In this document: in pieces, positions 1 to 64,000 of the stretch
Numbering within the stretch: position 1 is the stretch's first letter
How the letters are laid out: each line of letters opens with the position of its first letter
Assembly: GCA_902363375.1 (NCBI GenBank)
Contig: CABIZX010000002.1
Coordinates: 715,699-779,698 of the forward strand
Reading direction: 5' to 3'
Length of the DNA stretch: 64,000 nucleotides
Origin: Clostridiaceae bacterium
GTDB lineage: Bacteria > Bacillota > Clostridia > Clostridiales > Clostridiaceae
Position numbers and translations under genes: made by a program
Notes under the pieces: model-generated
Seen by the model: only the letters and a program-made list of their open reading frames with translations
Databases searched by the model: none
What the model was told of the DNA's origin: nothing

Positions 1-1374
1 AGAGTAACAAATGACCTTGAAAAAGTATCCTTGGTGATGCAGGTGGGCTTTATGCAGTTTATATCTTCTACCTTTACAATTGTACTCACCATTATTGCTA
101 TGGTGATTCTAAATAAAAAGCTATCTCTTTTAGTTCTTATATTTGTAGGAATCAGTGCCGTTGCAACAAATTTTGTATCTAAATTGAGTCAACGATATTA
201 TGGAGAGAACTTTGCTGCCATGGGTGACTTAAGTGGAAAAATCGAAGAAGTATATTCAGGAAATAGAATTATTAAGGTATTTAATCAGCAATCTGATGTC
301 ATTGAAGAGGTTTCTAAGTTAAATTACAAGCAATTTAAAGCAAATAGAAAAGCTCAGTTCGTTGACTTTGCTATATATCCAACCATAAGACTTTTAAATC
401 AACTAGGCTTTGTGGCAACAGCTATTGCAGGAGGAATCATGACACTTAATGGACATATTTCCTTAGGTGGAATTCAAGCCTTTTTACAATATGTAAATCA
501 AATTTCTGAACCTGTTACTCAAGCTTCCTATGTTATCATGTCTCTGCAATCTGCCATAGCTGGAGCTGAGAGAGTTTTTTCACTATTAGATGATGAAGAA
601 GAAGTTAAGGATATAACATTTAATAAGTTTAATATGAACAATGGCAGAGTTACTTTTAAAAATGTAAGATTTGGCTACACACCAGATAAAGTTTTAATAA
701 AGGATTTGAATTTGGAGGTAAAGCCTAATGAAATGGTAGCAATAGTTGGCCCAACAGGGGGAGGTAAAACTACTTTAATTAACCTAATCATGCGTTTCTA
801 TGAGCTAAATGGAGGCTCTATATCTATTGACGGAATAGATATAACAAGGCTTTCTCGTAGTACCTTGCGTAGACAGATTGGAATGGTGCTTCAAGACACA
901 TGGCTCTTTGAAGGTACCATAGCTGAGAATATTGCCTATGGGAAGATGGATGCAACTAGGGAGGAAATTGTAGCTGCTGCAAAAGCTGCTTGCTGTGATC
1001 ATTTTATTCGTACCCTTCCACAGGGATATGACACTATAATCTCCAGTGAAACAGCTAATGTATCGCAAGGGCAGATGCAACTTTTAACTATTGCTCGTGC
1101 CATGCTGACAAATCCTACAATCATGATATTGGATGAAGCTACATCTAGTGTAGACACAAGAACAGAAGTAGAGATTCAAAATGCCCTAACAAGATTAATG
1201 AAGGATAAAACAAGCTTTGTTATAGCCCATAGGCTTTCAACTATTCAAAATGCAGATATGATTTTAGTTGTAAGGGATGGAGATATTGTAGAGAGAGGAA
1301 ATCATGAGAGTCTTCTAGCACAAAATGGATTCTATGCTTCCCTTTATTACAGTCAGTTTGAAGTGGCAAACTAA
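1..1374 (+). CDS. ABC exporter, fused permease-ATPase (5' end cut by window)
   Basis: Heterodimeric or homodimeric ABC exporter half-transporter of the MsbA/LmrA type, acting in the cytoplasmic membrane; the substrate cannot be told. The frame is open from base 1 (RVTNDLEKVS, the usual end of a coupling-helix segment), so the first membrane helices lie outside the window. The visible part has membrane segments up to about nt 540, then an ATPase domain. Walker A is GPTGGGKTT near nt 748, the signature is VSQGQMQLL near nt 1062 (the usual LSGGQ is degenerate), Walker B is MILDEATSSVD near nt 1120, and the switch histidine is in IAHRLST. Such genes usually come as adjacent pairs; a partner is probably just upstream. 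A 223-bp AT-rich gap follows before a histidine kinase gene. Confidence 0.93.
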   Translation, partial: RVTNDLEKVSLVMQVGFMQFISSTFTIVLTIIAMVILNKKLSLLVLIFVGISAVATNFVSKLSQRYYGENFAAMGDLSGKIEEVYSGNRIIKVFNQQSDVIEEVSKLNYKQFKANRKAQFVDFAIYPTIRLLNQLGFVATAIAGGIMTLNGHISLGGIQAFLQYVNQISEPVTQASYVIMSLQSAIAGAERVFSLLDDEEEVKDITFNKFNMNNGRVTFKNVRFGYTPDKVLIKDLNLEVKPNEMVAIVGPTGGGKTTLINLIMRFYELNGGSISIDGIDITRLSRSTLRRQIGMVLQDTWLFEGTIAENIAYGKMDATREEIVAAAKAACCDHFIRTLPQGYDTIISSETANVSQGQMQLLTIARAMLTNPTIMILDEATSSVDTRTEVEIQNALTRLMKDKTSFVIAHRLSTIQNADMILVVRDGDIVERGNHESLLAQNGFYASLYYSQFEVAN

Positions 1375-1597
1375 GTAATAAGGTTCTATATACAGAGGTT
1401 GTAAATAATCTTGATAACTTTATTAGTATATTTTAATTTAATGAGAAAAAAACATAGGGCAGATAAATTTATATCTTAAAAATATTATCGAATATAAAAT
1501 CATGTCTTATTTTATAAAAACTATTTAAATTTTCATAATTTAATTTTATAATTTAATTATAATTAGATTATAATTTATACTACATTGAGGTGGCTAT

Positions 1598-3739
1598 ATG
1601 TACGATAATATTTTCAACCAAACCAGCGTAACTCAACTTAATATAGATAAAATAATAGATACTATAGATGAAGTTCCAGATTGTGTATGGATAAAAAATA
1701 AGTTTGGGGATTATTTAGCTGTTAATAATGCATTCTGTGAGGTTCTAGGGGAAGATAAAGAAATACTAATAGGTAGTAATTCAAAGTATTTTTTTGATTC
1801 ATCTAGTTTTCAATTTATAAATAAAACTGATTTAGAAGCAATAAATAAGAAAAGAAAGTGTATCATGAATGAATACATGTATATAAAGGGTAAAGAGGTT
1901 ATTTTGCATACTAACAAAATTCCTATAATAAATTTAGATGGAAGTTGCACCTCGTTTTTAGCAATTGGAAGGATAATTAGTACCAATAATTTATCTCATG
2001 ATACTTCTTTTATGAATGAAGGAAATGACGTAACATATGGCTTAATTATTGAAAATGAAGAAAAGAGAAATCAGGTTTTATATGAGGAAGTTTATGAATA
2101 TTTTAATGAGATAAATAAAAATGCTAATAATAAAGGTATAAGTCTATGGATATATAATGAATCTGAAAAGGCTATAATTAAAAAAATGTCTTCTGGATTG
2201 ACTGATGGTATACCTAATGACTTTAAAATGCCAATAAGCGATGAGGGAAGGGACAAGTTGCTTCAAGAGGCTGATAAAATTAAACTACCTATACCCTTCA
2301 AGTTATATAAGGATTTATTTAATAACATTAGACATAGTGAACAGTATAATTATGCCCTTGAAGATAAATACTTCATATATATACCTATAGTTTATAATTC
2401 AAAACTTTTAGGTATTCTAAATGTATATTATAATGAACCATTTTGTGATAGCGATGCTACTTATATAAAGCAAATTTCTAAGCGAATAGCCCTAGCTCTG
2501 AAAAATATTCATTTATATAATAAATTAACAGCTCAGCTAAAAGAAAAAATTAAAGTAGAAAATAGGTTGAGTAAATTCCTTAATATAGCAGTTGATTTAT
2601 ATATAGCTATAGACACCAGTGGATATATCAAATACATGAGCTCTAGTTTATCTTCTATATTAGGATGGTCAACTAAGGAATTAAAGGAAAGGCCTATTCA
2701 ATCTATTGTAGAATATACAGAAAAAAGTGTAGACTTTGAGGAGATTTTATATACTTATAATAAAAAGTGCTATGGTGGAATATGTAAGATAAGATGTAAA
2801 AATGACGATTTTAGATTAATTAAGTGGTACTATTATCATGAAAAAGAAAGTGGTGAGATATTAGTAACAGGTACAGATGTAACTAATTATACTAATCTTC
2901 AAGAAAAGGTTACAAATCTTGAAACTAAAATAGAACGGGAAGCTTTTAAAACAGAAATTCTTTCAAATATTTCTCATGAATTTAAAACTCCATTAAATAT
3001 AATATTAACTAGTACTAAGTTGAAGCTAGATTCCTATGATAAAGAAGATATATCAAAGAATAGTACTGATTATAATTATTTAAGTATGGTAAAACATAAT
3101 TCCTATAGGCTACTTAGATTAGTAAATAATTTAATAGATATAACTCAAATCGATAATAATAATATAAAATTACATAAAAAAAATATTAATTTTGTAAGCT
3201 ATGCTGAAGAAATTGTAAGCTCCGTTTCAAGGTATGTAGAGAAAATGGATAGAAATATAATATTTGATACTAAAGATGAGGAAGCGTATTTAGATTGTGA
3301 TGTTGATAAAATTGAAAAAGTTTTTTTAAATTTAATATCAAATTCTATAAAATACACAGAAACTGGTGGAAATATATATGTAACCATAAGAGTTAATCAG
3401 AAAGAAAAAAGAGTATATGTATCTGTTAAAGATGATGGTATAGGAATACCAGGGGATAGTTACGATACGATATTTGAAAGGTTTAATCAGGTTGATGATT
3501 TATTTGTAAGGAGAGCTGAAGGAAGTGGCGTAGGATTGCCTTTAGCAAAGGCTTATATACATCTTCATAATGGAGAAGTGTACGTAAATAAAAATGTAGA
3601 TAAAGGAGCAGAGTTCATATTTTATCTGCCTATAGTTAATGATGAGAGAAATAGTACATTTAATAATTTTTATGATAAAGTTGTAAGTTCTACTAGATCT
3701 GAAAGAATTAATATTGAGCTTTCTGATATATATTCATAA
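1598..3739 (+). CDS. PAS-GAF-PAS sensor histidine kinase, soluble, orphan
   Basis: A 713-residue cytoplasmic sensor kinase. Order of domains: PAS (about 17-125, beginning DEVPDCVWIKN), GAF (about 155-300), second PAS (about 325-430), then HisKA with phospho-acceptor His460 in ISHEFKTPLN, and HATPase_c with N box NLISNSIKYTE (about 578), G1 DDGIGIPGD and G2 GSGVGLPLAKAY. No transmembrane segment is visible, so it should sense an internal cue through PAS/GAF. It has no response regulator next to it, so it is an orphan kinase; in clostridia such orphans often feed Spo0A, which is inference only here. The start is supported by a GAGGTGG ribosome site 6 bases upstream. Confidence 0.93.
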   Translation: MYDNIFNQTSVTQLNIDKIIDTIDEVPDCVWIKNKFGDYLAVNNAFCEVLGEDKEILIGSNSKYFFDSSSFQFINKTDLEAINKKRKCIMNEYMYIKGKEVILHTNKIPIINLDGSCTSFLAIGRIISTNNLSHDTSFMNEGNDVTYGLIIENEEKRNQVLYEEVYEYFNEINKNANNKGISLWIYNESEKAIIKKMSSGLTDGIPNDFKMPISDEGRDKLLQEADKIKLPIPFKLYKDLFNNIRHSEQYNYALEDKYFIYIPIVYNSKLLGILNVYYNEPFCDSDATYIKQISKRIALALKNIHLYNKLTAQLKEKIKVENRLSKFLNIAVDLYIAIDTSGYIKYMSSSLSSILGWSTKELKERPIQSIVEYTEKSVDFEEILYTYNKKCYGGICKIRCKNDDFRLIKWYYYHEKESGEILVTGTDVTNYTNLQEKVTNLETKIEREAFKTEILSNISHEFKTPLNIILTSTKLKLDSYDKEDISKNSTDYNYLSMVKHNSYRLLRLVNNLIDITQIDNNNIKLHKKNINFVSYAEEIVSSVSRYVEKMDRNIIFDTKDEEAYLDCDVDKIEKVFLNLISNSIKYTETGGNIYVTIRVNQKEKRVYVSVKDDGIGIPGDSYDTIFERFNQVDDLFVRRAEGSGVGLPLAKAYIHLHNGEVYVNKNVDKGAEFIFYLPIVNDERNSTFNNFYDKVVSSTRSERINIELSDIYS

Positions 3740-3909
3740 TAATTTTATATCGAATATATACTTGTAATAATAATTTTATATCTGATATATACTTATAATA
3801 ATAATCTTACATATATTTATATAATAATAACTAACTTTAATTTTTTAATTCATTAAATATATACTTTTTAAATATAATAAAATAAAAATATAAGAATAGA
3901 TGATTTTAT

Positions 3910-3966
3910 AAAAGACTTCTAAACCTAGAATACATTAGTATCCATGGTTTAGAAGTCTTTTTTATA
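3910..3966. terminator. Bidirectional intrinsic terminator
   Basis: A 15-bp perfect stem (AAAAGACTTCTAAACC against GGTTTAGAAGTCTTT) flanked by A and T tracts on both sides. It sits between the convergent kinase and UroD-family genes and can serve both. Confidence 0.85.
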
Positions 3967-3978
3967 TTTATAGTACTA

Positions 3979-5067
<1,089 letters not shown>

Positions 5068-5306
5068 ACGAAAAAATTTAGTAATTAATCATATATAATC
5101 CTAAAATTATTATATAGAATGTGGGACAACATGTATAATTAAATAAATCTATATATAACAGATATCTATTGATATAAGTAATATTACTAAGGATATTTGT
5201 TTGGGCTTATGACAAACATTCATCATTATGTGATTTAATATTATATTTAACTAAAGCAGCCTATACTATAAATTAGAAGATATTTAAAAATCCATCTAAT
5301 TAACAT

Positions 5307-5546
5307 TTATCTACTTCTGAAACTACTTGCCATCTTTCTATTTGAATATTTCACAATAAAATAGATTGCAAACATAATAAAGCTTACAAAAGCACAATAC
5401 ATACCAAAGTAAATTATATTACCAAAGACAATCATAGGTAATATAGCTGCCAGCTTAGAGAATTTCATTGCTAAAAAGTATTCAAGAATAAACAGTGCAA
5501 TAGACACTACAGCAAAGAATACACCTGCAACTAATAATATATTCAT
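5307..5546 (-). CDS. Small membrane protein, two to three helices
   Basis: A 79-residue hydrophobic protein with a basic tail (KYSNRKMASSFRSR). The frame is open further upstream to 5606, but the ATG at 5546 is chosen because AAGGA lies 8 bases before it and the first helix (ILLVAGVFFAVVSIALF) begins right after. About three membrane segments are visible. No family is recognised and no function can be assigned. It stands alone between convergent and divergent neighbours. Confidence 0.6.
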   Translation of the reverse strand: MNILLVAGVFFAVVSIALFILEYFLAMKFSKLAAILPMIVFGNIIYFGMYCAFVSFIMFAIYFIVKYSNRKMASSFRSR

Positions 5547-5811
5547 AATACACATCCTTCTTAGTCCAATTTTCTTAATCATATAATTTCGGGGTGCTAA
5601 AGTCAATATAAAACTGTATCCATTATATTGAAAATAATGTTATAATATAACACATGGGTGAAATGAAAAAGTATTGATGAGAGCTATCGTTATGGAAAAT
5701 TTTAAAGTTTGGAATAAGTGAAAAGGAAAAACTATATGAATTTTGTTTAGATATAAGTTAAATTATCTATAGCTTAACTTCCATACTTTTATTAAAAGGG
5801 GATGGGGAAGG

Positions 5812-6699
5812 ATGTATAAAGAAATTCTTAATTTATTGAAGTGTCCAAAATGTAATGGGGAATTAAGTTTAGCCATTGAAAAGGAAGAAAATAGTGAGAT
5901 TATTGAAGGAAAGTTAAGTTGTAAGGATGGTCATCATTGGATTATTAGCGAAGGGGTAATAAACTTTGGTTCCTTAGAACAAGAATTTGCAAACAATTGG
6001 ACAGAAGCCTATGAGGAATATGGTGATGATGATGCCATGGATAAAAAACTATCAGAAGGAACTCCACAGAATCAAATAATCTTAGGTGATAAAACTAAAA
6101 AGTTTATAATTGATAGTATTAATAGTATAGAAAGTGAATTTATATTAGAGATAGCAACAGGTAGAGGATCTCTATTTAGAGAAATGGTGAAATATATAAA
6201 AGGTGACTCACAATTAATATGTACAGATTTAAGTTTTTTAGTATTAAAACATGATAGACTTAGAGCTAAAAAGATTAATCCAGAGATGAAAGTAAACTAT
6301 ATAGCCTGTGATGCAACCAACCTTCCAATTAAGGATAATTCAATTGATACTGCTGTATCTTTATTTGGAATTGCTAATATGTTAGATTTGGCTGGAAAAG
6401 GAATAAAAGAAGCTAAAAGGGTGCTGAAAGTAGGACAATCATTAATTGATAGTTATATTATTATTAAAGAAAACTCTAAAGGCTTTGAAGCACTAAAGGA
6501 ATTTTGCAAATATAATGATGTCATTGGAGCAGAAGGATTTGCCACAGCAGCAGGAGTAGAAAAGGCTTATAATGAAGCAAAGTTTAATAGGAGAAACATT
6601 ACAACCATTGGAGAATCCATAGGAGAAAAAAATGAATTTGATTTACTTCCTTTTGAAGGAGAATGGTTCGGCATGATTGTTGTGGAAGGGATAAAGTAG
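5812..6699 (+). CDS. SAM-dependent methyltransferase with N-terminal Trm112-like zinc ribbon
   Basis: A 295-residue class I methyltransferase. The first 60 residues form a Trm112/YcaR-like zinc segment: CPKCNGEL at 11-18 and a later SCKDGHHW, giving a likely C2-CH zinc site. The Rossmann fold follows, with motif I ILEIATGRGSLF, the acidic end of strand 2 in ICTDLS, and motif IV-like NSIDTAVSLFGIANM. This layout matches RlmA/TlrB-like and small-molecule methyltransferases, but the substrate is unknown. RBS is GGGGATGGGGAAGG. It is monocistronic, with a hairpin element about 90 bp downstream. Confidence 0.85.
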   Translation: MYKEILNLLKCPKCNGELSLAIEKEENSEIIEGKLSCKDGHHWIISEGVINFGSLEQEFANNWTEAYEEYGDDDAMDKKLSEGTPQNQIILGDKTKKFIIDSINSIESEFILEIATGRGSLFREMVKYIKGDSQLICTDLSFLVLKHDRLRAKKINPEMKVNYIACDATNLPIKDNSIDTAVSLFGIANMLDLAGKGIKEAKRVLKVGQSLIDSYIIIKENSKGFEALKEFCKYNDVIGAEGFATAAGVEKAYNEAKFNRRNITTIGESIGEKNEFDLLPFEGEWFGMIVVEGIK

Positions 6700-7078
6700 G
6701 AGAAGGATTATAGAGTTAGGATTAATCTAATTACATAAATAACTGATATACATTTTATAAAAGTATCAAATATATCCAATACCACCCCCTAGCTATAGTG
6801 AAATAATTCACCAATAGCCCAGGAGGATAAAATGTTCAAAACCTCCGTAGCCATCCTACTACGGTCTTTTCTATTATAACTTGAATATTATACCATAATT
6901 ACATAGAATAAATATGGGGGTATTAAATGGAAAAACTCACTTGGAGTAGTTGTGGAAAAGCGTATAAAAATATCTCTCCGCTATATCTACATGATATATC
7001 AGAGAGATATATAACTTTAACCAATAAATATATTATCCTACTACCAACTACTTAATACTCCAGATAGGGTTTAATTCG
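6700..7078. other. Intergenic stretch with three consecutive hairpins and a terminator
   Basis: This 379-bp gap holds no convincing gene. It contains a conserved stem-loop at 6793-6817 that recurs at 19516-19538, a GGAGG/CCTCC hairpin at 6822-6846, a rho-independent terminator at 6845-6875 (CCGTAG/CTACGG then TCTTTTCT), and an 8-9 bp stem at 6971-7010 (TATCTCTC/GAGAGATA) close to the end of the minus-strand MerR gene. Confidence 0.6.
6793..6875 (+). terminator. Hairpin cluster ending in intrinsic terminator
   Basis: Stem CTATAGTGAA...TTCACCAATAG, then GGAGG...CCTCC, then CCGTAG...CTACGG followed by TCTTTTCT. The last stem is a typical terminator for the methyltransferase transcript. The first stem belongs to a repeat also found near 19516. 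Confidence 0.6.
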
Positions 7079-8239
7079 TTACTTATTATTTTCAGCATAA
7101 AACTTTAAAGATTCTCCAATAAACTTAGATGCTCCCTTTCCGTACTTCTTATCAGTTGCATTTATCCACATAGAATTTGACAAATAAAGTTCTGAAGTAT
7201 AGCTCCAATAGTTCTCTCCTTGGTGTACTTTATAAAGTTCATTACTTTTTTTAGTTTCAGCTGCTATTTCCTCAACAATTTCTTGAATTTCCTTTGAAGA
7301 TGGATCTTTACTTAAGTCTTTCACAAGCTCTTCATATAAAATATTTATTTTAGGCTGTTTATCTCCTAAAGAGATTTTTAAAGCTTCACCTATAAAGTTG
7401 CATGAACCTTGTCCATACTTCTTATCAACTTCTTTTATCCAAGCGGGGTTTACAAAATAATTTTGTAGCATATAGTACCAATTGTCATCCCCACTATCCA
7501 TTGAAAAAAGTTCATAATCCTTCTTAGCGGTAGTTGTTATTTCTTCGGCAATTTGCTGAATCTCCTCTGAAGAAGGGGACTTACTTAAGTCTTTCACCAG
7601 GTTTTTATATAATTCTTTTAACTTAGGATGATTATCTTCTAAACAATCTTTTTTAAAATTATCATACTGCTCACCTAGAGTTATTATGTCACTATTAAGA
7701 TTTTTCTTCACAGCTTCAGCATACTTTTCAATACTTCCATATTGCTTTATAGCCATTTTAGCAATCTTAGCTTCCTTAGATTTGAACTTTTCAATGTATT
7801 CATTATATTTATCTATGCTACCATAGATTTTAATTACCTTATCCTCATGCTCCCTTTTAAATTCTTCTAACACATTAAAATACTCACTCATATCAAATTT
7901 TTCAAAACTCATTGCCTGCTCTCCTTTTAAGGTTTTATCTATAACCTCTATTAAATCATTTAATCTGTTTCGCTTTAAAATAAGCAACCTCTTTTGATCT
8001 TCTAGAGCTTTCATCTTATCAAAGTTGGGACTATCCATAATTTCTTTAATTTCTTTCAAAGGCAAATCAAGTTCTTTAAAAAATAGGATTTGTTGTAGGG
8101 TTTTAAGAGCTTCATCATCATAAAGCCTATACCCCGCATCTGTGAGTTTACTTGGTTTTAAAAGCCCAATTTTATCATAGTAGTGTAACATTCTCACACT
8201 TATTCCTGTAAAATCCGAAACCTGTTTTATTGTTTTCAT
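7079..8239 (-). CDS. MerR-family regulator with duplicated TipAS-like C-terminal segment
   Basis: A 386-residue one-component regulator. Residues 1-70 are a MerR winged helix (MKTIKQVSDFTGISVRMLHYYDKIGLL), followed by a long dimer helix. The rest resembles the TipAS antibiotic-binding region seen in TipA/Mta proteins. The last module occurs twice in tandem: LVKDLSKSPSSEEIQQI...DKKYGQGSCNFIGEALK (about 205-285) and LVKDLSKDPSSKEIQEI...DKKYGKGASKFIGESLK (about 300-380). TipAS is usually about 110-120 residues and single, so this protein (normal length about 250) is enlarged by duplication. RBS GGAGG is 6 bases before ATG. A MerR-type promoter lies at 8331-8361. Confidence 0.9.
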   Translation of the reverse strand: MKTIKQVSDFTGISVRMLHYYDKIGLLKPSKLTDAGYRLYDDEALKTLQQILFFKELDLPLKEIKEIMDSPNFDKMKALEDQKRLLILKRNRLNDLIEVIDKTLKGEQAMSFEKFDMSEYFNVLEEFKREHEDKVIKIYGSIDKYNEYIEKFKSKEAKIAKMAIKQYGSIEKYAEAVKKNLNSDIITLGEQYDNFKKDCLEDNHPKLKELYKNLVKDLSKSPSSEEIQQIAEEITTTAKKDYELFSMDSGDDNWYYMLQNYFVNPAWIKEVDKKYGQGSCNFIGEALKISLGDKQPKINILYEELVKDLSKDPSSKEIQEIVEEIAAETKKSNELYKVHQGENYWSYTSELYLSNSMWINATDKKYGKGASKFIGESLKFYAENNK

Positions 8240-8330
8240 TATTAACCTCCAACTTTGATTTTATAACTATCAATACTACATTAAACTCCGCCGGCTATGA
8301 GCTTTATCAATATATTCAAGCTATATTTTT

Positions 8331-8361
8331 ATATTACACTATGACATTATGTTAGGGTCAA
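8331..8361 (-). promoter_or_regulatory. MerR-type promoter with 19-bp spacer for the TipAS-like regulator
   Basis: On the minus strand TTGACC (8356-8361) and TAATAT (8331-8336) are separated by 19 bp instead of 17, and the spacer carries the dyad ACAT-A-ATGT. Long spacers with a central dyad are the mark of promoters twisted open by MerR proteins, so autoregulation is likely. Confidence 0.55.
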
Positions 8362-8452
8362 CATTTTTAGAAAATTTTAAGTGGTAAAGGGATAATATGT
8401 ATAAATTGCGGCTCATATTTAATATGTATAATTCCTAAAGAAAAAATGGAGT

Positions 8453-8554
8453 TTTTACAAAACAGAGTACTAATATCATGAAAAATATTTAAGATGCACT
8501 TTAATAATATAAGTGCATCTTAAATATTTTTTATATTAGTGTATTTTGTGAAGG
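8453..8554. repeat. Dispersed palindromic element, copy 1 (full length)
   Basis: Nearly the whole 100-bp block is an inverted repeat. The core stem AAATATTTAAGATGCACTT is perfect over 19 bp around the loop TAATAATAT. Outer arms read ACAAAAC-AG-GTACTAATAT on the left and ATATTAGTGTATTTTGT on the right. Related copies lie at 24546, 54321 and 59592. The right side is T-rich on both strands and could also terminate the ferredoxin transcript. Confidence 0.75.
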
Positions 8555-8611
8555 CTGCAAATCTAAATAGTATTCTAAAATATAACTTTATTACTTTTTA
8601 TATAAAATAAG

Positions 8612-8803
8612 CTATTCGTTAATATCTATAGCAGCTACTGGACATGAATCTCTTCCTTCTACAGCACCATCTTGAAGCTCTTCAGGAAGTTCACCAGATA
8701 TAGCTTCTGCCTTATCATCTTCATCAAATGAATAAACTTCAGGACAAAGTCCAACACAAGCTCCACATGAGATACAAGTATCCTTATTTACTATTGCTTC
8801 CAT
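8612..8803 (-). CDS. Ferredoxin, single [4Fe-4S] type
   Basis: A 63-residue acidic electron carrier. The cluster ligands are CxxCxxC in CISCGAC (11-17) and the distant CP of DSCPVAAI, which together bind one cubane cluster as in Thermotoga/Bacillus-type mono-cluster ferredoxins. An additional cysteine sits in GLCPEV, where two-cluster ferredoxins keep their fourth ligand; here it has no partner motif, so the second cluster has been lost. RBS AGGAGG lies 7 bases before the ATG. Cytoplasmic; the redox partner is unknown. Confidence 0.93.
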   Translation of the reverse strand: MEAIVNKDTCISCGACVGLCPEVYSFDEDDKAEAISGELPEELQDGAVEGRDSCPVAAIDINE

Positions 8804-8942
8804 ATTTATTCCTCCTTAACCCAATATATTAACAAGATTAGTATTAGCAAGAATTCATTTCATATACATATAATTTGTAAACATTTATGGAGAGTGGTGG
8901 TATAATATTTACAATACAGTAAATTAATAGGAGTAAATTTAT

Positions 8943-9353
8943 ATGAATTCAAACACTCGGGACAGGATTAAGGTATTTATAATTGGGGGGATACTCTTAC
9001 TTTGTTTAGCAGCTATATTATATGCAGCCTTTGGAAATCCTAGAACATCTACCATGATGTACACTAGGGAAGTGAAAATTATATACAAGGATGATACAGA
9101 AGCCATAAGAAAATGTGAGCAATACAAAACTGTATATGCTCATAAAGAAACAGAAGGGGATAAATTTTTATTAAAATATACTGACTATGAGTACCCTGAA
9201 AAGCACATTGAAAACACGATAATATTAACAAAGAAGCAGTATGATGAGATACAAGAAGGAAATTATTATTACTTTAAAATAAAAATACCTAGAGATGAAA
9301 GTAAGGAATGGATATTAAAAAAAATATATGATGAGAGCCCAGTACAAAAATAA
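8943..9353 (+). CDS. Membrane-anchored protein of unknown function
   Basis: A 136-residue protein with one N-terminal membrane helix (VFIIGGILLLCLAAILYAAF, 11-30) and a charged extracytoplasmic or cytoplasmic tail of about 105 residues. No conserved cysteine pair, lipobox or known domain is visible. It has its own promoter region and an AGGAG ribosome site 8 bases upstream of the ATG. No family is recognised. Confidence 0.7.
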   Translation: MNSNTRDRIKVFIIGGILLLCLAAILYAAFGNPRTSTMMYTREVKIIYKDDTEAIRKCEQYKTVYAHKETEGDKFLLKYTDYEYPEKHIENTIILTKKQYDEIQEGNYYYFKIKIPRDESKEWILKKIYDESPVQK

Positions 9354-9573
9354 AAATTTATTTGTGTAGCTTTATGAATTATATAAGATGATAAATATTT
9401 TTAATTTTATATAGTTAAAATGGAAGAGTTTAAGGTGATGAATATATACCAAAAAGTTTTGGTGATAATAAACTAATAATGTTAAAGTTAAATTTATGCT
9501 AGTAATTAAGCAGAAACTATATTGTTTATTCATGTGAAATGGTAAATAATATATGTTATAGGATGAATATTCA

Positions 9574-10005
9574 ATGGCATGTAGACACCTTGGACAATTT
9601 TTTAAGCTGTCAATTGAATATAATATGGATGAGGTAGATTTCACTCTAGTTGCTTTAAATAGTGAATATAAACAAGGGATTGAAATATATCAGCCACAAT
9701 GGTATTCACAAAGTCAGTATTATTATTTTGAAGAATTTATGGAAGAAAATAAAGTTAAAGAAAGAATCTATGCTGAGGATGAAATAACCTACGAAAAGGA
9801 AAGAATGTATTGGCTAGGATATTGCCTACAGGATTGGAGTAATAGAGCTAAGGTAACTGGAGCAGAAATTGCAGCAGCCTTAGGAGAAAAAGGAGTTAAG
9901 CATCTAATAAGGAATTATAAAGTTTATCATACCATTGATCCTATGTATGTTTTAGAAGATTGTCAGGACTATTTAGAAATAAAATTATTTAATGGCTTTG
10001 ACTAA
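9574..10005 (+). CDS. Hypothetical protein, Trp/Tyr-rich N-terminal half
   Basis: A 143-residue soluble protein. The first half is aromatic (YQPQWYSQSQYYYFEEF) and the second half reads like a helical bundle (YWLGYCLQDWSNRAKVTGAEIAAALGEKGVKHLIRNYKVYHT). I do not recognise the family; the second half has the feel of small antitoxin or immunity proteins, which is only an impression. The ribosome site (AGGATG) before 9574 is weak and a start at codon 18 (MDEVDF) is possible. A strong terminator follows. Confidence 0.55.
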   Translation: MACRHLGQFFKLSIEYNMDEVDFTLVALNSEYKQGIEIYQPQWYSQSQYYYFEEFMEENKVKERIYAEDEITYEKERMYWLGYCLQDWSNRAKVTGAEIAAALGEKGVKHLIRNYKVYHTIDPMYVLEDCQDYLEIKLFNGFD

Positions 10006-10108
10006 GAGGTAAATAATTAAGTTAAGTAGAAAACTTTTCAAAGGTAAGCCAGGATAGATATAAGCAGTTAGAGCTTAAATAGATTAAGAAATTGAAGATA
10101 TGTTAAGT

Positions 10109-10160
10109 AAAAGGAGAGCATATGAATTTGGGAGTACATAAATTCATATGCTCTCCTTTA
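10109..10160 (+). terminator. Intrinsic terminator, 19-bp stem
   Basis: AAAGGAGAGCATATGAATTT pairs perfectly with AAATTCATATGCTCTCCTTT and is followed by AAATTTCTCTCTTTTT. It closes the unit ending at 10005. Confidence 0.85.
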
Positions 10161-10432
10161 AATTTCTCTCTTTTTATAGCAATATAAAAGAGTTTAAGTT
10201 TTTTCATAAAAACCTCGGAAATTATTTTATAATTAATAACTATATTAGCGTGTAAAACATATTTTTATAATTATTAAAATATGTTATAATTGAGAATTCT
10301 AAACATTTATTGTAAAATAAATAATTAAATGGTACAATTTTAATAATTATGAATTAAGTTGTCATAATTTAATAGGGTAATAGATTTAAGCTAAATAGGG
10401 GTTTAAAGTTTAACAAAAATGGGGGATAAAAA
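10161..10432 (+). promoter_or_regulatory. AT-rich intergenic promoter region
   Basis: An AT-rich gap before the tandem GNAT gene, with several TATAAT-like hexamers (for example ATGTTATAATTGAG near 10275). No hairpin, leader ORF or operator-like dyad is evident. Confidence 0.35.
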
Positions 10433-11287
10433 ATGATAAAAACTATTTATGAACTAGAGGAAGTAATTGATTTTGCATGGGAATTAAGCCAAGATAAGCT
10501 ATATGCTACTTATCTAAGAGTAAGATCAATGGATGAGATTAGAAAAATATTAGAGAAAGCTATAAAAGTGGACAAGGAAAATGTAATAGCTTCCTATGAT
10601 GAAAATGGATTACGTGGAGTTTGTGTTTATCAGTGGGACCATGAGAATAAATATGCACAAACATTACAGTTTTCAATAAAGGATGACTATGACGAAGTTG
10701 CTGATGAATTCATTGCATATCTAAGTAATGAATTACCTGGACATGAATTACACATAGGTATACCAGCTTCCAATAAAAATGCAAAGGAATATTTAGAGAA
10801 AAGGAATATAGAATGTTTAGAATCTCTTTTTGATACTAGACTATATAATTTACAATGTCCTATAAATGAAAAACATGATGGCATAGAAGAGATTACTGAA
10901 AGCAATTTTGAAGAATACGCTGCATTTCACGATAAATATGCCCTTCCTCTTGAAATGTATTATAACAGTAAAAATTTAAAAATAGATATAGATAGATTTC
11001 ATGTATTTGCTTACAGGGAAGATGGAGAAATTCATGGAGGTATTTTCACTAAGAGAGGCAAAATAATATCAGAAATTTTTGGTCTATTTATTGATGAAGA
11101 ATATAAAAATAAAGGCATTGAAGGTATTTTAATTAATGAAGCTCTAGTGAAGCTATACAAGGAATTTGGTGAGGTAAAGGAAGTTTGTTATTTTATTGAA
11201 GAAGAGTGCACAGATGAGCTAAATTCTGCATTAGATGCAGGTTTTGAGATAAATGATAACTATAGGAGCTATAGATTTACGCTTTAG
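10433..11287 (+). CDS. GNAT-fold acetyltransferase, two-lobe form
   Basis: A 284-residue protein, about twice the usual GNAT length, with a degenerate N-terminal lobe and a C-terminal lobe holding the acetyl-CoA loop region (GLFIDEEYKNKGIEGILINEAL). The canonical R/QxxGxG/A is weakened to EYKNKGIEG. The substrate is unknown. RBS GGGGGA is 6 bases before the ATG. A truncated second copy of this gene lies at 12966-13085, so the gene has been duplicated locally. Confidence 0.8.
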   Translation: MIKTIYELEEVIDFAWELSQDKLYATYLRVRSMDEIRKILEKAIKVDKENVIASYDENGLRGVCVYQWDHENKYAQTLQFSIKDDYDEVADEFIAYLSNELPGHELHIGIPASNKNAKEYLEKRNIECLESLFDTRLYNLQCPINEKHDGIEEITESNFEEYAAFHDKYALPLEMYYNSKNLKIDIDRFHVFAYREDGEIHGGIFTKRGKIISEIFGLFIDEEYKNKGIEGILINEALVKLYKEFGEVKEVCYFIEEECTDELNSALDAGFEINDNYRSYRFTL

Positions 11288-11771
11288 GCTATTTAATAGT
11301 CCTGACATTATTAATATTAAGAGTGAGGCTATAAAAATGGAATAAGCTTTCACTGCATTTTATAGTGTGTAGACAAGAAAAGATTGTGCATTTTAAGAAC
11401 TATATTTTAAGGTTAATTGGTGAATCATAGGAGGTATATTATGAATAATAGCCAATACAAAAAATTTAGTTGGATAAGTTTTGTATAAAAAAATATAAAG
11501 CTATTTTAATTATTGTAGATAACATTAATAAAAAAGTATAGAAAATATAAGATAGATTAGTTTCTATATAAACTTATGTAAGATATTTTACGCCATTTAA
11601 TTTAAAGGGTATTATAAAGCAGGAAATTTACAAAACGTATAAAAAGTGATGTAAACAAAGGGATATAGAGTGCGAATAATGCTCTTTGAAAACTGAATAA
11701 TGTGGCATTGAAAATATATTATAATTTACCAAGGGTAGATTGATAAATTGGAATCTGGAGGGAAAATTTTT
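11288..11771 (+). other. Intergenic stretch with relic ORF and boxA-like motif
   Basis: A 484-bp gap. It holds the 15-codon ORF at 11441 and, at 11680-11697, TGCTCTTTGAAAACTGAA, which matches the boxA antitermination motif of Gram-positive rRNA leaders very closely. No rRNA sequence follows. Confidence 0.45.
11441..11488 (+). pseudogene. 15-codon ORF with strong RBS, probable gene relic or leader
   Basis: ATAGGAGGTATATT precedes an ATG that encodes MNNSQYKKFSWISFV and then stops. The peptide reads like the beginning of a membrane protein whose remainder has been lost. Alternatively it could be a leader peptide for the downstream GNAT gene, but no clear competing hairpins were found between them. 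Confidence 0.4.
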
Positions 11772-12350
11772 ATGAAAGCTATCTCAGCTATAGAAACTGA
11801 AAGACTGATATTAAGAAAATTTACTGAAAAAGATGTAGACGCTTTCTTTGAGATTTTAAGCGATAAAGAGGTAAATAAATTTTTACCGATGTTTCCACTT
11901 AAAGATATTGAAGAAGCAAAAAAACACTTGCAAGAACGATATCTAGTGGCAGACGGTTATCATTATGCTATTTGCTTAAAAGTAGATAATGTACCTATAG
12001 GATTTATTAATGTAAGTGATAATGAAAGTTACGACTTCGGATATGGATTAAAAAAGGAGTTTTGGAATAAAGGGATTGTGACAGAAGCAAGCAAAGCAGT
12101 TATAGAACAGCTTAAAAAAGATGGTATGCCTTATATTACAGCTACCCATGATGTTAAAAATCCAAGAAGTGGGGCTGTAATGAAAAAGATAGGCATGACC
12201 TACCAATATTCATATGAGGAACAATGGCAACCAAAGGATATACTTGTAACCTTTAGAATGTATCAATTAAACTTTGATGATCAAAAAGACAGAGTATATA
12301 AGGAATACTGGAATAAGTACCCTGTCCATTTTATCGAAAAGGACGTATAA
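11772..12350 (+). CDS. GNAT acetyltransferase, RimJ/RimL-like
   Basis: A 192-residue acetyltransferase of the RimJ/RimL branch (ETERLILRKFTEKD opening; YGLKKEFWNKGIVTEASKAV acetyl-CoA region; NPRSGAVMKKIGM near the end). It probably acetylates an N-terminus or a small amine. The start is taken at the ATG at 11772 because GGAGGG lies 9 bases upstream; an earlier in-frame ATG at 11748 lacks a ribosome site. Behind it lies an unrelated Nudix gene 80 bp downstream, perhaps in the same transcript. Confidence 0.9.
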   Translation: MKAISAIETERLILRKFTEKDVDAFFEILSDKEVNKFLPMFPLKDIEEAKKHLQERYLVADGYHYAICLKVDNVPIGFINVSDNESYDFGYGLKKEFWNKGIVTEASKAVIEQLKKDGMPYITATHDVKNPRSGAVMKKIGMTYQYSYEEQWQPKDILVTFRMYQLNFDDQKDRVYKEYWNKYPVHFIEKDV

Positions 12351-12430
12351 TTTCTAGCTTAGTTATGAGTTTATTATAAATACATTATTAAGTTAAAAAG
12401 ACTATATGAAATATATAGGGGTGGGTAATT

Positions 12431-12946
12431 ATGATTTTTAATTATGTACTTGGACTTAAAGAGATAAGTCAGGATAAAGTAAATATTAGTAACAGAGAGG
12501 CTATAAGAGGAGTTATATTAAAAAAAGACAAGCTCCTTATGGTGCATACAAATAAGGGGGATTATAAATTCCCAGGTGGTGGAGCAAATAAAGGAGAAAG
12601 CCATGAAGAAACATTAAAACGTGAGGTAGCAGAGGAAACAGGCTATATAATTAAAAATGTGAAGGATAAATTAGGAGAAATTATTGAAAGAAAACTAGAT
12701 AAATATGCAGAAGATTCTATTTTTCAGATGACTTCACATTACTACTTGTGTGAAATATCCAATGAAAAGACTAATCAAAATCTAGATAACTATGAAGAAG
12801 AATTAGGTTTTCAAGGCGAATGGATTCAGATAGATGAAGCTATTAAATTGAATGAAGAGATAATTGATAAGGATGATGAGAGTAAAAATCCTTGGGTTTA
12901 TAGAGAAACTCAAGTTCTAAAAGACATAAAAAAATATTTTTATTAA
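12431..12946 (+). CDS. Nudix hydrolase
   Basis: A 171-residue pyrophosphohydrolase. A complete Nudix box GX5EX7REVxEETGY spans residues 50-72, so the metal-binding glutamates are intact. The substrate (nucleoside diphosphate derivative, sugar nucleotide or damaged nucleotide) cannot be read from the sequence. RBS GGGGTGGG is 6 bases upstream of the ATG. A second, decayed Nudix gene is at 16816. Confidence 0.92.
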   Translation: MIFNYVLGLKEISQDKVNISNREAIRGVILKKDKLLMVHTNKGDYKFPGGGANKGESHEETLKREVAEETGYIIKNVKDKLGEIIERKLDKYAEDSIFQMTSHYYLCEISNEKTNQNLDNYEEELGFQGEWIQIDEAIKLNEEIIDKDDESKNPWVYRETQVLKDIKKYFY

Positions 12947-12965
12947 TATGACTCCCTATAAAAAT

Positions 12966-13085
12966 GTATTATAACAGTAAAAATTTTTAAATAGATATGG
13001 AGAGATTTCGTGTATTTGCTTATAGGCAGGATGGAGCAATTCATATCTATGAAACTATGGTAAAATTATACAGTAGATTTAGTTA
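12966..13085 (+). pseudogene. Internally deleted fragment of the two-lobe GNAT gene
   Basis: Translates as MYYNSKNF-stop-IDMERFRVFAYRQDGAIH, then jumps to YETMVKLYSRFS. It is a close copy of residues about 175-205 and 240-255 of the gene at 10433, with an in-frame stop and the segment between missing. It is clearly a dead partial duplicate. Confidence 0.8.
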
Positions 13086-13129
13086 AATAAAAGTATATGT
13101 ATTCTGTCATATTTGAAAGGAGAAAGAAA

Positions 13130-13570
13130 ATGGAAAATGTTCGTATTTATGAAATTCCTACTTGCAAGATGGTAGCCTCTAAGTGTGGTATGTTTGGTGA
13201 TGGTAAACTTGAACAATTTGATGAATGGTTCAGTGCCTTGCCTAGAACAATGTTCCCCAAAGATTTTATGCTATATGACAATGAAAAGGGTGGATTTATA
13301 TGGTATTACATGTACAGTGAAGGTATGAATGTACCTGATGATTTTAGTATCATTGATTTCCCAGGGGGCTTATATGCTGTGGCTTCTGAAATAGATGGAC
13401 AAGATTCTTCAGAAGTTATAGGCGTCATAAAAAATTTTATTAAGGAAAAAGGTTGCTTTATAGAAGATAGTTCTCGTGCATACTTAGGTAATATTCCAAC
13501 TCCACCATCCGCTAGTAAAGCCATGGGATATAATCAAATGGATTATTATGTTCCAATAAAAATTAAATAA
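13130..13570 (+). CDS. Stand-alone GyrI-like ligand-binding protein
   Basis: A 146-residue protein with the GyrI-like/AraC effector-binding fold (MENVRIYEIPTCKMV opening, FPGGLYAVASEI strand, DYYVPIKIK end). Without a DNA-binding domain such proteins bind or hydrolyse amphipathic small molecules. The start at 13130 is chosen because GAAAGGAG lies 8 bases upstream, rather than the longer frame from 13097. A distant paralogue is at 24055, and the same domain forms the C-terminus of the two AraC proteins and one MerR protein in this window. Confidence 0.85.
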   Translation: MENVRIYEIPTCKMVASKCGMFGDGKLEQFDEWFSALPRTMFPKDFMLYDNEKGGFIWYYMYSEGMNVPDDFSIIDFPGGLYAVASEIDGQDSSEVIGVIKNFIKEKGCFIEDSSRAYLGNIPTPPSASKAMGYNQMDYYVPIKIK

Positions 13571-14010
13571 TATACATCAAATAAGTATAATTCTTAATGT
13601 ATATTATTCTTATAAAGTTATTTAAAGGATGAAGAAATGGCCCAATGGTATGATAATTTTAAAAATGGTGCTATTCGATAGAATATAAGTAAAACCATAT
13701 CAATAAATTAAATTTATCGAGAAAAATAAATAACATTAATATATTACCTAAATAAAAAATTAAGTATATACCGTATTGTTGAAAAAGGAATATGTGGTAT
13801 TTTTGTTTTACAATTTGTAGATATTGTTAATTAGTTAAGGAAAATTTATTCTTTGAAAATTGAACAGTACGGTGTTTACAAATTATGCTATAATTAACTC
13901 ATAATAGTGTTATTGTGAGAGTTAGCTAATTATTAAACTGCTCGATAAATAGGATTTTGCAAGTTGGTTTTAGAGATATAAATCAAAATAAATTACAAGA
14001 GGTGAAACAT
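13571..14010 (+). other. Intergenic stretch with shared 110-bp repeat and boxA-like motif
   Basis: Contains a short coding-like relic (MAQWYDNFKNGAIR then stop) around 13640, the ATACCGTAT hairpin at 13768-13805, and a 110-bp segment (13783-13893) repeated at 17106-17216 that includes ATTCTTTGAAAATTGAACAG. A promoter for the next gene (TATGCTATAATTAA) lies at its end. Confidence 0.5.
13768..13805 (+). terminator. ATACCGTAT-family hairpin, copy 1
   Basis: ATACCGTATTGTT pairs with AATATGTGGTAT (G-U pairs allowed) and is followed by TTTTGTTTT. It belongs to a dispersed family of terminator-like palindromes (also 15172, 17896, 23915, 60105 and 61981). Confidence 0.7.
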
Positions 14011-15057
14011 ATGAGAAAAACGCTTCAGGATGTGGCAAGCTATTTGAAGAAAATTATGGTGCCCGAAACGCACGAAGCATATGCGATCAATCCTTTATAT
14101 ACAAATGTTTCAGTTGAAGAGAGCATACGTGAGGGCGTTCTGGCATTCAGAGCCTTTTTGGTTCGGCTTTACGATATTTTATACACCAAAGGTAATGTCT
14201 ATGATAATAGCAAAAAAGTTGCCCATGAATATGAAAACCGCACCACGCTTTCGGTGTATTATCCGTTCCTGCACAATGTAAGCACCATACTAATGAACAT
14301 AGGTTATCATGGCATTCCAGCTGAAAATGCGCAATCTCTCGCCTGTGGAAATACTATATTCAATGAAAAGCTGTCTGTTACCAAAAACCTTGAATGTCTT
14401 AGGTTTCTGGCGGATTGCGGTATTTGCATTGACGGCATAGATATAAATGAAAAAAAGCAAAACCTGTCAGACATCAAAAACATAAAGATTACATATCCAG
14501 ATAATCCCACTATGCTGACAGGTCTAAAGGTCATGGCAATCGCCGAGATAGACCATGGCACCCTGGTCAATCAGGATGTTTTTTTGCGTTGTGATTACAG
14601 GATATTGAAAAAGGATGGAACTGATGTGCTTTCTATCGTGCAGGATACGATAAAGCCTTTATCCGCAGATGTACAGGATTTCATTCTGAAACTGCATCAG
14701 CGCTATCTGGATAAAGGACTTACCTGCATCGTGGAAGTAAAAGGGTTTCATATCTATATGAAGTATTGTTATAAACGGAAAGATTTATGGGGGATTAACG
14801 CTTCCCTCAACAACAGCTATCATATCAATGTGAAATCGACAAAGACGCACGAATACACTGACATCATCAAAACGTTTCCTCCAATTTTGCAGGAACTGAT
14901 TGCAAAGGGATATGGATGCGGCAGAAAAAGAGAAATCGGGCATTGTGATGGCGGCTGTCGTGGACTTACCATATCGTTGGACGATTCTGTTTTAGATATA
15001 CGAGATTACATTGAAACATGGTTTGATCAAGAATTGTCATGCTTGCAAAAGAAATAA
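14011..15057 (+). CDS. Hypothetical protein of higher G+C, likely acquired
   Basis: A 348-residue soluble protein I do not recognise. It contains no visible membrane segment. A Cys/His-rich patch (GYGCGRKREIGHCDGGCRG, about 308-326) near the C-terminus could bind metal. Codon use is plainly different from all neighbours (many GCG, CGC, CTG, GGC codons), suggesting recent transfer. The start at 14011 is favoured by AGAGGTG 6 bases upstream. It sits between repeat-bearing intergenic segments, each with an ATACCGTAT hairpin. Confidence 0.75.
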   Translation: MRKTLQDVASYLKKIMVPETHEAYAINPLYTNVSVEESIREGVLAFRAFLVRLYDILYTKGNVYDNSKKVAHEYENRTTLSVYYPFLHNVSTILMNIGYHGIPAENAQSLACGNTIFNEKLSVTKNLECLRFLADCGICIDGIDINEKKQNLSDIKNIKITYPDNPTMLTGLKVMAIAEIDHGTLVNQDVFLRCDYRILKKDGTDVLSIVQDTIKPLSADVQDFILKLHQRYLDKGLTCIVEVKGFHIYMKYCYKRKDLWGINASLNNSYHINVKSTKTHEYTDIIKTFPPILQELIAKGYGCGRKREIGHCDGGCRGLTISLDDSVLDIRDYIETWFDQELSCLQKK

Positions 15058-15534
15058 ACATTTTATTCATTTCATCTTTCAAACATAGCACGACAAATTC
15101 CAATTTAGCGATTAGAATTCGAAGAACAATCTTGATATATTATGAAAAAATTAAATACTAAATTATTGGGAATACCATACTATTCAAAGTTGAATATGCG
15201 GTATTTTTAATTCGCAATTCAAGGAAAAGGTGAATTAAGGGAGTTAAAGGACTTGCCTTAACAATCCGTTTATTTTTAATACTCTTTTAAATATATGATT
15301 TACCAATACGTTGAGAGTCATAGCTTTTTATTAACTGAAATATTAAAAAAATATGATCAAGTATATACGTATAATTGCCATTTAATATAAGGTTTTAGTT
15401 TATAACAGATGTGATATAAAAAAAGAATATAGTTATTAATTTAGAGAGTTTACATAATAATATATTATATAGTATGGAAAAATTGATTTAAAATAACTAT
15501 TCATAATGATGTATCTAAGAAAAAATATTATGGA
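15058..15534 (+). other. Intergenic stretch with repeat hairpin
   Basis: Holds the ATACCGTAT-type hairpin at 15172-15204 within a 73-bp segment (15150-15222) repeated almost exactly at 17874-17946. The rest is AT-rich with promoter-like hexamers; no gene seen. Confidence 0.5.
15172..15210 (+). terminator. ATACCGTAT-family hairpin, copy 2
   Basis: ATACCATACTATTCA pairs with TGAATATGCGGTAT, followed by a T tract. It likely ends the transcript of the gene at 14011. Confidence 0.7.
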
Positions 15535-15789
15535 ATGGGAGTGTATCAATTGGCAAAATTACTAATTTGGATTATATCTATGCCTGTTATAATCGCACTA
15601 ATATTTGCTATAATATATCCAGAAAAAAATTTGATGTTTGGTCGCAGATGGCAATATAAAAATAAGGATTTAGAACCTAGTGAAGCTGCAATTAAATATA
15701 CACGAATATCTTCAATTATCTGTTTAATTATATTTGTAATAATATTAATTGCTTTAACCATAAATATTGGATTAAGGGCAACCACATAG
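15535..15789 (+). CDS. Small two-helix membrane protein, DUF6199-like
   Basis: An 84-residue protein with two membrane helices flanking a cytoplasmic loop YPEKNLMFGRRWQYKNKDLEPSEAAIKYTRI. The loop pattern (GRRW.YK...EPSE....TRI) resembles the small DUF6199 membrane family; function unknown. The ATG at 15535 lacks a good ribosome site, and a TTG at 15550 preceded by GGGAG may be the real start (79 residues). Confidence 0.65.
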   Translation: MGVYQLAKLLIWIISMPVIIALIFAIIYPEKNLMFGRRWQYKNKDLEPSEAAIKYTRISSIICLIIFVIILIALTINIGLRATT

Positions 15790-15860
15790 AAGAAGTTCTA
15801 CTTAACTTTGTATATAATAATTCCAATTAAATAAGAGAGGTTAAGGATTTAATTAAGAAT

Positions 15861-15897
15861 AAAGCACACTATTTTTAGCGAGATGGGTGCTTTTTTC
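15861..15897 (+). terminator. Intrinsic terminator, duplicated block copy A
   Basis: AAAGCAC...GTGCTTTTTT. The stem and the downstream 40 bases recur at 19330-19390, marking the beginning of a duplicated block. Confidence 0.75.
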
Positions 15898-15934
15898 TTT
15901 GCCATCAACTTATATATGAATTTCAAATATAGTA

Positions 15935-16047
15935 TAATTAACCTATACTGTATTATTTTGCGATTTGAGTTAAATAGAAATTTACGGAATGTATTTAATT
16001 CTTTGGAAAAGACAAAAAAGATAAACTAAGAAAGTAGGAGAATTAAC
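15935..16047 (+). pseudogene. Relic of a DUF6440 gene upstream of the GNAT gene
   Basis: The segment reads TTAATTCTTTGGAAAAGAC-AAAAAAGATAAAC and matches the beginning of the intact DUF6440 gene at 19685 (TTAAATTGTTTGGAAAAGA onward), after which the coding body is missing and the GNAT leader AGGAGAATTAAC follows. It is the remains of a deleted gene in the first copy of a duplicated two-gene block. Confidence 0.65.
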
Positions 16048-16614
16048 ATGGGGAATATGAACCTTTTATTGGTGAAGCACAGTCATATGGAAAGTGAGCG
16101 AATCATTTTACGTCCAGTTTCACTTGATGATGCTGAGGATATGTATGAATATACATCAGATGAAGAAACAACACGCTTTATTTATGACCAACACACAGAT
16201 ATAAACAAAACAAAGAGCTTAATAGCTAACTATTTTATGAAGGAACCAATAGGTAAATATGCAATTTTATTAAAGGAAAACAATAAAATGATTGGGATTA
16301 TTGAGTTCAGAGTACATGAACATAACAATAGTGGAGAAATAGGTTATACATTAAATAGGCATTTTTGGGGGAAGGGTTACATGACAGAAGCAGGGCAGTT
16401 AATACTGAAATTAGCCTTTAATATACTAGGTTTAGAACGAGTATTTGGAGAATGTGATGTTAGGAATGGTGCTTCAGGAAAAGTATTGAGTCGTTTAGGA
16501 ATGACCCATGAAGGTACACTTCGTAGAGATCATATGATAAAGGGGTTTCTAACAGATACTGAACATTACTCTATATTAAAGGATGAATATTTAAATAAGA
16601 AGGTAATCAACTAG
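16048..16614 (+). CDS. GNAT acetyltransferase, RimJ/RimL-like
   Basis: A 188-residue RimJ/RimL-type N-acetyltransferase (ESERIILRPVSLDDAEDMYEY opening, HFWGKGYMTEAGQLILKLAF acetyl-CoA loop, NGASGKVLSRLGM C-terminal motif). The substrate is unknown; this branch often acts on ribosomal protein N-termini or on antibiotics. RBS TAGGAG is 8 bases before the ATG. The last 45 bp and the leader of this gene occur again at 19880-19946 with the body deleted, so the gene was once duplicated. Confidence 0.92.
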   Translation: MGNMNLLLVKHSHMESERIILRPVSLDDAEDMYEYTSDEETTRFIYDQHTDINKTKSLIANYFMKEPIGKYAILLKENNKMIGIIEFRVHEHNNSGEIGYTLNRHFWGKGYMTEAGQLILKLAFNILGLERVFGECDVRNGASGKVLSRLGMTHEGTLRRDHMIKGFLTDTEHYSILKDEYLNKKVIN

Positions 16615-16815
16615 TAACCTTAGTGGTTACTAGTGATCTATACAGAAATGGGTGGTTTAACTGCCCGTTTTGTTTTATTAGTTTCTTGTAGGGCAAAAGC
16701 AATAAACTAGTTAAGCATAAAATTTTAATTGTAATCTTAATAAATTTTAGAATGTATAATTCTGAGATTGTGAAAGAAAAATGCAATATGCTTAGTTGAA
16801 TGGAGAGGTGCTTTG

Positions 16816-17110
16816 ATGAAAAGTTTTGGGAAAAGAAATTATAACCTTGAATATAAGAAGAGAAAAGGTGTCTACGGAATTATTCAAGATTGAGATGGAA
16901 AGTTTTTAGTGGTGAAGGACGAAGACAATAATTTTTTTTTGTGGGAGGAAAAATTGAACTAGGTGAAGATCCAGTAGAAGCAATTTGCAGAGAAGCACTA
17001 GAAGAAACGGGATGCCAAGTTAAGGTAAATAATTTTATAGGTATTGCTGAAAAACATTGAGTTTCAGAAAAATATCCCAAATGGTCTCAGCATAATATAG
17101 GGGTGTTCAA
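16816..17110 (+). pseudogene. Decayed Nudix hydrolase gene
   Basis: Begins with a good RBS (GGAGAGGTG) and reads MKSFGKRNYN...RKGVYGIIQD-stop-DGKFLVVKDEDNNFF. A run of T at 16931-16939 shifts the frame into LVGGKIELGEDPVEAICREALEETGCQV, a clear Nudix box, and then meets another stop (AEKH-stop). Two in-frame stops and one frameshift make it non-functional unless the sequence is wrong. Confidence 0.85.
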
Positions 17111-17300
17111 TGCTGAATATGCGATATTTTTATTTCACAATTTGTAGATATTGTCAATTAGTTACGGAAAATTTATTCTTTGAAAATTAAATGGTACAGT
17201 ATTTATAAAATATATTATAATTAAATACAAATTGTTATATAATGCTAAGTGAAAATTATAATTATTTTAAGTGATATATGTACTTAGGAGGATTTGTTAA
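17106..17300 (+). repeat. Second copy of 110-bp intergenic repeat with boxA-like motif
   Basis: 17106-17216 repeats 13783-13893 (GAATATGCGATATTTTTAT, AATTTGTAGATATTG, then ATTCTTTGAAAATTAAATGG at 17175-17194). It supplies the leader and TATTATAATTA promoter element of the next GNAT gene. Confidence 0.65.
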
Positions 17301-17747
17301 ATGATAAAAATAGAAAATTTAAATAACATTAGCAATAAAGATATAGATGAAATATTAGATACATGGGAATCATCGGTAAGAGCAACCCATACTTTTTTAA
17401 GTGAAGATGACATAATATCAATAAAGTCTCAAGTTATAGAAGGGGTTAAACAAGTTAGTAAACTTTTATGCGTAAGAGATAAAAAAGGTATTATAAAAGC
17501 CTTTATGGGAATACATGATTTTAAAATTGAAATGTTATTTGTAAGTAATGAAAGTAGAGGAAAAGGAATTGGCAAAAGGCTTGTAGAACATGCAATAGAA
17601 GACTTAAAGGTAAATTATGTAGATGTAAATGAACAAAACCCACAAGCAGTAGGATTTTATGAACACATAGGATTTCAAATTTTTAAGAAATCTAAGTTTG
17701 ATGAACAAGGTAATCCATTCCCTATATTTCATATGAAATTAAAATAA
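17301..17747 (+). CDS. GNAT acetyltransferase, YjaB-like
   Basis: A 148-residue acetyltransferase resembling Escherichia coli YjaB: WESSVRATHTFLSEDD near the start, MLFVSNESRGKGIGKRLVEHA with the full RGKGIG acetyl-CoA loop (about 77-97), and DVNEQNPQAVGFYEHIGF, a near-identical YjaB motif. It probably acetylates lysine or a small amine. RBS AGGAGG lies 8 bases before the ATG. The leader carries the boxA-like repeat and the gene is followed by an ATACCGTAT terminator, so it forms a single-gene unit. Confidence 0.93.
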   Translation: MIKIENLNNISNKDIDEILDTWESSVRATHTFLSEDDIISIKSQVIEGVKQVSKLLCVRDKKGIIKAFMGIHDFKIEMLFVSNESRGKGIGKRLVEHAIEDLKVNYVDVNEQNPQAVGFYEHIGFQIFKKSKFDEQGNPFPIFHMKLK

Positions 17748-17895
17748 TAATGCAAGTTATAATATTATTAGATAAATAGAGATAGATCAATAAATTTCAA
17801 TATTATTACTATATTTTTAGTTCATCAAAATATATTTTATTATCCTCGATGATTTAATATATTACAAAGATAAAATTAAATATTAAATTAGGAGA

Positions 17896-17935
17896 ATACC
17901 GTATTATTCAAAACTGAATATACGGTATTTTTAAT
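17896..17935 (+). terminator. ATACCGTAT-family hairpin, copy 3
   Basis: ATACCGTATTATTCA pairs perfectly with TGAATATACGGTAT and is followed by TTTTAATT. It is part of a 73-bp direct repeat shared with 15150-15222. Confidence 0.75.
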
Positions 17936-17950
17936 TCGCAATTCAAATAA

Positions 17951-18202
17951 AAAGCGATGTAATCAACTATATGATCTATTAGAAGTCCCTTATCAACTTG
18001 ATAAAAGGTATGACTTATTTGAAATAGAATTTCCATCTTGTATTCAAAAATATTCTATTTAAGAAAAAGATAGGATATAATATATATCAATCATATAACA
18101 ATGGATCATTTAAAGTAATAATAGGCTACCAATGAGATTTGGCAAAGATAGTGATTTTGATCTTGCTTATCAATGTCCATACTGTAATAAGAAATTTAAT
18201 TA
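17951..18202 (+). pseudogene. Coding-like relics of an unidentified gene
   Basis: Two start-less or short readings remain: NQLYDLLEVPYQLDKRYDL followed by FEIEFPSCIQKYSI and a stop (about 17955-18061), and MRFGKDSDFDLAYQCPYCNKKFN (about 18134-18202), which ends in a CxxC knuckle. They look like pieces of one or two degraded genes. Confidence 0.4.
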
Positions 18203-18277
18203 AATATAATATATTATATTAATAATAAATATATCAGTACTAATATTTAATATCATATATGCAAGGAGGTGAACTCT

Positions 18278-18322
18278 ATGAAGAGAATCAAGCGAATTAA
18301 CTACTCGGTGCAGTTGATATAA
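18278..18322 (+). CDS. Leader peptide MKRIKRINYSVQLI of the methyltransferase gene
   Basis: A 14-codon ORF with a near-perfect ribosome site (AAGGAGGTGA) 7 bases before the ATG, 92 bp upstream of a SAM methyltransferase gene. Its last codons form the left arm of a stem, so translation or stalling would decide how the RNA downstream folds. The basic, hydrophobic peptide fits leader peptides of inducible antibiotic-resistance genes. It was not long enough for a standard gene call. Confidence 0.65.
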   Translation: MKRIKRINYSVQLI

Positions 18323-18403
18323 TCTGATGGCAGATTGTACCGAGATATAATAATTTGTTATCAGCAAACTGCACTGCTTTTCATCAATATAAATTATGAA
18401 AAG
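18304..18403 (+). promoter_or_regulatory. Candidate translational attenuator before the methyltransferase
   Basis: Stem 1 pairs 18304-18314 with 18334-18344 (CTCGGT...ACCGAG core). A competing pairing is TGCAGTT (18309-18315) with AACTGCA (18367-18373). A third stem pairs CTTTTCAT (18377-18384) with ATGAAAAG (18396-18403), whose last bases run into the AAGAGGG ribosome site of the methyltransferase. This is the arrangement of a leader-peptide-controlled switch. Confidence 0.6.
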
Positions 18404-18414
18404 AGGGCGATTGT

Positions 18415-19194
18415 ATGGAATATGTAAAATTAAAAGAATACTGGTTATCAGAAGAACAACATAGCTTTAAAGGATGGGATTTCTCACATCTTGATAAAAG
18501 AACGTCAGAGGAATCTTTACCTTGGAACTATGATGAAATAGTCAGACAATACTTAAATCCTAATTCTATATTATTAGATATGGGAACAGGTGGAGGAGAA
18601 TATTTATTAACTCTAAATCATTCTTATTGTAATACATTTGCTACAGAAGCATATCCACCTAATTTTGAATTTTGTCAAAAGACACTAAAACCATTAGGAA
18701 TTGACGTTAGGCAAGTTTTTAATGATAAGTATTTGCCATTTGAAGGTGAGATGTTTGATATAATAATAAATAGACATGAGGCCTTTGATATAAATGAAGT
18801 TTACCGATTGTTAAAGCCCAATGGTTTATTTATTACACAGCAAGTTGGAGGATTAAATAACAAGGAATTATCAAGGTTTTTAATAAATGATTTTAAAGAA
18901 ATTATTACTAGCGAGCATACCTTAAAAAATAATCTTATGCTAATTCAAAATAAAGGATTGACCATCTTAAAATCAGATGAATATTTTCCAAAGTTGAAAT
19001 TTTTTGATGTAGGAGCATTAGTTTATTTTGCAAAAATTATTGAATGGGAATTTCCGAATTTCTCTGTTGATAGTTGTTTTAAACAATTATGTAAGTTGCA
19101 ATCAATAGTTGAACAACAAGGATTTATTGAAAGCAAAGAGCATAGATTTGTTCTTGTTGCTCAGAAACCTAACTGTGCAGAAGTAAGAATCTAA
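18415..19194 (+). CDS. Class I SAM-dependent methyltransferase with leader-controlled expression
   Basis: A 259-residue methyltransferase. Motif I is LLDMGTGGGEYL (about 54-65), the strand-2 acid is in FATEAYPPN, and the Methyltransf_11-type DIIINRHEAFDINEVYRLLKPNGLFITQQVGG follows. The C-terminal third (about 185-255) is specific and unrecognised. The substrate is unknown. The presence of a leader peptide and switchable hairpins upstream suggests induction by a translation inhibitor, so an rRNA or antibiotic target is possible, but it lacks Erm or Cfr signatures. RBS AAGAGGG is 6 bases before the ATG. Confidence 0.85.
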   Translation: MEYVKLKEYWLSEEQHSFKGWDFSHLDKRTSEESLPWNYDEIVRQYLNPNSILLDMGTGGGEYLLTLNHSYCNTFATEAYPPNFEFCQKTLKPLGIDVRQVFNDKYLPFEGEMFDIIINRHEAFDINEVYRLLKPNGLFITQQVGGLNNKELSRFLINDFKEIITSEHTLKNNLMLIQNKGLTILKSDEYFPKLKFFDVGALVYFAKIIEWEFPNFSVDSCFKQLCKLQSIVEQQGFIESKEHRFVLVAQKPNCAEVRI

Positions 19195-19240
19195 ATCTGT
19201 GATTTGGGTATTCGAACTTATGCAAGGCTAAATAAGAAAA

Positions 19241-19262
19241 GCTTAGTGCGTCAACACTAAGC
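19241..19262 (+). terminator. Stem-loop after the methyltransferase gene
   Basis: GCTTAGTG pairs perfectly with CACTAAGC around a 6-base loop. There is no T tract, so it may protect the 3' end or stop transcription weakly. Confidence 0.4.
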
Positions 19263-19329
19263 AATCCGTAGAACATTTATTTTGTTTTAGGGCTATGGGA
19301 TAAAATTTATGATATGAATTTAAAAGTTT

Positions 19330-19366
19330 AAAGCACCATTCTTGGTCGGATGGGTGCTTTTTTCTT
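19330..19366 (+). terminator. Intrinsic terminator, duplicated block copy B
   Basis: AAAGCACC...GGTGCTTTTTT with downstream sequence CTTTACCATCAACTTCTATA, matching the block at 15861-15920. Confidence 0.75.
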
Positions 19367-19515
19367 TACCATCAACTTCTATATGAATTCCAAGAAATTT
19401 AATCTTTATAATTAATTTAGCAATGAAAAGATTATGTTTTAAAACCAATCTTATAATATAAATAGCAATGGTGCTCTTTATCGTTAATTCAAGCATATTC
19501 AATACTAGCCCCTAA

Positions 19516-19538
19516 CTATGATGAAATATCATCAATAG
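19516..19538 (+). repeat. Conserved stem-loop, second copy
   Basis: CTATGATGA-AATA-TCATCAATAG, with the flank CCCCTAA...GCCCTAG. It matches 6793-6817 in flanks and loop, while the stem differs by paired changes. Confidence 0.5.
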
Positions 19539-19684
19539 CCCTAGAAAGATAAATTGGTAACTAGTTAAGAAAATTTGTCCCTATAAAATTAAATAGTATT
19601 ATATATACAAAAATGGTACAATTAACTTATAATAGTAAGATTTTGTGATTTAAGTTAAATAGAAATTTATGAGGAGGGATTAAA

Positions 19685-19870
19685 TTGTTTGGAAAAGATA
19701 AAAAAGATAAACGATTTGTAATTAAAGAAGAACAATCTTTAGGATTTGGTGCTTTATACGTGGTTGTTGATACTCAGACAGGAGTTAATTATTTAATGAC
19801 TGTTGGAACAGGACAAAATGGTATTACAGCATTGTTAGACTCAGAAGGTAAAGTAATTGTTGACAAGTAA
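19685..19870 (+). CDS. DUF6440-type small protein
   Basis: A 61-residue protein, MFGKDKKDKRF followed by two beta-strand-like segments (LYVVVDTQTGVNYLMTVGTGQNGITALLDSEGKVIV), the pattern of the uncharacterised DUF6440 family. It starts at TTG with GAGGAGGG 7 bases upstream. No function is known. It was once followed by a GNAT gene, whose relic remains just downstream, and a relic of the same gene precedes the intact GNAT at 16048. Confidence 0.8.
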   Translation: MFGKDKKDKRFVIKEEQSLGFGALYVVVDTQTGVNYLMTVGTGQNGITALLDSEGKVIVDK

Positions 19871-19901
19871 GTCGGATTAAATAAGAAAATGTGAGAATTA
19901 A

Positions 19902-19946
19902 CCTATATTAAAGGATGAATATTTAAATAAGAAGGTAATCAAGTAG
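19902..19946 (+). pseudogene. 3' relic of the RimJ/RimL-like GNAT gene
   Basis: CCTATATTAAAGGATGAAT and the following bases match the last 14 codons of the intact gene ending at 16614, and the preceding AATAAGAAA-GAGAATTAAC matches its leader. Everything between is missing, so this is a deletion derivative. Confidence 0.75.
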
Positions 19947-20122
19947 CAACTTGAACGGTCATTAGTGCTAGACAAGAGTAAAAACTATGATACTTAATAA
20001 TCAAAAATTAAAAAGGAATTTCAAAAATACATGATTTTAATTATGATTTTTAACAATAAGTCTAAAGTTATGAAATATGAAAAGTAATCAACCTAAGTTA
20101 TACAGTATAAAGGAGGATATTT

Positions 20123-20584
20123 ATGGACGAGGTAAAGATTATTGAATGGGAAGATAAGTATAGTCAGGACTTTATATCACTGTCTGTTGAGTGGCTTGAA
20201 AAATATGTTTTCGTCGAGCCGGGAGATTTAGAAATTATAAACCATCCCCACGAGGCTGTTCTAAATAACGGCGGTAACATATTTTTTGCAAAATATGGGG
20301 ATAGAGTGATTGGCACAGTTGCTATGATAAAATACGATGACGATACGTTTGAATTGGCCAAGCTAGCAGTCACCGAAGCTTTCAAGGGAATGAAGATCGG
20401 CAATCAACTTATGGAGAGATGTCTGCTATTTGCAAAAGAGAAATCAGCAAAAAAGATTATATTATACACAAATCATAAACTTACACCTGCTATTGGACTG
20501 TACAATAAATATGGATTCAAGGAAGTAGCTCTTGAGAATAACAAGTATTTGGAATCAGATATAAAAATGGTACTTCAGCTATGA
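20123..20584 (+). CDS. GNAT acetyltransferase
   Basis: A 153-residue single-domain acetyltransferase. The acetyl-CoA region is LAKLAVTEAFKGMKIGNQLMERCLLFA (FKGMKIG in place of RGxGxG), followed by YTNHKLTPAIGLYNKYGFKEV, the usual last strands. Base use is a little richer in G+C than the neighbours. RBS AGGAGG is 6 bases upstream. The substrate is unknown; it is monocistronic. Confidence 0.9.
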   Translation: MDEVKIIEWEDKYSQDFISLSVEWLEKYVFVEPGDLEIINHPHEAVLNNGGNIFFAKYGDRVIGTVAMIKYDDDTFELAKLAVTEAFKGMKIGNQLMERCLLFAKEKSAKKIILYTNHKLTPAIGLYNKYGFKEVALENNKYLESDIKMVLQL

Positions 20585-20774
20585 GCTTATTCATGATGGC
20601 AAGTTCCAATTTGTATAGTTAAAGTAATAACATAGCTTTAACTTTTAGTTGCGTCCTATATTTCTTATATTATGAAAGTAAAAAGAAATATTAAATTACT
20701 GATAATACTTTTATACCTTTAAATATGTTATTATATGTATATAAAATGTGAATTTTTTAGAAGGGAATATAACG

Positions 20775-20996
20775 ATGATATTGCTTGATTATTTATTTGG
20801 AGGTGGATTATTAGCCATCTTTATAGGCCTAGTTATTCTATCCCTAATAGTTTCTAGATGGATAACCAACAGAAAAATTAATAATAATGCCATAAAAGGT
20901 GAAGGTATAGTTATTATTGTGAATAGCTTGATTTTAGTTATTAATATGCTTGGCCTAGCACTGTCAGGGTGGTACACTATTTTATTTTACATCTAG
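20775..20996 (+). CDS. Small membrane protein, two helices
   Basis: A 73-residue protein with two hydrophobic segments (LLAIFIGLVILSLIV and IVIIVNSLILVINMLGLAL) separated by a basic loop (SRWITNRKIN). The start at 20775 is chosen because AGAAGGGA is 8 bases upstream. Family not recognised. It precedes another small membrane protein gene by 62 bp, perhaps in one transcript. Confidence 0.65.
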   Translation: MILLDYLFGGGLLAIFIGLVILSLIVSRWITNRKINNNAIKGEGIVIIVNSLILVINMLGLALSGWYTILFYI

Positions 20997-21058
20997 TTAT
21001 ATAATAACTTTAATCATGAATAATATTAAAATGAGGATTAAGAGTAGGAGGTGATAAT

Positions 21059-21280
21059 ATGAATTTAAAAGATAAAAAGGTATTATTTACGATCATTGGA
21101 TGTGTAATTGGGATTATAATAATGATGGTTCCAACATTACTTACAGGATTTTCATATAGAAATAGCAATTCAATGGGAGGACTTCTTACAAGTGAGTTTA
21201 TTATGAGGGGAGCTTCCTATATTATAGGATTATTAGTGATATATGACTCTGTAAAAATGCTAAATAAATTTACAGATTAG
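21059..21280 (+). CDS. Small membrane protein, two helices
   Basis: A 73-residue protein: helix 1 LFTIIGCVIGIIIMMVPTLL, an outer loop rich in Ser/Asn, and helix 2 GASYIIGLLVIYDSVKML. RBS AGGAGGTG is 6 bases upstream of the ATG, so expression is likely. No family is recognised. Confidence 0.7.
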   Translation: MNLKDKKVLFTIIGCVIGIIIMMVPTLLTGFSYRNSNSMGGLLTSEFIMRGASYIIGLLVIYDSVKMLNKFTD

Positions 21281-21342
21281 TTTTAATATTTGAAAATATG
21301 TGATATAATATAGAAAAATGTGCTGAAAGGGGAAAGTGAGTT

Positions 21343-21363
21343 ATGAGACCAGCTAATTGCTAA
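21343..21363 (+). CDS. Leader peptide MRPANC of the ABC-F gene
   Basis: A six-codon ORF behind AAAGGGGAAAGTGAG, 450 bp upstream of an ABC-F gene. Like the leader at 52501 it ends in a cysteine codon directly before the stop. Very short leader ORFs are typical of ribosome-mediated attenuation of ABC-F resistance genes. Confidence 0.55.
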   Translation: MRPANC

Positions 21364-21813
21364 TATTAATTTAAAATCATTTTAAATTTAATATGTATTT
21401 TATAATGAGTAAAAATAAGCCTAATTTTTAGGTTTTATTGTTGTGCTCTTTATGGAATAAGGCATTAGAAGGTAACTTACTTTACTGAATTTAGACATTA
21501 TAGTTTATGGTATATGGTTTAATATATTTTATTAATTGTATAATTGAATTGATATGAACTTATGTGAATGTCGTGTTTATGATATCATGGATAGTTTTTA
21601 TGGGTGCAGTTAATATATAGGATATAGTTAAACTTATGAGTAATAATGTATTTTCAGACTGTAGGAAGACTTTAACTTCTTACAGTTTTTTATTTATAAT
21701 TTTATAGTTAATAATTTAAAACTTGTTTTATATAAATAAATTTTAAAGTTTAGGAAGCTTCTTTTCCTATCCATTTAGAGTTTTGAAGAAAATGGATGAA
21801 AGAAGGAATTTTT
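21364..21813 (+). promoter_or_regulatory. Long attenuator leader of the ABC-F gene
   Basis: A 450-bp untranslated stretch between leader peptide and gene. It holds a small hairpin with T-rich tail at 21417-21438 (AGCCTAA...TTAGGTT) and a strong intrinsic terminator at 21658-21692. No other ORF is convincing, so the length is best explained by RNA-based control. Confidence 0.55.
21658..21692 (+). terminator. Attenuator terminator before the ABC-F gene
   Basis: ACTGTAGGAAG pairs with CTTCTTACAGT (one G-U) and is followed by TTTTTTATTT. Lying inside the leader of the ABC-F gene, it would block expression unless bypassed. Confidence 0.75.
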
Positions 21814-23829
21814 ATGTTTGAATTATCATTAATTAATGTGAAAAAATATATGGAAGCAACCCTTGTCCTTAAGGATATAAGCTTTGAGATATATTCGGGA
21901 GAAAAGGTTGGTATAGTTGGAGTTAATGGAAGTGGAAAAAGCACCATTTTAAAGTTAATTGCAGGAATATTGCCTATGGATTATTGCGTGGGATATCCAG
22001 GAGCTACAAGTCCAGGCTATGATGAAGGCTTTATTAATAAGCCAAGGGAGGCTACTTGTGCTTATCTTGAGCAAATCCCTGAGTATGAAGATGGCATAAA
22101 GGTCTTGGATGTATTAAAATCAGCCTTTGATGAAGTTTATACCATTGAAAAGAAGATGCGTCAGTTAGAAGAAGAAATGAAATACCTAGAGGGAGATAAT
22201 TTAGAGAAAGCATTAAAGCAATACAGTAGCTTAGTTCAAGTTTACGAGGTTAAGGATGGTTATAATACTGAAGAAAAATTAGCTAGGATTTGCACTGGAT
22301 TAAAGTTTACCGAAAGCTTTTTAAATAAGGAGTTTAACCTATTAAGTGGTGGTGAAAAAACTACGGTTATCCTAGGAAAACTTTTAATTGATAACCCAGA
22401 TATATTACTACTAGATGAGCCTACAAATCATCTTGATATGGATTCTATTGAGTGGCTTGAGACTTATCTTAAAGGTTATAGCGGCATTGTAATTATAGTG
22501 TCTCACGATAGATACTTCTTAGATAATGTGGTAACAAAAATTATAGAAATTGAGGATATGGAAAGTAAGACTTATAAAGGAAACTACTCTAGTTATGTAA
22601 AGGAAAAAGAAGAAAATCTCCTTGAGCAAATTCATAACTATAAGCAGCAGCAAAAGGAAATTAAAACTATAGAAAATACTATAAAGGACCTTAGAGATTG
22701 GGCAATAAGGGCAGATAATAATAAATTCTTTAAGAGGGCTGCTAGTTTACAGAAAAAGCTTGATAAAATGAAAAGTAGTGACACTGAAGACAGTAGTAGC
22801 TATAGGGGCAGAGGTGGATATGTAAGAACTGAAAAGCCAAAGCTTGAGAAAAAGACCATGAAGCTAAACTTTAAGGACAGTGAAAGATCTGGTGGTGACA
22901 CCATAAAGGCTATAGGACTATGTAAAGACTTTGTGGATAAGGTTATATTCCGAGATGTGGATTTGTTAGTAAAATTTGGTGAAAGGGTAGCTTTAATTGG
23001 GCCTAATGGAAGTGGAAAAACTACCTTCTTAAAAATGCTTTTAGGGGAGGAAACTCCTGATGAAGGTATAGTAGAATTTGGAGCTAACGTAAAGGTTGGC
23101 TATTTACCTCAAGTTATTACCTTTAATGACGATGAACTTACTGTGCTTCAAGCCTTTAGAGAGGATATTTCCATGGTAGAGGGAAAGGCTCGTGAATACC
23201 TATCAAAGTTTATGTTCTTTGGAAACAGTGTGTTTAAAAAGGTTAAGCATTTATCTGGAGGAGAAAAAATAAGGTTAAAACTTGCTATGCTTTTATATGA
23301 GGATATAAATTTATTAATCCTAGATGAGCCAACAAACCATCTTGATATAGACTCTATTGAAACCTTTGAAGAAGCCTTAGAAGAATTTAAAGGAACAATC
23401 TTATTTATATCCCATGATAGATATTTTATAAATAAAATTAGTGAAAGAGTAGTAGCCATTGAAAATCATGGCTTCAAAAGCTATGCTGGTAATTATGATT
23501 ACTATAAAGAAATCCAAGAAGAGATAAAAAGAAAGATAGAAGCGGAGGCACAAAATAAACTTGAAAAAGATAATAAGCTAAAGAAGAAGGAAGAAAGTAA
23601 AAATGTTAAAAAGCAAAGAAATGTAGATGATGCAAAAAAGAAGGAAGTTGAAAAATCTAAAATTGAAGGAAAGATTCAAAGTCTTGAAAAAGAAATGGAA
23701 GAAATTGATTTAGAAATGGCTGCTCCAGAAATGCATTATGAGGAGCTTAATAAGTTGTATCTCAGAAAAGAAGAATTAAAAGAAGAGCTAGAAGAAGCTA
23801 TGGAAGTATGGGTAAGTCTTAGTTGTTAA
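21814..23829 (+). CDS. ABC-F ribosome-associated ATPase
   Basis: A 671-residue ABC-F protein with two ATPase domains and no membrane part. NBD1 has GVNGSGKST, LSGGEKTTV and LLDEPTNHLD; a charged linker of about 90 residues (ENLLEQIHNYKQQQKEIK onward, the P-site tRNA interaction motif region) follows; NBD2 has GPNGSGKTT, LSGGEKIRLKL and LDEPTNHLD; the last 100 residues are a Lys/Glu coiled coil. ABC-F proteins bind the ribosomal E site; the leader peptide and attenuator suggest an antibiotic-resistance type (CplR-like proteins of clostridia are comparable), but a housekeeping translation factor is possible. The start at 21814 follows AAGGA by 6 bases. Confidence 0.9.
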   Translation: MFELSLINVKKYMEATLVLKDISFEIYSGEKVGIVGVNGSGKSTILKLIAGILPMDYCVGYPGATSPGYDEGFINKPREATCAYLEQIPEYEDGIKVLDVLKSAFDEVYTIEKKMRQLEEEMKYLEGDNLEKALKQYSSLVQVYEVKDGYNTEEKLARICTGLKFTESFLNKEFNLLSGGEKTTVILGKLLIDNPDILLLDEPTNHLDMDSIEWLETYLKGYSGIVIIVSHDRYFLDNVVTKIIEIEDMESKTYKGNYSSYVKEKEENLLEQIHNYKQQQKEIKTIENTIKDLRDWAIRADNNKFFKRAASLQKKLDKMKSSDTEDSSSYRGRGGYVRTEKPKLEKKTMKLNFKDSERSGGDTIKAIGLCKDFVDKVIFRDVDLLVKFGERVALIGPNGSGKTTFLKMLLGEETPDEGIVEFGANVKVGYLPQVITFNDDELTVLQAFREDISMVEGKAREYLSKFMFFGNSVFKKVKHLSGGEKIRLKLAMLLYEDINLLILDEPTNHLDIDSIETFEEALEEFKGTILFISHDRYFINKISERVVAIENHGFKSYAGNYDYYKEIQEEIKRKIEAEAQNKLEKDNKLKKKEESKNVKKQRNVDDAKKKEVEKSKIEGKIQSLEKEMEEIDLEMAAPEMHYEELNKLYLRKEELKEELEEAMEVWVSLSC

Positions 23830-23914
23830 TGATAAGTGTAATTACTGTATAATAGATTGATTATGTGATTATTGTTTTGAAAGTAGCAATAATTATAAAA
23901 CGAAATAATCTCTT

Positions 23915-23954
23915 AAAATACCGTATTATTCGATGGGGAATATGCGGTATTTTA
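23915..23954 (+). terminator. ATACCGTAT-family hairpin, copy 4
   Basis: AAAATACCGTATTATTC pairs with GAATATGCGGTATTTT. It ends the ABC-F transcript. Confidence 0.75.
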
Positions 23955-24054
23955 AAATTAAAATTATACCAAAATTGTGGAAATCAGTGTAACAAAATGG
24001 TGGATATGTTATACTTTTGATACTAAATTAAAATTATTTTAGGAGGATTAAGCA

Positions 24055-24543
24055 ATGCAAAATGTTCGTATTATTGAGATTCCAAAAATGAAGGTTGTTA
24101 CTTCTGGTCCTATCTATACCATGGAGGCCTTCGAGGCATTTAATCAGTGGTTTACTGAATATCACAACTCTCTTTCCTGTGAGTTAACACCTCGTGACTT
24201 TATGTGGTACAACGAGATTAAGCAGGCAACTGAGTGGATATATGCTCTGCCAGCTGGTGCAAAAGAAGAAGACTGTGGCGGATATGAGGTAAAGGAATTT
24301 TCCTTTGGACTTTATGCTGTAGCAGTATGTATTGATGCAGATTTAGACAAGGCAGAGGATTGGAAACGTACACAAGAAGAGATAAAGCAGTGGGTAAATA
24401 GCAGTGAGTTGTTTGAACTTGCTACACCTGATAATGATCCAATAGAACGTTTTAATATGTTTCATATTGTTACTCCAGGCTGGCTCCAAGAGAAGGAATT
24501 CTGTCTAGAAGATATGTATGTACCAATAGTTTTAAAAGAATAG
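24055..24543 (+). CDS. Stand-alone GyrI-like ligand-binding protein
   Basis: A 162-residue GyrI-like protein (MQNVRIIEIPKMKVVTSGP opening; EFSFGLYAVAVCIDAD core strand; DMYVPIVL end), a distant paralogue of the protein at 13130. It has no DNA-binding domain. Family members bind or degrade amphipathic drugs or gyrase-acting toxins; the actual ligand is unknown. RBS AGGAGG is 8 bases upstream. Base composition is slightly richer in G+C than the neighbours. Confidence 0.85.
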   Translation: MQNVRIIEIPKMKVVTSGPIYTMEAFEAFNQWFTEYHNSLSCELTPRDFMWYNEIKQATEWIYALPAGAKEEDCGGYEVKEFSFGLYAVAVCIDADLDKAEDWKRTQEEIKQWVNSSELFELATPDNDPIERFNMFHIVTPGWLQEKEFCLEDMYVPIVLKE

Positions 24544-24545
24544 TA

Positions 24546-24642
24546 AACAAAATATGTTACTAGCATTATGTAAAATATAGAAGAAGCACTTTAATAATAT
24601 AAGTGCTTCTTCTATATTTATATTAGTTTATTTTGCAAAGGC
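24546..24642. repeat. Dispersed palindromic element, copy 2 (full length)
   Basis: Core stem AAATATAGAAGAAGCACTT / AAGTGCTTCTTCTATATTT is perfect over 19 bp around the same loop, TAATAATAT, as copy 1. The right flank TATTAGTTTATTTTGCAAAGG matches copy 1. It separates the convergent GyrI-like and TetR genes and can serve as terminator. Confidence 0.75.
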
Positions 24643-24649
24643 CCCGTTT

Positions 24650-25225
24650 TTATTTAATTATTTCAATTCCATGCAAAATTATATCTTCCGCGAGCTTAGC
24701 CATTTCCTTGGGAGGTTCATTTAACCCATCCTTTAGCCATGATTCAAAAAGCCCAAGGCAACCAGATAGTATAAAACTATAAACATATTCAAATTTATCT
24801 GCTTTTTCTACATTAAATAGTATCATCCAATCCTTAAAACATTTTTCACGAACAACATCCTTTAATTTCTTTACAAAGGCAATGTCACCATTAGTGCTTA
24901 AAAGAACGGTACACATGGGTGCATTTTCTTTTAAAAATATAAAGGCATCTTCAAGAAGAGGAAGGGGCTTACAATTAATTTCTTTAGTTGAATGGGAGTT
25001 CATTACTGTCTTTAATTCTTGTAGCATTTCATTTTCAACCTGCTCCACCATATCAAATATGTCCTTATAATGAAGATAAAAGGTTCCACGATTTAGATCA
25101 ACGTACTCTGTAAGTTCTTTTACAGAAATATCATTCATGCTCTTTTCAAGCATTAACTTTGCTAATCCATCTTTAAGTGATTTCTTTGTTTTTCTTACTC
25201 TTCTATCCTTATTTTTTAACTCCAT
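24650..25225 (-). CDS. TetR/AcrR-family repressor of the adjacent MMPL operon
   Basis: A 191-residue regulator with an N-terminal TetR helix-turn-helix (MNDISVKELTEYVDLNRGTFYLHYKD, about 33-58) and a C-terminal ligand and dimer domain ending with helices of the TetR_C type. It is divergent from the MMPL transporter operon with a 228-bp gap containing two dyads, so it most likely represses that operon and itself. RBS AGGAGGAG precedes the ATG. Confidence 0.9.
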   Translation of the reverse strand: MELKNKDRRVRKTKKSLKDGLAKLMLEKSMNDISVKELTEYVDLNRGTFYLHYKDIFDMVEQVENEMLQELKTVMNSHSTKEINCKPLPLLEDAFIFLKENAPMCTVLLSTNGDIAFVKKLKDVVREKCFKDWMILFNVEKADKFEYVYSFILSGCLGLFESWLKDGLNEPPKEMAKLAEDIILHGIEIIK

Positions 25226-25312
25226 AAACTCCTCCTAATAATCATCTAGTTATTTTTTTAATCAACAATAAATAAAAAATATGTTGAGTAATGCACTGAA
25301 AAAATAAAACTA

Positions 25313-25406
25313 GTATATTAATATACAAATGTGAAAAGTACTGATTATTGATATCTTCCATTGTGATTATTATAATCTATTTATAGTTTCAAATCAACAC
25401 AGTGTT
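25313..25406. promoter_or_regulatory. Candidate TetR operators in the divergent gap
   Basis: GTATATTAATATAC (25313-25326) is a perfect 14-bp palindrome, and AACAC-A-GTGTT (25396-25406) is an 11-bp dyad. Either could be the binding site of the divergent TetR protein. There is no second copy in the window to compare. Confidence 0.4.
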
Positions 25407-25453
25407 TATTTTTGAATTTTTGTTGAAATAGTTATAGAAAGGAATGAGAAGAA

Positions 25454-27541
25454 GTGGACTTTAAAGAAAAGTTATTCCGAAAGGTTGTAAACAATAAGAA
25501 GATAATTATAAGTATATTTTTACTAGGATGCATTGTTTTAGGGATATGCAAACAATTTGTATCAGTAAATTATGATATGAATGATTATTTACCTGATGAA
25601 GCAGCATCTACAATTTCTTTGGATATGATGGAAAAAGAGTTCGGCAGTGGAATACCAAATGCCCGTGTAATGATCTCTAATGTGACAATTCCAGAAGCAT
25701 TGCAGATGAAGGAGCAATTGCAGAAAATTGATGGTGTACAAGAAGTTACATGGCTAGATGATGCCGTTGATATTACAATTCCATTAGAAACCGTAGGTTC
25801 AGAAGTAATAGAAGATTACTATAAAGATGATATAGCTCTTTTTTCTTTAACAATTAGTGAAGAGAAGAATTTGGAGGCTGTGAACGCGATCCGTGATTTA
25901 ATTGGTGAGGATAATGCTATGACTGGAGCGGCAGTAGATACAGCAGTAGCCACCCAATCAACCACAAATGAAATAATAAAAACAGCTGCAATCATGATTC
26001 CATTTACACTAATGGTTCTTCTACTGACCACTACATCATGGTTTGAACCAATTTTATTATTAGGTTCTATAGGAATTGCCATTATATTAAATGCAGGTTC
26101 TAATATTATATTTGGTGAAGTTTCTTTTGTTACAAATGCGGCAGGTAATATACTTCAGCTAGCAGTGTCACTAGATTATTCAGTTTTTCTACTTCATAGA
26201 TTTAAAGAGATAAGAGAGACTGGTATAGAACCAGAAGAAGCAATGGTACAGGCGCTTTGTAAATCAGCTAGCTCCATATTATCAAGTGGACTTACCACTG
26301 TTATAGGATTTTTAGCATTAGCTCTTATGAAGTTTAAGATAGGTCCTGATATGGGACTTGCTCTTGCTAAGGGAATTGCCCTTAGTTTGTTAACTGTATT
26401 TATACTAACTCCGGTACTTACAATGTATTGCTATAAATTAATTGATAAGACTACCCATAAAAGTCTTATGCCTAAGTTCAATAACTTTGGAAGATTTATA
26501 AGTAAAATCATGGTTCCTGTGGCTATAGTATTTGCAATAATTATTGTACCTTCTTATCTTGCTTCTATTAATAATAGTTACTATTATGGAGCTTCAAAGA
26601 TATTTGGTGAGTCTACAAAGTTAGGACAAGACACTGATAAAATAGAAGAAGTGTTTGGAAAATCAAATAATTATGTATTAATGGTACCAAGAGGCGATTT
26701 GGCTACAGAGCAGGAGTTATCAGAGAGGATAAAGGGAATAGAACATGTAAATGGCATTATTTCTTATGTGGATAATGCAGGACCTGAGATCCCAATGAGT
26801 TATGTGGATGAAGAAACCCTTTCTAAATTAATCAGTGATAATTATAGTAGGATGGTTATAACTGTTAAAACAGATTATGAAGGTGAAGAGGCCTTTGAAG
26901 TAGTTGAGAAGATGCGTAGTATAGCAAATGAATATTATCCAGATAGCTATTATCTAGCAGGTGCAACAGTAAGTACCTATGATTTAATGGACACTGTTAC
27001 AAGTGATATGGTAAAGGTAAACTTAGTTGCAATTGGAGCTGTATTTTTAGTGTTATTAATATCCATGAAATCAATCTCTCTACCTTTTATATTGGTTTTA
27101 GCTATTGAAACAGCAATATGGGTTAATCTATCAGTACCTTATTATTTGGATTCACCACTTTTCTATATGGGATATTTAATAATAAGCTCAATTCAGCTTG
27201 GAGCTACTGTAGATTATGCAATTTTACTTACAGAGAGATATATGGAGTTCAGGGGAATGTATCAGAAGAAGGAAGCTATAAGAAAGACAATTGCTTCAGT
27301 AACTGTATCCATTTTAACATCAGGAATAACTTTAACAGTTGCTGGATTCTTGCTTGGAGGAATGACAACCCATGGACTATTATCACAGCTTGGATATTTA
27401 TTAGGAAGAGGAACAGTATGTTCTTTAATAATTGTTTTCTTTGTTCTTCCGGGACTGCTTTATATCTTTGATAAAGTAATTCAAAAAACAACCAAGGGTA
27501 TTTTGTTTATTAATAATAGAAATCTTGAGGAGGCTGCGTGA
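25454..27541 (+). CDS. MMPL/RND-family transporter
   Basis: A 695-residue inner-membrane protein with about 12 helices in two repeated halves, each with a large outer loop after its first helix (about 35-170 and 375-510). The conserved Asp in the middle of each half lies in SLDYSVFLLHRF and ATVDYAILLTERY, as in hydrophobe and lipid transporters of the MMPL/YdgH class. It probably exports a drug or lipid using the proton gradient. It starts at GTG with AAAGGAATGAGAAGAA upstream. The next gene begins one base after its stop codon, so they are coupled. Confidence 0.9.
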   Translation: MDFKEKLFRKVVNNKKIIISIFLLGCIVLGICKQFVSVNYDMNDYLPDEAASTISLDMMEKEFGSGIPNARVMISNVTIPEALQMKEQLQKIDGVQEVTWLDDAVDITIPLETVGSEVIEDYYKDDIALFSLTISEEKNLEAVNAIRDLIGEDNAMTGAAVDTAVATQSTTNEIIKTAAIMIPFTLMVLLLTTTSWFEPILLLGSIGIAIILNAGSNIIFGEVSFVTNAAGNILQLAVSLDYSVFLLHRFKEIRETGIEPEEAMVQALCKSASSILSSGLTTVIGFLALALMKFKIGPDMGLALAKGIALSLLTVFILTPVLTMYCYKLIDKTTHKSLMPKFNNFGRFISKIMVPVAIVFAIIIVPSYLASINNSYYYGASKIFGESTKLGQDTDKIEEVFGKSNNYVLMVPRGDLATEQELSERIKGIEHVNGIISYVDNAGPEIPMSYVDEETLSKLISDNYSRMVITVKTDYEGEEAFEVVEKMRSIANEYYPDSYYLAGATVSTYDLMDTVTSDMVKVNLVAIGAVFLVLLISMKSISLPFILVLAIETAIWVNLSVPYYLDSPLFYMGYLIISSIQLGATVDYAILLTERYMEFRGMYQKKEAIRKTIASVTVSILTSGITLTVAGFLLGGMTTHGLLSQLGYLLGRGTVCSLIIVFFVLPGLLYIFDKVIQKTTKGILFINNRNLEEAA

Positions 27542-27542
27542 T

Positions 27543-29498
27543 ATGTTAAGAAAAAATAAAAGAATAATATCATTAATTTTAGTAGGAACACTAATTTACA
27601 CCAGTACTTTTGCAGGAAGTGTTGAAGCTCAGAGTATGAGCAGCGAAAAAGAAGAAGTTGTCTATGTAAATATGGATAACAAAGGTAAAGTAACTGGAAC
27701 TTATGTTGTTAACATCTTTACAGATAATGATATTACTGATTATGGTGAGTATAGTAAGGTATCAAATATGAATACCAAGGATGAAATCTCCTATAAGGAT
27801 GGAACTATAAACATTGAAAATACTGCAGATAAACTATATTACCAAGGAACCTTAGATAGTGCAGAGATTCCATGGAATGTCAATATTAAATATAAAATGG
27901 ATGGGAAGGAGTATTCTGCTGAGGAAATAGCTGGAATGAGTGGAAATCTTACTTTGGAAGTTAATATTTCAGAAAACACAAAGGCTAAGGAAGTCTTCTT
28001 TGAAAATTATGCATTGCAGGCTGCTGTAAAATTAGATACAAATATCTGTAAGAATATAGTGAGTGATGAGGCAACTATGGCTAATGTGGGTGACTTAAAG
28101 CAGCTTACTTATACCGTAATGCCTGGAAGTGATAAAAATATAGTGATCACAGCTGACGTAACAGATTTTGAGATAGCAAGTATAGATATTAATGGTATAA
28201 AGCTTAATCTTGGAATTGATAAGAATACTATTGATACTAGTGAATTGACAGAAGAGATTAATAAACTAGTGGATGCAGTTTCTGAATTAGATGATGGAGC
28301 AACTGCTCTAAATGGTGGAGCAGAAAGTTTAAGCGGTGGTGCTATAAAGCTAAATGAAGGGATAAATACAATTAATGAGGCATTAAATACCCTCAATGGT
28401 AAATCCTCATCCTTAAAAGCTGGTTCAGAGGAAGTGAAAACTGCACTTGTAACCATACAAACATCATTAAAGAATGTCAATGTTTCAGCAGAAGAATTAA
28501 AAAAACTTAGCACTGCATCCATGCAAATAAAAGAGGGCATTAATAATCTTGTCAATGGATTAAAGACTGCTGATGGATCTATAGATACTTATTATTCTAA
28601 ATTAGCAGAGGCTGGACTTACAGATATAAATAAATTTGTAGGCCAGCACAATGAGGCCCTTGCAGCCCTTGGAATAACCAATACTCAAAGAGCTTTATAT
28701 GCCGCTTACCAATCAGCAGGAGACAGTGGTGTAATTCAAAAGCTTGGAGAATTAGTTGCTAGCGGAGATTCAGAAGCCACTACTTTATATACAGAATATA
28801 GTAAGGGCAATAGTAATGCCATAACAAACTACATTGCAACTGCTGGAAAGCTTATTTCAGTTGAAGGCTTATTAAAAGCAGATGTTGCTTATATTCAAGG
28901 AAGTAATCAGTTAATAGGCGGAATTTCTGGAACCTTAGACAGTAATAAGGGCCCATTAATGACAGGTGCATTAGCTCTGCAAAAGAATTATGAAGCATTT
29001 GATTCAAGTATTCAAGGGCTAGTTTCTTCACTACAAACCTTAGCTTCTAATATGAATACGCTAAAGAGTGGAATTGACACTCTAGTTACTAATTATGATG
29101 CATTAGATGGAGGTATAGGAGAATATACTAACGCAGTTAACAGTATTACTATGGGTTATGCAAAAATTTGTGAAGGTGCGGTTTCAATGGTAACTGGCAC
29201 ATCAGACTTATATGATGGTACAAAAACCTTGGTAGATGGAACAGGGGAATTTGTTAATGAGACATCTGGTTTAGACGGTGAAGTAGATAATAAAATTGAT
29301 TCTATGTTAAATGAATTCACAGGAAGTGACTTTGAAGCAGAATCCTTCGTCTCAGATAAAAATACTAATGTTAACTCAGTACAGTTTGTAATAAAAGTGG
29401 CTGCAATAGAAAAACCGGAAGTAGAAGAAAATATTGAAGTGGAGCAAGAGCAGCTTAACTTCTGGCGAAAGTTTATAAAACTTTTCCAAGGCAATTAA
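27543..29498 (+). CDS. Secreted coiled-coil partner of the MMPL transporter (LxxG heptads)
   Basis: A 651-residue exported protein. Residues 1-30 form a signal peptide or anchor (MLRKNKRIISLILVGTLIYT). An Ig-like beta region follows (about 30-220), then long helical stretches with the xxxLxxG heptads seen in YhgE/Pip-type proteins (ALNGGAESLSGGAIKLNEGI at about 255). The start at 27543 is set by GGAGG 9 bases upstream and overlaps the end of the transporter gene. It probably spans the cell envelope and works with the transporter. The C-terminus (EEQLNFWRKFIKLFQGN region) is amphipathic rather than a clear helix. Confidence 0.85.
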   Translation: MLRKNKRIISLILVGTLIYTSTFAGSVEAQSMSSEKEEVVYVNMDNKGKVTGTYVVNIFTDNDITDYGEYSKVSNMNTKDEISYKDGTINIENTADKLYYQGTLDSAEIPWNVNIKYKMDGKEYSAEEIAGMSGNLTLEVNISENTKAKEVFFENYALQAAVKLDTNICKNIVSDEATMANVGDLKQLTYTVMPGSDKNIVITADVTDFEIASIDINGIKLNLGIDKNTIDTSELTEEINKLVDAVSELDDGATALNGGAESLSGGAIKLNEGINTINEALNTLNGKSSSLKAGSEEVKTALVTIQTSLKNVNVSAEELKKLSTASMQIKEGINNLVNGLKTADGSIDTYYSKLAEAGLTDINKFVGQHNEALAALGITNTQRALYAAYQSAGDSGVIQKLGELVASGDSEATTLYTEYSKGNSNAITNYIATAGKLISVEGLLKADVAYIQGSNQLIGGISGTLDSNKGPLMTGALALQKNYEAFDSSIQGLVSSLQTLASNMNTLKSGIDTLVTNYDALDGGIGEYTNAVNSITMGYAKICEGAVSMVTGTSDLYDGTKTLVDGTGEFVNETSGLDGEVDNKIDSMLNEFTGSDFEAESFVSDKNTNVNSVQFVIKVAAIEKPEVEENIEVEQEQLNFWRKFIKLFQGN

Positions 29499-29736
29499 AA
29501 GCAATTCAAGATAATTAGATATAATTAGAGATAATTGATGATAATTAAAAGAAATTAAAGAGAATTAATTGCATATTAGAGTACACTTAATAGCAGGGGA
29601 TTTTAATCTCCTTCTGAATTAAAGAAGATTAATTGTATATTAGAGTATAGAGAATATAAGTTATCATTAAGCTGAAATGGACAGGGATACTTAGTTTCGG
29701 ATATGATAGATAAAATTTTATTATACTATTTAGAAT

Positions 29737-29767
29737 AAGGTTGCCTAATTAGGTAACCTTATTTTTT
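29737..29767 (+). terminator. Intrinsic terminator of the MMPL operon
   Basis: AAGGTTGCCTA pairs with TAGGTAACCTT (G-U allowed) and is followed by ATTTTTTTAT. Confidence 0.85.
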
Positions 29768-30102
29768 TATAGTTTTTTACAAGTTCCAAAAATAAAAATA
29801 AATATATTTATTAAAGTTGATTCTATAACATTTTAATTTCATTAAACAAACAACTTACTGCAACAAGCAAATTAGCATTCCATAATTATATATATTTAAG
29901 CATATATATGTAATTATCTAATAAAGCTATAAAGTATAAAATTATGAAAAGAACCTTTGGTATAGGATTAAGCTATAGAGATTAATGTTATAATTGAGAT
30001 AATAAGTAAAATAAGTTTCGGATTAAATTACTTTTTAGGATATATAATTTTTATTAGACTAACATATAAATAAGAATTTTAAATTAGAATAATTTACATA
30101 AA

Positions 30103-30182
30103 GCATGGCTGAAAGTGGCTTAAAATAAGGCATGCAACTGCTGGTTGCGAAAGTTCAAGGTGTCTTTGGTAGAGTGCAACTG
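30103..30182 (+). ncRNA. Candidate structured leader before the XRE regulator gene
   Basis: An island of normal G+C in very AT-rich DNA. GCATG (30103) pairs with CATGC (30131); GCAAC (30134-30138) can pair with GTTGC (30144-30148), which can alternatively pair with GCAAC (30176-30180). Mutually exclusive stems suggest a switch, but no known riboswitch class was recognised. Confidence 0.3.
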
Positions 30183-30226
30183 AAGGTAATGATAGAATAA
30201 AATCAATAAAATAGGAGGTGATCTTC

Positions 30227-30838
30227 ATGAAATTTGGAGAAAAACTACAATCACTAAGAAAATCAAGGGGGATGTCTCAAGAACAGATTGCATCACAAGT
30301 TAATGTATCAAGACAAGCAATTTCAAAGTGGGAATTGGGTGAATCTAATCCTGACATAGAATACATTATACAAATAAGTAATATCTTTAATGTAACAACA
30401 GATTATCTTTTGAAAGATGAAGAGGAGATTAGTACAAGAGAAATTTCACCGCAAGGCAATGCAAATTTTATCAAGGCACAAATTTTATTAATAGCTTCTA
30501 TAGCATTTTTAGCTATAGGTTTATTTTGTGCATTTGGTGGTTGGCAAACAGAACAAAATCCTGAAGTTATTTGGGGATCAATGGTAATACAAGTAGTTGG
30601 AGTGGTAGCTTACTTCATAGGAAAGATATTTCTACAGTCAAAAGTGCCACTTGGGATAAACATGGTGAATTTAGCAATTGGTCTATTTATGCCTATTTCT
30701 ATGATAGCTTTATTGTTAAGTGGAAGAAAACTTGCACCCTATCCTACAGATATCTATACTATAGTGATTTTCGGAATTATGTATATAGTTACTTTGATTT
30801 TAAGTTATATCCTTCTGAAAAAACAGCAGGCAAAGTAA
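30227..30838 (+). CDS. XRE-family regulator with membrane domain
   Basis: A 203-residue protein: Cro/C1-type helix-turn-helix at 3-58 (LQSLRKSRGMSQEQIASQVNVSRQAISKWELGES) followed by a linker and four hydrophobic helices (about 85-200). The fusion suggests a membrane-tethered regulator that reacts to envelope state. The start at 30227 is the ATG 6 bases after AGGAGGTG; the longer frame starts within the ribosome site. Neighbours do not reveal the target. Confidence 0.88.
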   Translation: MKFGEKLQSLRKSRGMSQEQIASQVNVSRQAISKWELGESNPDIEYIIQISNIFNVTTDYLLKDEEEISTREISPQGNANFIKAQILLIASIAFLAIGLFCAFGGWQTEQNPEVIWGSMVIQVVGVVAYFIGKIFLQSKVPLGINMVNLAIGLFMPISMIALLLSGRKLAPYPTDIYTIVIFGIMYIVTLILSYILLKKQQAK

Positions 30839-30906
30839 AAGAATTATATAATAAAGAAGTTTCAGTATAATAAAAGAAAGTTTATTTATTAAATTAGGAG
30901 GGGAAA

Positions 30907-31599
30907 ATGATGGGTGCTTTTAGTTATAAAGATATTTATAGTAAGGAAGGTAAGAGGGTATTAGAGGTAAACGTACTACCAGAAAAACATTGTAATTTTG
31001 ACTGCATATTTTGTCCAATAGGAAGATCATACAATAAGGTGGATTCACCACAAGACTTTGATGAAATGGATAGCTCATTAAAGGAATTAGAAACCAAGAT
31101 AGAGGATACTAAAGCAGAGCTAGTTTTTATTAATTCAAAGGGGGAGGCCCTTGTAAATAGTAAAATTGAAGATGTTATAGACCTAATTAAAAGCAAAGGG
31201 GTACCAATAAGGCTTTTATCTAATGGATATATATTAGGTAAAGAAGAATATATTCCAATAGCCAATAAATGTGATGAAGTCATTGGAGAGATAAAAACAA
31301 TTTGGGAAAAGGATTTTCAAAAGATTCAAAGACCTATAGAAGGTTATACCCTTGAGGAATACATTTCTAACATGGTTTCATTTAATAAGCAATATAAGGG
31401 TAAGTTTATTTTAGAAGTGACAATTATTAAAGGCTATAATGATTCTAAAGAAGCTATAAGTAAGATAAAAGAGGTTATTAATAAATTATCTCCAGATAAG
31501 ATAATCATTGAGAGAATGGATGATGAGATATTTAAGAAAAAGCTTGGCATATCCGATGAAAGATTCGATGAGATTTCAAAGATATTACTAAATAATTAA
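30907..31599 (+). CDS. Radical SAM protein
   Basis: A 230-residue radical SAM enzyme. The 4Fe-4S motif CxxxCxxC is CNFDCIFC (about 29-36) after KHCN, followed by the usual barrel strands (IRLLSNGYIL; FILEVTIIKGYND). It has no extra cluster motif. It resembles the short 'wyosine-type' or YtqA-like radical SAM proteins, but the substrate is unknown. RBS AGGAGGGG lies 5-8 bases before the paired ATGs; either 30907 or 30910 may be used. Confidence 0.88.
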   Translation: MMGAFSYKDIYSKEGKRVLEVNVLPEKHCNFDCIFCPIGRSYNKVDSPQDFDEMDSSLKELETKIEDTKAELVFINSKGEALVNSKIEDVIDLIKSKGVPIRLLSNGYILGKEEYIPIANKCDEVIGEIKTIWEKDFQKIQRPIEGYTLEEYISNMVSFNKQYKGKFILEVTIIKGYNDSKEAISKIKEVINKLSPDKIIIERMDDEIFKKKLGISDERFDEISKILLNN

Positions 31600-31725
31600 T
31601 AGAACACACCTGAAAAACAACTTGAAATTATATAATTTATAAAATTTAGGATATAATAGAAGGTTATATATCTATATATGTTATAATATAAAATAAATAA
31701 ACTTCAAGTAAAAGGGGGGTATAGT

Positions 31726-31893
31726 ATGAGGCCAATTTGGATGATTCTGATTTTCTTAGGAGTATTGGCAGTGGGTATCTATTTACTTAACAAGATTGAC
31801 GGTAGAAAAGTAAATTCATATAATCAGGATAGTAATCATAATTTATCACAGATACATGAAGATAATAATAATCAAAATACACCTAGGTTGTAG
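31726..31893 (+). CDS. 55-residue single-pass membrane protein
   Basis: MRPIWMILIFLGVLAVGIYLL is a membrane helix, followed by a hydrophilic Asn/Gln/His-rich tail of 32 residues (SNHNLSQIHEDNNNQN). RBS AAGGGGGG is 6 bases upstream of the ATG, and a terminator follows, so it is a stand-alone expressed small protein. Family unknown. Confidence 0.65.
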   Translation: MRPIWMILIFLGVLAVGIYLLNKIDGRKVNSYNQDSNHNLSQIHEDNNNQNTPRL

Positions 31894-31947
31894 CAGTTAA
31901 TAATAGATAAAAATGGAATAAAACAATATAGAAAAATATAGAATAAC

Positions 31948-31985
31948 AAAAAGGTTGAAGATTAAAAGTCTTTAGCCTTTTTTAT
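31948..31985 (+). terminator. Intrinsic terminator after the small membrane protein
   Basis: AAAAAGGTTGAAGATT pairs with GTCTTTAGCCTTTTT (with G-U pairs) and runs into TTTATATTTTT. Confidence 0.8.
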
Positions 31986-32046
31986 ATTTTTCGCCTCCAA
32001 AATACTATTAGTTTTACTGCAATTAATTTATTTAACATAATAAGGA

Positions 32047-32100
32047 TTGACAAGAGAACGTTCGTTAGCTACAATAAAATTAGAGAACGGTTGTTAGCTA
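32047..32100 (+). promoter_or_regulatory. Promoter with TetR-type operator pair
   Basis: TTGACA (32047-32052), 17 bp, TACAAT (32070-32075): a consensus sigma-A promoter. The spacer holds AGAGAACGTTCGTTAGCTA and the region after -10 holds AGAGAACGGTTGTTAGCTA (32082-32100), two copies of one site with the GAACGTTC palindrome. This is the shape of a TetR-family operator, and a TetR gene is in the same operon. Confidence 0.7.
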
Positions 32101-32119
32101 AAATGAAAGGAGAATTGTA

Positions 32120-32563
32120 ATGAAGTTATTTTTTGGCGATTGGGGCAGTTTCAAAACAGTATTACTAGTCTTTCTTATGTTAATATTCATTGGATTTAAC
32201 TATGTAAAACGTAATGAGATTAATCATTGGGGAATGCGCATTTTAATACTATTTGTAGCTGGATTATATACTTGTGTATATGCAGCTACTAGAGATGGAT
32301 TCCACCTTACAGTACAAAATGTCATTGATGGTAGTACATCTCAAGGATTATTTTCATTAGGTAGTCTACAAAGCATTTTAGGAAGCATCTTAGGTATATT
32401 GATTGTTGTTTGTTGTATTATTAGTATCTTTATAAATAAGCAATCAACAAGACAATTTTTGTTTTTTCTTATTTGTGGAGGTATCATGTCAAAGGTTATT
32501 CTAATAGAATTATCAAGGGTTATTATATACTTGAGAAATGCCTCTACTTGGTTTATCAAATGA
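32120..32563 (+). CDS. Four-helix membrane protein in a TetR-controlled operon
   Basis: A 147-residue protein with four hydrophobic segments (VLLVFLMLIFIGFNYV; ILILFVAGLYTCVYAA; ILGSILGILIVVCCIISIFI; FLFFLICGGIMSKVILIELS). RBS AAAGGAGAATTG is just upstream of the ATG. It is the first gene behind a TetR-operated promoter, followed within 14 bp by the TetR gene and then a flavodoxin. The family is not recognised. Confidence 0.75.
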   Translation: MKLFFGDWGSFKTVLLVFLMLIFIGFNYVKRNEINHWGMRILILFVAGLYTCVYAATRDGFHLTVQNVIDGSTSQGLFSLGSLQSILGSILGILIVVCCIISIFINKQSTRQFLFFLICGGIMSKVILIELSRVIIYLRNASTWFIK

Positions 32564-32576
32564 AAGGAGTGAGTTT

Positions 32577-33200
32577 ATGGAAAAAAATAATACAAAACAA
32601 GTTATTCTTAATGAATCATTAAAACTGTTCGCTATAAAAGGGTTTGATGGTGTTTCTGTTAGAGATATTGCAGGAAAAGTTGGGATTAAGCAAAGCTCAT
32701 TATATAAACATTTTGAGAATAAGCAAGCTATTTTTAATTCATTACTTGATTATATGAGTGAGTATTACGAGAAAAAGATGAGTAGCTTAAATGTACCTTT
32801 AGGAGAACTTGAAGATGTAGCAAAGCAATATGAAAATAGTAGTTCAGAAATTTTATATGAAATATGTAAGGCCATATTCATTGAAAGCTATAGTGATGAA
32901 AAGGAAATTCAGTTTAGAAGGATGCTAACCATAGAACAGTTTAATAATGAAGATATACAGAGAGCATATAAGAAATTTTATATTGATGATATCTTAGAAT
33001 ATCAAGCTAGTTTGTTTGAAAAAATGATTAATCATGGATTTTTTATACCCGGTGATCCAAAAGTCATGGCACTACATTTTTATTCGCCAATATATCTTCT
33101 TATTAATAAGTATGATGGTGATTATAATAGAGAGAATGAAGTGCTAGAGATTTTAAAAAAGCATATAGAACAATTTGCATCAATGTATGTTGCGCCTTAA
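32577..33200 (+). CDS. TetR/AcrR-family autoregulator
   Basis: A 207-residue regulator with helix-turn-helix GFDGVSVRDIAGKVGIKQSSLYKHFENKQAI (about 20-50) and a helical ligand domain. The start at 32577 is set by AAAGGAGTGAG upstream, 14 bp after the previous stop; the longer frame from 32538 lies inside the preceding gene. It most likely binds the operator pair at 32053-32100 and controls its own operon. The inducer is unknown. Confidence 0.92.
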   Translation: MEKNNTKQVILNESLKLFAIKGFDGVSVRDIAGKVGIKQSSLYKHFENKQAIFNSLLDYMSEYYEKKMSSLNVPLGELEDVAKQYENSSSEILYEICKAIFIESYSDEKEIQFRRMLTIEQFNNEDIQRAYKKFYIDDILEYQASLFEKMINHGFFIPGDPKVMALHFYSPIYLLINKYDGDYNRENEVLEILKKHIEQFASMYVAP

Positions 33201-33215
33201 GGTGGTGGGAGAAGA

Positions 33216-33701
33216 GTGAAAACATTAATAGTTTATGCAAGTAGATATGGTTGTACTAAAGAATGTGCTGAGGGTTTGTCTAAGCTTATAAGTGGAGATA
33301 TCACTGTTATAAATATTAGTAATAAAGTCAAAGAAATTGAATCCTTTGATACAATTATCATTGGTGGCTCAATTTATATGGGAAAAATACAGAAGGATAT
33401 TAGTAACTTCTGTAAACAGAATAAAAATATACTTTTAAGAAAGAAAATAGGTTTATTTATATGTTGCTATACTCCTATTGAACAGACTGATTTTATTAAT
33501 AATTTTTACGATTCCGATTTGCTAAGACATTCAAAGATAAATTCTATTTTGGGTGGCGAGATGAGGTATGACAAAATGAATTTCTTTTATAAAAAGTTAT
33601 TCCAATCCCTAAATAAGATAGAAGGGTTTAAGAAGGGATTTATTGAACCCTCAATTTCACAACACCAAATAAAAAAATTCTCCGAAATAATTAATAAATA
33701 G
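33216..33701 (+). CDS. Flavodoxin-domain protein (HemG/Flavodoxin_5 type)
   Basis: A 161-residue FMN-binding protein. The phosphate-binding loop is YASRYGCTKECAEGL (about 6-20), and TIIIGGSIYMGKIQKDISNFCKQN is the second flavin loop, in the pattern of the HemG-like Flavodoxin_5 group. It starts at GTG, 15 bp after the TetR gene, with GGTGGGAG upstream. It is third in the TetR operon, so its electron-transfer role is probably induced with the membrane protein. Confidence 0.88.
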   Translation: MKTLIVYASRYGCTKECAEGLSKLISGDITVINISNKVKEIESFDTIIIGGSIYMGKIQKDISNFCKQNKNILLRKKIGLFICCYTPIEQTDFINNFYDSDLLRHSKINSILGGEMRYDKMNFFYKKLFQSLNKIEGFKKGFIEPSISQHQIKKFSEIINK

Positions 33702-33914
33702 AAAAAGAGAACAAGGAATATTTTATATTAGATTAAATATTTCTATAGATAATGAAATAAAGAAAAAGATAATAATAACATTTTTAATACTTCTAATTTC
33801 TTTTTATACATCAATAGGTAAGCAATAAAAAGGTTAATGCTAAATTACCTAATAAGTTCTAAAATAAAGGAGATTAGAAGTATTATTTTTTATCATTATT
33901 ACCTTCTAAATAAT

Positions 33915-34253
33915 TTATTTTATAAAGCAATCTCTAAATATCTTTGCTAAAGTTTCAAGAGGTACTTCCTGGTTATCAAAGATTTGTAGCGCTCCCTTAG
34001 GAGTAATTTTATAATCAGATAACTCGTCCTTATACTCTAATACTTTGTCAGCAAAGATGTTTATATGGTCATTGAATATACGAATAACAATAGTAGTTTT
34101 ATCTATATAAAAGCAAGGAACCCTAGTCCACATTTTTTCGTTTATTTCTGGAACAACCCCGTGTATTAAATCTCTAATAGAATCCAAGCGCTTTTCTTTT
34201 GCTTCTCCATAATTTTTAAAGTAATCCGTAACTTCTTTGATTTTTATTCCCAT
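33915..34253 (-). CDS. DUF1801-domain protein
   Basis: A 112-residue protein of the DUF1801/YdhG-like fold: helix RLDSIRDLIHGVVPEINEKMWTRVPCFYI then strands TTIVIRIFNDHINIFADKVLEYKDEL and a C-terminal LETLAKIFRDC helix. Related frataxin-like proteins have been linked to iron handling, but nothing here proves that. RBS AGGAGGAAATC is directly upstream of the ATG. Confidence 0.8.
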   Translation of the reverse strand: MGIKIKEVTDYFKNYGEAKEKRLDSIRDLIHGVVPEINEKMWTRVPCFYIDKTTIVIRIFNDHINIFADKVLEYKDELSDYKITPKGALQIFDNQEVPLETLAKIFRDCFIK

Positions 34254-34286
34254 GATTTCCTCCTAAAATATAGCTTTATGAACTAA

Positions 34287-34673
34287 TCAAATAATATAGC
34301 TAATTATAATACAAGCTATAGCACCCATTATAATTGATGGTTTGTTTAAGGCATATTTAAGTCCAGATTTTATATTACTTTTATAATTTGGTTCTTCAAC
34401 TACACTTTCTAACTTTGGATTATCTAAATATGCATTGAAAACATATTGAGTATTACTTTGTCCACAACCTTGAAGGGATAGAGTTAGAGGCTTAGTAGGG
34501 AAGGTTGCCAAGGCTGCGCATATAAGGATCACAATTCCTTCTTTAAATAGGAAGTTTTTTCTTAAGTATGGTTCTGATCTTGTAATAAAGAAACTTATGC
34601 CGATAAAGACTACAGACCAGAGTATTCCCCATAGAATGCATTTAAGTAAGGGTTTTAAAATACTTTTATACAT
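34287..34673 (-). CDS. Membrane protein with LQxxGQSNxQYVxNA motif, copy 1
   Basis: A 128-residue protein with helices at about 10-28, 42-58 and 110-128 around a conserved cytoplasmic or outer segment SLQGCGQSNTQYVFNAYLDN. A second member of the family is encoded at 49488 (SLQALGQSNSQYVSNANLE). The conserved Gln/Asn motif suggests a defined function but the family is not recognised. RBS AAAGGAG is 8 bases upstream. It lies 62 bp after another membrane protein gene on the same strand. Confidence 0.75.
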   Translation of the reverse strand: MYKSILKPLLKCILWGILWSVVFIGISFFITRSEPYLRKNFLFKEGIVILICAALATFPTKPLTLSLQGCGQSNTQYVFNAYLDNPKLESVVEEPNYKSNIKSGLKYALNKPSIIMGAIACIIISYII

Positions 34674-34735
34674 ATATAATACTCCTTTATACTTTATGTA
34701 TAGCTTAAAGAAGAATTTATTACTTTTATTAATTT

Positions 34736-35080
34736 TTATTTTCTCTTTTTAAAAACTACGATTACATTTAGTATAAAAATAATAAGACTTCCAATTGATA
34801 AAAGTATAAGTGCATTTGACCAATTTGTATTAACTAAGGCGTTGTTATCTGCTAATACACCTTGAAATATTAGTCCTCCAATCATTGCTAGACCACATAA
34901 AATATCTATAATTAAATCATAGCTTTGGATTAATCTATGATTAGAATTATCATTAGAGGCGTTTTTTCTAATACATATTGCTTTATAAAAATTTAAAGAT
35001 ATAACTATGAATAACACAATATAAGCAAAGAATACAAATCTAAAATAAGACATAACATCAGTTAAAGGATCAATTACCAT
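34736..35080 (-). CDS. Three-helix membrane protein
   Basis: A 114-residue protein with three hydrophobic helices (YFRFVFFAYIVLFIVISL; IIDILCGLAMIGGLIFQGV; ALILLSIGSLIIFILNVIVVF) and a basic tail KKRK. RBS GGAGG is 7 bases upstream of the ATG. No family is recognised. It may form a transcript with the two downstream minus-strand genes. Confidence 0.7.
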   Translation of the reverse strand: MVIDPLTDVMSYFRFVFFAYIVLFIVISLNFYKAICIRKNASNDNSNHRLIQSYDLIIDILCGLAMIGGLIFQGVLADNNALVNTNWSNALILLSIGSLIIFILNVIVVFKKRK

Positions 35081-35232
35081 TTTGGTACCTCCATTTATTT
35101 TTTAAAATTGGTATATAGAAAATAACAATAGAAGTTTAAATAAAATAGTTTTATCTATATTATAGCATGTATTGAAATGTTATACTTATTTCATGCTTAA
35201 AAGTATATATTTTTGACTTGAATTTCAATGCA

Positions 35233-35261
35233 AAAAATAAAAAGGACACTTTAGTGTGTCC
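35233..35261 (-). terminator. Intrinsic terminator of the small secreted protein gene
   Basis: GGACAC...GTGTCC followed on the minus strand by TTTTTATTTTTTG. Confidence 0.75.
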
Positions 35262-35262
35262 G

Positions 35263-35580
35263 CTAGTTAATGTATATTCGACCATTACCAGCTATTATAA
35301 CTTTATATTCTGGCTTAAGAGGAACTAAATTATATTTTTGTGATTTTGGGCATAGGCGTATAACTTGTATTGCAATGAGATTTTCATTAAGGACAATAAG
35401 ATAAGTACTAGCATCTGGCGAAATATTTTGAGCATAGTAAGTAGGATTTTTACTAGGAACGAAGTCTTTTACAGTGTAAACTCCCTCTTCAAATACATTG
35501 GAAGCAAACACAGGTATTGAAATAAATGTAATAAATATCAATGTAATTACAACCATTAATATGGCAATAGTTTTTTTCAT
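35263..35580 (-). CDS. Small secreted protein with signal peptide
   Basis: A 105-residue exported protein. Residues 1-27 are a signal peptide (MKKTIAILMVVITLIFITFI then PVFA, a likely signal peptidase I site). The mature part is beta-rich (TYLIVLNENLIAIQVIRL; YKVIIAGNGRIYIN). The start at 35580 follows AAAGGTGATG. No family is recognised; similar short secreted proteins occur in Bacillus and Clostridium. Confidence 0.75.
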   Translation of the reverse strand: MKKTIAILMVVITLIFITFISIPVFASNVFEEGVYTVKDFVPSKNPTYYAQNISPDASTYLIVLNENLIAIQVIRLCPKSQKYNLVPLKPEYKVIIAGNGRIYIN

Positions 35581-35604
35581 AGTATAATCATCACCTTTCA
35601 GCAA

Positions 35605-36043
35605 TAGTTTGTGTAGTGAAAATAATAATATGCAGATTTGGGATTGAATAATGGGATTTAATGTGAGTCGGAATATTTCTATTTATCTCTTATTTTATAT
35701 TCTAAACTTATATATAATGAAAAAGCAGATTTATTATATATAACGTTGAGTAATACTTTATTAAATATTATTAATGTAAAATATATCATTCAGCAAACTT
35801 ACTAGATTCAGAATTATAAGACTAGTTAAATTTATAAATTATATAAGAAAGGGCTATAAAACAAATTGACTTTTATAAAGAAACATAGTAGGATGTATAA
35901 AGAATTGAATAATAAATTTAAGTGAACGACACATGTAGTGCTTTGCACGTAAATCTGATTACGGTACAAAATGCTCATGGTGTCTTTTTTGTCGTTCAAA
36001 ACAGAAGAAATAGTAATTTAAGTAAGAGAAAGGAGTATGATTT
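35605..36043 (+). other. Intergenic stretch with a large terminator-like hairpin
   Basis: AT-rich for 300 bp with nothing recognisable, then the long folded segment at 35924-35997 and an AAAGGAG ribosome site for the next gene. Confidence 0.5.
35924..35997 (+). ncRNA. Large nested hairpin with U tract upstream of DUF2798 gene
   Basis: GACACATG (35928-35935) pairs with CATGGTGTC (35976-35984), followed by TTTTTT; GAACGAC (35924-35930) also pairs with GTCGTTC (35991-35997). Inside, GTGCTTTGCACGTAA pairs imperfectly with TTACGGTACAAAATGC. It is either an unusually elaborate terminator or a transcription-attenuating RNA; no known class was recognised. Confidence 0.45.
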
Positions 36044-36535
36044 ATGCCGACAACAAAATTTCAAAAAGTAGTTTTTGCTTTTATAACGGTAATAATAACC
36101 GTTCATTTATTCGTTTTTTACAATATTGCCATAGAAATGGGGAGAATGTCTAATGAAGTATTTATATTATCTAGAAATGTAATTATCATTGAATTTATAT
36201 TTGCTTTTTTACTTGAAATATTTATTGCAGGTCCACTTTCAGAGAAATTAGCTTTTAAAGTTGTAAATCCAAGAGAAGATAAGCCGTATATAGTTACTAC
36301 AGCAATAATATGTGCAACAGTAGGTTTAATGTGTCCTATGATGACCTTTGTTGCAACTATTCTATATAACGGTATAACCATAGAATTTTTAGCACAGTGG
36401 ATGGAGAAAATAGTATTTAATTTTCCATTTGCATTTTTTACACAATTATTTTTCATTCAGCCTTTTGTAAGATTTATATTTGGTGTGATTTTTAAGAAGC
36501 AGTTAAAGAATGAAAATCAGTATGAAGTTGTGTAA
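36044..36535 (+). CDS. DUF2798 membrane protein
   Basis: A 163-residue protein with four membrane helices in two hairpins, opening MPTTKFQKVVFAFITVIITVHLFVFYNIA, typical of DUF2798. The pattern repeats in the second half (IVTTAIICATVGLMCPMMTF). Function unknown. RBS AAAGGAG is 8 bases upstream, and a perfect 18-bp terminator follows. Confidence 0.85.
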   Translation: MPTTKFQKVVFAFITVIITVHLFVFYNIAIEMGRMSNEVFILSRNVIIIEFIFAFLLEIFIAGPLSEKLAFKVVNPREDKPYIVTTAIICATVGLMCPMMTFVATILYNGITIEFLAQWMEKIVFNFPFAFFTQLFFIQPFVRFIFGVIFKKQLKNENQYEVV

Positions 36536-36609
36536 ATATATTTAATTTCATATCCTAAAATTAAGAGTAATCCCAACATAACCATAAGATATTAATAATG
36601 AGACTATGA

Positions 36610-36662
36610 AAATAGCTACAATAATTTAGAAGACTATTCCAAATTATTGTAGCTATTTGTAT
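36610..36662 (+). terminator. Intrinsic terminator, 18-bp perfect stem
   Basis: AAATAGCTACAATAATTT pairs with AAATTATTGTAGCTATTT, followed by GTATTT. Confidence 0.8.
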
Positions 36663-36738
36663 TTAAATGAGTATTATTTCTTAGCAAAATTTACATCTTA
36701 CTTAAATATAGAACTTATATTAACTTTAAAGCGGTATA

Positions 36739-37035
36739 TTACTTATTGAACCATTCACTAGGTGATGGATTAAAGTAATGATGTGTGAACTCTATAATCT
36801 TATAATCTTGAATACCAGAAACTTTAAAAGGTTCAGAAGCTAAGTAGTCCTCTACGTTTTTAATAGATTCAGCCTTCATAACAAATAACCCACCGCTCAT
36901 ATTTTCTTTAAGCCCAGACATTAATATTAAGCCTTTATCCATTGCTTTTTGAGTATAGGCCATGTGCTCCTTCATAGTATTTTCATCAATCGGACCCTGA
37001 TTTTTTAACATACCTTCAACAATAAAATATTTCAT
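36739..37035 (-). CDS. YciI-family protein
   Basis: A 98-residue protein of the YCII-related dimeric alpha/beta-barrel fold (MKYFIVEGMLKNQGPIDENTMKEHMAYTQKAMDKGLILMSGL...AESIKNVEDYLASEPFKVSGI). Members often carry a His-Asp pair in the centre and are thought to bind or convert small molecules; the His of KEHM is present. RBS GGAGG is 10 bases upstream of the ATG. Confidence 0.88.
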   Translation of the reverse strand: MKYFIVEGMLKNQGPIDENTMKEHMAYTQKAMDKGLILMSGLKENMSGGLFVMKAESIKNVEDYLASEPFKVSGIQDYKIIEFTHHYFNPSPSEWFNK

Positions 37036-37144
37036 ATAATGTCAACCTCCCTTAACTAAATATGATAAATATATTATACATCATAGATTAGATAAAGATT
37101 CAATTTTATGATATACAGGATTTATCTAATATATTCTATCATGT

Positions 37145-37246
37145 TCATTTTTCATCATCTTTTAAATAAGAATTCCAAGATTCTTTTCTATAAATATCTT
37201 TTATCGATTCAATCATTGATGAGTTAAACTCTTTATAGTTAATCAT
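37145..37246 (-). pseudogene. Truncated GNAT gene (N-terminal 33 codons only)
   Basis: With a good ribosome site (AAAGGTGG) it reads MINYKEFNSSMIESIKDIYR-KESWNSYLKDDEK and stops. This is a typical opening of GNAT proteins, but the catalytic part is gone. It follows the AraC gene by 30 bp and was probably its operon partner. Confidence 0.6.
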
Positions 37247-37276
37247 AAATTTGATTACCACCTTTAAGATTTAATT

Positions 37277-38146
37277 TTATTTTTTTATAATAGCAATCCA
37301 AACTTCTTGATGATTTTCTTGCATATAACATTCAATAACAGGCAGATCTGCTAATTCATATCCAGAGTTAGGGAGCCATTCACTATAGAATTGCTTATAA
37401 ACCTTTTGCGTCGCATCAGGTAATTCTCCATTAGCTTCAAAGATTGCCCAAGTTGCAGTAGGATATGAAAACTCCTTCATTCCCTCAATAGGTAGAACAT
37501 GTTCACATTCTGGCACGTCAACATGATTTGTTACTGCAACAATGTATTCCATGTATTCAGATTCTCCCCATTGACCTCCTTGAGCAATTCCTAGAAATCC
37601 TGAAGGTCTGTAATCAGGAAAGTTATCTAGGAACATTTTCATAGTTCCATCTTTCCATGAATTTTCCCATATGCCAGGGATCACCTCAAAGGCTTCGGAT
37701 GTTTTCACTTTGTGAGATACTCCCATTACTTTAAAGGCAGGCCATTGTTCAATTTGATAATTCATATGATTTTCTCCTTTTATTGTAATTTGAAAGGAGA
37801 GTTTAGGACAGGATTTTAACTGCACCGTTTCATTTCTAACACTTGAAGGTAGCACCCCATGAAAGTTTTTGAATGCTCTAGTAAAGGAATCTTGAGATTC
37901 ATATCCATACTTTAAAGAGATATTAATTATTCTTTCAGAGCTATTTAATAAATCAAAGGCTGCCATGGTTAAGCGTCTATTTCTTATATATTCAGATAGA
38001 GGTTTGTCTGCTATATATGAGAACATTCTTTGGAAATTATAAACAGAGCATCCCGCAATTCTTGAAATAGTATCATAGGATATTTCACCATCTAGATTTT
38101 CTTCTATATAGTTTATAGATTCATTTAAATTTTTTACCCAATCCAT
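37277..38146 (-). CDS. AraC-family regulator with GyrI-like effector domain
   Basis: A 289-residue activator. The two helix-turn-helix motifs lie at the N-terminus (about 1-105; YDTISRIAGCSVYNFQRMFSYI and RIINISLKYGYESQDSFTRAFKNFHGV), followed by the GyrI-like drug-binding domain (about 125-289, MNYQIEQWPAFKVMGVSHKV...). This is the Rob/BltR-like architecture for multidrug response. The start at 38146 follows GGGAG by 8 bases. It heads a transcript that runs into a truncated GNAT. A paralogue is at 42463. Confidence 0.92.
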   Translation of the reverse strand: MDWVKNLNESINYIEENLDGEISYDTISRIAGCSVYNFQRMFSYIADKPLSEYIRNRRLTMAAFDLLNSSERIINISLKYGYESQDSFTRAFKNFHGVLPSSVRNETVQLKSCPKLSFQITIKGENHMNYQIEQWPAFKVMGVSHKVKTSEAFEVIPGIWENSWKDGTMKMFLDNFPDYRPSGFLGIAQGGQWGESEYMEYIVAVTNHVDVPECEHVLPIEGMKEFSYPTATWAIFEANGELPDATQKVYKQFYSEWLPNSGYELADLPVIECYMQENHQEVWIAIIKK

Positions 38147-38291
38147 TCGTCTCACTCCCAATTTAATAGTACCTTTTTTAGTGTAGATATACCCGATACT
38201 TCATGCCGCATTTTGTAGGCTTATTAAGTTTGCTTAATTATACTAATATATTTGTATATATAATACATACATCTATCCAAGAAAAAACATG

Positions 38292-38909
38292 CTAATTTTC
38301 CAAGCTTAGCAGTTTATTTATGAATTTTATTATATCTTTCTCTATGATAGGATAATCATTATTTAAGTAGAGTTTATTCCAAATGAAATATTTCTTCTCT
38401 AAAATTTTATTATTAATATCAATATTGTTATTAATTAATTGATGGATTAGTAACTTTTCTATAAGGGCAATTTCTGAATTAGCTTTTGTATTTTGTTTAG
38501 ATAAATCTTCTGATAGAGGAAAGAAGTTCATAAATTTTTCAACTATATTGTCATCCTTGCTAACAATTATCGTAAGAGAGCTATCCCAAGCAACAATTTC
38601 AAAGGTAGAAAGAGGATGTTGAAGTTTTACATTATCTTCCCAGAATCCTTCATGACCATCTGCAAAGGGTAGCTCATATTTAAGAACCTCGTCAAGAGAA
38701 ATTTCTTTTGAGAATCCTGATAGTACACCCCAAATAAATTGAAAATTTTCTTTGCTAACAATTTCGGTAAACTGATTACCAGAAAGCCAAATATAATCCT
38801 TTGAAAACAAGTTATTAATTTTTTCATCTTTGGGATAACATTCACAATCTGTTATTAGCCAATTATATTTTAGTTGTTCATTATCTATTGAGTTAAAAAT
38901 CTTTTTCAC
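38292..38909 (-). CDS. Hypothetical protein, possibly longer at the N-terminus
   Basis: A 205-residue soluble protein not recognised, with conserved-looking phrases KYNWLITDCECYP, LPFADGHEGFWED and STFEIVAWDSSLTIIVSKDD. The only standard start is a GTG at 38909 without a nearby ribosome site. The same frame reads on upstream as a plausible protein (EGEIIKSAILEKGENYYTN) to about 38975, with GAAGGTGAG in front of two ATT codons, so a non-standard start or a lost start codon is possible. It follows the GNAT gene at 38981 by less than 10 bp if so. Confidence 0.6.
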   Translation of the reverse strand: MKKIFNSIDNEQLKYNWLITDCECYPKDEKINNLFSKDYIWLSGNQFTEIVSKENFQFIWGVLSGFSKEISLDEVLKYELPFADGHEGFWEDNVKLQHPLSTFEIVAWDSSLTIIVSKDDNIVEKFMNFFPLSEDLSKQNTKANSEIALIEKLLIHQLINNNIDINNKILEKKYFIWNKLYLNNDYPIIEKDIIKFINKLLSLEN

Positions 38910-38980
38910 ATTGGTATAATAATTTTCACCTTTTTCTAATATAGCACTTTTAATAATCTCACCTTCTACAATCTTTATTA

Positions 38981-39442
38981 TTATTTATGTAAGATAAATT
39001 TTTGATTGGGGTAGTTAAATTCATTTACCAGCTCAGCTTCTTTGAATCCGTACTTTTTGTATAATGCCCTTGGTGCAGTTCCCTTTATATCACATTCTCT
39101 AAAGGTTATAACAGATATATCTGTATTATAAGGAAAACATGATAACATTTTTTCAATCATTGAAGATGCAAGTCCTTTTCTACGATGTTCTGGATGAACT
39201 GCCATAAAAGAAAGGCATTTTGAATTATAAGGAAATAGCATAACGCCAACAATATCATCTTTATACTTTACACAAAGAGCTGTTTTTCTTTTTATATTTT
39301 TAATTACAGTTTCTCTATAACTAGTTATATCTTCAGGTGTATATAGTCCTGGAAAGTTATCTTTAACAATATTAATCATGTTAATCCAAGAGTTTACATT
39401 ATTCATTTCTGCATAACATAAAGAATATTCACTGCTTATCAT
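38981..39442 (-). CDS. GNAT acetyltransferase
   Basis: A 153-residue acetyltransferase with the complete acetyl-CoA motif LSFMAVHPEHRRKGLASSMIEKML (HRRKGLA, about 77-100) and the terminal ALYKKYGFKEAELV. RBS AAAGGAG is 9 bases upstream of the ATG. It lies just upstream of an unknown protein gene on the same strand. The substrate is unknown. Confidence 0.9.
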   Translation of the reverse strand: MISSEYSLCYAEMNNVNSWINMINIVKDNFPGLYTPEDITSYRETVIKNIKRKTALCVKYKDDIVGVMLFPYNSKCLSFMAVHPEHRRKGLASSMIEKMLSCFPYNTDISVITFRECDIKGTAPRALYKKYGFKEAELVNEFNYPNQKFILHK

Positions 39443-39546
39443 ACTGTATGACTCCTTTAATTTAATCTACTTAAGATTTTTTATTATTCTATAGTTTTAA
39501 ATTTAAATAATAGCCCTTGTTATGATTATAGAAGAGATAATTGACT

Positions 39547-40017
39547 TTATTCTATTTCTTTTAAGTGCTGAAGATGTATTCCTATATGCCCAATACCAAG
39601 AATTATTATAGATATAATCATCCAAATTACTTTTCCGTAGATCCCTAATAATAAAAATGCAGCAACTGGTAGGGTAGCACCAGGAACAGGAACTCCACAG
39701 AAACTTCTATAGAAATTTTTTAAAGTATGCTCTCCCTTGAAATATCTAATCCAATACATTTCATATAGAATCATTAAGAGAAAAGAGAGAATTAGCCATA
39801 AACTCCATAAAGAAAATGGAGTAAGATTTAAATTAGAAAAAATTAAAGCACAACAGGTTACAAATACTTGTCCAATGCGCTCAAATAAAAGTAATATCTT
39901 ATTTTCATTGTTATAGTTATAACCTAATGGTTGATGTTTCGTCCATGCAATATTTGGAATAAATAGCATTAAGAGATAGGTTAATCCCACATATGAAAAT
40001 CCTAAATCTCCAATCAT
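39547..40017 (-). CDS. Five-helix membrane protein
   Basis: A 156-residue protein with about five membrane helices and a conserved-looking loop WTKHQPLGYN and FCGVPVPGATLPVAAFLLLGIYGKVIW. It ends in an amphipathic tail HIGIHLQHLKEIE. RBS GGAGGG is 6 bases upstream of the ATG. The family is known to me only as hypothetical Firmicutes membrane proteins. Confidence 0.75.
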   Translation of the reverse strand: MIGDLGFSYVGLTYLLMLFIPNIAWTKHQPLGYNYNNENKILLLFERIGQVFVTCCALIFSNLNLTPFSLWSLWLILSFLLMILYEMYWIRYFKGEHTLKNFYRSFCGVPVPGATLPVAAFLLLGIYGKVIWMIISIIILGIGHIGIHLQHLKEIE

Positions 40018-40087
40018 AAAGTACCCTCCAAACTAAATTATCTCCTCTTATTTTAACTAATTATTAGTTTATTTCGAATCTTATTTA

Positions 40088-40288
40088 TCAAAAGGCATAA
40101 TGTAAATACAATGCTAACATGACAAGAACTAATAGAACTAGCATATTAACTATTAAAAATGTTATATCTATAATTATTAGTATTTTTTTATATTTACTTA
40201 TAGGGTATTTTTTAGTTAATAGATGATAAAAAAATAAACTTAAGATTATAAAGGAAATATTAACTAAAAATATTATCAATGTATCCAT
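40088..40288 (-). CDS. Small two-helix membrane protein
   Basis: A 66-residue protein with two strongly hydrophobic helices (LIIFLVNISFIILSLFFYHLL and IIIDITFLIVNMLVLLVLVML) and a short basic loop KKYPISKYKK between. GGAG lies 8 bases before the ATG, which supports expression. No family. Confidence 0.6.
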   Translation of the reverse strand: MDTLIIFLVNISFIILSLFFYHLLTKKYPISKYKKILIIIDITFLIVNMLVLLVLVMLALYLHYAF

Positions 40289-40598
40289 TTGAGTTTCTCC
40301 ATTCTAGCTACAGTTATAGTAGCTTGTTATCAATTTCTGTGATTATGGTATTATCTGTTTTAAATTTAGTCATTTCATTAAAAGGTGTATTAGTTGAATT
40401 TTATTTTCTATGTTCCAATCAGTTTGTCAATGTCTTATTAGGAATAACTTCATATAAGTAGCCTCCCTAATATTTGCTTGTAATTCAGTTAAAATAAGAT
40501 ATATTGTCTATATAATAACAAATTTTAGAATAATATACCATAAGGGATGAAAAATTATGTAGGGGGATATGCAAATATATGTTGTTTAATATGAAAAA

Positions 40599-40859
40599 AT
40601 GCAGCAAAATTCTCAAATAATAAAAGACTGGGGAGTATGTATTGATGAAGAAAAAGATTATGGATATCCTAGCATTGACAATTTGAAAGGGTTACAAGAT
40701 GACTTAAATCAGTACTATGATTTATTTATCGTAGTACAAAATGCTAATAACTATTATATTGGGGGAATTCCATTGAAGAATTTTAACAGTTCCCATGTTG
40801 CTCAGTCTATATCTAATATAATGTATAATTCATATTTTAAGGGGATTAGAGAATATTAG
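40599..40859 (+). CDS. Short hypothetical protein
   Basis: An 86-residue soluble protein (IIKDWGVCIDEEKDYGYPSI...; NANNYYIGGIPLKNF). No ribosome site is visible in front of the ATG and an in-frame stop lies three codons upstream, so this may be the end of a decayed longer gene. No family recognised. Confidence 0.4.
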   Translation: MQQNSQIIKDWGVCIDEEKDYGYPSIDNLKGLQDDLNQYYDLFIVVQNANNYYIGGIPLKNFNSSHVAQSISNIMYNSYFKGIREY

Positions 40860-40929
40860 GATCTCTAACCTCCTTATAGAAGGAAATCTTTATCTTCCTA
40901 TATACCTCAATTATTTTTATATTTCAGAT

Positions 40930-41307
40930 TTATTTTCTATTACCATCTTTATCGAAAGTCCTCTTCAAAGCTTTTTCAGTAGGAAAGATAGAACCGATTA
41001 AAAAGACAAGCTGAACACCAGAAAGTACCATACTTACATTTCCAACAACGCTTTCATTTTTCCCAATTACAAGTAGCATTGCTATGGCAGTAATAACAAG
41101 CATAGTCCATCCTAAAGTTACCCATAGCTTTCCACAATAATGATGTGCAAACTTCCAAGTATCTTTATTTTTCATTGACATAGTGGTTCGATATCCAAAA
41201 ACTCCATTGATTTCTTTTGGAGCACTCTTTGAGAAGTATTTACCGAAGCCAAGCATTGTAAGAGGAATTAATAAATTTATGAGAGACATAAAAATCCAAA
41301 ACCCCAT
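40930..41307 (-). CDS. SdpI-family membrane protein
   Basis: A 125-residue protein of the SdpI/YhfL family: helix MGFWIFMSLINLLIPLTMLGFG, then the signature INGVFGYRTTMSMKNKDTWKFAHHYCGKLW, then two more helices. SdpI gives immunity to the SdpC toxin in Bacillus; here no toxin gene is nearby, so a signalling or immunity role is only inferred. RBS AAAGGAG is upstream of the ATG. Confidence 0.88.
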   Translation of the reverse strand: MGFWIFMSLINLLIPLTMLGFGKYFSKSAPKEINGVFGYRTTMSMKNKDTWKFAHHYCGKLWVTLGWTMLVITAIAMLLVIGKNESVVGNVSMVLSGVQLVFLIGSIFPTEKALKRTFDKDGNRK

Positions 41308-41860
41308 TTTAATATTACTCCTTTAAATATTGATATTATCAATATATTAACATAGAGTAGGAACAAAAGCTATCAAAGAAACTTTCTATAAATATGAATA
41401 ACCTGCATCATCTTAAAGCTAAGAGATTTATATAAATTATCAGCTTTCTCATTATCATCTATGCATCCATATTTTACAAAATTTCGTACCATAAATAAAA
41501 GCCTCATTACAGGCAGTATACATTGCGATTAGGACTTGCAAAATTTATATACATTGTAACAAGTATTAGAATAAAGTACCATTTGATTTTATCTAATAAA
41601 TTCTAATATACTAATTATGTGCGTTATACAAAATAATTACATATAATGATATAATTACATTATGGCTGAATTATATCTATTGTAGGAATGAAATAAGAGC
41701 GAATAAGAAAATATTTATAATATAATTTAATGAACTTTTTATGATTTTAAATATATAAAGTTTTGAATTCTTATATAGCAACTTTTAATTATATATAAAA
41801 AGGGTGTGAGTATTAGTAAGGCTGTTTATGTATAATACAGTTTCTTACTAAAAATTAATT
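41308..41860. other. 553-bp intergenic region with GNAT relic and hairpin leader
   Basis: Holds a minus-strand GNAT C-terminal relic (41373-41492), about 250 bp of AT-rich sequence with nothing recognisable, and a hairpin at 41813-41851 between a ribosome-site-like AGGGTGTGAG and the lipoprotein ATG. Confidence 0.5.
41373..41492 (-). pseudogene. C-terminal fragment of a GNAT gene
   Basis: Reads NFVKYGCIDDNEKADNLYKS then LSFKMMQVIHIYRKFL and stop, the usual end of a GNAT fold. There is no start codon or ribosome site, and the upstream reading is frameshifted (AMYTACNEAFIYG in another frame). Confidence 0.55.
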
Positions 41861-42337
41861 ATGAAGTTTAGAAATATAAAATTCATTAGTTTGTTTGTTG
41901 TTACTTTAATTATTTTGATAGGTTGTTCCACAAAAACTGATGATAAAATTAATAGTGACAACAATTCACCTCAAGTTGTAGTAGAAAATTACTTTAAATA
42001 TTATAATGAAAAAAATAAAGATGGAGTAATTTCAACACTAACAGGGTGGCATGATGCACCAAATGTAGTTTGGGACTTCGACAATTTAGAGAGTATAAGG
42101 ATACTTAATATTGAGGAAGAGAAAAACGAGGATATTTTAAATGGATATTTAATGGATGGAAGAGGAAGTGTGAACGGAGCATCTAAAGAAAATGTTAAGA
42201 TATATAAGGTTAACTATGAAGTAAAATATAAAATAGATGGGGTAGGACCACAAGCTAGTGGAACATATGAATGGTGGTATTTTCTTATAAGAGAAGATGA
42301 AAATTCACCATGGTTAATAGACGATATGGGAGTATAA
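41861..42337 (+). CDS. Lipoprotein, DUF4829-like
   Basis: A 158-residue lipoprotein. The lipobox is LIGC at 19-22 after a hydrophobic signal (ISLFVVTLIILIG), so it is lipidated and surface-exposed. The mature domain (PQVVVENYFKYYNEKNKDGVISTLTGWH...IRILNIEEEK) looks like the NTF2-like DUF4829 family. No ribosome site stands directly before the ATG; AGGGTGTGAG is 50 bases upstream with a hairpin between. A perfect terminator follows at once. Confidence 0.8.
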   Translation: MKFRNIKFISLFVVTLIILIGCSTKTDDKINSDNNSPQVVVENYFKYYNEKNKDGVISTLTGWHDAPNVVWDFDNLESIRILNIEEEKNEDILNGYLMDGRGSVNGASKENVKIYKVNYEVKYKIDGVGPQASGTYEWWYFLIREDENSPWLIDDMGV

Positions 42338-42340
42338 TAA

Positions 42341-42375
42341 AAGGATGCCAAAGTATAAGATGGCATCCTTATTAT
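42341..42375 (+). terminator. Intrinsic terminator of the lipoprotein gene
   Basis: AAGGATGCCA pairs perfectly with TGGCATCCTT and is followed by ATTATTATTATT. Confidence 0.75.
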
Positions 42376-42462
42376 TATTATTGATATATATTATCAAAGT
42401 ATATTTGAGAAATTATATAATTTTATATATACGGTATTTTTATAACTCTATAACAGTTTAGC

Positions 42463-43329
42463 CTAAATCTTCTTTTTTACCGCAATCCAAATCTCACTAT
42501 GGACATTTGTTAGATTAGACATATCGCCATTAAAAGATATTTCGGGAGCCTCTACTAGTTCATAATCAGAGGATGGTAGCCATTCTGAATAAATTTTTCC
42601 CCAATTTTCTTGCAAAGCTTTCGGAAATTCACCTTGTGATGAGAAGATAGCCCATGTTAATTTGGGTACCTCAACAATATCAAACCCATAAAAATCATCA
42701 TGAAGACTACTAATTACACCTATTATATGGTCTATACTTCCTTGTTCTTGCATTCTACCTTCATCAAAATTGAATGATGCGCTTATGACATGGTGTGGGT
42801 AAAGATTAGCGAATTTATGCAAATCATTACGTTGAACTTGTGTAATACTTTCAGCCATCTTTTTAATTTCTGGATTTACTCCATTAAATATAATTGGCAC
42901 TCTTTTCTTTACTCCAACTATTTTGAAACTTTCCTTTTCCTCAATCTTATAATTCATATCTATTCCTCCTTGAATACTTAACTGAAAGGTAAGCTTAGGA
43001 AATGCTTTGAAACTTGATGTATTTTTTATTTCAGAGGGACTTTTTCCACACCACTCTTTAAAGGCACGAGAAAATCCATCGACAGAATTATATCCATATT
43101 TAAAGGCTGTTTCTGTAACTGATATATTCTCATTTTGCAATTCAAATGCTGAATTTGATAGTTTTCTATTGCGAATATAGTCATTCAAAGACATACCAGA
43201 TAGAAATGAGAAAATTCTACGAAAGTGATACTCTGAGATTCCTGCTATTCTTTCTATATCTTTAAAATCAATGAATTCCTGAAGATGAGTTTCTATATAA
43301 TCTAATACTTCATTTAAGTTCTTTAACAT
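42463..43329 (-). CDS. AraC-family regulator with GyrI-like effector domain
   Basis: A 288-residue regulator with the same layout as the one at 37277: two N-terminal helix-turn-helix motifs (FKDIERIAGISEYHFRRIFSFL; SVTETAFKYGYNSVDGFSRAFKEWCGKSPSEI), then a GyrI-like ligand domain (about 125-288, MNYKIEEKESFKIVGVKKRV). It probably activates detoxification genes on binding an amphipathic compound. RBS AAGGAGG is 9 bases upstream. Its target is not evident; the neighbouring gene on the same strand is a membrane protein. Confidence 0.92.
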   Translation of the reverse strand: MLKNLNEVLDYIETHLQEFIDFKDIERIAGISEYHFRRIFSFLSGMSLNDYIRNRKLSNSAFELQNENISVTETAFKYGYNSVDGFSRAFKEWCGKSPSEIKNTSSFKAFPKLTFQLSIQGGIDMNYKIEEKESFKIVGVKKRVPIIFNGVNPEIKKMAESITQVQRNDLHKFANLYPHHVISASFNFDEGRMQEQGSIDHIIGVISSLHDDFYGFDIVEVPKLTWAIFSSQGEFPKALQENWGKIYSEWLPSSDYELVEAPEISFNGDMSNLTNVHSEIWIAVKKKI

Positions 43330-43493
43330 GTTCTTAAGCCTCCTTACAAGATTTATTCTATAATAAAGGAATTTAAATCACCCGATGAAAAGTATATGTA
43401 ATGTATCGGATTGAAATATTTAAATGAAATCAAGATAATAAATATATTATATAAATAGTATAAACATATACCATGGAAAGATTTAATCATTTA

Positions 43494-43901
43494 TTAATGA
43501 GTATTAAATAAATCATTGAAGGTTTGTTTTAAGCCACTTATTAATTCTAGAAGCTTCTTTTGCTTAACGAAGATTGCTATAGATAATTGAACTAATATGA
43601 GAATGACACTTAAGAAGATTAAAAATACCAGTGGAGTAAAAGGTTTAAAATAGTAGTTCCACTCGCTAGTTGTTAGTTTTAGAGTTAGTAGGAAGGAGGT
43701 TAAAAATGATAAAAGGTTGCTCAAAATAAGAATTGGAATACGTCTTGTATATTTACATATAAATGCTAGAAAGCAATAGGCTCCAAGGGTAATAGCGTAT
43801 CCAATCATGGAATCATATATGTAATCTTGATATATAGCAAAAAATACAAATGGAAATGAATATATGACTAATAACAGAAGGTTTGATAATATTTTCTTCA
43901 T
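43494..43901 (-). CDS. Four-helix membrane protein
   Basis: A 135-residue hydrophobic protein (helices LLLLVIYSFPFVFFAIY; GYAITLGAYCFLAFIC; LILSNLLSFLTSFLLTL; PLVFLIFLSVILILVQLSIAIFV) with a basic C-terminal tail. RBS AAAGGAG is 9 bases upstream. No family recognised. Transcribed toward the AraC gene. Confidence 0.7.
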   Translation of the reverse strand: MKKILSNLLLLVIYSFPFVFFAIYQDYIYDSMIGYAITLGAYCFLAFICKYTRRIPILILSNLLSFLTSFLLTLKLTTSEWNYYFKPFTPLVFLIFLSVILILVQLSIAIFVKQKKLLELISGLKQTFNDLFNTH

Positions 43902-44134
43902 TAAATATTTCTCCTTTAAAATAAATTTTAAATTGATTTCAATTAATTATATTAGATTCAAATTTTATTTTCAATAATTTACATAAAAATAAAATATAGG
44001 TATAATATTTTTTATTGTAGATTAGAGGAAAAAAGTATAATATTTTTGTATGTACACTTTATGAGAAAATTGGAGGAATTCCTTCAGTAGATGGATATGA
44101 GATAATAAATACATATAAATTATCTAAATAGAAA

Positions 44135-44176
44135 GAGAGTAAATAGATTCATGTAAACACAAATTTAGCTACTCTC
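44135..44176 (-). terminator. Terminator-like stem after the repeat-protein gene
   Basis: GAGAGTA (44135-44141) pairs with TACTCTC (44170-44176), extended by AAAT/ATTT; on the minus strand it is followed by TTTCTATTTA. Confidence 0.55.
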
Positions 44177-44194
44177 ATTAACATATAATAAATT

Positions 44195-45076
44195 TTAAAA
44201 AAATTTTCTGAAGCTATTATTATTGAAAACACAGCAGATTATAATTAATATTATTAACAGCTCTAATAAATCATTTTCATTTCTTCTTGGTAAGTAATTA
44301 CTGTGTGTAGACTTACTAATTATAGAGTTCCCACATATAGAACTATCACTAGAAGGTTTGCTATTTCTATGGTTGCCATACTTAGGGTTGTCATTAGAAG
44401 ATTTGTTGTCAATGTGATTATCATATCTAGGGTTAGTCCTAGGAGGTCTGCTGTCAATATGCTTATTATACCTAGGAATTTCACCAGGGGATCTGCTATT
44501 TATATGGTCGCCATACCTAGGGGTATCACTAGAAGATTTGTTGTCAATATGATTGCTATACCTATTTTCAACGTCATAAGGCCTATCGTCAATATGATTG
44601 CCATATATGCGGTTATCATTAGAAATCCTGCTATTTATACGATTGACATTCCTAGGGTTAACAGGAGAATATCTGTTGTCAATATGCTTGCCATATCTAG
44701 GAATAACACTATAAGGTCTGCTATTTATATGGTTGCCATACCTAGGATTATCACTAGGAGTTCTGCTATCAATGTGATTATCATACCTAGGGTTAGCATT
44801 AGAAGATTTGTTGTCAATATGATCACTATACCTATTTTCAATGTGAGAAGGTCTATCGTTTATATTATTCTTATGCATATGATTATTACTTGAAGATGTA
44901 TAATTTATATGATCATTACATAAATTTATAGATATGTCTTTCTCAAATTCGCAAGGTTTAAAACTAATATTTTCAACTACAAGATTGTTATTTATATCAT
45001 AGTTGCATAAATTTATGCATACGTTTTTTTCAAATTCGCAAGGCTTAAAACTAATATTTTTAACACGTTGCTTCAT
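44195..45076 (-). CDS. Tandem-repeat protein: 12 x 15-residue HID(S/N)R...PRYGN units with C-terminal anchor
   Basis: A 293-residue, highly basic protein. Residues 8-29 and 37-58 are an imperfect duplicate of ISFKPCEFEK-x3-INLCN. Residues about 71-250 are twelve exact-length 15-residue units of consensus HI(D/N)xR(P/S)xxxxPRYGN (DNA 44327-44866, 45-bp period), with a higher-order similarity between units 1-2 and 7-8. The tail has a membrane helix (LLELLIILIIICCVF, about 270-284). No known family matches. By composition (Asn, Arg, His, Tyr, Ser) it resembles spore-coat or surface repeat proteins. RBS AGGGTG precedes the ATG. The long antisense frame here is an artefact of the repeats. Confidence 0.75.
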   Translation of the reverse strand: MKQRVKNISFKPCEFEKNVCINLCNYDINNNLVVENISFKPCEFEKDISINLCNDHINYTSSSNNHMHKNNINDRPSHIENRYSDHIDNKSSNANPRYDNHIDSRTPSDNPRYGNHINSRPYSVIPRYGKHIDNRYSPVNPRNVNRINSRISNDNRIYGNHIDDRPYDVENRYSNHIDNKSSSDTPRYGDHINSRSPGEIPRYNKHIDSRPPRTNPRYDNHIDNKSSNDNPKYGNHRNSKPSSDSSICGNSIISKSTHSNYLPRRNENDLLELLIILIIICCVFNNNSFRKFF

Positions 45077-45340
45077 ATATAATCACCCTTTTTATCTTAT
45101 TCGTATTTAAATAAAGCTTTTGGTTTTAAATTAAATCTTTGAGTTTTAAAATTAATTTATTTGAAATAATGTGTACCTACCTAATACATATTATTAAAAA
45201 TTATATCAAGATGATACAATTTTAAAATTTATTTTCTACGTTAAAGTTCATAAAATATAAGTATAGAAATAAATAGAGTATGCTACTTAGAGCATACTCT
45301 ATTAATTAGTATATAAATTTCAATATAAGAAACTAAGCTA

Positions 45341-45835
45341 TTAAAGTACATTACAACAGTTCACATAGTTTCCAATTACATTGAAGTAGATTTTTTGGTT
45401 AGAACATAAAGGCTCATTAATTACTGCACTCAAAGGTTGGATAAGGTCTCCACAGCCTGTACCAGTATATTTTGTTACAACTTTAGAGATTTGAGCGAGA
45501 GTAATTCTATAAGGTCCAAAAAACTTATAAATTGTAATAAATACTATAAAAGGTTTATTAGGACATATATTTCTAACTAAAAGGTTAAAATTAATTACTC
45601 TACCTGCAGTTGTCGCATCTATAATAGCTGCAGCATCAGAAATAGATTGTGGACACATACGTGGAGTTAAATTTTTTGATATATCAGCAAGTATACCATC
45701 TTGACCATCTTCAGGAGCTTCAGGTGTTTCTGGAGTTTCAGGTGTCTCTGGAGTTTCAGGTGTTTCTGGAACTTCAACATTAACAATTGCTTCATCTATT
45801 ATATTATTAGGATCAAAAGTTATTTCACTTTTCAT
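45341..45835 (-). CDS. PET-repeat, Cys-containing putative surface protein
   Basis: A 164-residue protein. Residues 22-42 are a Pro-Glu-Thr stalk (VPE, five TPE and APE). The C-terminal 110 residues form a beta-rich domain with the phrase INFNLLVRNICPNKPFIVFITIY and paired cysteines (CCNVL at the end). The 'N(I/V)CPxK' pattern is common in small clostridial surface or spore proteins whose role is unknown. The gene lies beside two other odd proteins with Cys patches. RBS AAGGGG is 8 bases before the ATG. Confidence 0.75.
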   Translation of the reverse strand: MKSEITFDPNNIIDEAIVNVEVPETPETPETPETPETPEAPEDGQDGILADISKNLTPRMCPQSISDAAAIIDATTAGRVINFNLLVRNICPNKPFIVFITIYKFFGPYRITLAQISKVVTKYTGTGCGDLIQPLSAVINEPLCSNQKIYFNVIGNYVNCCNVL

Positions 45836-46105
45836 AATTATACCCCTTATTATTTTATACTTTATATTGTATAGACTACATATTCTTATGGTATCAGTAA
45901 GGCTGATAAAGCTAGAAAAAAAGTTTATTATTTACAGCCACTCTTGAATATCGGTTATTAATGCCTATTCTTAGTTCCAATATATGTAGTTACAGAACAT
46001 TTGCTACAAGAAAATATATATTTTTGTGTATCTATTTCACTAAGTTATAAATATATTAATATAAAGTAAAACTTTTAAATATGTTTGTAAGGAATTGATA
46101 TAAAA

Positions 46106-46432
46106 ATGGAAAAAAATAATTTAAATAGTATGAAGTTAAATTCTTGTGATGACAATGAAAATATAACACTTAAAGTAGATGCTTCTAAAAATCTTGCTAG
46201 GATATTAAAAATTGATGTCAATTTCAAAGGTTTTTGTCCTAAAGATAGAATTATAGTAAATATTAATGTATGTTCTCAAGATAAATGTGTGGTAGCACAA
46301 TCTTCCTTTGAGGCTATTATGTCTAGAAACACAAGAGATGCTAATAGACAAGTAGTGATTGCTTTACCTAATCATGGTGATTGTGAAAGCGCAGAGTATT
46401 CAATAGTAGTTACTTATAATAAAATATACTAG
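46106..46432 (+). CDS. Small Cys-containing beta protein related to the PET-repeat protein
   Basis: A 108-residue protein with the segment ILKIDVNFKGFCPKDRIIVNINVCSQDKC, which matches the VINFNLLVRNICPNKPFIVF core of the neighbour at 45341, and later DCESAEYSIVVTY. It probably has the same beta sandwich without the PET stalk. It is divergent from that neighbour with a 270-bp gap. RBS AAGGAATTG is weak and distant. Function unknown; a spore or surface layer role is inference from family and neighbours. Confidence 0.7.
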   Translation: MEKNNLNSMKLNSCDDNENITLKVDASKNLARILKIDVNFKGFCPKDRIIVNINVCSQDKCVVAQSSFEAIMSRNTRDANRQVVIALPNHGDCESAEYSIVVTYNKIY

Positions 46433-46435
46433 TAA

Positions 46436-46475
46436 AAGGAACTGATGTCTTATTAGGACTTCAGTTCCTTCTTTG
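46436..46475 (+). terminator. Bidirectional-type intrinsic terminator
   Basis: AAGGAACTGA pairs perfectly with TCAGTTCCTT, followed by CTTT; it ends the 46106 gene. Confidence 0.75.
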
Positions 46476-46572
46476 GATTAACATAATTATTTTTAAATAA
46501 GTTAGTAAGAATTATTTTGTATTTGCCGATTTAGTAATTATCTATATCTATATCTAAATTAAAATTAAATTT

Positions 46573-47160
46573 CTAAATTTCTACAACTAATTCGTAATCC
46601 TCTCGATTATCATGAGATTCTATAAGTTTTAGTATATTATCCATAGTATAAATTTTAAGGGAGAGATCACTATTTTCTTCTAACTTCCCAATATACTCCA
46701 AAGCATTAGGAGAGATGCTTCCAGTAGTGACAATAATGCCTCTTTTTACATTGTTTGCCACCATTGCACCAACTAACTTTTGACATATAACTCTGCCTAT
46801 AAAAAATTCCTCAGAACCATTATTATCATCGTTGTTAGCTAAATCTTGATTATAATCGTACCTTTTGCACTCAACATAGATTTTTTCATCATTTGTATCT
46901 GTAAGGATTAAATCAACTCCACCATCATTGTTAGGGGGAGCAAGTTCCACATCCTTATATTCAGGGTTATTTTGAAAAAGCCATTGGCAAAAGCCTTCAA
47001 ATTGAAGCCCTGTTAATTTATTTATATTTTCTTTTTTAACTCTCATAGTAAATTTCAATTGTTCTAGCTTTACCCCCCTTACTTTTTCAATGAATGGAGT
47101 AAGGCTTTTAAAAAGTATTATGAGCACAATAAGCAGTAAAAAAATCTCATATTTATTCAT
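46573..47160 (-). CDS. Membrane-tethered Mrr-like restriction endonuclease-fold protein
   Basis: A 195-residue protein with an N-terminal membrane helix (YEIFLLLIVLIILFKSL) and an Mrr_cat-type nuclease domain. LTGLQFEGFCQWLFQNN begins the domain, and the catalytic pattern GVD-x11-VECKRY is visible (D in GGVDLIL, E and K in YVECKRY), followed by GAMVANNVKRGIIVTTGSISPNA. Such YdcP/Mrr-like proteins cut modified or foreign DNA. The start at 47160 is chosen since AGAGGTG lies upstream; no methylase is adjacent. Confidence 0.85.
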   Translation of the reverse strand: MNKYEIFLLLIVLIILFKSLTPFIEKVRGVKLEQLKFTMRVKKENINKLTGLQFEGFCQWLFQNNPEYKDVELAPPNNDGGVDLILTDTNDEKIYVECKRYDYNQDLANNDDNNGSEEFFIGRVICQKLVGAMVANNVKRGIIVTTGSISPNALEYIGKLEENSDLSLKIYTMDNILKLIESHDNREDYELVVEI

Positions 47161-47383
47161 TTGTATTATCACCTCTGTAATCATTATTGTCATTATAAGA
47201 AATAATTAATCAATAGGAAAACATCATCTATACCTATTATCCTTTAGAAGGATGATATTGAAAAATTATTAGCAAACAAAGAAGCAAAAATTTTTATAAG
47301 CTTAATGAAATATTAAAAAAGTATCTTTAATCCTTATGGTTTTTAATATAAAATAGTAGTAAACACTTCAAGGAGGAGTACAT

Positions 47384-47866
47384 ATGAAAAGAGAAGATTA
47401 TATTTCTTGGAATGATTATTTTATGAGTATTTCTTTATTATCAGGAATGAGAAGTAAAGATCCATCAACACAGGTTGGAGCGTGCATAGTTGATTGCAAC
47501 AATAGAATAGTGTCTATTGGATATAATGGATTTATTAATGGATGTAGTGATGAAGATTTTCCTTGGAGTAGGGATGGAGAATTCTTAGAAACTAAATATC
47601 CTTATGTAGTTCATGCCGAGCAAAATGCCATACTAAATGCCAGGGGAAAATCCTTAGAAGGCTGTAGATTATATGTTAATTTATTTCCATGTCATGAATG
47701 TGCCAGAAATATTATTCAAGCAGGACTAAAAGAAGTTTATTATCTTATCGATAAGTATGCTGATACAGATTCTATAAAGGCTTCTAAGTATATGTTTGAA
47801 AAGGCTAATGTAAAGTTAACTCAATTAACTCCAAGTATAGACAAGATAGAAATAAATTTAAAATAG
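47384..47866 (+). CDS. dCMP/cytidine deaminase family protein (ComEB-like)
   Basis: A 160-residue zinc deaminase. HAE (77-79, in VVHAEQNAILNA) gives the catalytic glutamate and one ligand; PCHEC (102-106) supplies the two zinc cysteines. The N-terminal SKDPSTQVGACIVD and YNGFINGCSDEDFPW phrases are those of deoxycytidylate deaminases, which convert dCMP to dUMP. Length fits ComEB (about 150-190). RBS AAGGAGGAG is 6 bases upstream and a terminator follows. Confidence 0.92.
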   Translation: MKREDYISWNDYFMSISLLSGMRSKDPSTQVGACIVDCNNRIVSIGYNGFINGCSDEDFPWSRDGEFLETKYPYVVHAEQNAILNARGKSLEGCRLYVNLFPCHECARNIIQAGLKEVYYLIDKYADTDSIKASKYMFEKANVKLTQLTPSIDKIEINLK

Positions 47867-47879
47867 AACTATTAAAGTA

Positions 47880-47926
47880 AAAAAAGGTTTATCTATTTAA
47901 AATTAACAGATAGCCTTTTTTATTTT
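47880..47926 (+). terminator. Intrinsic terminator after the deaminase gene
   Basis: AAAAAGGTTTATCT pairs with AGATAGCCTTTTT, running into TATTTTT. Confidence 0.8.
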
Positions 47927-47996
47927 TGATAAAACTTAAGGTTTAAGTAAATACTATATAAATATATTTAGTAGTATGTATTAAGGGGTAGATAAA

Positions 47997-49301
47997 ATGA
48001 AAAATAAAGATTCTATAAAGGATGCAATAGTAGTAGGATTTGCTCTATTTGCTATGTTCTTTGGAGCAGGAAACCTCATATTTCCAACATATTTAGGGCT
48101 GGAATCAGGGATGAGCTGGTTTATTGGATTTATTGGTTTTGTTTTAGCTGATGTGGGTTTAGCTATATTATCTATAATAGCTGCAGCAAAATGTAATGGG
48201 AATATTAGTGACATATTTGGAAAAGCGGGAAAAAACTTAGCATTAATTTTAGGTGCTGCAATAATGATATGTCTAGGGCCGCTTTTAGCTATACCAAGAA
48301 CGGCAGCAACTACATATGAAATGGGGATTGCACCCATATTCAACAATTTTAGTCCCATAGTATTTTCTATAATATTTTTTATCATAACACTGATTTTATC
48401 CATAAAGCCATCTAAAGTAATTGATATAATAGGTCAAGTTTTAACACCTATATTACTTGCAACTTTAATATTATTAATCTTGGTTGGAATAATAAATCCA
48501 ATTGATTCAGTTAGTGTAGCACCAAGAATAGAAAATGTATTTGCAGAGGGAATAACTCAAGGATATCAAACTATGGATGCACTTGCTGCGATAGCCTTTG
48601 CCGCTGTTATAATAACAACATTAAGGAATAAAGGCTATAAAACTGCAAAGCAAAAGACAAAGTTAACCCTTCAGGCTTGCATAGTTGCAGCCATAGGATT
48701 AGCTGTAGTATATGGAGGATTAGCTTACTTAGGAGCTACAATTTCAGGGCAATATGAAAGCATACCATTAAAAGAAATAGCTCAAACTTCAGTGATAGTT
48801 AACATAACAGATGTACTGCTAGGTAAGCCAGGAAAGGTACTATTAGCTGTAATAATAGGGCTTGCATGTCTTACAACATCTATAGGACTTACTTCTGCAA
48901 CAGCTCAATATTTTGATAAGGTGTCAAAAGGAAAATTAAAATACAAAAATATAGTTATATTAGTTTGTGTTTTTAGTAGTATAGTGGCTAATTTTGGTGT
49001 AAGTACTATAATACAGTTTTCAGCGCCCATATTAAATATTATATATCCACCAACAGTTGCTTTAGTGGTATTAACTTTAATTAGAGAAAAAGTAAAAAAT
49101 AGAAATGTATATATACTTTCAACTTACACGGCTTTAGTTATAAGTATACTTACTGTGTTAAATGATTTTGGAATAGGCACTTCATTAGGTATACCAATAG
49201 TAACCACATTTCCCTTTGCAAAGTTAGGGTTTAACTGGGTAGTTCCAGTTTTAGTAGCAGCCATAATAGGAAATTTTGTACCAGAAACTACAGAAGCATG
49301 A
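47997..49301 (+). CDS. brnQ: Branched-chain amino acid carrier, BrnQ family
   Basis: A 434-residue sodium-coupled symporter for Leu, Ile and Val with about 12 membrane helices. The opening is diagnostic: ALFAMFFGAGNLIFPTYLGLESG (about 18-40), and GPLLAIPRTAATTYEMGI (about 97-114) is the second conserved loop. Length equals the family norm. RBS AAGGGG is 8 bases before the ATG. It is monocistronic between two terminators; no leader peptide or T-box was seen upstream. Confidence 0.95.
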   Translation: MKNKDSIKDAIVVGFALFAMFFGAGNLIFPTYLGLESGMSWFIGFIGFVLADVGLAILSIIAAAKCNGNISDIFGKAGKNLALILGAAIMICLGPLLAIPRTAATTYEMGIAPIFNNFSPIVFSIIFFIITLILSIKPSKVIDIIGQVLTPILLATLILLILVGIINPIDSVSVAPRIENVFAEGITQGYQTMDALAAIAFAAVIITTLRNKGYKTAKQKTKLTLQACIVAAIGLAVVYGGLAYLGATISGQYESIPLKEIAQTSVIVNITDVLLGKPGKVLLAVIIGLACLTTSIGLTSATAQYFDKVSKGKLKYKNIVILVCVFSSIVANFGVSTIIQFSAPILNIIYPPTVALVVLTLIREKVKNRNVYILSTYTALVISILTVLNDFGIGTSLGIPIVTTFPFAKLGFNWVVPVLVAAIIGNFVPETTEA

Positions 49302-49388
49302 TTTTATATAAACTGTAATAGAATAAATTAAGGTTATATAAAATAATTACATAAAAAAGTTAGTTAAGTAAAGATAGAGTAATGAAAG

Positions 49389-49440
49389 CTAGGAGAGTTT
49401 AAGATAAGTTTATCATCTTAAGCTCTCCTAGAAATTTTTC
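49389..49440 (+). terminator. Intrinsic terminator after brnQ
   Basis: CTAGGAGAGTTTAAGAT pairs with ATCTTAAGCTCTCCTAG (one G-U) and is followed by AAATTTTTC. Confidence 0.85.
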
Positions 49441-49487
49441 ATATGAAGTCCTTTGTATTAATTTTCTTAAGATTTCTATTAATATAT

Positions 49488-49862
49488 TTAAATCATATAA
49501 TTAATAATTATACAAATTATACCGCCAATAATTAAAGATATTCTATTAAATCCTATAGTTATTATGGGCTTTATACCATTTTTATTCTTTTCCTTCTCCA
49601 CTTTAGTAACTTCAAGATTAGCGTTAGAAACATATTGAGAATTGCTTTGACCTAAAGCTTGAAGGCTAGTTCCCATTGGATTGATGCCTATGAAGGAAAG
49701 GATAGCTAAACTAATTACTGCAATACCTTCTATAAATAATACATCCTTAAAATTGTAGTCAGTAAATTTAACAATAATAAATGCAATGATGCAGAAAATT
49801 ATAGACCAGAATACTCCTAAGAGAATAAGTTTAGTAAATAACTTAACATTACATTTGTCCAT
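49488..49862 (-). CDS. Membrane protein with LQxxGQSNxQYVxNA motif, copy 2
   Basis: A 124-residue paralogue of the protein at 34287: three helices and the conserved central segment TSLQALGQSNSQYVSNANLE. The two share the helix-loop-helix layout though the helices have diverged, so selection is on the loop. RBS AAGGAG is 6 bases upstream of the ATG. No family name is known to me. Confidence 0.75.
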   Translation of the reverse strand: MDKCNVKLFTKLILLGVFWSIIFCIIAFIIVKFTDYNFKDVLFIEGIAVISLAILSFIGINPMGTSLQALGQSNSQYVSNANLEVTKVEKEKNKNGIKPIITIGFNRISLIIGGIICIIINYMI

Positions 49863-50264
49863 ATATTTCTCCTTTTTAATTAATATGTATTAAGGAAAAG
49901 TAAGCTATAGTTCGTTATGAATTTTAGTTATTATTATAAATATATTTAAATTTTATCTATATAAGGTTTATTTATTATGTTATGTCTTAATATAGTATTC
50001 ATATTGTTGAAGTATAGTACAATATTTTTAGCAATCTATATTTAAATTTTTGTTAATAGTAATGGGATTTTTCTCTTGTAATATATTAAATTAAGTTTAT
50101 TTTTTATTAAAATTATAAAGAGATTGAAGATATGTTTTAAAGAAGTTACTTATTTGTTAAAATAATATATTGAATAAACATGATATAATGCTATATATAA
50201 GGATAAGTATTAAAAATATAAAATTTTATATAGTAAAATAGGTATAAAATTGGGGGTAGAGATT
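49863..50264 (+). other. Intergenic stretch, extremely AT-rich
   Basis: A 402-bp gap of almost pure A+T, with several TATAAT-like hexamers (for example GATATAATG near 50181) that may form the nitroreductase promoter. No gene, hairpin or repeat recognised. Confidence 0.4.
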
Positions 50265-50804
50265 ATGATTAAAGCAATTGAAGAGCGTAGAAGTATAAGA
50301 AAATATATGGATAAGCCAGTAGAAGAGGAGAAGTTATTACAAATTCTTGAGAGTGCCAGATTAGCACCATCTGGAAGTAATACTCAACCATGGCATATCA
50401 TTGTAGTGAAAGAACAGGAAAATAGAGAGAAGGTTGCTAGGGCTTCTTATAATCAAAAATGGATGGCTAAAGCACCAATTCATCTTGTATGTGTGGCAGA
50501 TATAAAGGCGAGATTACCTAAGGTTAAAGATTTTTATATTGATGAATATAGTAAGGAGTTTGAAGTAAAGCAAATTATTAGAGATACCTCTATAGCCATT
50601 GAACATATGGCACTTACAGCTACAGATTTAGGTTTAGGAACTTGCTGGATTGCTTGGTTTGAACAAAATGATTTTAGACCAGTTTTGAACATTCCAGAAG
50701 ATAAATATGTGGTTGCTGTACTAACTTTAGGATATCCAGATGAGGCTCCAGCTCCACGTCCAAGAAAGAACTTAGAGGAAATAGTTCACTATGAGCAGTG
50801 GTAA
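50265..50804 (+). CDS. Nitroreductase-family FMN enzyme
   Basis: A 179-residue NAD(P)H-dependent flavin reductase. The start IKAIEERRSIRKYMDKPV holds the FMN phosphate arginines, ARLAPSGSNTQPW is the classic second motif, and LTATDLGLGTCWIAWF lies near the C-terminus. The natural substrate could be a quinone, nitro compound or flavin. The start at 50265 follows GGGGG by 8 bases. A MazG-like gene begins 10 bp after its stop, so the two are cotranscribed. Confidence 0.93.
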   Translation: MIKAIEERRSIRKYMDKPVEEEKLLQILESARLAPSGSNTQPWHIIVVKEQENREKVARASYNQKWMAKAPIHLVCVADIKARLPKVKDFYIDEYSKEFEVKQIIRDTSIAIEHMALTATDLGLGTCWIAWFEQNDFRPVLNIPEDKYVVAVLTLGYPDEAPAPRPRKNLEEIVHYEQW

Positions 50805-50814
50805 AGAAAAAGCA

Positions 50815-51123
50815 ATGAAAGTGTATAATAAATTAGTTAGAGATAAGATACCAGAGCTAATAGATAAAGATGGAAATCAATGTGATATAGAAGTTGCAAG
50901 TGCTGAAGATATGAATTTTCTACTAGAGGCCAAGCTAAAGGAAGAGGTAGAAGAATATTTAAAAGATAGAAATTTAGAGGAGCTAGCAGATATTATGGAA
51001 GTATTATTTGGACTAGCCAATAATTTAGGATATTCAGAGGAAGACTTAATAAATAAAAGAAGGTACAAACTAGAACAGCGTGGAGGATTTAAAGAAGGTA
51101 TTGTGCTTAAGACTGTTAAATAA
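50815..51123 (+). CDS. MazG-like nucleotide pyrophosphohydrolase family protein
   Basis: A 102-residue helical protein opening MKVYNKLVRDKIPELI, then LKEEVEEYLKDRNLEELADIMEVLFGLA, with the EExx(12)ExxD metal-binding pattern of all-alpha NTP pyrophosphatases. It probably hydrolyses a non-standard NTP or phosphoribosyl-ATP-like compound. The start at 50815 matches the conserved family start; a longer frame begins within the preceding gene. Confidence 0.88.
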   Translation: MKVYNKLVRDKIPELIDKDGNQCDIEVASAEDMNFLLEAKLKEEVEEYLKDRNLEELADIMEVLFGLANNLGYSEEDLINKRRYKLEQRGGFKEGIVLKTVK

Positions 51124-51261
51124 AATATTTAAGTATTATAATAGAGAGTATGCTGTAAAAATAATGGAATAATAACATTATTAATAGCATTATAGAAATT
51201 TATTAATAATATCATTAAATTAAAAATCTTAAATATATATATTTCAATTAAGTTTCTACCT

Positions 51262-51310
51262 CCAGATTACGCCTTAATGTGACTATGTTAGAGAGTAATC
51301 TGGGGTATCT
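51262..51310 (+). terminator. Hairpin before the MBL-hydrolase gene
   Basis: CCAGATTAC (51262-51270) pairs perfectly with GTAATCTGG (51295-51303), followed by GGTATCTTTATT. It ends the nitroreductase operon or attenuates the following gene. Confidence 0.55.
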
Positions 51311-51379
51311 TTATTGAAACGTATGCACAATAAGGTTTATTTACACTTAGATAAAGTTGTAAAGGATAAGGAGATACTA

Positions 51380-52417
51380 ATGATAAGAGAATTATTTGAA
51401 GATATATATCAAATTGAAGTAGAACTTCCAGATAACCCATTAAGAGCATTAAATGCTTATTTAATTAAAGGTGATGAAAGAAATCTATTAATAGATACAG
51501 GATTTCGTAAGATTAAATCCTTAGAAAGCCTAAGGCAGAGTCTAAAAGAATTAAATGTAGATATGAATAATACAGATATATTTTTAACTCATCTTCATGA
51601 TGACCATACAGGCCTTGTTCCATTTCTTTTAAACTCTAATAATAAGGCTTATATGCATCCTAGAGAAAGTGAAGAGATATATAATTTAAGAAAAGCGACC
51701 TATATGGAGGAAATAAATATATTCAATGAAGCCATGGGATTTCCAAAAGGAAAGGCTGCAGAAGCACTAAGAGCTTTAAGAGATCAAGAAGGGTTTGAAG
51801 AAAAATTTAGTGAACCTACCTATACTGATATTCAGGATGGAGAAATTTTAAAGGTAGGAAAATATAAATTTAAATGTATTCTAACTCCAGGGCATACACC
51901 AGCTCATTGTTGTCTTTATGAAGAGAACTATAAGATTTTAATTGGAGGGGATTTAATACTAGCAAAAATAACTCCAAATATAACTTATAACCTTGAGCAA
52001 TGGATGGAAAATCCTCTAAAAGAATATCTAGATAGCTTAGATAGGGTATATGCATTACCAATAGATATAACACTATCTTCTCATAGAACTATTATAAGAG
52101 ATACTAAAAAAAGAATTAGGGAACTAAAGGACCATTACTATCTTAGATTAGATGAAGTTATGGATATTTTATCTAATGGAGAGAAGCTCTCGCCTTATGA
52201 AATTGCAGGGAGGATGCAGTGGAGTATAAGGATAAATACATGGGAAGACTTCCCTCTAACACAAAGATTCTTTGCACTAGGGGAGTGTATGTCTCACTTA
52301 GTTTATCTTGAGAAGGAAGGGCTTATAAATAGGATATATGAAAATGGTAAAATTTATTATGTGATATCTACTAAAGGGCTAATATGGGCAATGGTTAAGC
52401 ATATTAAAGAGAGTTAA
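51380..52417 (+). CDS. Metallo-beta-lactamase-fold hydrolase
   Basis: A 345-residue enzyme with the full metal site: HLHDDH (71-76), a later HCCLY-type histidine in TPGHTPAHCCLYE, GGD in KILIGGDLIL, and SSHRT near 240. A helical C-terminal domain of about 90 residues follows (RIRELKDHYYLRLDEVMDIL), as in LACTB2/glyoxalase-II-like hydrolases of unknown substrate. The start at 51380 follows AAGGAG by 6 bases; the longer frame from 51314 starts at TTG without a ribosome site. Confidence 0.9.
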   Translation: MIRELFEDIYQIEVELPDNPLRALNAYLIKGDERNLLIDTGFRKIKSLESLRQSLKELNVDMNNTDIFLTHLHDDHTGLVPFLLNSNNKAYMHPRESEEIYNLRKATYMEEINIFNEAMGFPKGKAAEALRALRDQEGFEEKFSEPTYTDIQDGEILKVGKYKFKCILTPGHTPAHCCLYEENYKILIGGDLILAKITPNITYNLEQWMENPLKEYLDSLDRVYALPIDITLSSHRTIIRDTKKRIRELKDHYYLRLDEVMDILSNGEKLSPYEIAGRMQWSIRINTWEDFPLTQRFFALGECMSHLVYLEKEGLINRIYENGKIYYVISTKGLIWAMVKHIKES

Positions 52418-52441
52418 AGAAGATATAATTATAACTATTTG

Positions 52442-52470
52442 TTGAAGTCTAAAAATTACTATGATATAAT
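52442..52470 (+). promoter_or_regulatory. Promoter of the Lsa-type ABC-F leader
   Basis: TTGAAG (52442-52447), 17 bp, TATAAT (52465-52470), 30 bp before the leader peptide ATG. Confidence 0.6.
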
Positions 52471-52500
52471 TTAGAAAATATAATGATAGGAGTTGAAAAA

Positions 52501-52521
52501 ATGATTAATTTTTCTTGCTAA
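52501..52521 (+). CDS. Leader peptide MINFSC of the Lsa-type ABC-F gene
   Basis: A six-codon ORF behind AGGAG at 8 bases spacing, 196 bp upstream of the ABC-F gene and downstream of a good promoter. Its last codon is Cys followed by the stop, like MRPANC at 21343. It is followed by competing RNA stems, so it probably senses drug-arrested ribosomes. Confidence 0.7.
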   Translation: MINFSC

Positions 52522-52579
52522 ATTTAAACAGTATAATAAAACTACAGATATGGATTGTATCGTTTTTTTGTTGTACTCA

Positions 52580-52699
52580 TGCAAGAAAGTTATTGATTTT
52601 TTCACTTGAAAAATATGTCCTAATCAGCCCATAATATAGGGTTGTTTTGCTGTATTTATAAGTTGTAAGAACTAGCTTTCTTGCAACTTATATTTTTTT
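52580..52699 (+). promoter_or_regulatory. Transcription attenuator of the Lsa-type ABC-F gene
   Basis: Terminator: ATAAGTTGTAAGAA (52658-52671) pairs with TTCTTGCAACTTAT (52678-52691), followed by ATTTTTTTAT. Anti-terminator: TGCAAGAAAG (52580-52589) pairs perfectly with CTTTCTTGCA (52676-52685), which destroys the terminator stem. The two folds exclude each other, the classical design of leader-peptide attenuation. Confidence 0.75.
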
Positions 52700-52717
52700 A
52701 TACAGGAGGATAAATCT

Positions 52718-54196
52718 ATGTCTTTAATAAATGTTAGAAACTTAACCTTTAGTTACGATGGAAGCTACGATAATATATTTGAAAATGTTAATTTTCAAAT
52801 AGATACTAATTGGAAATTAGGTTTTACGGGAAGGAATGGTAGAGGAAAGACTACATTTTTTAATTTATTACTTGGGAAATATGAATATAGCGGAAGTATT
52901 TCTTCAAGTGTAAACTTTGAATATTTTCCTTTTGATGTGAAGGATGAGGAAGATATGACTATTGATGTTGTAAATAGTATTTTACCAGACTGTCTCCAAT
53001 GGAAGTTAATGCGTGAGTTCTCATTTTTAGAGCTTTCCGAAGATGTCTTATATATGCCTTTTAATTTATTATCTAAAGGAGAGCAGACAAAGGTTTTACT
53101 TGCAGTATTATTTCTTAAAGAAAATAGCTTTTTATTGATTGACGAGCCGACTAATCACCTAGATATGAATGCAAGGAAACTAGTTAGTAAATATTTAAAT
53201 ACTAAAAGTGGCTTTATATTAGTATCCCATGATAAAGCTTTTCTTGATAACTGTGTTGATCATATTCTCTCAATTAATAAGGCTAATATAGAAATTCAAA
53301 AAGGTAATTTTTCTAGTTGGTGGGAAAATAAACAAAAACAAGATAATTTTGAAGTGATGGAAAATGAAAAACTTAAAAAGGATATAAATAGACTATCAGA
53401 AGCTGCAAAGAGAACAAATAACTGGTCTAATGAAGTTGAAAAATCAAAAAAAGGCTCAACAAACTCAGGTTCTAAAATTGATAGGGGATTTGTTGGACAT
53501 AAGGCGGCAAAGATGATGAAGCGCTCTAAATCAATAGAAAGTAGACAAAAAGCTGCTATAGAAGAAAAATCTAAACTCCTTAAGAATATTGAGAGTTCGG
53601 ATAAAATAAAGGTTTGTCAACTTAAATATAATAAAAGTCAACTTGTAGAACTTAAGGATATTTCAATTTATTATGATGATAAAATTATTTGTGAAGATAT
53701 AAGTTTTACTATTGAACAAGGAGATAGAGTTGCCCTTATCGGCAGAAATGGATCAGGTAAATCTAGTATTATTAAGCTTATCTGCGATGAGAATATAGGA
53801 TATAGAGGAACCTTTAGAAAAGGAAGTCAACTAAAAATATCTTATGTCTCTCAAGATACATCACATTTAAGGGGAAATCTAAGTGACTATGCCTTAGATA
53901 ACGATATTGATGAAAGCCTTTTTAAATCTATCTTAAGAAAACTTGATTTTTCAAGAGTTCAATTTGAAAAAGATATATCATCCTTTAGTGGAGGGCAAAA
54001 GAAAAAAGTACTACTTGCCAAAAGTATCTGTGATAGGGCTCATTTATACATTTGGGATGAACCCCTTAACTTTATAGATATCATATCTCGTATGCAAATA
54101 GAAGAGTTAATACTTGAATATTCACCAACATTGCTATTTGTAGAACATGATAGTTCATTTTGTGAAAATATAGCAACAAAAGTAGTTAAGCTTTAA
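52718..54196 (+). CDS. Lsa-family ABC-F ribosomal protection protein
   Basis: A 492-residue ABC-F protein closely patterned on Lsa(A) (498 residues): NWKLGFTGRNGRGKTT (Walker A at 38-46), LLSKGEQTKVLLA, LLIDEPTNHLDM, linker 190-300 with HKAAKMMKRSKSIESRQ (the antibiotic-resistance domain tip region), IGRNGSGKSS (Walker A2 at 342-350), FSGGQKKKV, and LYIWDEPLNFIDI. This family protects ribosomes from lincosamides, streptogramin A and pleuromutilins. NBD1 signature is LSKGE rather than LSGGE. RBS ACAGGAGG is 6 bases upstream. It is controlled by a leader peptide and attenuator, so drug-inducible. Confidence 0.93.
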   Translation: MSLINVRNLTFSYDGSYDNIFENVNFQIDTNWKLGFTGRNGRGKTTFFNLLLGKYEYSGSISSSVNFEYFPFDVKDEEDMTIDVVNSILPDCLQWKLMREFSFLELSEDVLYMPFNLLSKGEQTKVLLAVLFLKENSFLLIDEPTNHLDMNARKLVSKYLNTKSGFILVSHDKAFLDNCVDHILSINKANIEIQKGNFSSWWENKQKQDNFEVMENEKLKKDINRLSEAAKRTNNWSNEVEKSKKGSTNSGSKIDRGFVGHKAAKMMKRSKSIESRQKAAIEEKSKLLKNIESSDKIKVCQLKYNKSQLVELKDISIYYDDKIICEDISFTIEQGDRVALIGRNGSGKSSIIKLICDENIGYRGTFRKGSQLKISYVSQDTSHLRGNLSDYALDNDIDESLFKSILRKLDFSRVQFEKDISSFSGGQKKKVLLAKSICDRAHLYIWDEPLNFIDIISRMQIEELILEYSPTLLFVEHDSSFCENIATKVVKL

Positions 54197-54320
54197 TTTA
54201 TAGTAGATTAGAAATTAGATGTAAATTTCTAATAAAGTTAAAGTATAGCAGCTTGAAAAGAAATACTTATTATTCACAAAAGTAATTAGAAAAATTGTTT
54301 ATAAATAATTTAATAAATTA

Positions 54321-54403
54321 TAAGGGGTTTCGCAAAATAAGTACTAATATGGTGTAAAATATTTAAAGTACACATTAATAATATTATTAGCGAAGTCCCC
54401 TTA
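54321..54403. repeat. Dispersed palindromic element, copy 3 (deleted right arm)
   Basis: Ends are inverted (TAAGGGGTTTCGC at 54321, GCGAAGTCCCCTTA at 54390). The inner left arm (CAAAATAAGTACTAATAT...AAATATTTAAAGTACAC) and the loop ATTAATAATAT match copy 1, but most of the right arm is missing. Confidence 0.65.
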
Positions 54404-54414
54404 CAATATATTTT

Positions 54415-54579
54415 TTATTGAGTTATTTTTGATGAACAGAGTTTACAAATGTTTATGACTTTGCCATCTTCACACTTTTTAGTCCAAACTAATTTGACTC
54501 TCTTTCTTCCACATAGAGGACAAGTGCCTCTCCATCCAGAAATTTTTTTAATAATTTTTCCCCTTCTTTGTTTACCCAT
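54415..54579 (-). CDS. Small four-cysteine zinc-ribbon protein
   Basis: A 54-residue basic protein with CPLCGRKR (19-26) and CKLCSSK near the end, i.e. two CxxC knuckles separated by about 24 residues, a zinc ribbon. The basic N-terminus (GKQRRGKIIKK) suggests nucleic acid or ribosome binding. The start at 54579 follows GGGGCGATGATACA. Function unknown. Confidence 0.65.
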   Translation of the reverse strand: MGKQRRGKIIKKISGWRGTCPLCGRKRVKLVWTKKCEDGKVINICKLCSSKITQ

Positions 54580-54621
54580 TGTATCATCGCCCCTTTCTTT
54601 TAAAAATATATTTAAATACAA

Positions 54622-55498
54622 GAAAAGTTATGACTAAAAATTTAAGTGAATTTAATTAAAAAAGGTATAGCTTTAATTTTAAAAAAATGTAAAGAGTAGC
54701 ATCATAATTAAATGATATCTACTCTTTATATATCTTTAGGGTATGTAAATACTTTGTTTATTTTTCTTTGCATAAGATAAATGCTGGAATGTAGGTCATA
54801 ACCAGCATTTATCTCTTGAGAGTTTAATAATTAAATGAAAATGTAAAATGTAAAATTTTAGTGTAAGTAATATTATAGTTTTATTTTAACATAATATTAT
54901 TTAAAAAAAATATCAAAAAAACGTGTTTACAATAATTTAGCAAATATATTAATTTTATGTAAATTTATTAATTATGTGTTTATAATAAGTAAATAAAGTT
55001 AATATTTGTATAGGGAAAATTATAGAATAGATATTAAGTAATAAATATTATAAAAAATATGAAGTAATTAAAGGATTATTATAATCTTAAAAATAAATTA
55101 AGGTAGCTATAAAGCTACCTTTTCTTTTGTGTAAGCACATATTGAGAGTGAACTCAATTAAATTATAGACATATAATATAGAGTATATACATTTATTTCA
55201 TATAACTACTTTTCTAGTTTATTCATTTCGTTACTATTTTCATCACTCATAAACTCATACTTCATTACAAGTTTTAGGCTATAATTAAATATTATCCTAT
55301 CATACAGTAAATGTAATAGCTATTCAAATATATAGAAATACAATTATTCTTAGAGAAATTTTTAGAATTGGTTACAAATATAACTTTGTTAGCATATAAT
55401 ACGCTAACAAAGAATACTTTTAATAGTATAAATACCAATAAATTGCCTTCAATTGTGTTAAAACAGGATAGTACCAATAATTAGGTGGGAAGTTGAAT
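54622..55498. other. 877-bp gene-free region with three hairpins
   Basis: Hairpins at 54691-54727 (AAAGAGTAG/CTACTCTTT), 54779-54810 (AAATGCTGG/CCAGCATTT) and 55100-55125 (AAGGTAGCT/AGCTACCTT then TTCTTTT). The last is a good terminator without any gene on its strand upstream, so a small RNA may end there. The rest is AT-rich with nothing recognised. Confidence 0.5.
55100..55130 (+). terminator. Orphan intrinsic terminator
   Basis: AAGGTAGCT-ATAA-AGCTACCTT followed by TTCTTTTGT. There is no plus-strand gene within 900 bp upstream. Confidence 0.65.
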
Positions 55499-57154
55499 AT
55501 GTTCAGAAAACCATTGAATAAGACAAATAAATTCTTAACAACACTTGCTATAATTTTGTTAGTTTGCACCTTAGTTTGGATTGGAGTGAATAATGAAGTT
55601 AGAATCGAACTTACTAAGGTATATGCAAATCATGCTAATACAGTATTCAAAACATTTTTAGATAATCTACATTGTGGGTATGAAAAGGAAGTTATTATTG
55701 ACAATATTAACTTAAGGATATTAAATTGCTCTATTTCTATTTTTATTATTTCTATGGGAATTGTTATACTTATATTTTACTTAATCTTTTTTAAAATGAA
55801 AAAGCCAATGACACAAGCTATGGTCTTCGGACTATTATTTATTTTGGGTGGAGTATGGAGTTTGAATACAATATTATCCACTTTTATGCAACTTTTAGGT
55901 GTTTCCGACTATTATAATTTTTTATTAGCAATAGAGATGCTTAATACCATATCTGTAATTATCATTGTCATATTCCTTATAAATGAATGGCATAATTTTA
56001 AAGATAAATATACAAAGAATTTAATTTTTTCAACTGCATTTATTTGTGTAGGAATAATTGGTGATGTGATATGCAATTATTTCGAAGTTATATCCTTTGT
56101 AATTTGGTTCAAGATTGGTTTTTTATTCTTTATAATAGTGCAGTTTATACATCTTGTTAAATCAATTCAACAATCCATTTTAGAAGATGCAAGGATTCAG
56201 GTGCTAGAAGAAAAGCAAGAACAACTTGAAAAGGAGCTAGCATATCAACAACTAATTACTGAATCTACAAAGGGATTTTATGAGAGTATTTATGAATTTG
56301 ATATTACTCATAACTGTGCAGGAAATGAAGAAACATGTAAATACTTTGAGAGTATTGGATTATCCAAAGATGCCTCTTATGATCAGTACTTAGAGGCTAT
56401 GGCTGAAAGTCAAATAAAATTAGAATTTAGACAGAAATATATTGATATACTTTCATCTATCAATATATTAAAGTCATATCATGAAGGAAGAAAAAATCCG
56501 AGATATGATTTGATGATTTCGTCTGATAATGGAAAAAGTTATTACTGGATTCGTATTATGACTTGTATCTTTTACTGGAAATATGATAATTCAATTAGAG
56601 TTCTTGCTTACAGTCAAAATATAGATGATGAGATAAAACAGACTAGAGCATTAGAAGAGCAAGCAAAGAGAGATTCTCTAACGTATTTTTTAAATAAGGC
56701 TACCACTAATGAGGTTATTACAAAAGCTATTTCAAATGCTAATTTCACTAGTAGTAAATATGCATTTTTTATTATAGATATAGATGACTTCAAGATAGCA
56801 AATGATAATTTTGGCCACGCTTTTGGAGACTTTGTAATAACTAAATTTGCATTTGAGTTAAAGGCGCAATTTAGAAATGATGATATTTTAGGACGCATCG
56901 GAGGAGATGAGTTTGTAATTTTCATACCAGTTCCAAGTGAAGAGTGGGTAGAGAAGAAGGCAAGTAATCTTGTAAGTACATTAAATCAAGAGATTAGCCA
57001 GGATGAAAGTAAATGGAAAGTTGCTGTTAGTATTGGTATTGCCATCTCTCCAGAGTATGGAACTAGTTTTGAAGCTCTTTATAGAAATGCAGATAGGGCA
57101 CTTTATGAAACAAAGAAACGTGGAAAAAATGGATTTACTATATATATTCCATAG
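55499..57154 (+). CDS. Membrane-bound diguanylate cyclase
   Basis: A 551-residue protein that makes cyclic di-GMP. A first helix (FLTTLAIILLVCTLVWIGV) is followed by a 50-residue outer loop, then about six helices (75-230), a coiled coil, a PAS-like segment (about 265-375) and the GGDEF domain. The active site GGDEF is intact at 468-472, and the inhibitory I-site RxxD (RNDD, 459-462) lies five residues before it, so product feedback is expected. The start at 55499 follows AGGTGGG by 9 bases. The terminator stem overlaps its stop codon. No phosphodiesterase is in the window. Confidence 0.93.
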   Translation: MFRKPLNKTNKFLTTLAIILLVCTLVWIGVNNEVRIELTKVYANHANTVFKTFLDNLHCGYEKEVIIDNINLRILNCSISIFIISMGIVILIFYLIFFKMKKPMTQAMVFGLLFILGGVWSLNTILSTFMQLLGVSDYYNFLLAIEMLNTISVIIIVIFLINEWHNFKDKYTKNLIFSTAFICVGIIGDVICNYFEVISFVIWFKIGFLFFIIVQFIHLVKSIQQSILEDARIQVLEEKQEQLEKELAYQQLITESTKGFYESIYEFDITHNCAGNEETCKYFESIGLSKDASYDQYLEAMAESQIKLEFRQKYIDILSSINILKSYHEGRKNPRYDLMISSDNGKSYYWIRIMTCIFYWKYDNSIRVLAYSQNIDDEIKQTRALEEQAKRDSLTYFLNKATTNEVITKAISNANFTSSKYAFFIIDIDDFKIANDNFGHAFGDFVITKFAFELKAQFRNDDILGRIGGDEFVIFIPVPSEEWVEKKASNLVSTLNQEISQDESKWKVAVSIGIAISPEYGTSFEALYRNADRALYETKKRGKNGFTIYIP

Positions 57155-57183
57155 TACAGTAAGAGTACTATGGAATTTTTATA
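57146..57183 (+). terminator. Intrinsic terminator overlapping the cyclase stop codon
   Basis: ATTCCATAGTAC pairs perfectly with GTACTATGGAAT, followed by TTTTATATT. Confidence 0.85.
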
Positions 57184-57378
57184 TTGGAGATTTAATACTT
57201 AGCATAGTCATGATATAAAAATTTTCGATTCTAATGATACATAGAACATATAGAATACCAATTTTAAATTAATATTATCGCCAAAAAGGCTTTTTATATT
57301 CAGACAACTCATTCCATATAATTGAATTTATTATAAATGATTATGTTGTATCAATTCTAAAATATGGTATATAATTTA

Positions 57379-57439
57379 TTGACAACAATAGTATATTGCA
57401 ATACAATATAGTAAAGGGTATATTGTATTGCAATATACT
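57379..57439 (+). promoter_or_regulatory. PadR promoter with 21-bp inverted repeat operator
   Basis: TTGACA (57379-57384), 17 bp, TACAAT (57102 offset: 57402-57407). A perfect 21-bp inverted repeat (57390-57410 against 57419-57439, spacer 8) covers the -10 region. Each arm contains the palindrome TATTGCAATA. It precedes the operon with the PadR gene and is surely its operator. Confidence 0.75.
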
Positions 57440-57482
57440 ATGTAATAAATAATACCTTGAATTTAATTTGGAGGGGAAGTTT

Positions 57483-58160
57483 ATGAAGACAAAACAATAT
57501 ATAAAAGAGGTTAATAAATTTAGCAGCAGATTAAGTGAGGAAAATGAGAAGAAGTTTGATAATATACTGTTTAGGGTAAGATTTTCAAAAATCAATGATC
57601 ATGATGCTGAAGAATTTATTCATCATTGTTTAGATTTATTTTTACAAGCAGAAGAAAGAGGCGTTGAAGTAGAGGAGATATTAGGTAATAATGATATAGA
57701 TTCATTTTGTGATGAATTTATAGAGGAAACCATGAATGGATATTCAGCTATAGAGAAGGTATATTGGAGAGTATCTAAATTACCAATAGTATTATTAATC
57801 TTTACTGGTGTATTTGAGATGCTTGTGGGATACTTAATTAAAGCGTGGGTAAATGGAAGCAGGACCTTTGCAGTACCAGTAACCGTTTCAATGATTGTTA
57901 ACACACTTATTACACTAATAATAACTAGTTATTTATTATCAAATATAGCTCGTTTAGATAAGTTTTTTTCAAGTGATAGAAAAACTGATATAAAGATAAC
58001 TATTTTATTGTGGTTATTCTTTTGTGTGCTAATAGCTGTATTTGTATTAAGCAAACTATTTTTAACAAAGGTGCTCTTTGAAGTTAACTATTTAATATTC
58101 ATGGGTACACTTATAATTATATGTTCAGCACAAAGTTTCTTTGAGAATAGAAATGATTAG
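57483..58160 (+). CDS. PadR-operon membrane protein with DUF1048-like N-terminus
   Basis: A 225-residue protein. The N-terminal 100 residues are cytoplasmic and helical (FIHHCLDLFLQAEERGVEVEEILGNNDIDSFCDEFIEETM), resembling the domain that accompanies PadR regulators (DUF1048/HAAS-like), which often contacts the regulator. Four helices follow (about 105-220). The start at 57483 follows GGAGGGG. The PadR gene begins 12 bp after the stop, so it is an operon. Probable role: membrane sensor or efflux-linked protein, inferred. Confidence 0.8.
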   Translation: MKTKQYIKEVNKFSSRLSEENEKKFDNILFRVRFSKINDHDAEEFIHHCLDLFLQAEERGVEVEEILGNNDIDSFCDEFIEETMNGYSAIEKVYWRVSKLPIVLLIFTGVFEMLVGYLIKAWVNGSRTFAVPVTVSMIVNTLITLIITSYLLSNIARLDKFFSSDRKTDIKITILLWLFFCVLIAVFVLSKLFLTKVLFEVNYLIFMGTLIIICSAQSFFENRND

Positions 58161-58172
58161 AAGGAGAATGAG

Positions 58173-58505
58173 ATGAATAATAAATCACAGTTATTAAAAG
58201 GGAGCTTAGAGGGCTGTGTTCTTAGAATTATAGATTTAAAAGAAGAAATTTATGGATATGATATTGCTAGAATCTTAAAGGAAAATGGATTCACTGATAT
58301 TTCAGAAGGAACCTTATATCCATTATATACACGTCTTCAGAGAAATGGTTTCATATCTTCAACTATGAGGGAATCAACCCTAGGACCAGCTAGAAAGTAT
58401 TATCATTTAACAGATAAGGGGCGTGAAGAATTAAAAGAATTTATGGAGACTTGGGAATATATGAGTAAAAATATTAATGATATAATTAGTGGAAAAATAC
58501 TTTAA
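58173..58505 (+). CDS. PadR-family transcriptional repressor
   Basis: A 110-residue winged-helix regulator (subfamily 1): LLKGSLEGCVLRIIDLKEEIYGYDIARILKENGF, ISEGTLYPLYTRLQRNGFISS as the recognition helix and wing, YHLTDKGREELKEF, then a short dimer helix. RBS AAGGAG is upstream. It almost certainly binds the large palindrome at 57390-57439 and represses its own operon; the inducer is unknown. Confidence 0.93.
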   Translation: MNNKSQLLKGSLEGCVLRIIDLKEEIYGYDIARILKENGFTDISEGTLYPLYTRLQRNGFISSTMRESTLGPARKYYHLTDKGREELKEFMETWEYMSKNINDIISGKIL

Positions 58506-58647
58506 ATTTCGCTACTCCATAAACCCTTTGAAATGATAAATATATACAAGTCTATCTTTTAAAATAATCGCTAGGAAACTTGCTACTTTTTTAATTACAA
58601 ATATTCCTATACATAAATATGTATAAAGATTTATATATAAAATCCTA

Positions 58648-58678
58648 TTGACTCTTGGGTTACCAAAGACTTTATAAT
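58648..58678 (+). promoter_or_regulatory. MerR-type promoter of the BmrR-like gene
   Basis: TTGACT (58648-58653), 19-bp spacer, TATAAT (58673-58678). The spacer has the dyad CTT-GGGTTACC-AAAG. Overlong spacing with a central dyad is the mark of MerR control. Confidence 0.65.
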
Positions 58679-58730
58679 GGAAATAGAAGGCAAGGTGCGC
58701 ACTTGTAAGCTTATTTGTTGAGGTGAAATT

Positions 58731-59555
58731 ATGTTTAAGATTGGTGAATTTTCACGTATGAGTGGACTTTCAATTAACACACTATACCATTATGATAATA
58801 TAGGTCTTTTAAAGCCAATCCATGTTGATGAATTTACAGGTTATAGATATTATGATGCAAATCAACTTATAACTATTAATAAAATAATTGCTTTAAAGGA
58901 TGCTGGATTTTCGCTTGTAGAAATTAATGATTTCTTTAAGAATAATTCTAGTAATGAATCACTTATAAAAGTTTTGGAAGTTAAAGCAGAATTGCTTGAA
59001 AAGGCATTAGAAGTAGAAACAAGTAGGCTTCAACGTCTTCATACAAATATATTTTTAATAAAGAATGGAGGCATACCTACTATGAATGAAATTTCTATTA
59101 AAAAGGTGGAAAAAATTTTAGTTGCATCACTTAGAAACTCTTTTGTAAAGAATGGTAACCAGACTTATGATGAATTTTGTGAAGACTTATGGACAAAAGT
59201 TAATGAGCATATTGATAAAGAAAAAGGGAAGCGTACAATTCCATGTATGACACTTTATCATGAAGATAATACTTCAATACAGGACATGGAAGTGGTAGAG
59301 CCCATAACAAAAGTAATTCCAGAGGGTAATAATGTTAAAGTGTATGAGCTGCCTATCATTGAAAAAATGGCTTGCATAGTTCATAATGGTTCCTTTGCAA
59401 CCATCGGAGAGACCTATGAAAATATGTATAAATGGATTTCAAAAAATAAATATTCAATCTGTGGACCAATTAGAGAGATATATCATAAAGGTGAATGGGT
59501 AACAGAGAATCCAGATGAATATGTAACGGAGCTTCAATTTCCTATAAAGCAATAG
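58731..59555 (+). CDS. MerR-family multidrug regulator with GyrI-like domain (BmrR-like)
   Basis: A 274-residue regulator: MerR winged helix (FKIGEFSRMSGLSINTLYHYDNIGLLKPIHVDEFTGYRYYD, 2-43), a dimerisation coiled coil (about 75-115) and a GyrI-like/AraC-type effector domain (about 118-272; MNEISIKKVEKILVASLRNS). This is the BmrR architecture that recognises lipophilic cations and activates an efflux gene. No transporter lies adjacent; only its own promoter with a 19-bp spacer is in reach, so autoregulation is clear and other targets lie elsewhere. RBS GAGGTG is 6 bases upstream. Confidence 0.92.
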   Translation: MFKIGEFSRMSGLSINTLYHYDNIGLLKPIHVDEFTGYRYYDANQLITINKIIALKDAGFSLVEINDFFKNNSSNESLIKVLEVKAELLEKALEVETSRLQRLHTNIFLIKNGGIPTMNEISIKKVEKILVASLRNSFVKNGNQTYDEFCEDLWTKVNEHIDKEKGKRTIPCMTLYHEDNTSIQDMEVVEPITKVIPEGNNVKVYELPIIEKMACIVHNGSFATIGETYENMYKWISKNKYSICGPIREIYHKGEWVTENPDEYVTELQFPIKQ

Positions 59556-59591
59556 AATTAAACTAAAATAAAAATTAGATAAACATTAAAA

Positions 59592-59660
59592 GAGGCTTTC
59601 ACAAAATAAACTAATATAAAGAAATATTTAAGATGTATTTTCATAAAGCCCTTTTGTGGT
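59592..59660. repeat. Dispersed palindromic element, copy 4 (truncated)
   Basis: GAGGCTTTCACAAAATAAAC, CTAATATAAAGAAATATTT and AAGATGTATTTT match the left arm of the family; the right arm is mostly missing and ends in ATAAAGCCCTT, complementary to the left end. Confidence 0.65.
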
Positions 59661-59684
59661 ATTTTTATTAGAAAGAAGTTTTCT

Positions 59685-59837
59685 ATGCTTTTAGTAGATC
59701 CTATATTATGTGTAAATTTAAGAGAAAGTTTTTTATATGAAGATACGATACTAAAAACAAAGAATTGTTTATTTAGATTTATTAATGAGGAAAGAGATCT
59801 ACGTTTGAGAGAGAAAAAGGATGGATACACGCTTTAG
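59685..59837 (+). pseudogene. 50-codon ORF, probable gene relic
   Basis: Reads MLLVDPILCVNLRESFLYE then DTILKTKNCLFRFINEERD and LRLREKKDGYTL, a protein-like charged sequence. The ribosome site is weak (AGAAAG) and a truncated palindromic element lies just upstream, so it may be the end of a gene broken by that insertion, or a small unknown gene. Confidence 0.35.
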
Positions 59838-59899
59838 CATGATGCTTTTATAAAATAGAGATCTCTACATTAAGAAATTAAACAAAGGAGGAATAAATA

Positions 59900-60079
59900 A
59901 TGGCAGCAATTCTCTTGATGATAATAATGATATTGATATCTATATTATTTATATTTATCTTTAGATTTGAATCTAAAGATGAAAAAGGAGATATGATGTG
60001 TATAGAGAAATGTAACAGGGAAGACTGTGAATATTGTGTTGATAGAGAACAATGTACATTTAGAAATACAGAAGTATAG
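59900..60079 (+). CDS. 59-residue membrane protein with five-cysteine tail
   Basis: AAAGGAGGAATAAATA precedes the ATG, a very strong ribosome site. The N-terminal helix is MAAILLMIIMILISILFIFI; the tail (about 25 residues) carries five cysteines, C-x3-C-x4-C-x2-C-x5-C. The tail is probably cytoplasmic given the charge pattern and could bind metal. No family is known. An ATACCGTAT-type terminator follows. Confidence 0.7.
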   Translation: MAAILLMIIMILISILFIFIFRFESKDEKGDMMCIEKCNREDCEYCVDREQCTFRNTEV

Positions 60080-60104
60080 AAATATAAATTAGAATAGTCT
60101 TTTA

Positions 60105-60141
60105 AGTACTGTATTATTTAGAAATGAATATGCAGTATTTT
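60105..60141 (+). terminator. ATACCGTAT-family hairpin, copy 5
   Basis: AGTACTGTATTATTTA pairs with TGAATATGCAGTATTT; T-rich tail follows. The stem differs from the family consensus by paired changes (GTACTG/CAGTAT). Confidence 0.7.
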
Positions 60142-60348
60142 TATTTTACAATTTTAAAATATTACAGAGGATAAACGAAATTTAAGTATAACAAACAAGT
60201 GATTACAGGATGTAAAAATATATCCTTATAAATTAGAAATAAATTATCTTAAGAATATCGTAAGAATTGCTTAAGAGTCTCTTAAATAATTAAATATAAA
60301 ATATACTTAAGAGTAAATTGTTATTATTTTAATGGAGGTGATTTTAGA

Positions 60349-60864
60349 GTGAAGAAAAAAATAATTAATATTTTCTTTATTTTGGGATTTGTATTTTATA
60401 TTATATTTATACTATGGAACATTGTTTTTAAATATGTATCCCCACTAGAATTATTTAGTGGAAATAGGTATTGCTCTAGAAGTCTTAACTTAATTCCATT
60501 TTATGATATTTTTATTGGAGCTTACAATGGATTAGATATTTTTGGAAATATAATTTTGTTTATTCCATTGGGAATTTATATAAATATGATTGCTAAAGAC
60601 TCAGGAATATCTAAAAATATTTATAAAATAATCATGGTAAGTTTAATTTTTGAAGTTAGTCAATATGTATTTGGAATAGGTGCTAGTGATATAACAGACA
60701 TCATTACGAATACTATTGGAGGAGTTATTGGAATAGGTATATATATGATAATTAAGAAGGTTTTCAAAGATGATAATAAGATAAAGAACTTTATCACTAT
60801 ATGTAGTATGCTAGTAATGATTCCAGTTGCAATTATAGTAATACTACTTTTTATGTATAATTAG
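60349..60864 (+). CDS. VanZ-family membrane protein
   Basis: A 171-residue protein with five helices and the VanZ pattern: RSLNLIPFYDI (47-57), NGLDIFGNIILFIPLGIYINM, SLIFEVSQYVFGIGASDITDIITNTIGGVIGI. The conserved acids in FEVSQ and SDITDIITNT are present. VanZ-type proteins give low-level teicoplanin or antimicrobial peptide resistance, or are of unknown role. It starts at GTG behind GGAGGTG. Confidence 0.92.
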   Translation: MKKKIINIFFILGFVFYIIFILWNIVFKYVSPLELFSGNRYCSRSLNLIPFYDIFIGAYNGLDIFGNIILFIPLGIYINMIAKDSGISKNIYKIIMVSLIFEVSQYVFGIGASDITDIITNTIGGVIGIGIYMIIKKVFKDDNKIKNFITICSMLVMIPVAIIVILLFMYN

Positions 60865-61031
60865 ATTATGATCATAATCATGCACTTTTAATGGTGGAAA
60901 ATTTAGTGAGTAGTATCTATTTGTAGTAAAATACTCTAAATACTTTATTTGTAACGTATATGTGTAGGCATATTTTACATAATAAATTAATATAATGGTA
61001 AGAGCAATTATTATATTAAGAGAGGTAAATA

Positions 61032-61958
61032 ATGCTATCTAATACTCAATTTATACAACAATCCTTGGAGTTACACCTTTTTTTTGCTAGGATTATGAAA
61101 GAACATTCATTTTTCTTGCAAGTAGGGTTTACACAAAAGAATTCAAAACTTATAGATCAAGCGGATTCATTTAGAATGGAGTTTGACAAACTTTTATGTG
61201 ATGTTATATCACTTTCAAATGGTGTTGTTAGTCCTAGTGTATTACAGTCAGGTGAGGTGGTAACACCATTTACGTTCAATGCTGAAATGGCATCATCCTA
61301 TTTTACTGGAGTTAAAATTCCTACCGATTTAACTGAGGATGAGGAAGAACTTATGGGGGCTCCATTAATGAAACGTGACCCAATGCTAGAACGGAGAGTG
61401 CGTAGAATTAATGAGGGTGCAATGGAATTAGTTAAAGGTTTAGCACAGTTTAAGAAGAGGGTGCTATCAGACGTGTTAGAGTGTAAAATATTTACAGTGA
61501 ATTATCCATTACTTATTGATCATATTTTAAGAGAAGCAAATTTTTATTTTAGTATGATACAAAGATTACAAAATGGTGAAGAAATAGACTTGGAACGAGA
61601 AGCTTATGAGCAAGAAACTTTCTGGAATAGGATTATGGCTGAGCATTCAAAGTTTATTCGTGGATTGCTTGACCCAACTGAAGAGGAACTTATAAATACA
61701 GCAAATAATTTTGGAAAAGAGTTTGATAATTTGCTAATGGAATCAAAAAAGGCTATGGATAAGTCAATGCCAATTTCTCGAGTTACAGAGGAAAGTCTTA
61801 AAGCAACTATAGAAATTAGTAAATTTAAGGCACAAGGTACACAAGGAATATTAGAGTGTAAGATTAAGTCAATAATAATACCTTTATTAGGAGATCATAC
61901 TTTACGTGAAGCCAATCACTATTTGCGCTTATTAAAGATTTTTAAAAAGAGCATGTAA
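61032..61958 (+). CDS. DUF2935 two-lobe helical protein
   Basis: A 308-residue protein made of two repeats: ELHLFFARIMKEHSFFLQVGF...FRMEFDKLL (about 13-60) and QETFWNRIMAEHSKFIRGLL...FGKEFDNLL (about 196-240). Each lobe has conserved His and Glu in helices (MKEHSFF, DHILREANFYF; MAEHSKF, DHTLREANHYL), as in ferritin-like or hemerythrin-like metal sites. The family is widespread in spore-formers, and its role is unknown. RBS AGAGAGG is 6 bases upstream. Confidence 0.88.
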   Translation: MLSNTQFIQQSLELHLFFARIMKEHSFFLQVGFTQKNSKLIDQADSFRMEFDKLLCDVISLSNGVVSPSVLQSGEVVTPFTFNAEMASSYFTGVKIPTDLTEDEEELMGAPLMKRDPMLERRVRRINEGAMELVKGLAQFKKRVLSDVLECKIFTVNYPLLIDHILREANFYFSMIQRLQNGEEIDLEREAYEQETFWNRIMAEHSKFIRGLLDPTEEELINTANNFGKEFDNLLMESKKAMDKSMPISRVTEESLKATIEISKFKAQGTQGILECKIKSIIIPLLGDHTLREANHYLRLLKIFKKSM

Positions 61959-61980
61959 AATTTAAATAAGAATTATCCAA

Positions 61981-62019
61981 ATACCGTATTGTTCTAAATG
62001 AATCTTACGGTATTTTTAA
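61981..62019 (+). terminator. ATACCGTAT-family hairpin, copy 6
   Basis: ATACCGTATTGTTC pairs with GAATCTTACGGTAT (small bulge), followed by TTTTTAATTTT. It terminates the DUF2935 gene. Confidence 0.75.
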
Positions 62020-62164
62020 TTTTATAGTTTTTAATGAAGCAGAATTATATATTTAAACAATATAGTAAAAGAAAATAATATAAGTTATGTATAAAATAGG
62101 ATATAATTATTTTATAGCATAAAGTGAATAGAATTTATATTTTAATTAGAATAGGAGGGATTTT

Positions 62165-63046
62165 ATGAAAGCTATAGAGCTATATAATCATTTAGAGAGA
62201 GATTTTATTTTCAAGGGATTCAGTGATGATTGGTCAAGATTTATGGGCGAAGTTGAAGACTATCTTTCAATGAATTTCAAAGAAAGAAGTATGGGCCTAG
62301 TATGTGATTTTGCATAAGAGATTAATAAAGTTTATACTGCTGTATTTCCAACGAAAGAGGTTATGCAACAAATTATTGATGATGAAATAACAGATGCTAT
62401 GCTATTTTTGCATCATCCTTCTATTTGGGATATTAGAAGAATAAAACCCTTCTATCAAATGGATAGAGAACTATTAGAAAAGTTTAAGGAGAATAGAATA
62501 TCTATATATAATCTACATGTACCCTTAGATAATTTGGGAGAATATTCAACAAGTAAGACATTAGCAGAGGTTCTAGAAATAGAAATTGAAAAACCATTCA
62601 AGAAGTATTGTGGAGCTTTAAGTGGTATAATTGGGAAAACTAAGTATAAAACTGTGGAAGAATTACATAATAAATTTTCAAAAGCATTAGGACACAGTAC
62701 AAAGCTTTATCCATATGGAGATAGCAATATAAAAGATGGGAAAGTAGCTATAGTAGCAGGTGGTGGAAATAATAAAGATACAATACATGAGATGATTGAG
62801 AATAATGTAAGTACACTTATTACAGGGATTTCTTTAAAAAATAAAAGTTATTAAGAGGTTCATGAATTTGAACAAAGAGATGGCATTAATGTCTTGGGTG
62901 GGACACATTATTCTACTGAAAAGTTTGCATGCCAAAAGATATGCAGCTACTTTAAAAACTTTGGACTTGAATCTGTCTTTATTGAAGGGGAACCAGTATA
63001 TGATGATATGTAGATTTATAAATTAATTGAAAGAATATTAGGCTAG
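62165..63046 (+). pseudogene. Nif3-like (DUF34) dinuclear metal protein gene with three in-frame stops
   Basis: A 293-codon reading frame with an excellent ribosome site (TAGGAGGG) is interrupted by TAA at 62315, TAA at 62852 and TAG at 63011, but has no frameshift. The translation MKAIELYNHLERDF...GLVCDFA-stop-EINKVYTAVFPT...HHPSIWDI...NLHVPLDNLGEYSTS...LGGTHYSTEKFACQ covers the whole Nif3 family including the metal-site HH, D and H residues. Each stop is one base away from a Lys or Arg/Glu codon likely at that place. The gene seems recently inactivated; sequencing error is the alternative. Confidence 0.8.
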
Positions 63047-63236
63047 GAGAAATAGATTAATGTAAATGAATATGATGTAGTTTAATAGATATGCAATATA
63101 TGATCCATAAAAATAGGAGATTATTTTTACAAAAGGTGTATTTCAGAACTGATAGTTAGGGTCAAACTATATGGTCTGATATATATCAATATACTATACT
63201 GATATCACAATGGAGTTTATAGATAAGGAGATAATT

Positions 63237-63767
63237 ATGATAAAGGATATTATAAACAGTGCAGAATTTAAGATAGAAACAAGTAGATTACTTCTTGTAC
63301 CTATTTCAGAAAAGTATGCTTATGACTATTTCATTGAATTTGATGCTGAAATAACAAAATACCAATATCCAGAACCTTTTATAACTTTAGAAAGTACAAA
63401 AGAGTTTATAGAAGATTTTACAGGACTTAGGGAATGTGGGACAAACTTAGTATGCTGTATTTTAGATAAAGAAAATAATTTTATTGGAAGTATAGAAATT
63501 CATATGTTAGATACTAAAACACCAGAAATTGGGCTATGGATAAGAAAAAGTGGACAATGTCAAGGTTATGGCTATGAAGCGATTACTGGACTTATTAATT
63601 TCTTCCGTAAACATATGGATATAGATTATTTTATTTACGAGGCAGATCGCCGTAATCCTAATAGTATTAAACTAGTAAAAGCTCTTGGTGGAGTAGAAGT
63701 TGGGTTTAACCAAGCGGAAAGTAATGGAGGAAATATACTGGAGTTAAATGTATATCATATAAAATAA
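63237..63767 (+). CDS. GNAT acetyltransferase, RimJ/RimL-like
   Basis: A 176-residue acetyltransferase (KIETSRLLLVPISEKYAYDYF opening; IGLWIRKSGQCQGYGYEAITGL with the acetyl-CoA loop; NPNSIKLVKALGGVEVG end). The start at 63237 follows AAGGAG by 6 bases; the longer frame from 63210 has none. Substrate unknown. A terminator follows after 125 bp. Confidence 0.9.
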   Translation: MIKDIINSAEFKIETSRLLLVPISEKYAYDYFIEFDAEITKYQYPEPFITLESTKEFIEDFTGLRECGTNLVCCILDKENNFIGSIEIHMLDTKTPEIGLWIRKSGQCQGYGYEAITGLINFFRKHMDIDYFIYEADRRNPNSIKLVKALGGVEVGFNQAESNGGNILELNVYHIK

Positions 63768-63892
63768 GGTGTAGGTTTATTTCTTGTTATAGGAACAGTA
63801 TTCTAATACTTGATTTTAAGCAGAGTGAGTAGTAAGTATTTTATTGAAAAATATAATTGATGAATCAAATAGGCTAGTATAAAATTAAAATG

Positions 63893-63948
63893 GAACCTAT
63901 AGAATAGACACTTTAAAAAGACTATTCATATAGGTTCTTTTTTGTGTA
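63893..63948 (+). terminator. Intrinsic terminator before the window end
   Basis: GAACCTAT-GAATAG pairs with CTATTC-ATAGGTTC, followed by TTTTTTGTG. Confidence 0.8.
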
Positions 63949-63977
63949 CAATAAAAAACAGAAAGGTTGTGAATACC

Positions 63978-64000
63978 ATGAGTAAAAAGTTATTCTCGAA
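63978..64000 (+). CDS. Start of a gene cut by the window end
   Basis: GAAAGGTTGTGAATACC precedes ATG with MSKKLFS readable. Only seven codons are visible, so nothing can be said about the product. Confidence 0.45.

Follow-up and report, generated by a model that had tools for sequence, protein, structure and literature searches.

Organization of the locus

The window, which is the whole stretch of 64,000 nucleotides analysed here, carries an lsa gene on the forward strand. Reading the sequence in front of it, we found every part of an attenuator, namely a promoter match, a ribosome site, the upstream ORF (uORF) MINFSC, a terminator and an anti-terminator (Table 1). The encoded protein passed the curated cut-off of NCBIfam NF000167, which bears out the Lsa-type ABC-F target proposed in an earlier note on this DNA. 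Its best PDB chain is Lsa(A) 7nhk. The closest proteins are 95% and 89% identical, and Clostridium proteins are found at 80%, so a clostridial origin of the window is probable. An ORF upstream on the same strand (51314-52417) is MBL-fold hydrolase-like, with a best-model score that stays under the curated cut-off, and ends 24 nt before the promoter match.

Table 1. Positions of the leader elements and of the lsa gene in the window.
Feature	Position	Strand	Basis
Probable promoter TTGAAG-17-TATAAT, extended -10 (TG)	52442..52470	+	consensus match 10/12
uORF ribosome-binding site AGGAG, 8 nt before ATG 52501	52488..52492	+	sequence
Six-codon uORF MINFSC, ATG ATT AAT TTT TCT TGC TAA	52501..52521	+	sequence
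Arm A UUUCUUGC, inside uORF, anti-antiterminator partner of B	52511..52518	+	fold, pairing analysis
Hairpin between A and B, predicted in both states	52530..52577	+	folds
Segment B UGCAAGAAAGUUA, partner A (repressed state) or C (induced state)	52580..52592	+	pairing analysis
Segment F, in antiterminator pairs with terminator 5' arm	52595..52608	+	predicted fold, 13 pairs in window
Terminator 5' arm (D)	52657..52671	+	terminator scan, covariation
Segment C, pairs with B in antiterminator, shares bases with loop and 3' arm of terminator	52673..52685	+	pairing analysis
Terminator 3' arm (52678-52692) and T tract (52693-52699)	52678..52699	+	sequence, terminator scan, covariation
lsa ribosome-binding site AGGAGG	52704..52709	+	sequence
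Lsa-family ABC-F ribosomal protection protein, 492 aa	52718..54196	+	NF000167, 766.4 bits (cut-off 750)

The earlier note had described a promoter, a six-codon ORF with a strong ribosome site and a terminator with T tract at 52658-52699, and all three were found. The promoter is a consensus match of a kind that occurs at chance level (5 found, 4.9 expected). The terminator stem spans 52657-52692, and terminator-like sites are beyond the shuffle expectation (2 versus 0.1). Two residues of the uORF ribosome site, G at 52490 and 52492, are invariant across alignment A1 (see below). The uORF start codon lies 18 nt ahead of the end of the RNA arm.

The note had also claimed a perfect 10-bp anti-terminator. 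The pairing exists, between GCAAGAAAGT (52581-52590) and GCTTTCTTGC (52675-52684), with nine Watson-Crick pairs and one G.U pair; it is not perfect, and both coordinates had been off by one. It extends to 13 bp (52580-52592 with 52673-52685) and, instead of being the complete anti-terminator, is one part of a larger predicted hairpin. A third partner, absent from the note, is the uORF arm 52511-52518 (TTTCTTGC), which is also complementary to B and would act as an anti-antiterminator. The word UUUCUUGC occurs twice, in uORF arm A and in the terminator 3' arm, and both copies can pair with GCAAGAAA. The free fold of 52477-52717 contains the uORF arm:B helix plus the terminator. Its z-score is -6.28, and none of 200 shuffled sequences was as stable.

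Conservation and distribution of the leader

The leader is present at 69 of 80 lsa loci (67-79% identity), two of which are partial (L001, L078) and were left out of the uORF counts. The 11 leaderless loci are all from Paenibacillus (L003, L006, L022, L041, L052, L053, L058, L060, L062, L063, L064); among them, three genomes (G014, G015, G016) have the leader before another lsa copy. For alignment A1, 47 of 68 full leaders were hand-picked for spread, and 14 of its rows are clostridial. An HMM was built from 33 Bacilli leaders only, leaving out the window and the remaining 13 clostridial rows. It matched 52482-52694 at E 1.4e-19, the sole match in 64 kb at E ≤10; its rows were drawn from an alignment built with the window included.

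We searched genomes with covariance model R1, and the resulting counts include a few weak or partial matches. At E 0.001, matches were obtained in 37 of 225 genomes in the order of Clostridium thailandense, 192 of 344 in that of Paenibacillus and 31 of 39 in that of Brevibacillus. At E 1e-4, the orders of Lacrimispora, Desulfosporosinus, Tissierella and Marasmitruncus gave 28/246, 31/73, 3/100 and 12/117, respectively. A sample of the class of Paenibacillus, overlapping the earlier sets, gave 35/299 at E 0.01. Many genomes of the Paenibacillus and Brevibacillus orders have two to five R1 matches each, including weak ones and ones on the opposite strand.

Covariation and alternative pairings

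Covariation was measured on the 47 leaders of A1. In the terminator, 11 of 15 pairs changed on both sides, which was matched in 0 of 500 shuffles. Eight of these 11 pairs belong to the inner helix of 12 pairs, in which 99.6% of cells are paired; the other three are outer pairs that seldom form. The antiterminator helix B:C also covaries (8 of 13 pairs, two at poorly paired ends; 0/500 shuffles). When B:C was slid by -1, seven pairs still covaried, but only 48.9% of cells were paired, compared with 82.7% in register. The A:B helix is 96.5% paired and nearly invariant, and 212 of 500 shuffles reached its covariation level; it is too invariant for covariation to be informative. RNAalifold, unaided, predicted the A:B core and the terminator from the same leaders. 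The conserved, mutually exclusive pairings, the covariation of the terminator and B:C, and the recovery of the window leader by the Bacilli-only HMM uphold the attenuator class that the note had assigned.

Forcing B:C in the window produced a longer hairpin in which F (52595-52608) is paired with the terminator 5' arm. F:D pairs were present in 47 of 47 such folds (7-17 each, median 12), all of them single-sequence constrained folds. Counting against this hairpin, RNAalifold predicted nothing on B to D alone and, with B:C forced, no inner F:D helix; without A, its consensus favours the terminator (-18.2 versus -9.1 kcal/mol with B:C forced). From the constrained folds, the antiterminator is predicted to be a long hairpin that also captures the terminator 5' arm. 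The inner F:D helix would explain the ability of the antiterminator to compete. A second layer masking the lsa ribosome site (CUGUAU/AUACAG) was considered and rejected, as the longest complementary run averaged 7.3 versus 7.0 in shuffles (62 leaders). By eye, this pairing covaries in some clades.

The start codon is kept, the peptide is not

To describe the uORF, we used 229 leaders, which after removal of 17 copies left 212 distinct ones; L136, L137 and weaker or opposite-strand model matches were excluded. An AUG stands ahead of the arm in 210 of the 212, and the remaining two (L013, L165) read GUG. In 133 of the 210 leaders the AUG is followed directly by UAA, UAG or UGA, so that the ORF is one codon long. 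The others have 2 (7 leaders), 3 (1), 5 (7), 6 (57), 7 (3) or 8 (2) codons, with peptides such as MINFSC, MIKFSC, MRNFSC, MYNFSC, MDNFLA, MI and MK. Start-stop ORFs occur before 100 of 173 lsa genes, 28 of 28 cfr genes, 5 of 8 other genes and not before the one deleted lsa plus cfr.

The distance from the A of the AUG to the last arm base is 15-20 nt in 209 of 210 leaders (16 nt in 107, 18 nt in 56), as found by a search limited to 8-24 nt before the arm end that took the nearest ATG. Shuffling gave an ATG in this range in 17.1% of stretches and a start-stop ORF in 3.9%. The leaders contain 509 further ATGs 3' of the arm, and a stop comes directly after 18 of them. Among 69 further anaerobe leaders (69 of 71 new loci, outside the 212), 64 have an AUG, 60 have it at 18 nt and none is start-stop. 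The spacing of the start-stop AUG to the nearest GGAG-like site (n=47) is 9-13 nt in 37 leaders and only 3 nt in 10.

Compared at the sequence level, the "FSC" of MINFSC is the RNA arm UUUCUUGC read in frame. In the clostridial leaders L117, L118 and L119 the frame ends after MI and the arm is intact. These frames, together with the start-stop majority, argue that the peptide is dispensable. The feature kept among the leaders is the AUG with its spacing to the arm, not the peptide. Attenuation of msrD reportedly depends on the nascent peptide. A conserved arrest peptide, as in leaders of the MsrD or Erm type, was not found among the 210 uORFs, 133 of which encode no second residue. The remaining peptides are varied, and the earlier proposal that drugs arrest ribosomes on MINFSC as a peptide is not supported.

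We also considered selection for the stop codon itself, which is not supported; changes on the tree show repeated switching only. On a FastTree tree of 165 Lsa proteins, the kind of stop changed at least 16 times, and leaders went between the start-stop form and a longer one at least 18 times, both being parsimony counts without shuffle control. UAA, UAG and UGA can all pair, with G.U allowed, with the UUA of segment B, and the stop could therefore be a side effect of base pairing in the RNA. UGG could likewise pair with this UUA, yet it is rare (L014, L141; 2/210).

Genes behind the leader

Behind 160 model matches we found Lsa in 122 cases, Cfr-like proteins in 28, an internally deleted lsa plus cfr in one and other genes in nine. 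The regions were partly hand-picked, second copies first, so these figures are shares of genes and not rates. Cfr-type methyltransferases stand behind 28 of the 212 distinct leaders. One of them, L099, is a bona fide Cfr by the curated model (614 bits, cut-off 550). Its start-stop leader and terminator lie about 257 nt before cfr, and no other terminator-like site was found between them. This leader is preceded by an equivalent promoter match, TTGAAA-17-TACAAT. The resistance spectra of Lsa and Cfr, as printed, overlap in lincosamides, pleuromutilins and streptogramins. In L130 (G135) the gene next to the leader is an lsa that lacks a large internal part, and a cfr-like gene comes after it.

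The nine other cases include two cfr remnants (L208, L211). In L110, L122 and L129, the gene read behind the leader is that of an intron reverse transcriptase, a chemotaxis receptor or a transposase. L174 is at a contig end, L136 is doubtful, and L209 and L210 lie beside a ribosomal protein L4 paralog. This paralog was rejected as a third regulated gene, as a terminator was read between L4 and the preceding ORF; its co-transcription with the leader is doubtful. A second L4 is present in three of six Brevibacillus-order genomes (G600, G601, G605), with the loop tip QNKIDKSR and not QKGTGRAR. It adjoins the leader in G601 and G605 and lies kilobases behind leader plus cfr in G600 (L209 1152-1772, L210; L262-L264).

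The leader was also found on a mobile element. A plasmid-borne lsa(E) of Enterococcus faecium has it with the uORF MYNFSC (L266 817-1049, NZ_CP023426.1; 90.6 bits, E 1.2e-18). L133, from the order of Clostridium thailandense, has a MYNFSC leader, lsa and a lnu(B)-scoring gene, which is the arrangement seen on the plasmid. With a clostridial leader as query, blastn matched 107 plasmid records, 102 of them from Enterococcus; no match extended over more than 80% of the query, and the 20 listed ones reached 49%. The leader model did not match mobile cfr(B) or a staphylococcal cfr plasmid (L277, L278; 2 of 253 Cfr-like-matching plasmid records), and blastn of the L099 leader against plasmids gave no match.

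Computed energies of the switch

We compared the two states by constrained folding of the 47 leaders. With no ribosome, the antiterminator was the weaker state in 47/47, with a median deficit of 14.4 kcal/mol (range 5.2-27.6). Once a footprint, assumed to extend from -15 to +16, was placed on the start codon, the median fell to -3.4, and in 36/47 leaders the antiterminator either beat the terminator state or trailed it by no more than 1 kcal; the model ignores kinetics, pausing and pseudoknots. In the window the deficit went from 9.8 to 0.2 kcal/mol when A was covered, which makes the two states about equal. Eleven of the 47 leaders did not switch. Nine of these are clostridial, which is 9 of the 14 rows of the window's own group, and 5 of the 14 switch. 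Shortfalls among these nine include +24.4 (L013), +11.9 (L031), +7.3 (L079) and +6.7 (L080).

When the footprint was slid along the leaders, the lowest median (-4.5) was obtained at 18 nt before the arm end, where the antiterminator was favoured in 33/47; it won in 33/47 with the ribosome at 16-18 nt. The median stayed below zero from 20 to 8 nt (31-33/47 favourable). Fewer leaders were favourable at 44 nt (0/47), 24 nt (18/47) and 0 nt (14/47). The real AUG position is the upstream edge of the favourable 20-8 nt band. In the window the scan is flat: the value is 0.2 at 16-20 nt and no different at -12 nt.

Proposed mechanism and alternatives

The leader (52477-52700) is very probably a ribosome-gated transcription attenuator, the signal being arrest at the start codon and not a peptide. 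In the absence of drug, ribosomes would clear the uORF fast, arm A would pair with B, and the terminator (D:C) would form directly before lsa. A drug that blocks the first peptide bonds would hold the ribosome at the uORF start codon, where it would cover A. The freed B could then build the long antiterminator hairpin, with B:C outside and F:D inside, which would displace the terminator and let lsa be transcribed. The sensor would be the position of the stalled start-codon ribosome. A start-stop uORF fits start-codon arrest and no elongation-dependent mode, and for this reason start-codon arrest was adopted as the signal. We infer that the uORF is translated and that drugs induce the gene. Judging by the Lsa and Cfr spectra and by published relatives, lincosamides, streptogramin A and pleuromutilins would fit as inducers.

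Peptides of clostridial relatives often end in FSC or xSC, and start-stop ORFs are absent from the 64 further anaerobe leaders that have an ATG, as would suit a nascent MINFSC that is itself arrested by drug through sequence-specific stalling, as in MsrD or Erm leaders. We judge this improbable. The SC end is the arm UCUUGC in frame, the same RNA stands untranslated behind the stop in the start-stop leaders, codons 2-4 vary widely, and the MI frames of L117, L118 and L119 leave the arm intact. Ser and Cys codons also end the six-codon ORFs, which could point to an amino-acid-starvation attenuator in which scarce charged Cys or Ser tRNA stalls uORF ribosomes. Such a switch is extremely unlikely here, as 150 of 210 ORFs contain neither residue and the regulated genes serve ribosome protection or rRNA methylation.

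The RNA is long, conserved and structured, as a metabolite riboswitch or a protein-bound attenuator with an incidental ORF would be. The fixed spacing between AUG and arm in 210 of 212 leaders (GUG in the other two), compared with 17% in shuffles, speaks against an incidental ORF, and a scan of the window with Rfam 15 gave no match above gathering cut-offs; we consider this explanation very unlikely. We give next to no credence to the view that the terminator simply belongs to the upstream gene or that the leader is constitutive and does not respond to drugs. The terminator does sit immediately ahead of lsa, and the upstream gene runs in the same direction, but a promoter match (consensus only) follows the end of that gene at 52417, and the pairings that exclude each other are conserved in both Clostridia and Bacilli and common to Cfr genes. 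Start-codon arrest remains our preferred reading. Beyond the window, we lean towards the leader being a portable module whose start-stop uORF senses drug-frozen initiation without elongation. It would have been recruited to the mechanistically unrelated Lsa ABC-F proteins and Cfr 23S rRNA methyltransferases and would travel with mobile lsa(E), with the AUG setting the place where the edge of the ribosome comes to rest, namely the end of the switch arm.

Comparison with known systems

Attenuators of ARE-ABCF genes gated by a uORF are an already known kind. By architecture, the window leader is like the vmlR leader of Bacillus subtilis, for which the available part of PMC9226507 describes an anti-antiterminator hairpin with a tiny uORF (MIN), an intrinsic terminator and an alternative antiterminator. 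The same part reports start-codon arrest by lincosamides and pleuromutilins, and for uORF(MIN) initiation arrest with a 30S toeprint at +16; the corresponding arrest at the window leader would be analogous. Unlike the window leader, vmlR has the target family VmlR and a three-codon uORF (PMC9226507, same part). The cplR leader of Clostridioides difficile likewise precedes an inducible ARE-ABCF gene, has a short uORF, MR[I/M], and combines transcription with translation attenuation, according to the portion of PMC10201436 at hand. CplR is another family, to which the window protein scores 202 bits against a cut-off of 780. That portion also gives the consensus MAGN, unlike the window leader, for uORFs of close LsaA relatives (80% identity).

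In Streptomyces coelicolor, the are5sc and tiaA leaders have terminator and antiterminator conformations and show LSAP arrest at the start codon, with lincosamide, pleuromutilin and streptogramin A as the arresting drugs (available part of PMC12421871). Their uORFs are different (MLV, MVGDDDISG), and that part of PMC12421871 mentions no start-stop ORF or sharing with Cfr. The msrD leader is similar in that an ABC-F gene is under ribosome-mediated attenuation and differs in being triggered by macrolides (excerpt of PMC10314930).

The literature searched, in which subscription papers were mostly not included and which is weak evidence of absence, did not describe the window leader, start-stop uORFs in switches of this kind or a leader shared by lsa and cfr. 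Searches for the peptides MINFSC, MIKFSC and MIRFSC returned only unrelated titles. If our reading is true, a regulatory uORF can work without a peptide, and methods based on conserved leader peptides would miss such switches. One shared RNA would link inducible ABC-F protection with Cfr methylation, and mobile lsa(E) would gain a testable induction mechanism that was not found in the literature searched. The start-stop form would make it directly testable that initiation arrest alone is the signal.

Additional ORFs between the terminator and the gene

Many clostridial loci have a second ORF, about 26 codons long (M.NKDTLLTHDNLHIEPDTAGDIYME) and with a strong ribosome site, in the interval from the terminator to lsa. 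These loci include L031, L038, L047, L070 and L080; the window has no space for such an ORF. Among 20 variants of 26 codons we counted 1123 nonsynonymous versus 524 synonymous pairwise codon differences. In L099, positions 1740-1850 between the leader terminator and cfr contain an ORF, MFEIVNVQVN..., with AGGAGG and an inverted repeat GTGAACCGT...ACGGTTCAC, which are possibly a second regulatory element. By reading, the leaderless Paenibacillus loci L053, L060 and L064 have a similar ELEVVDVYVNLS-type ORF upstream of lsa.
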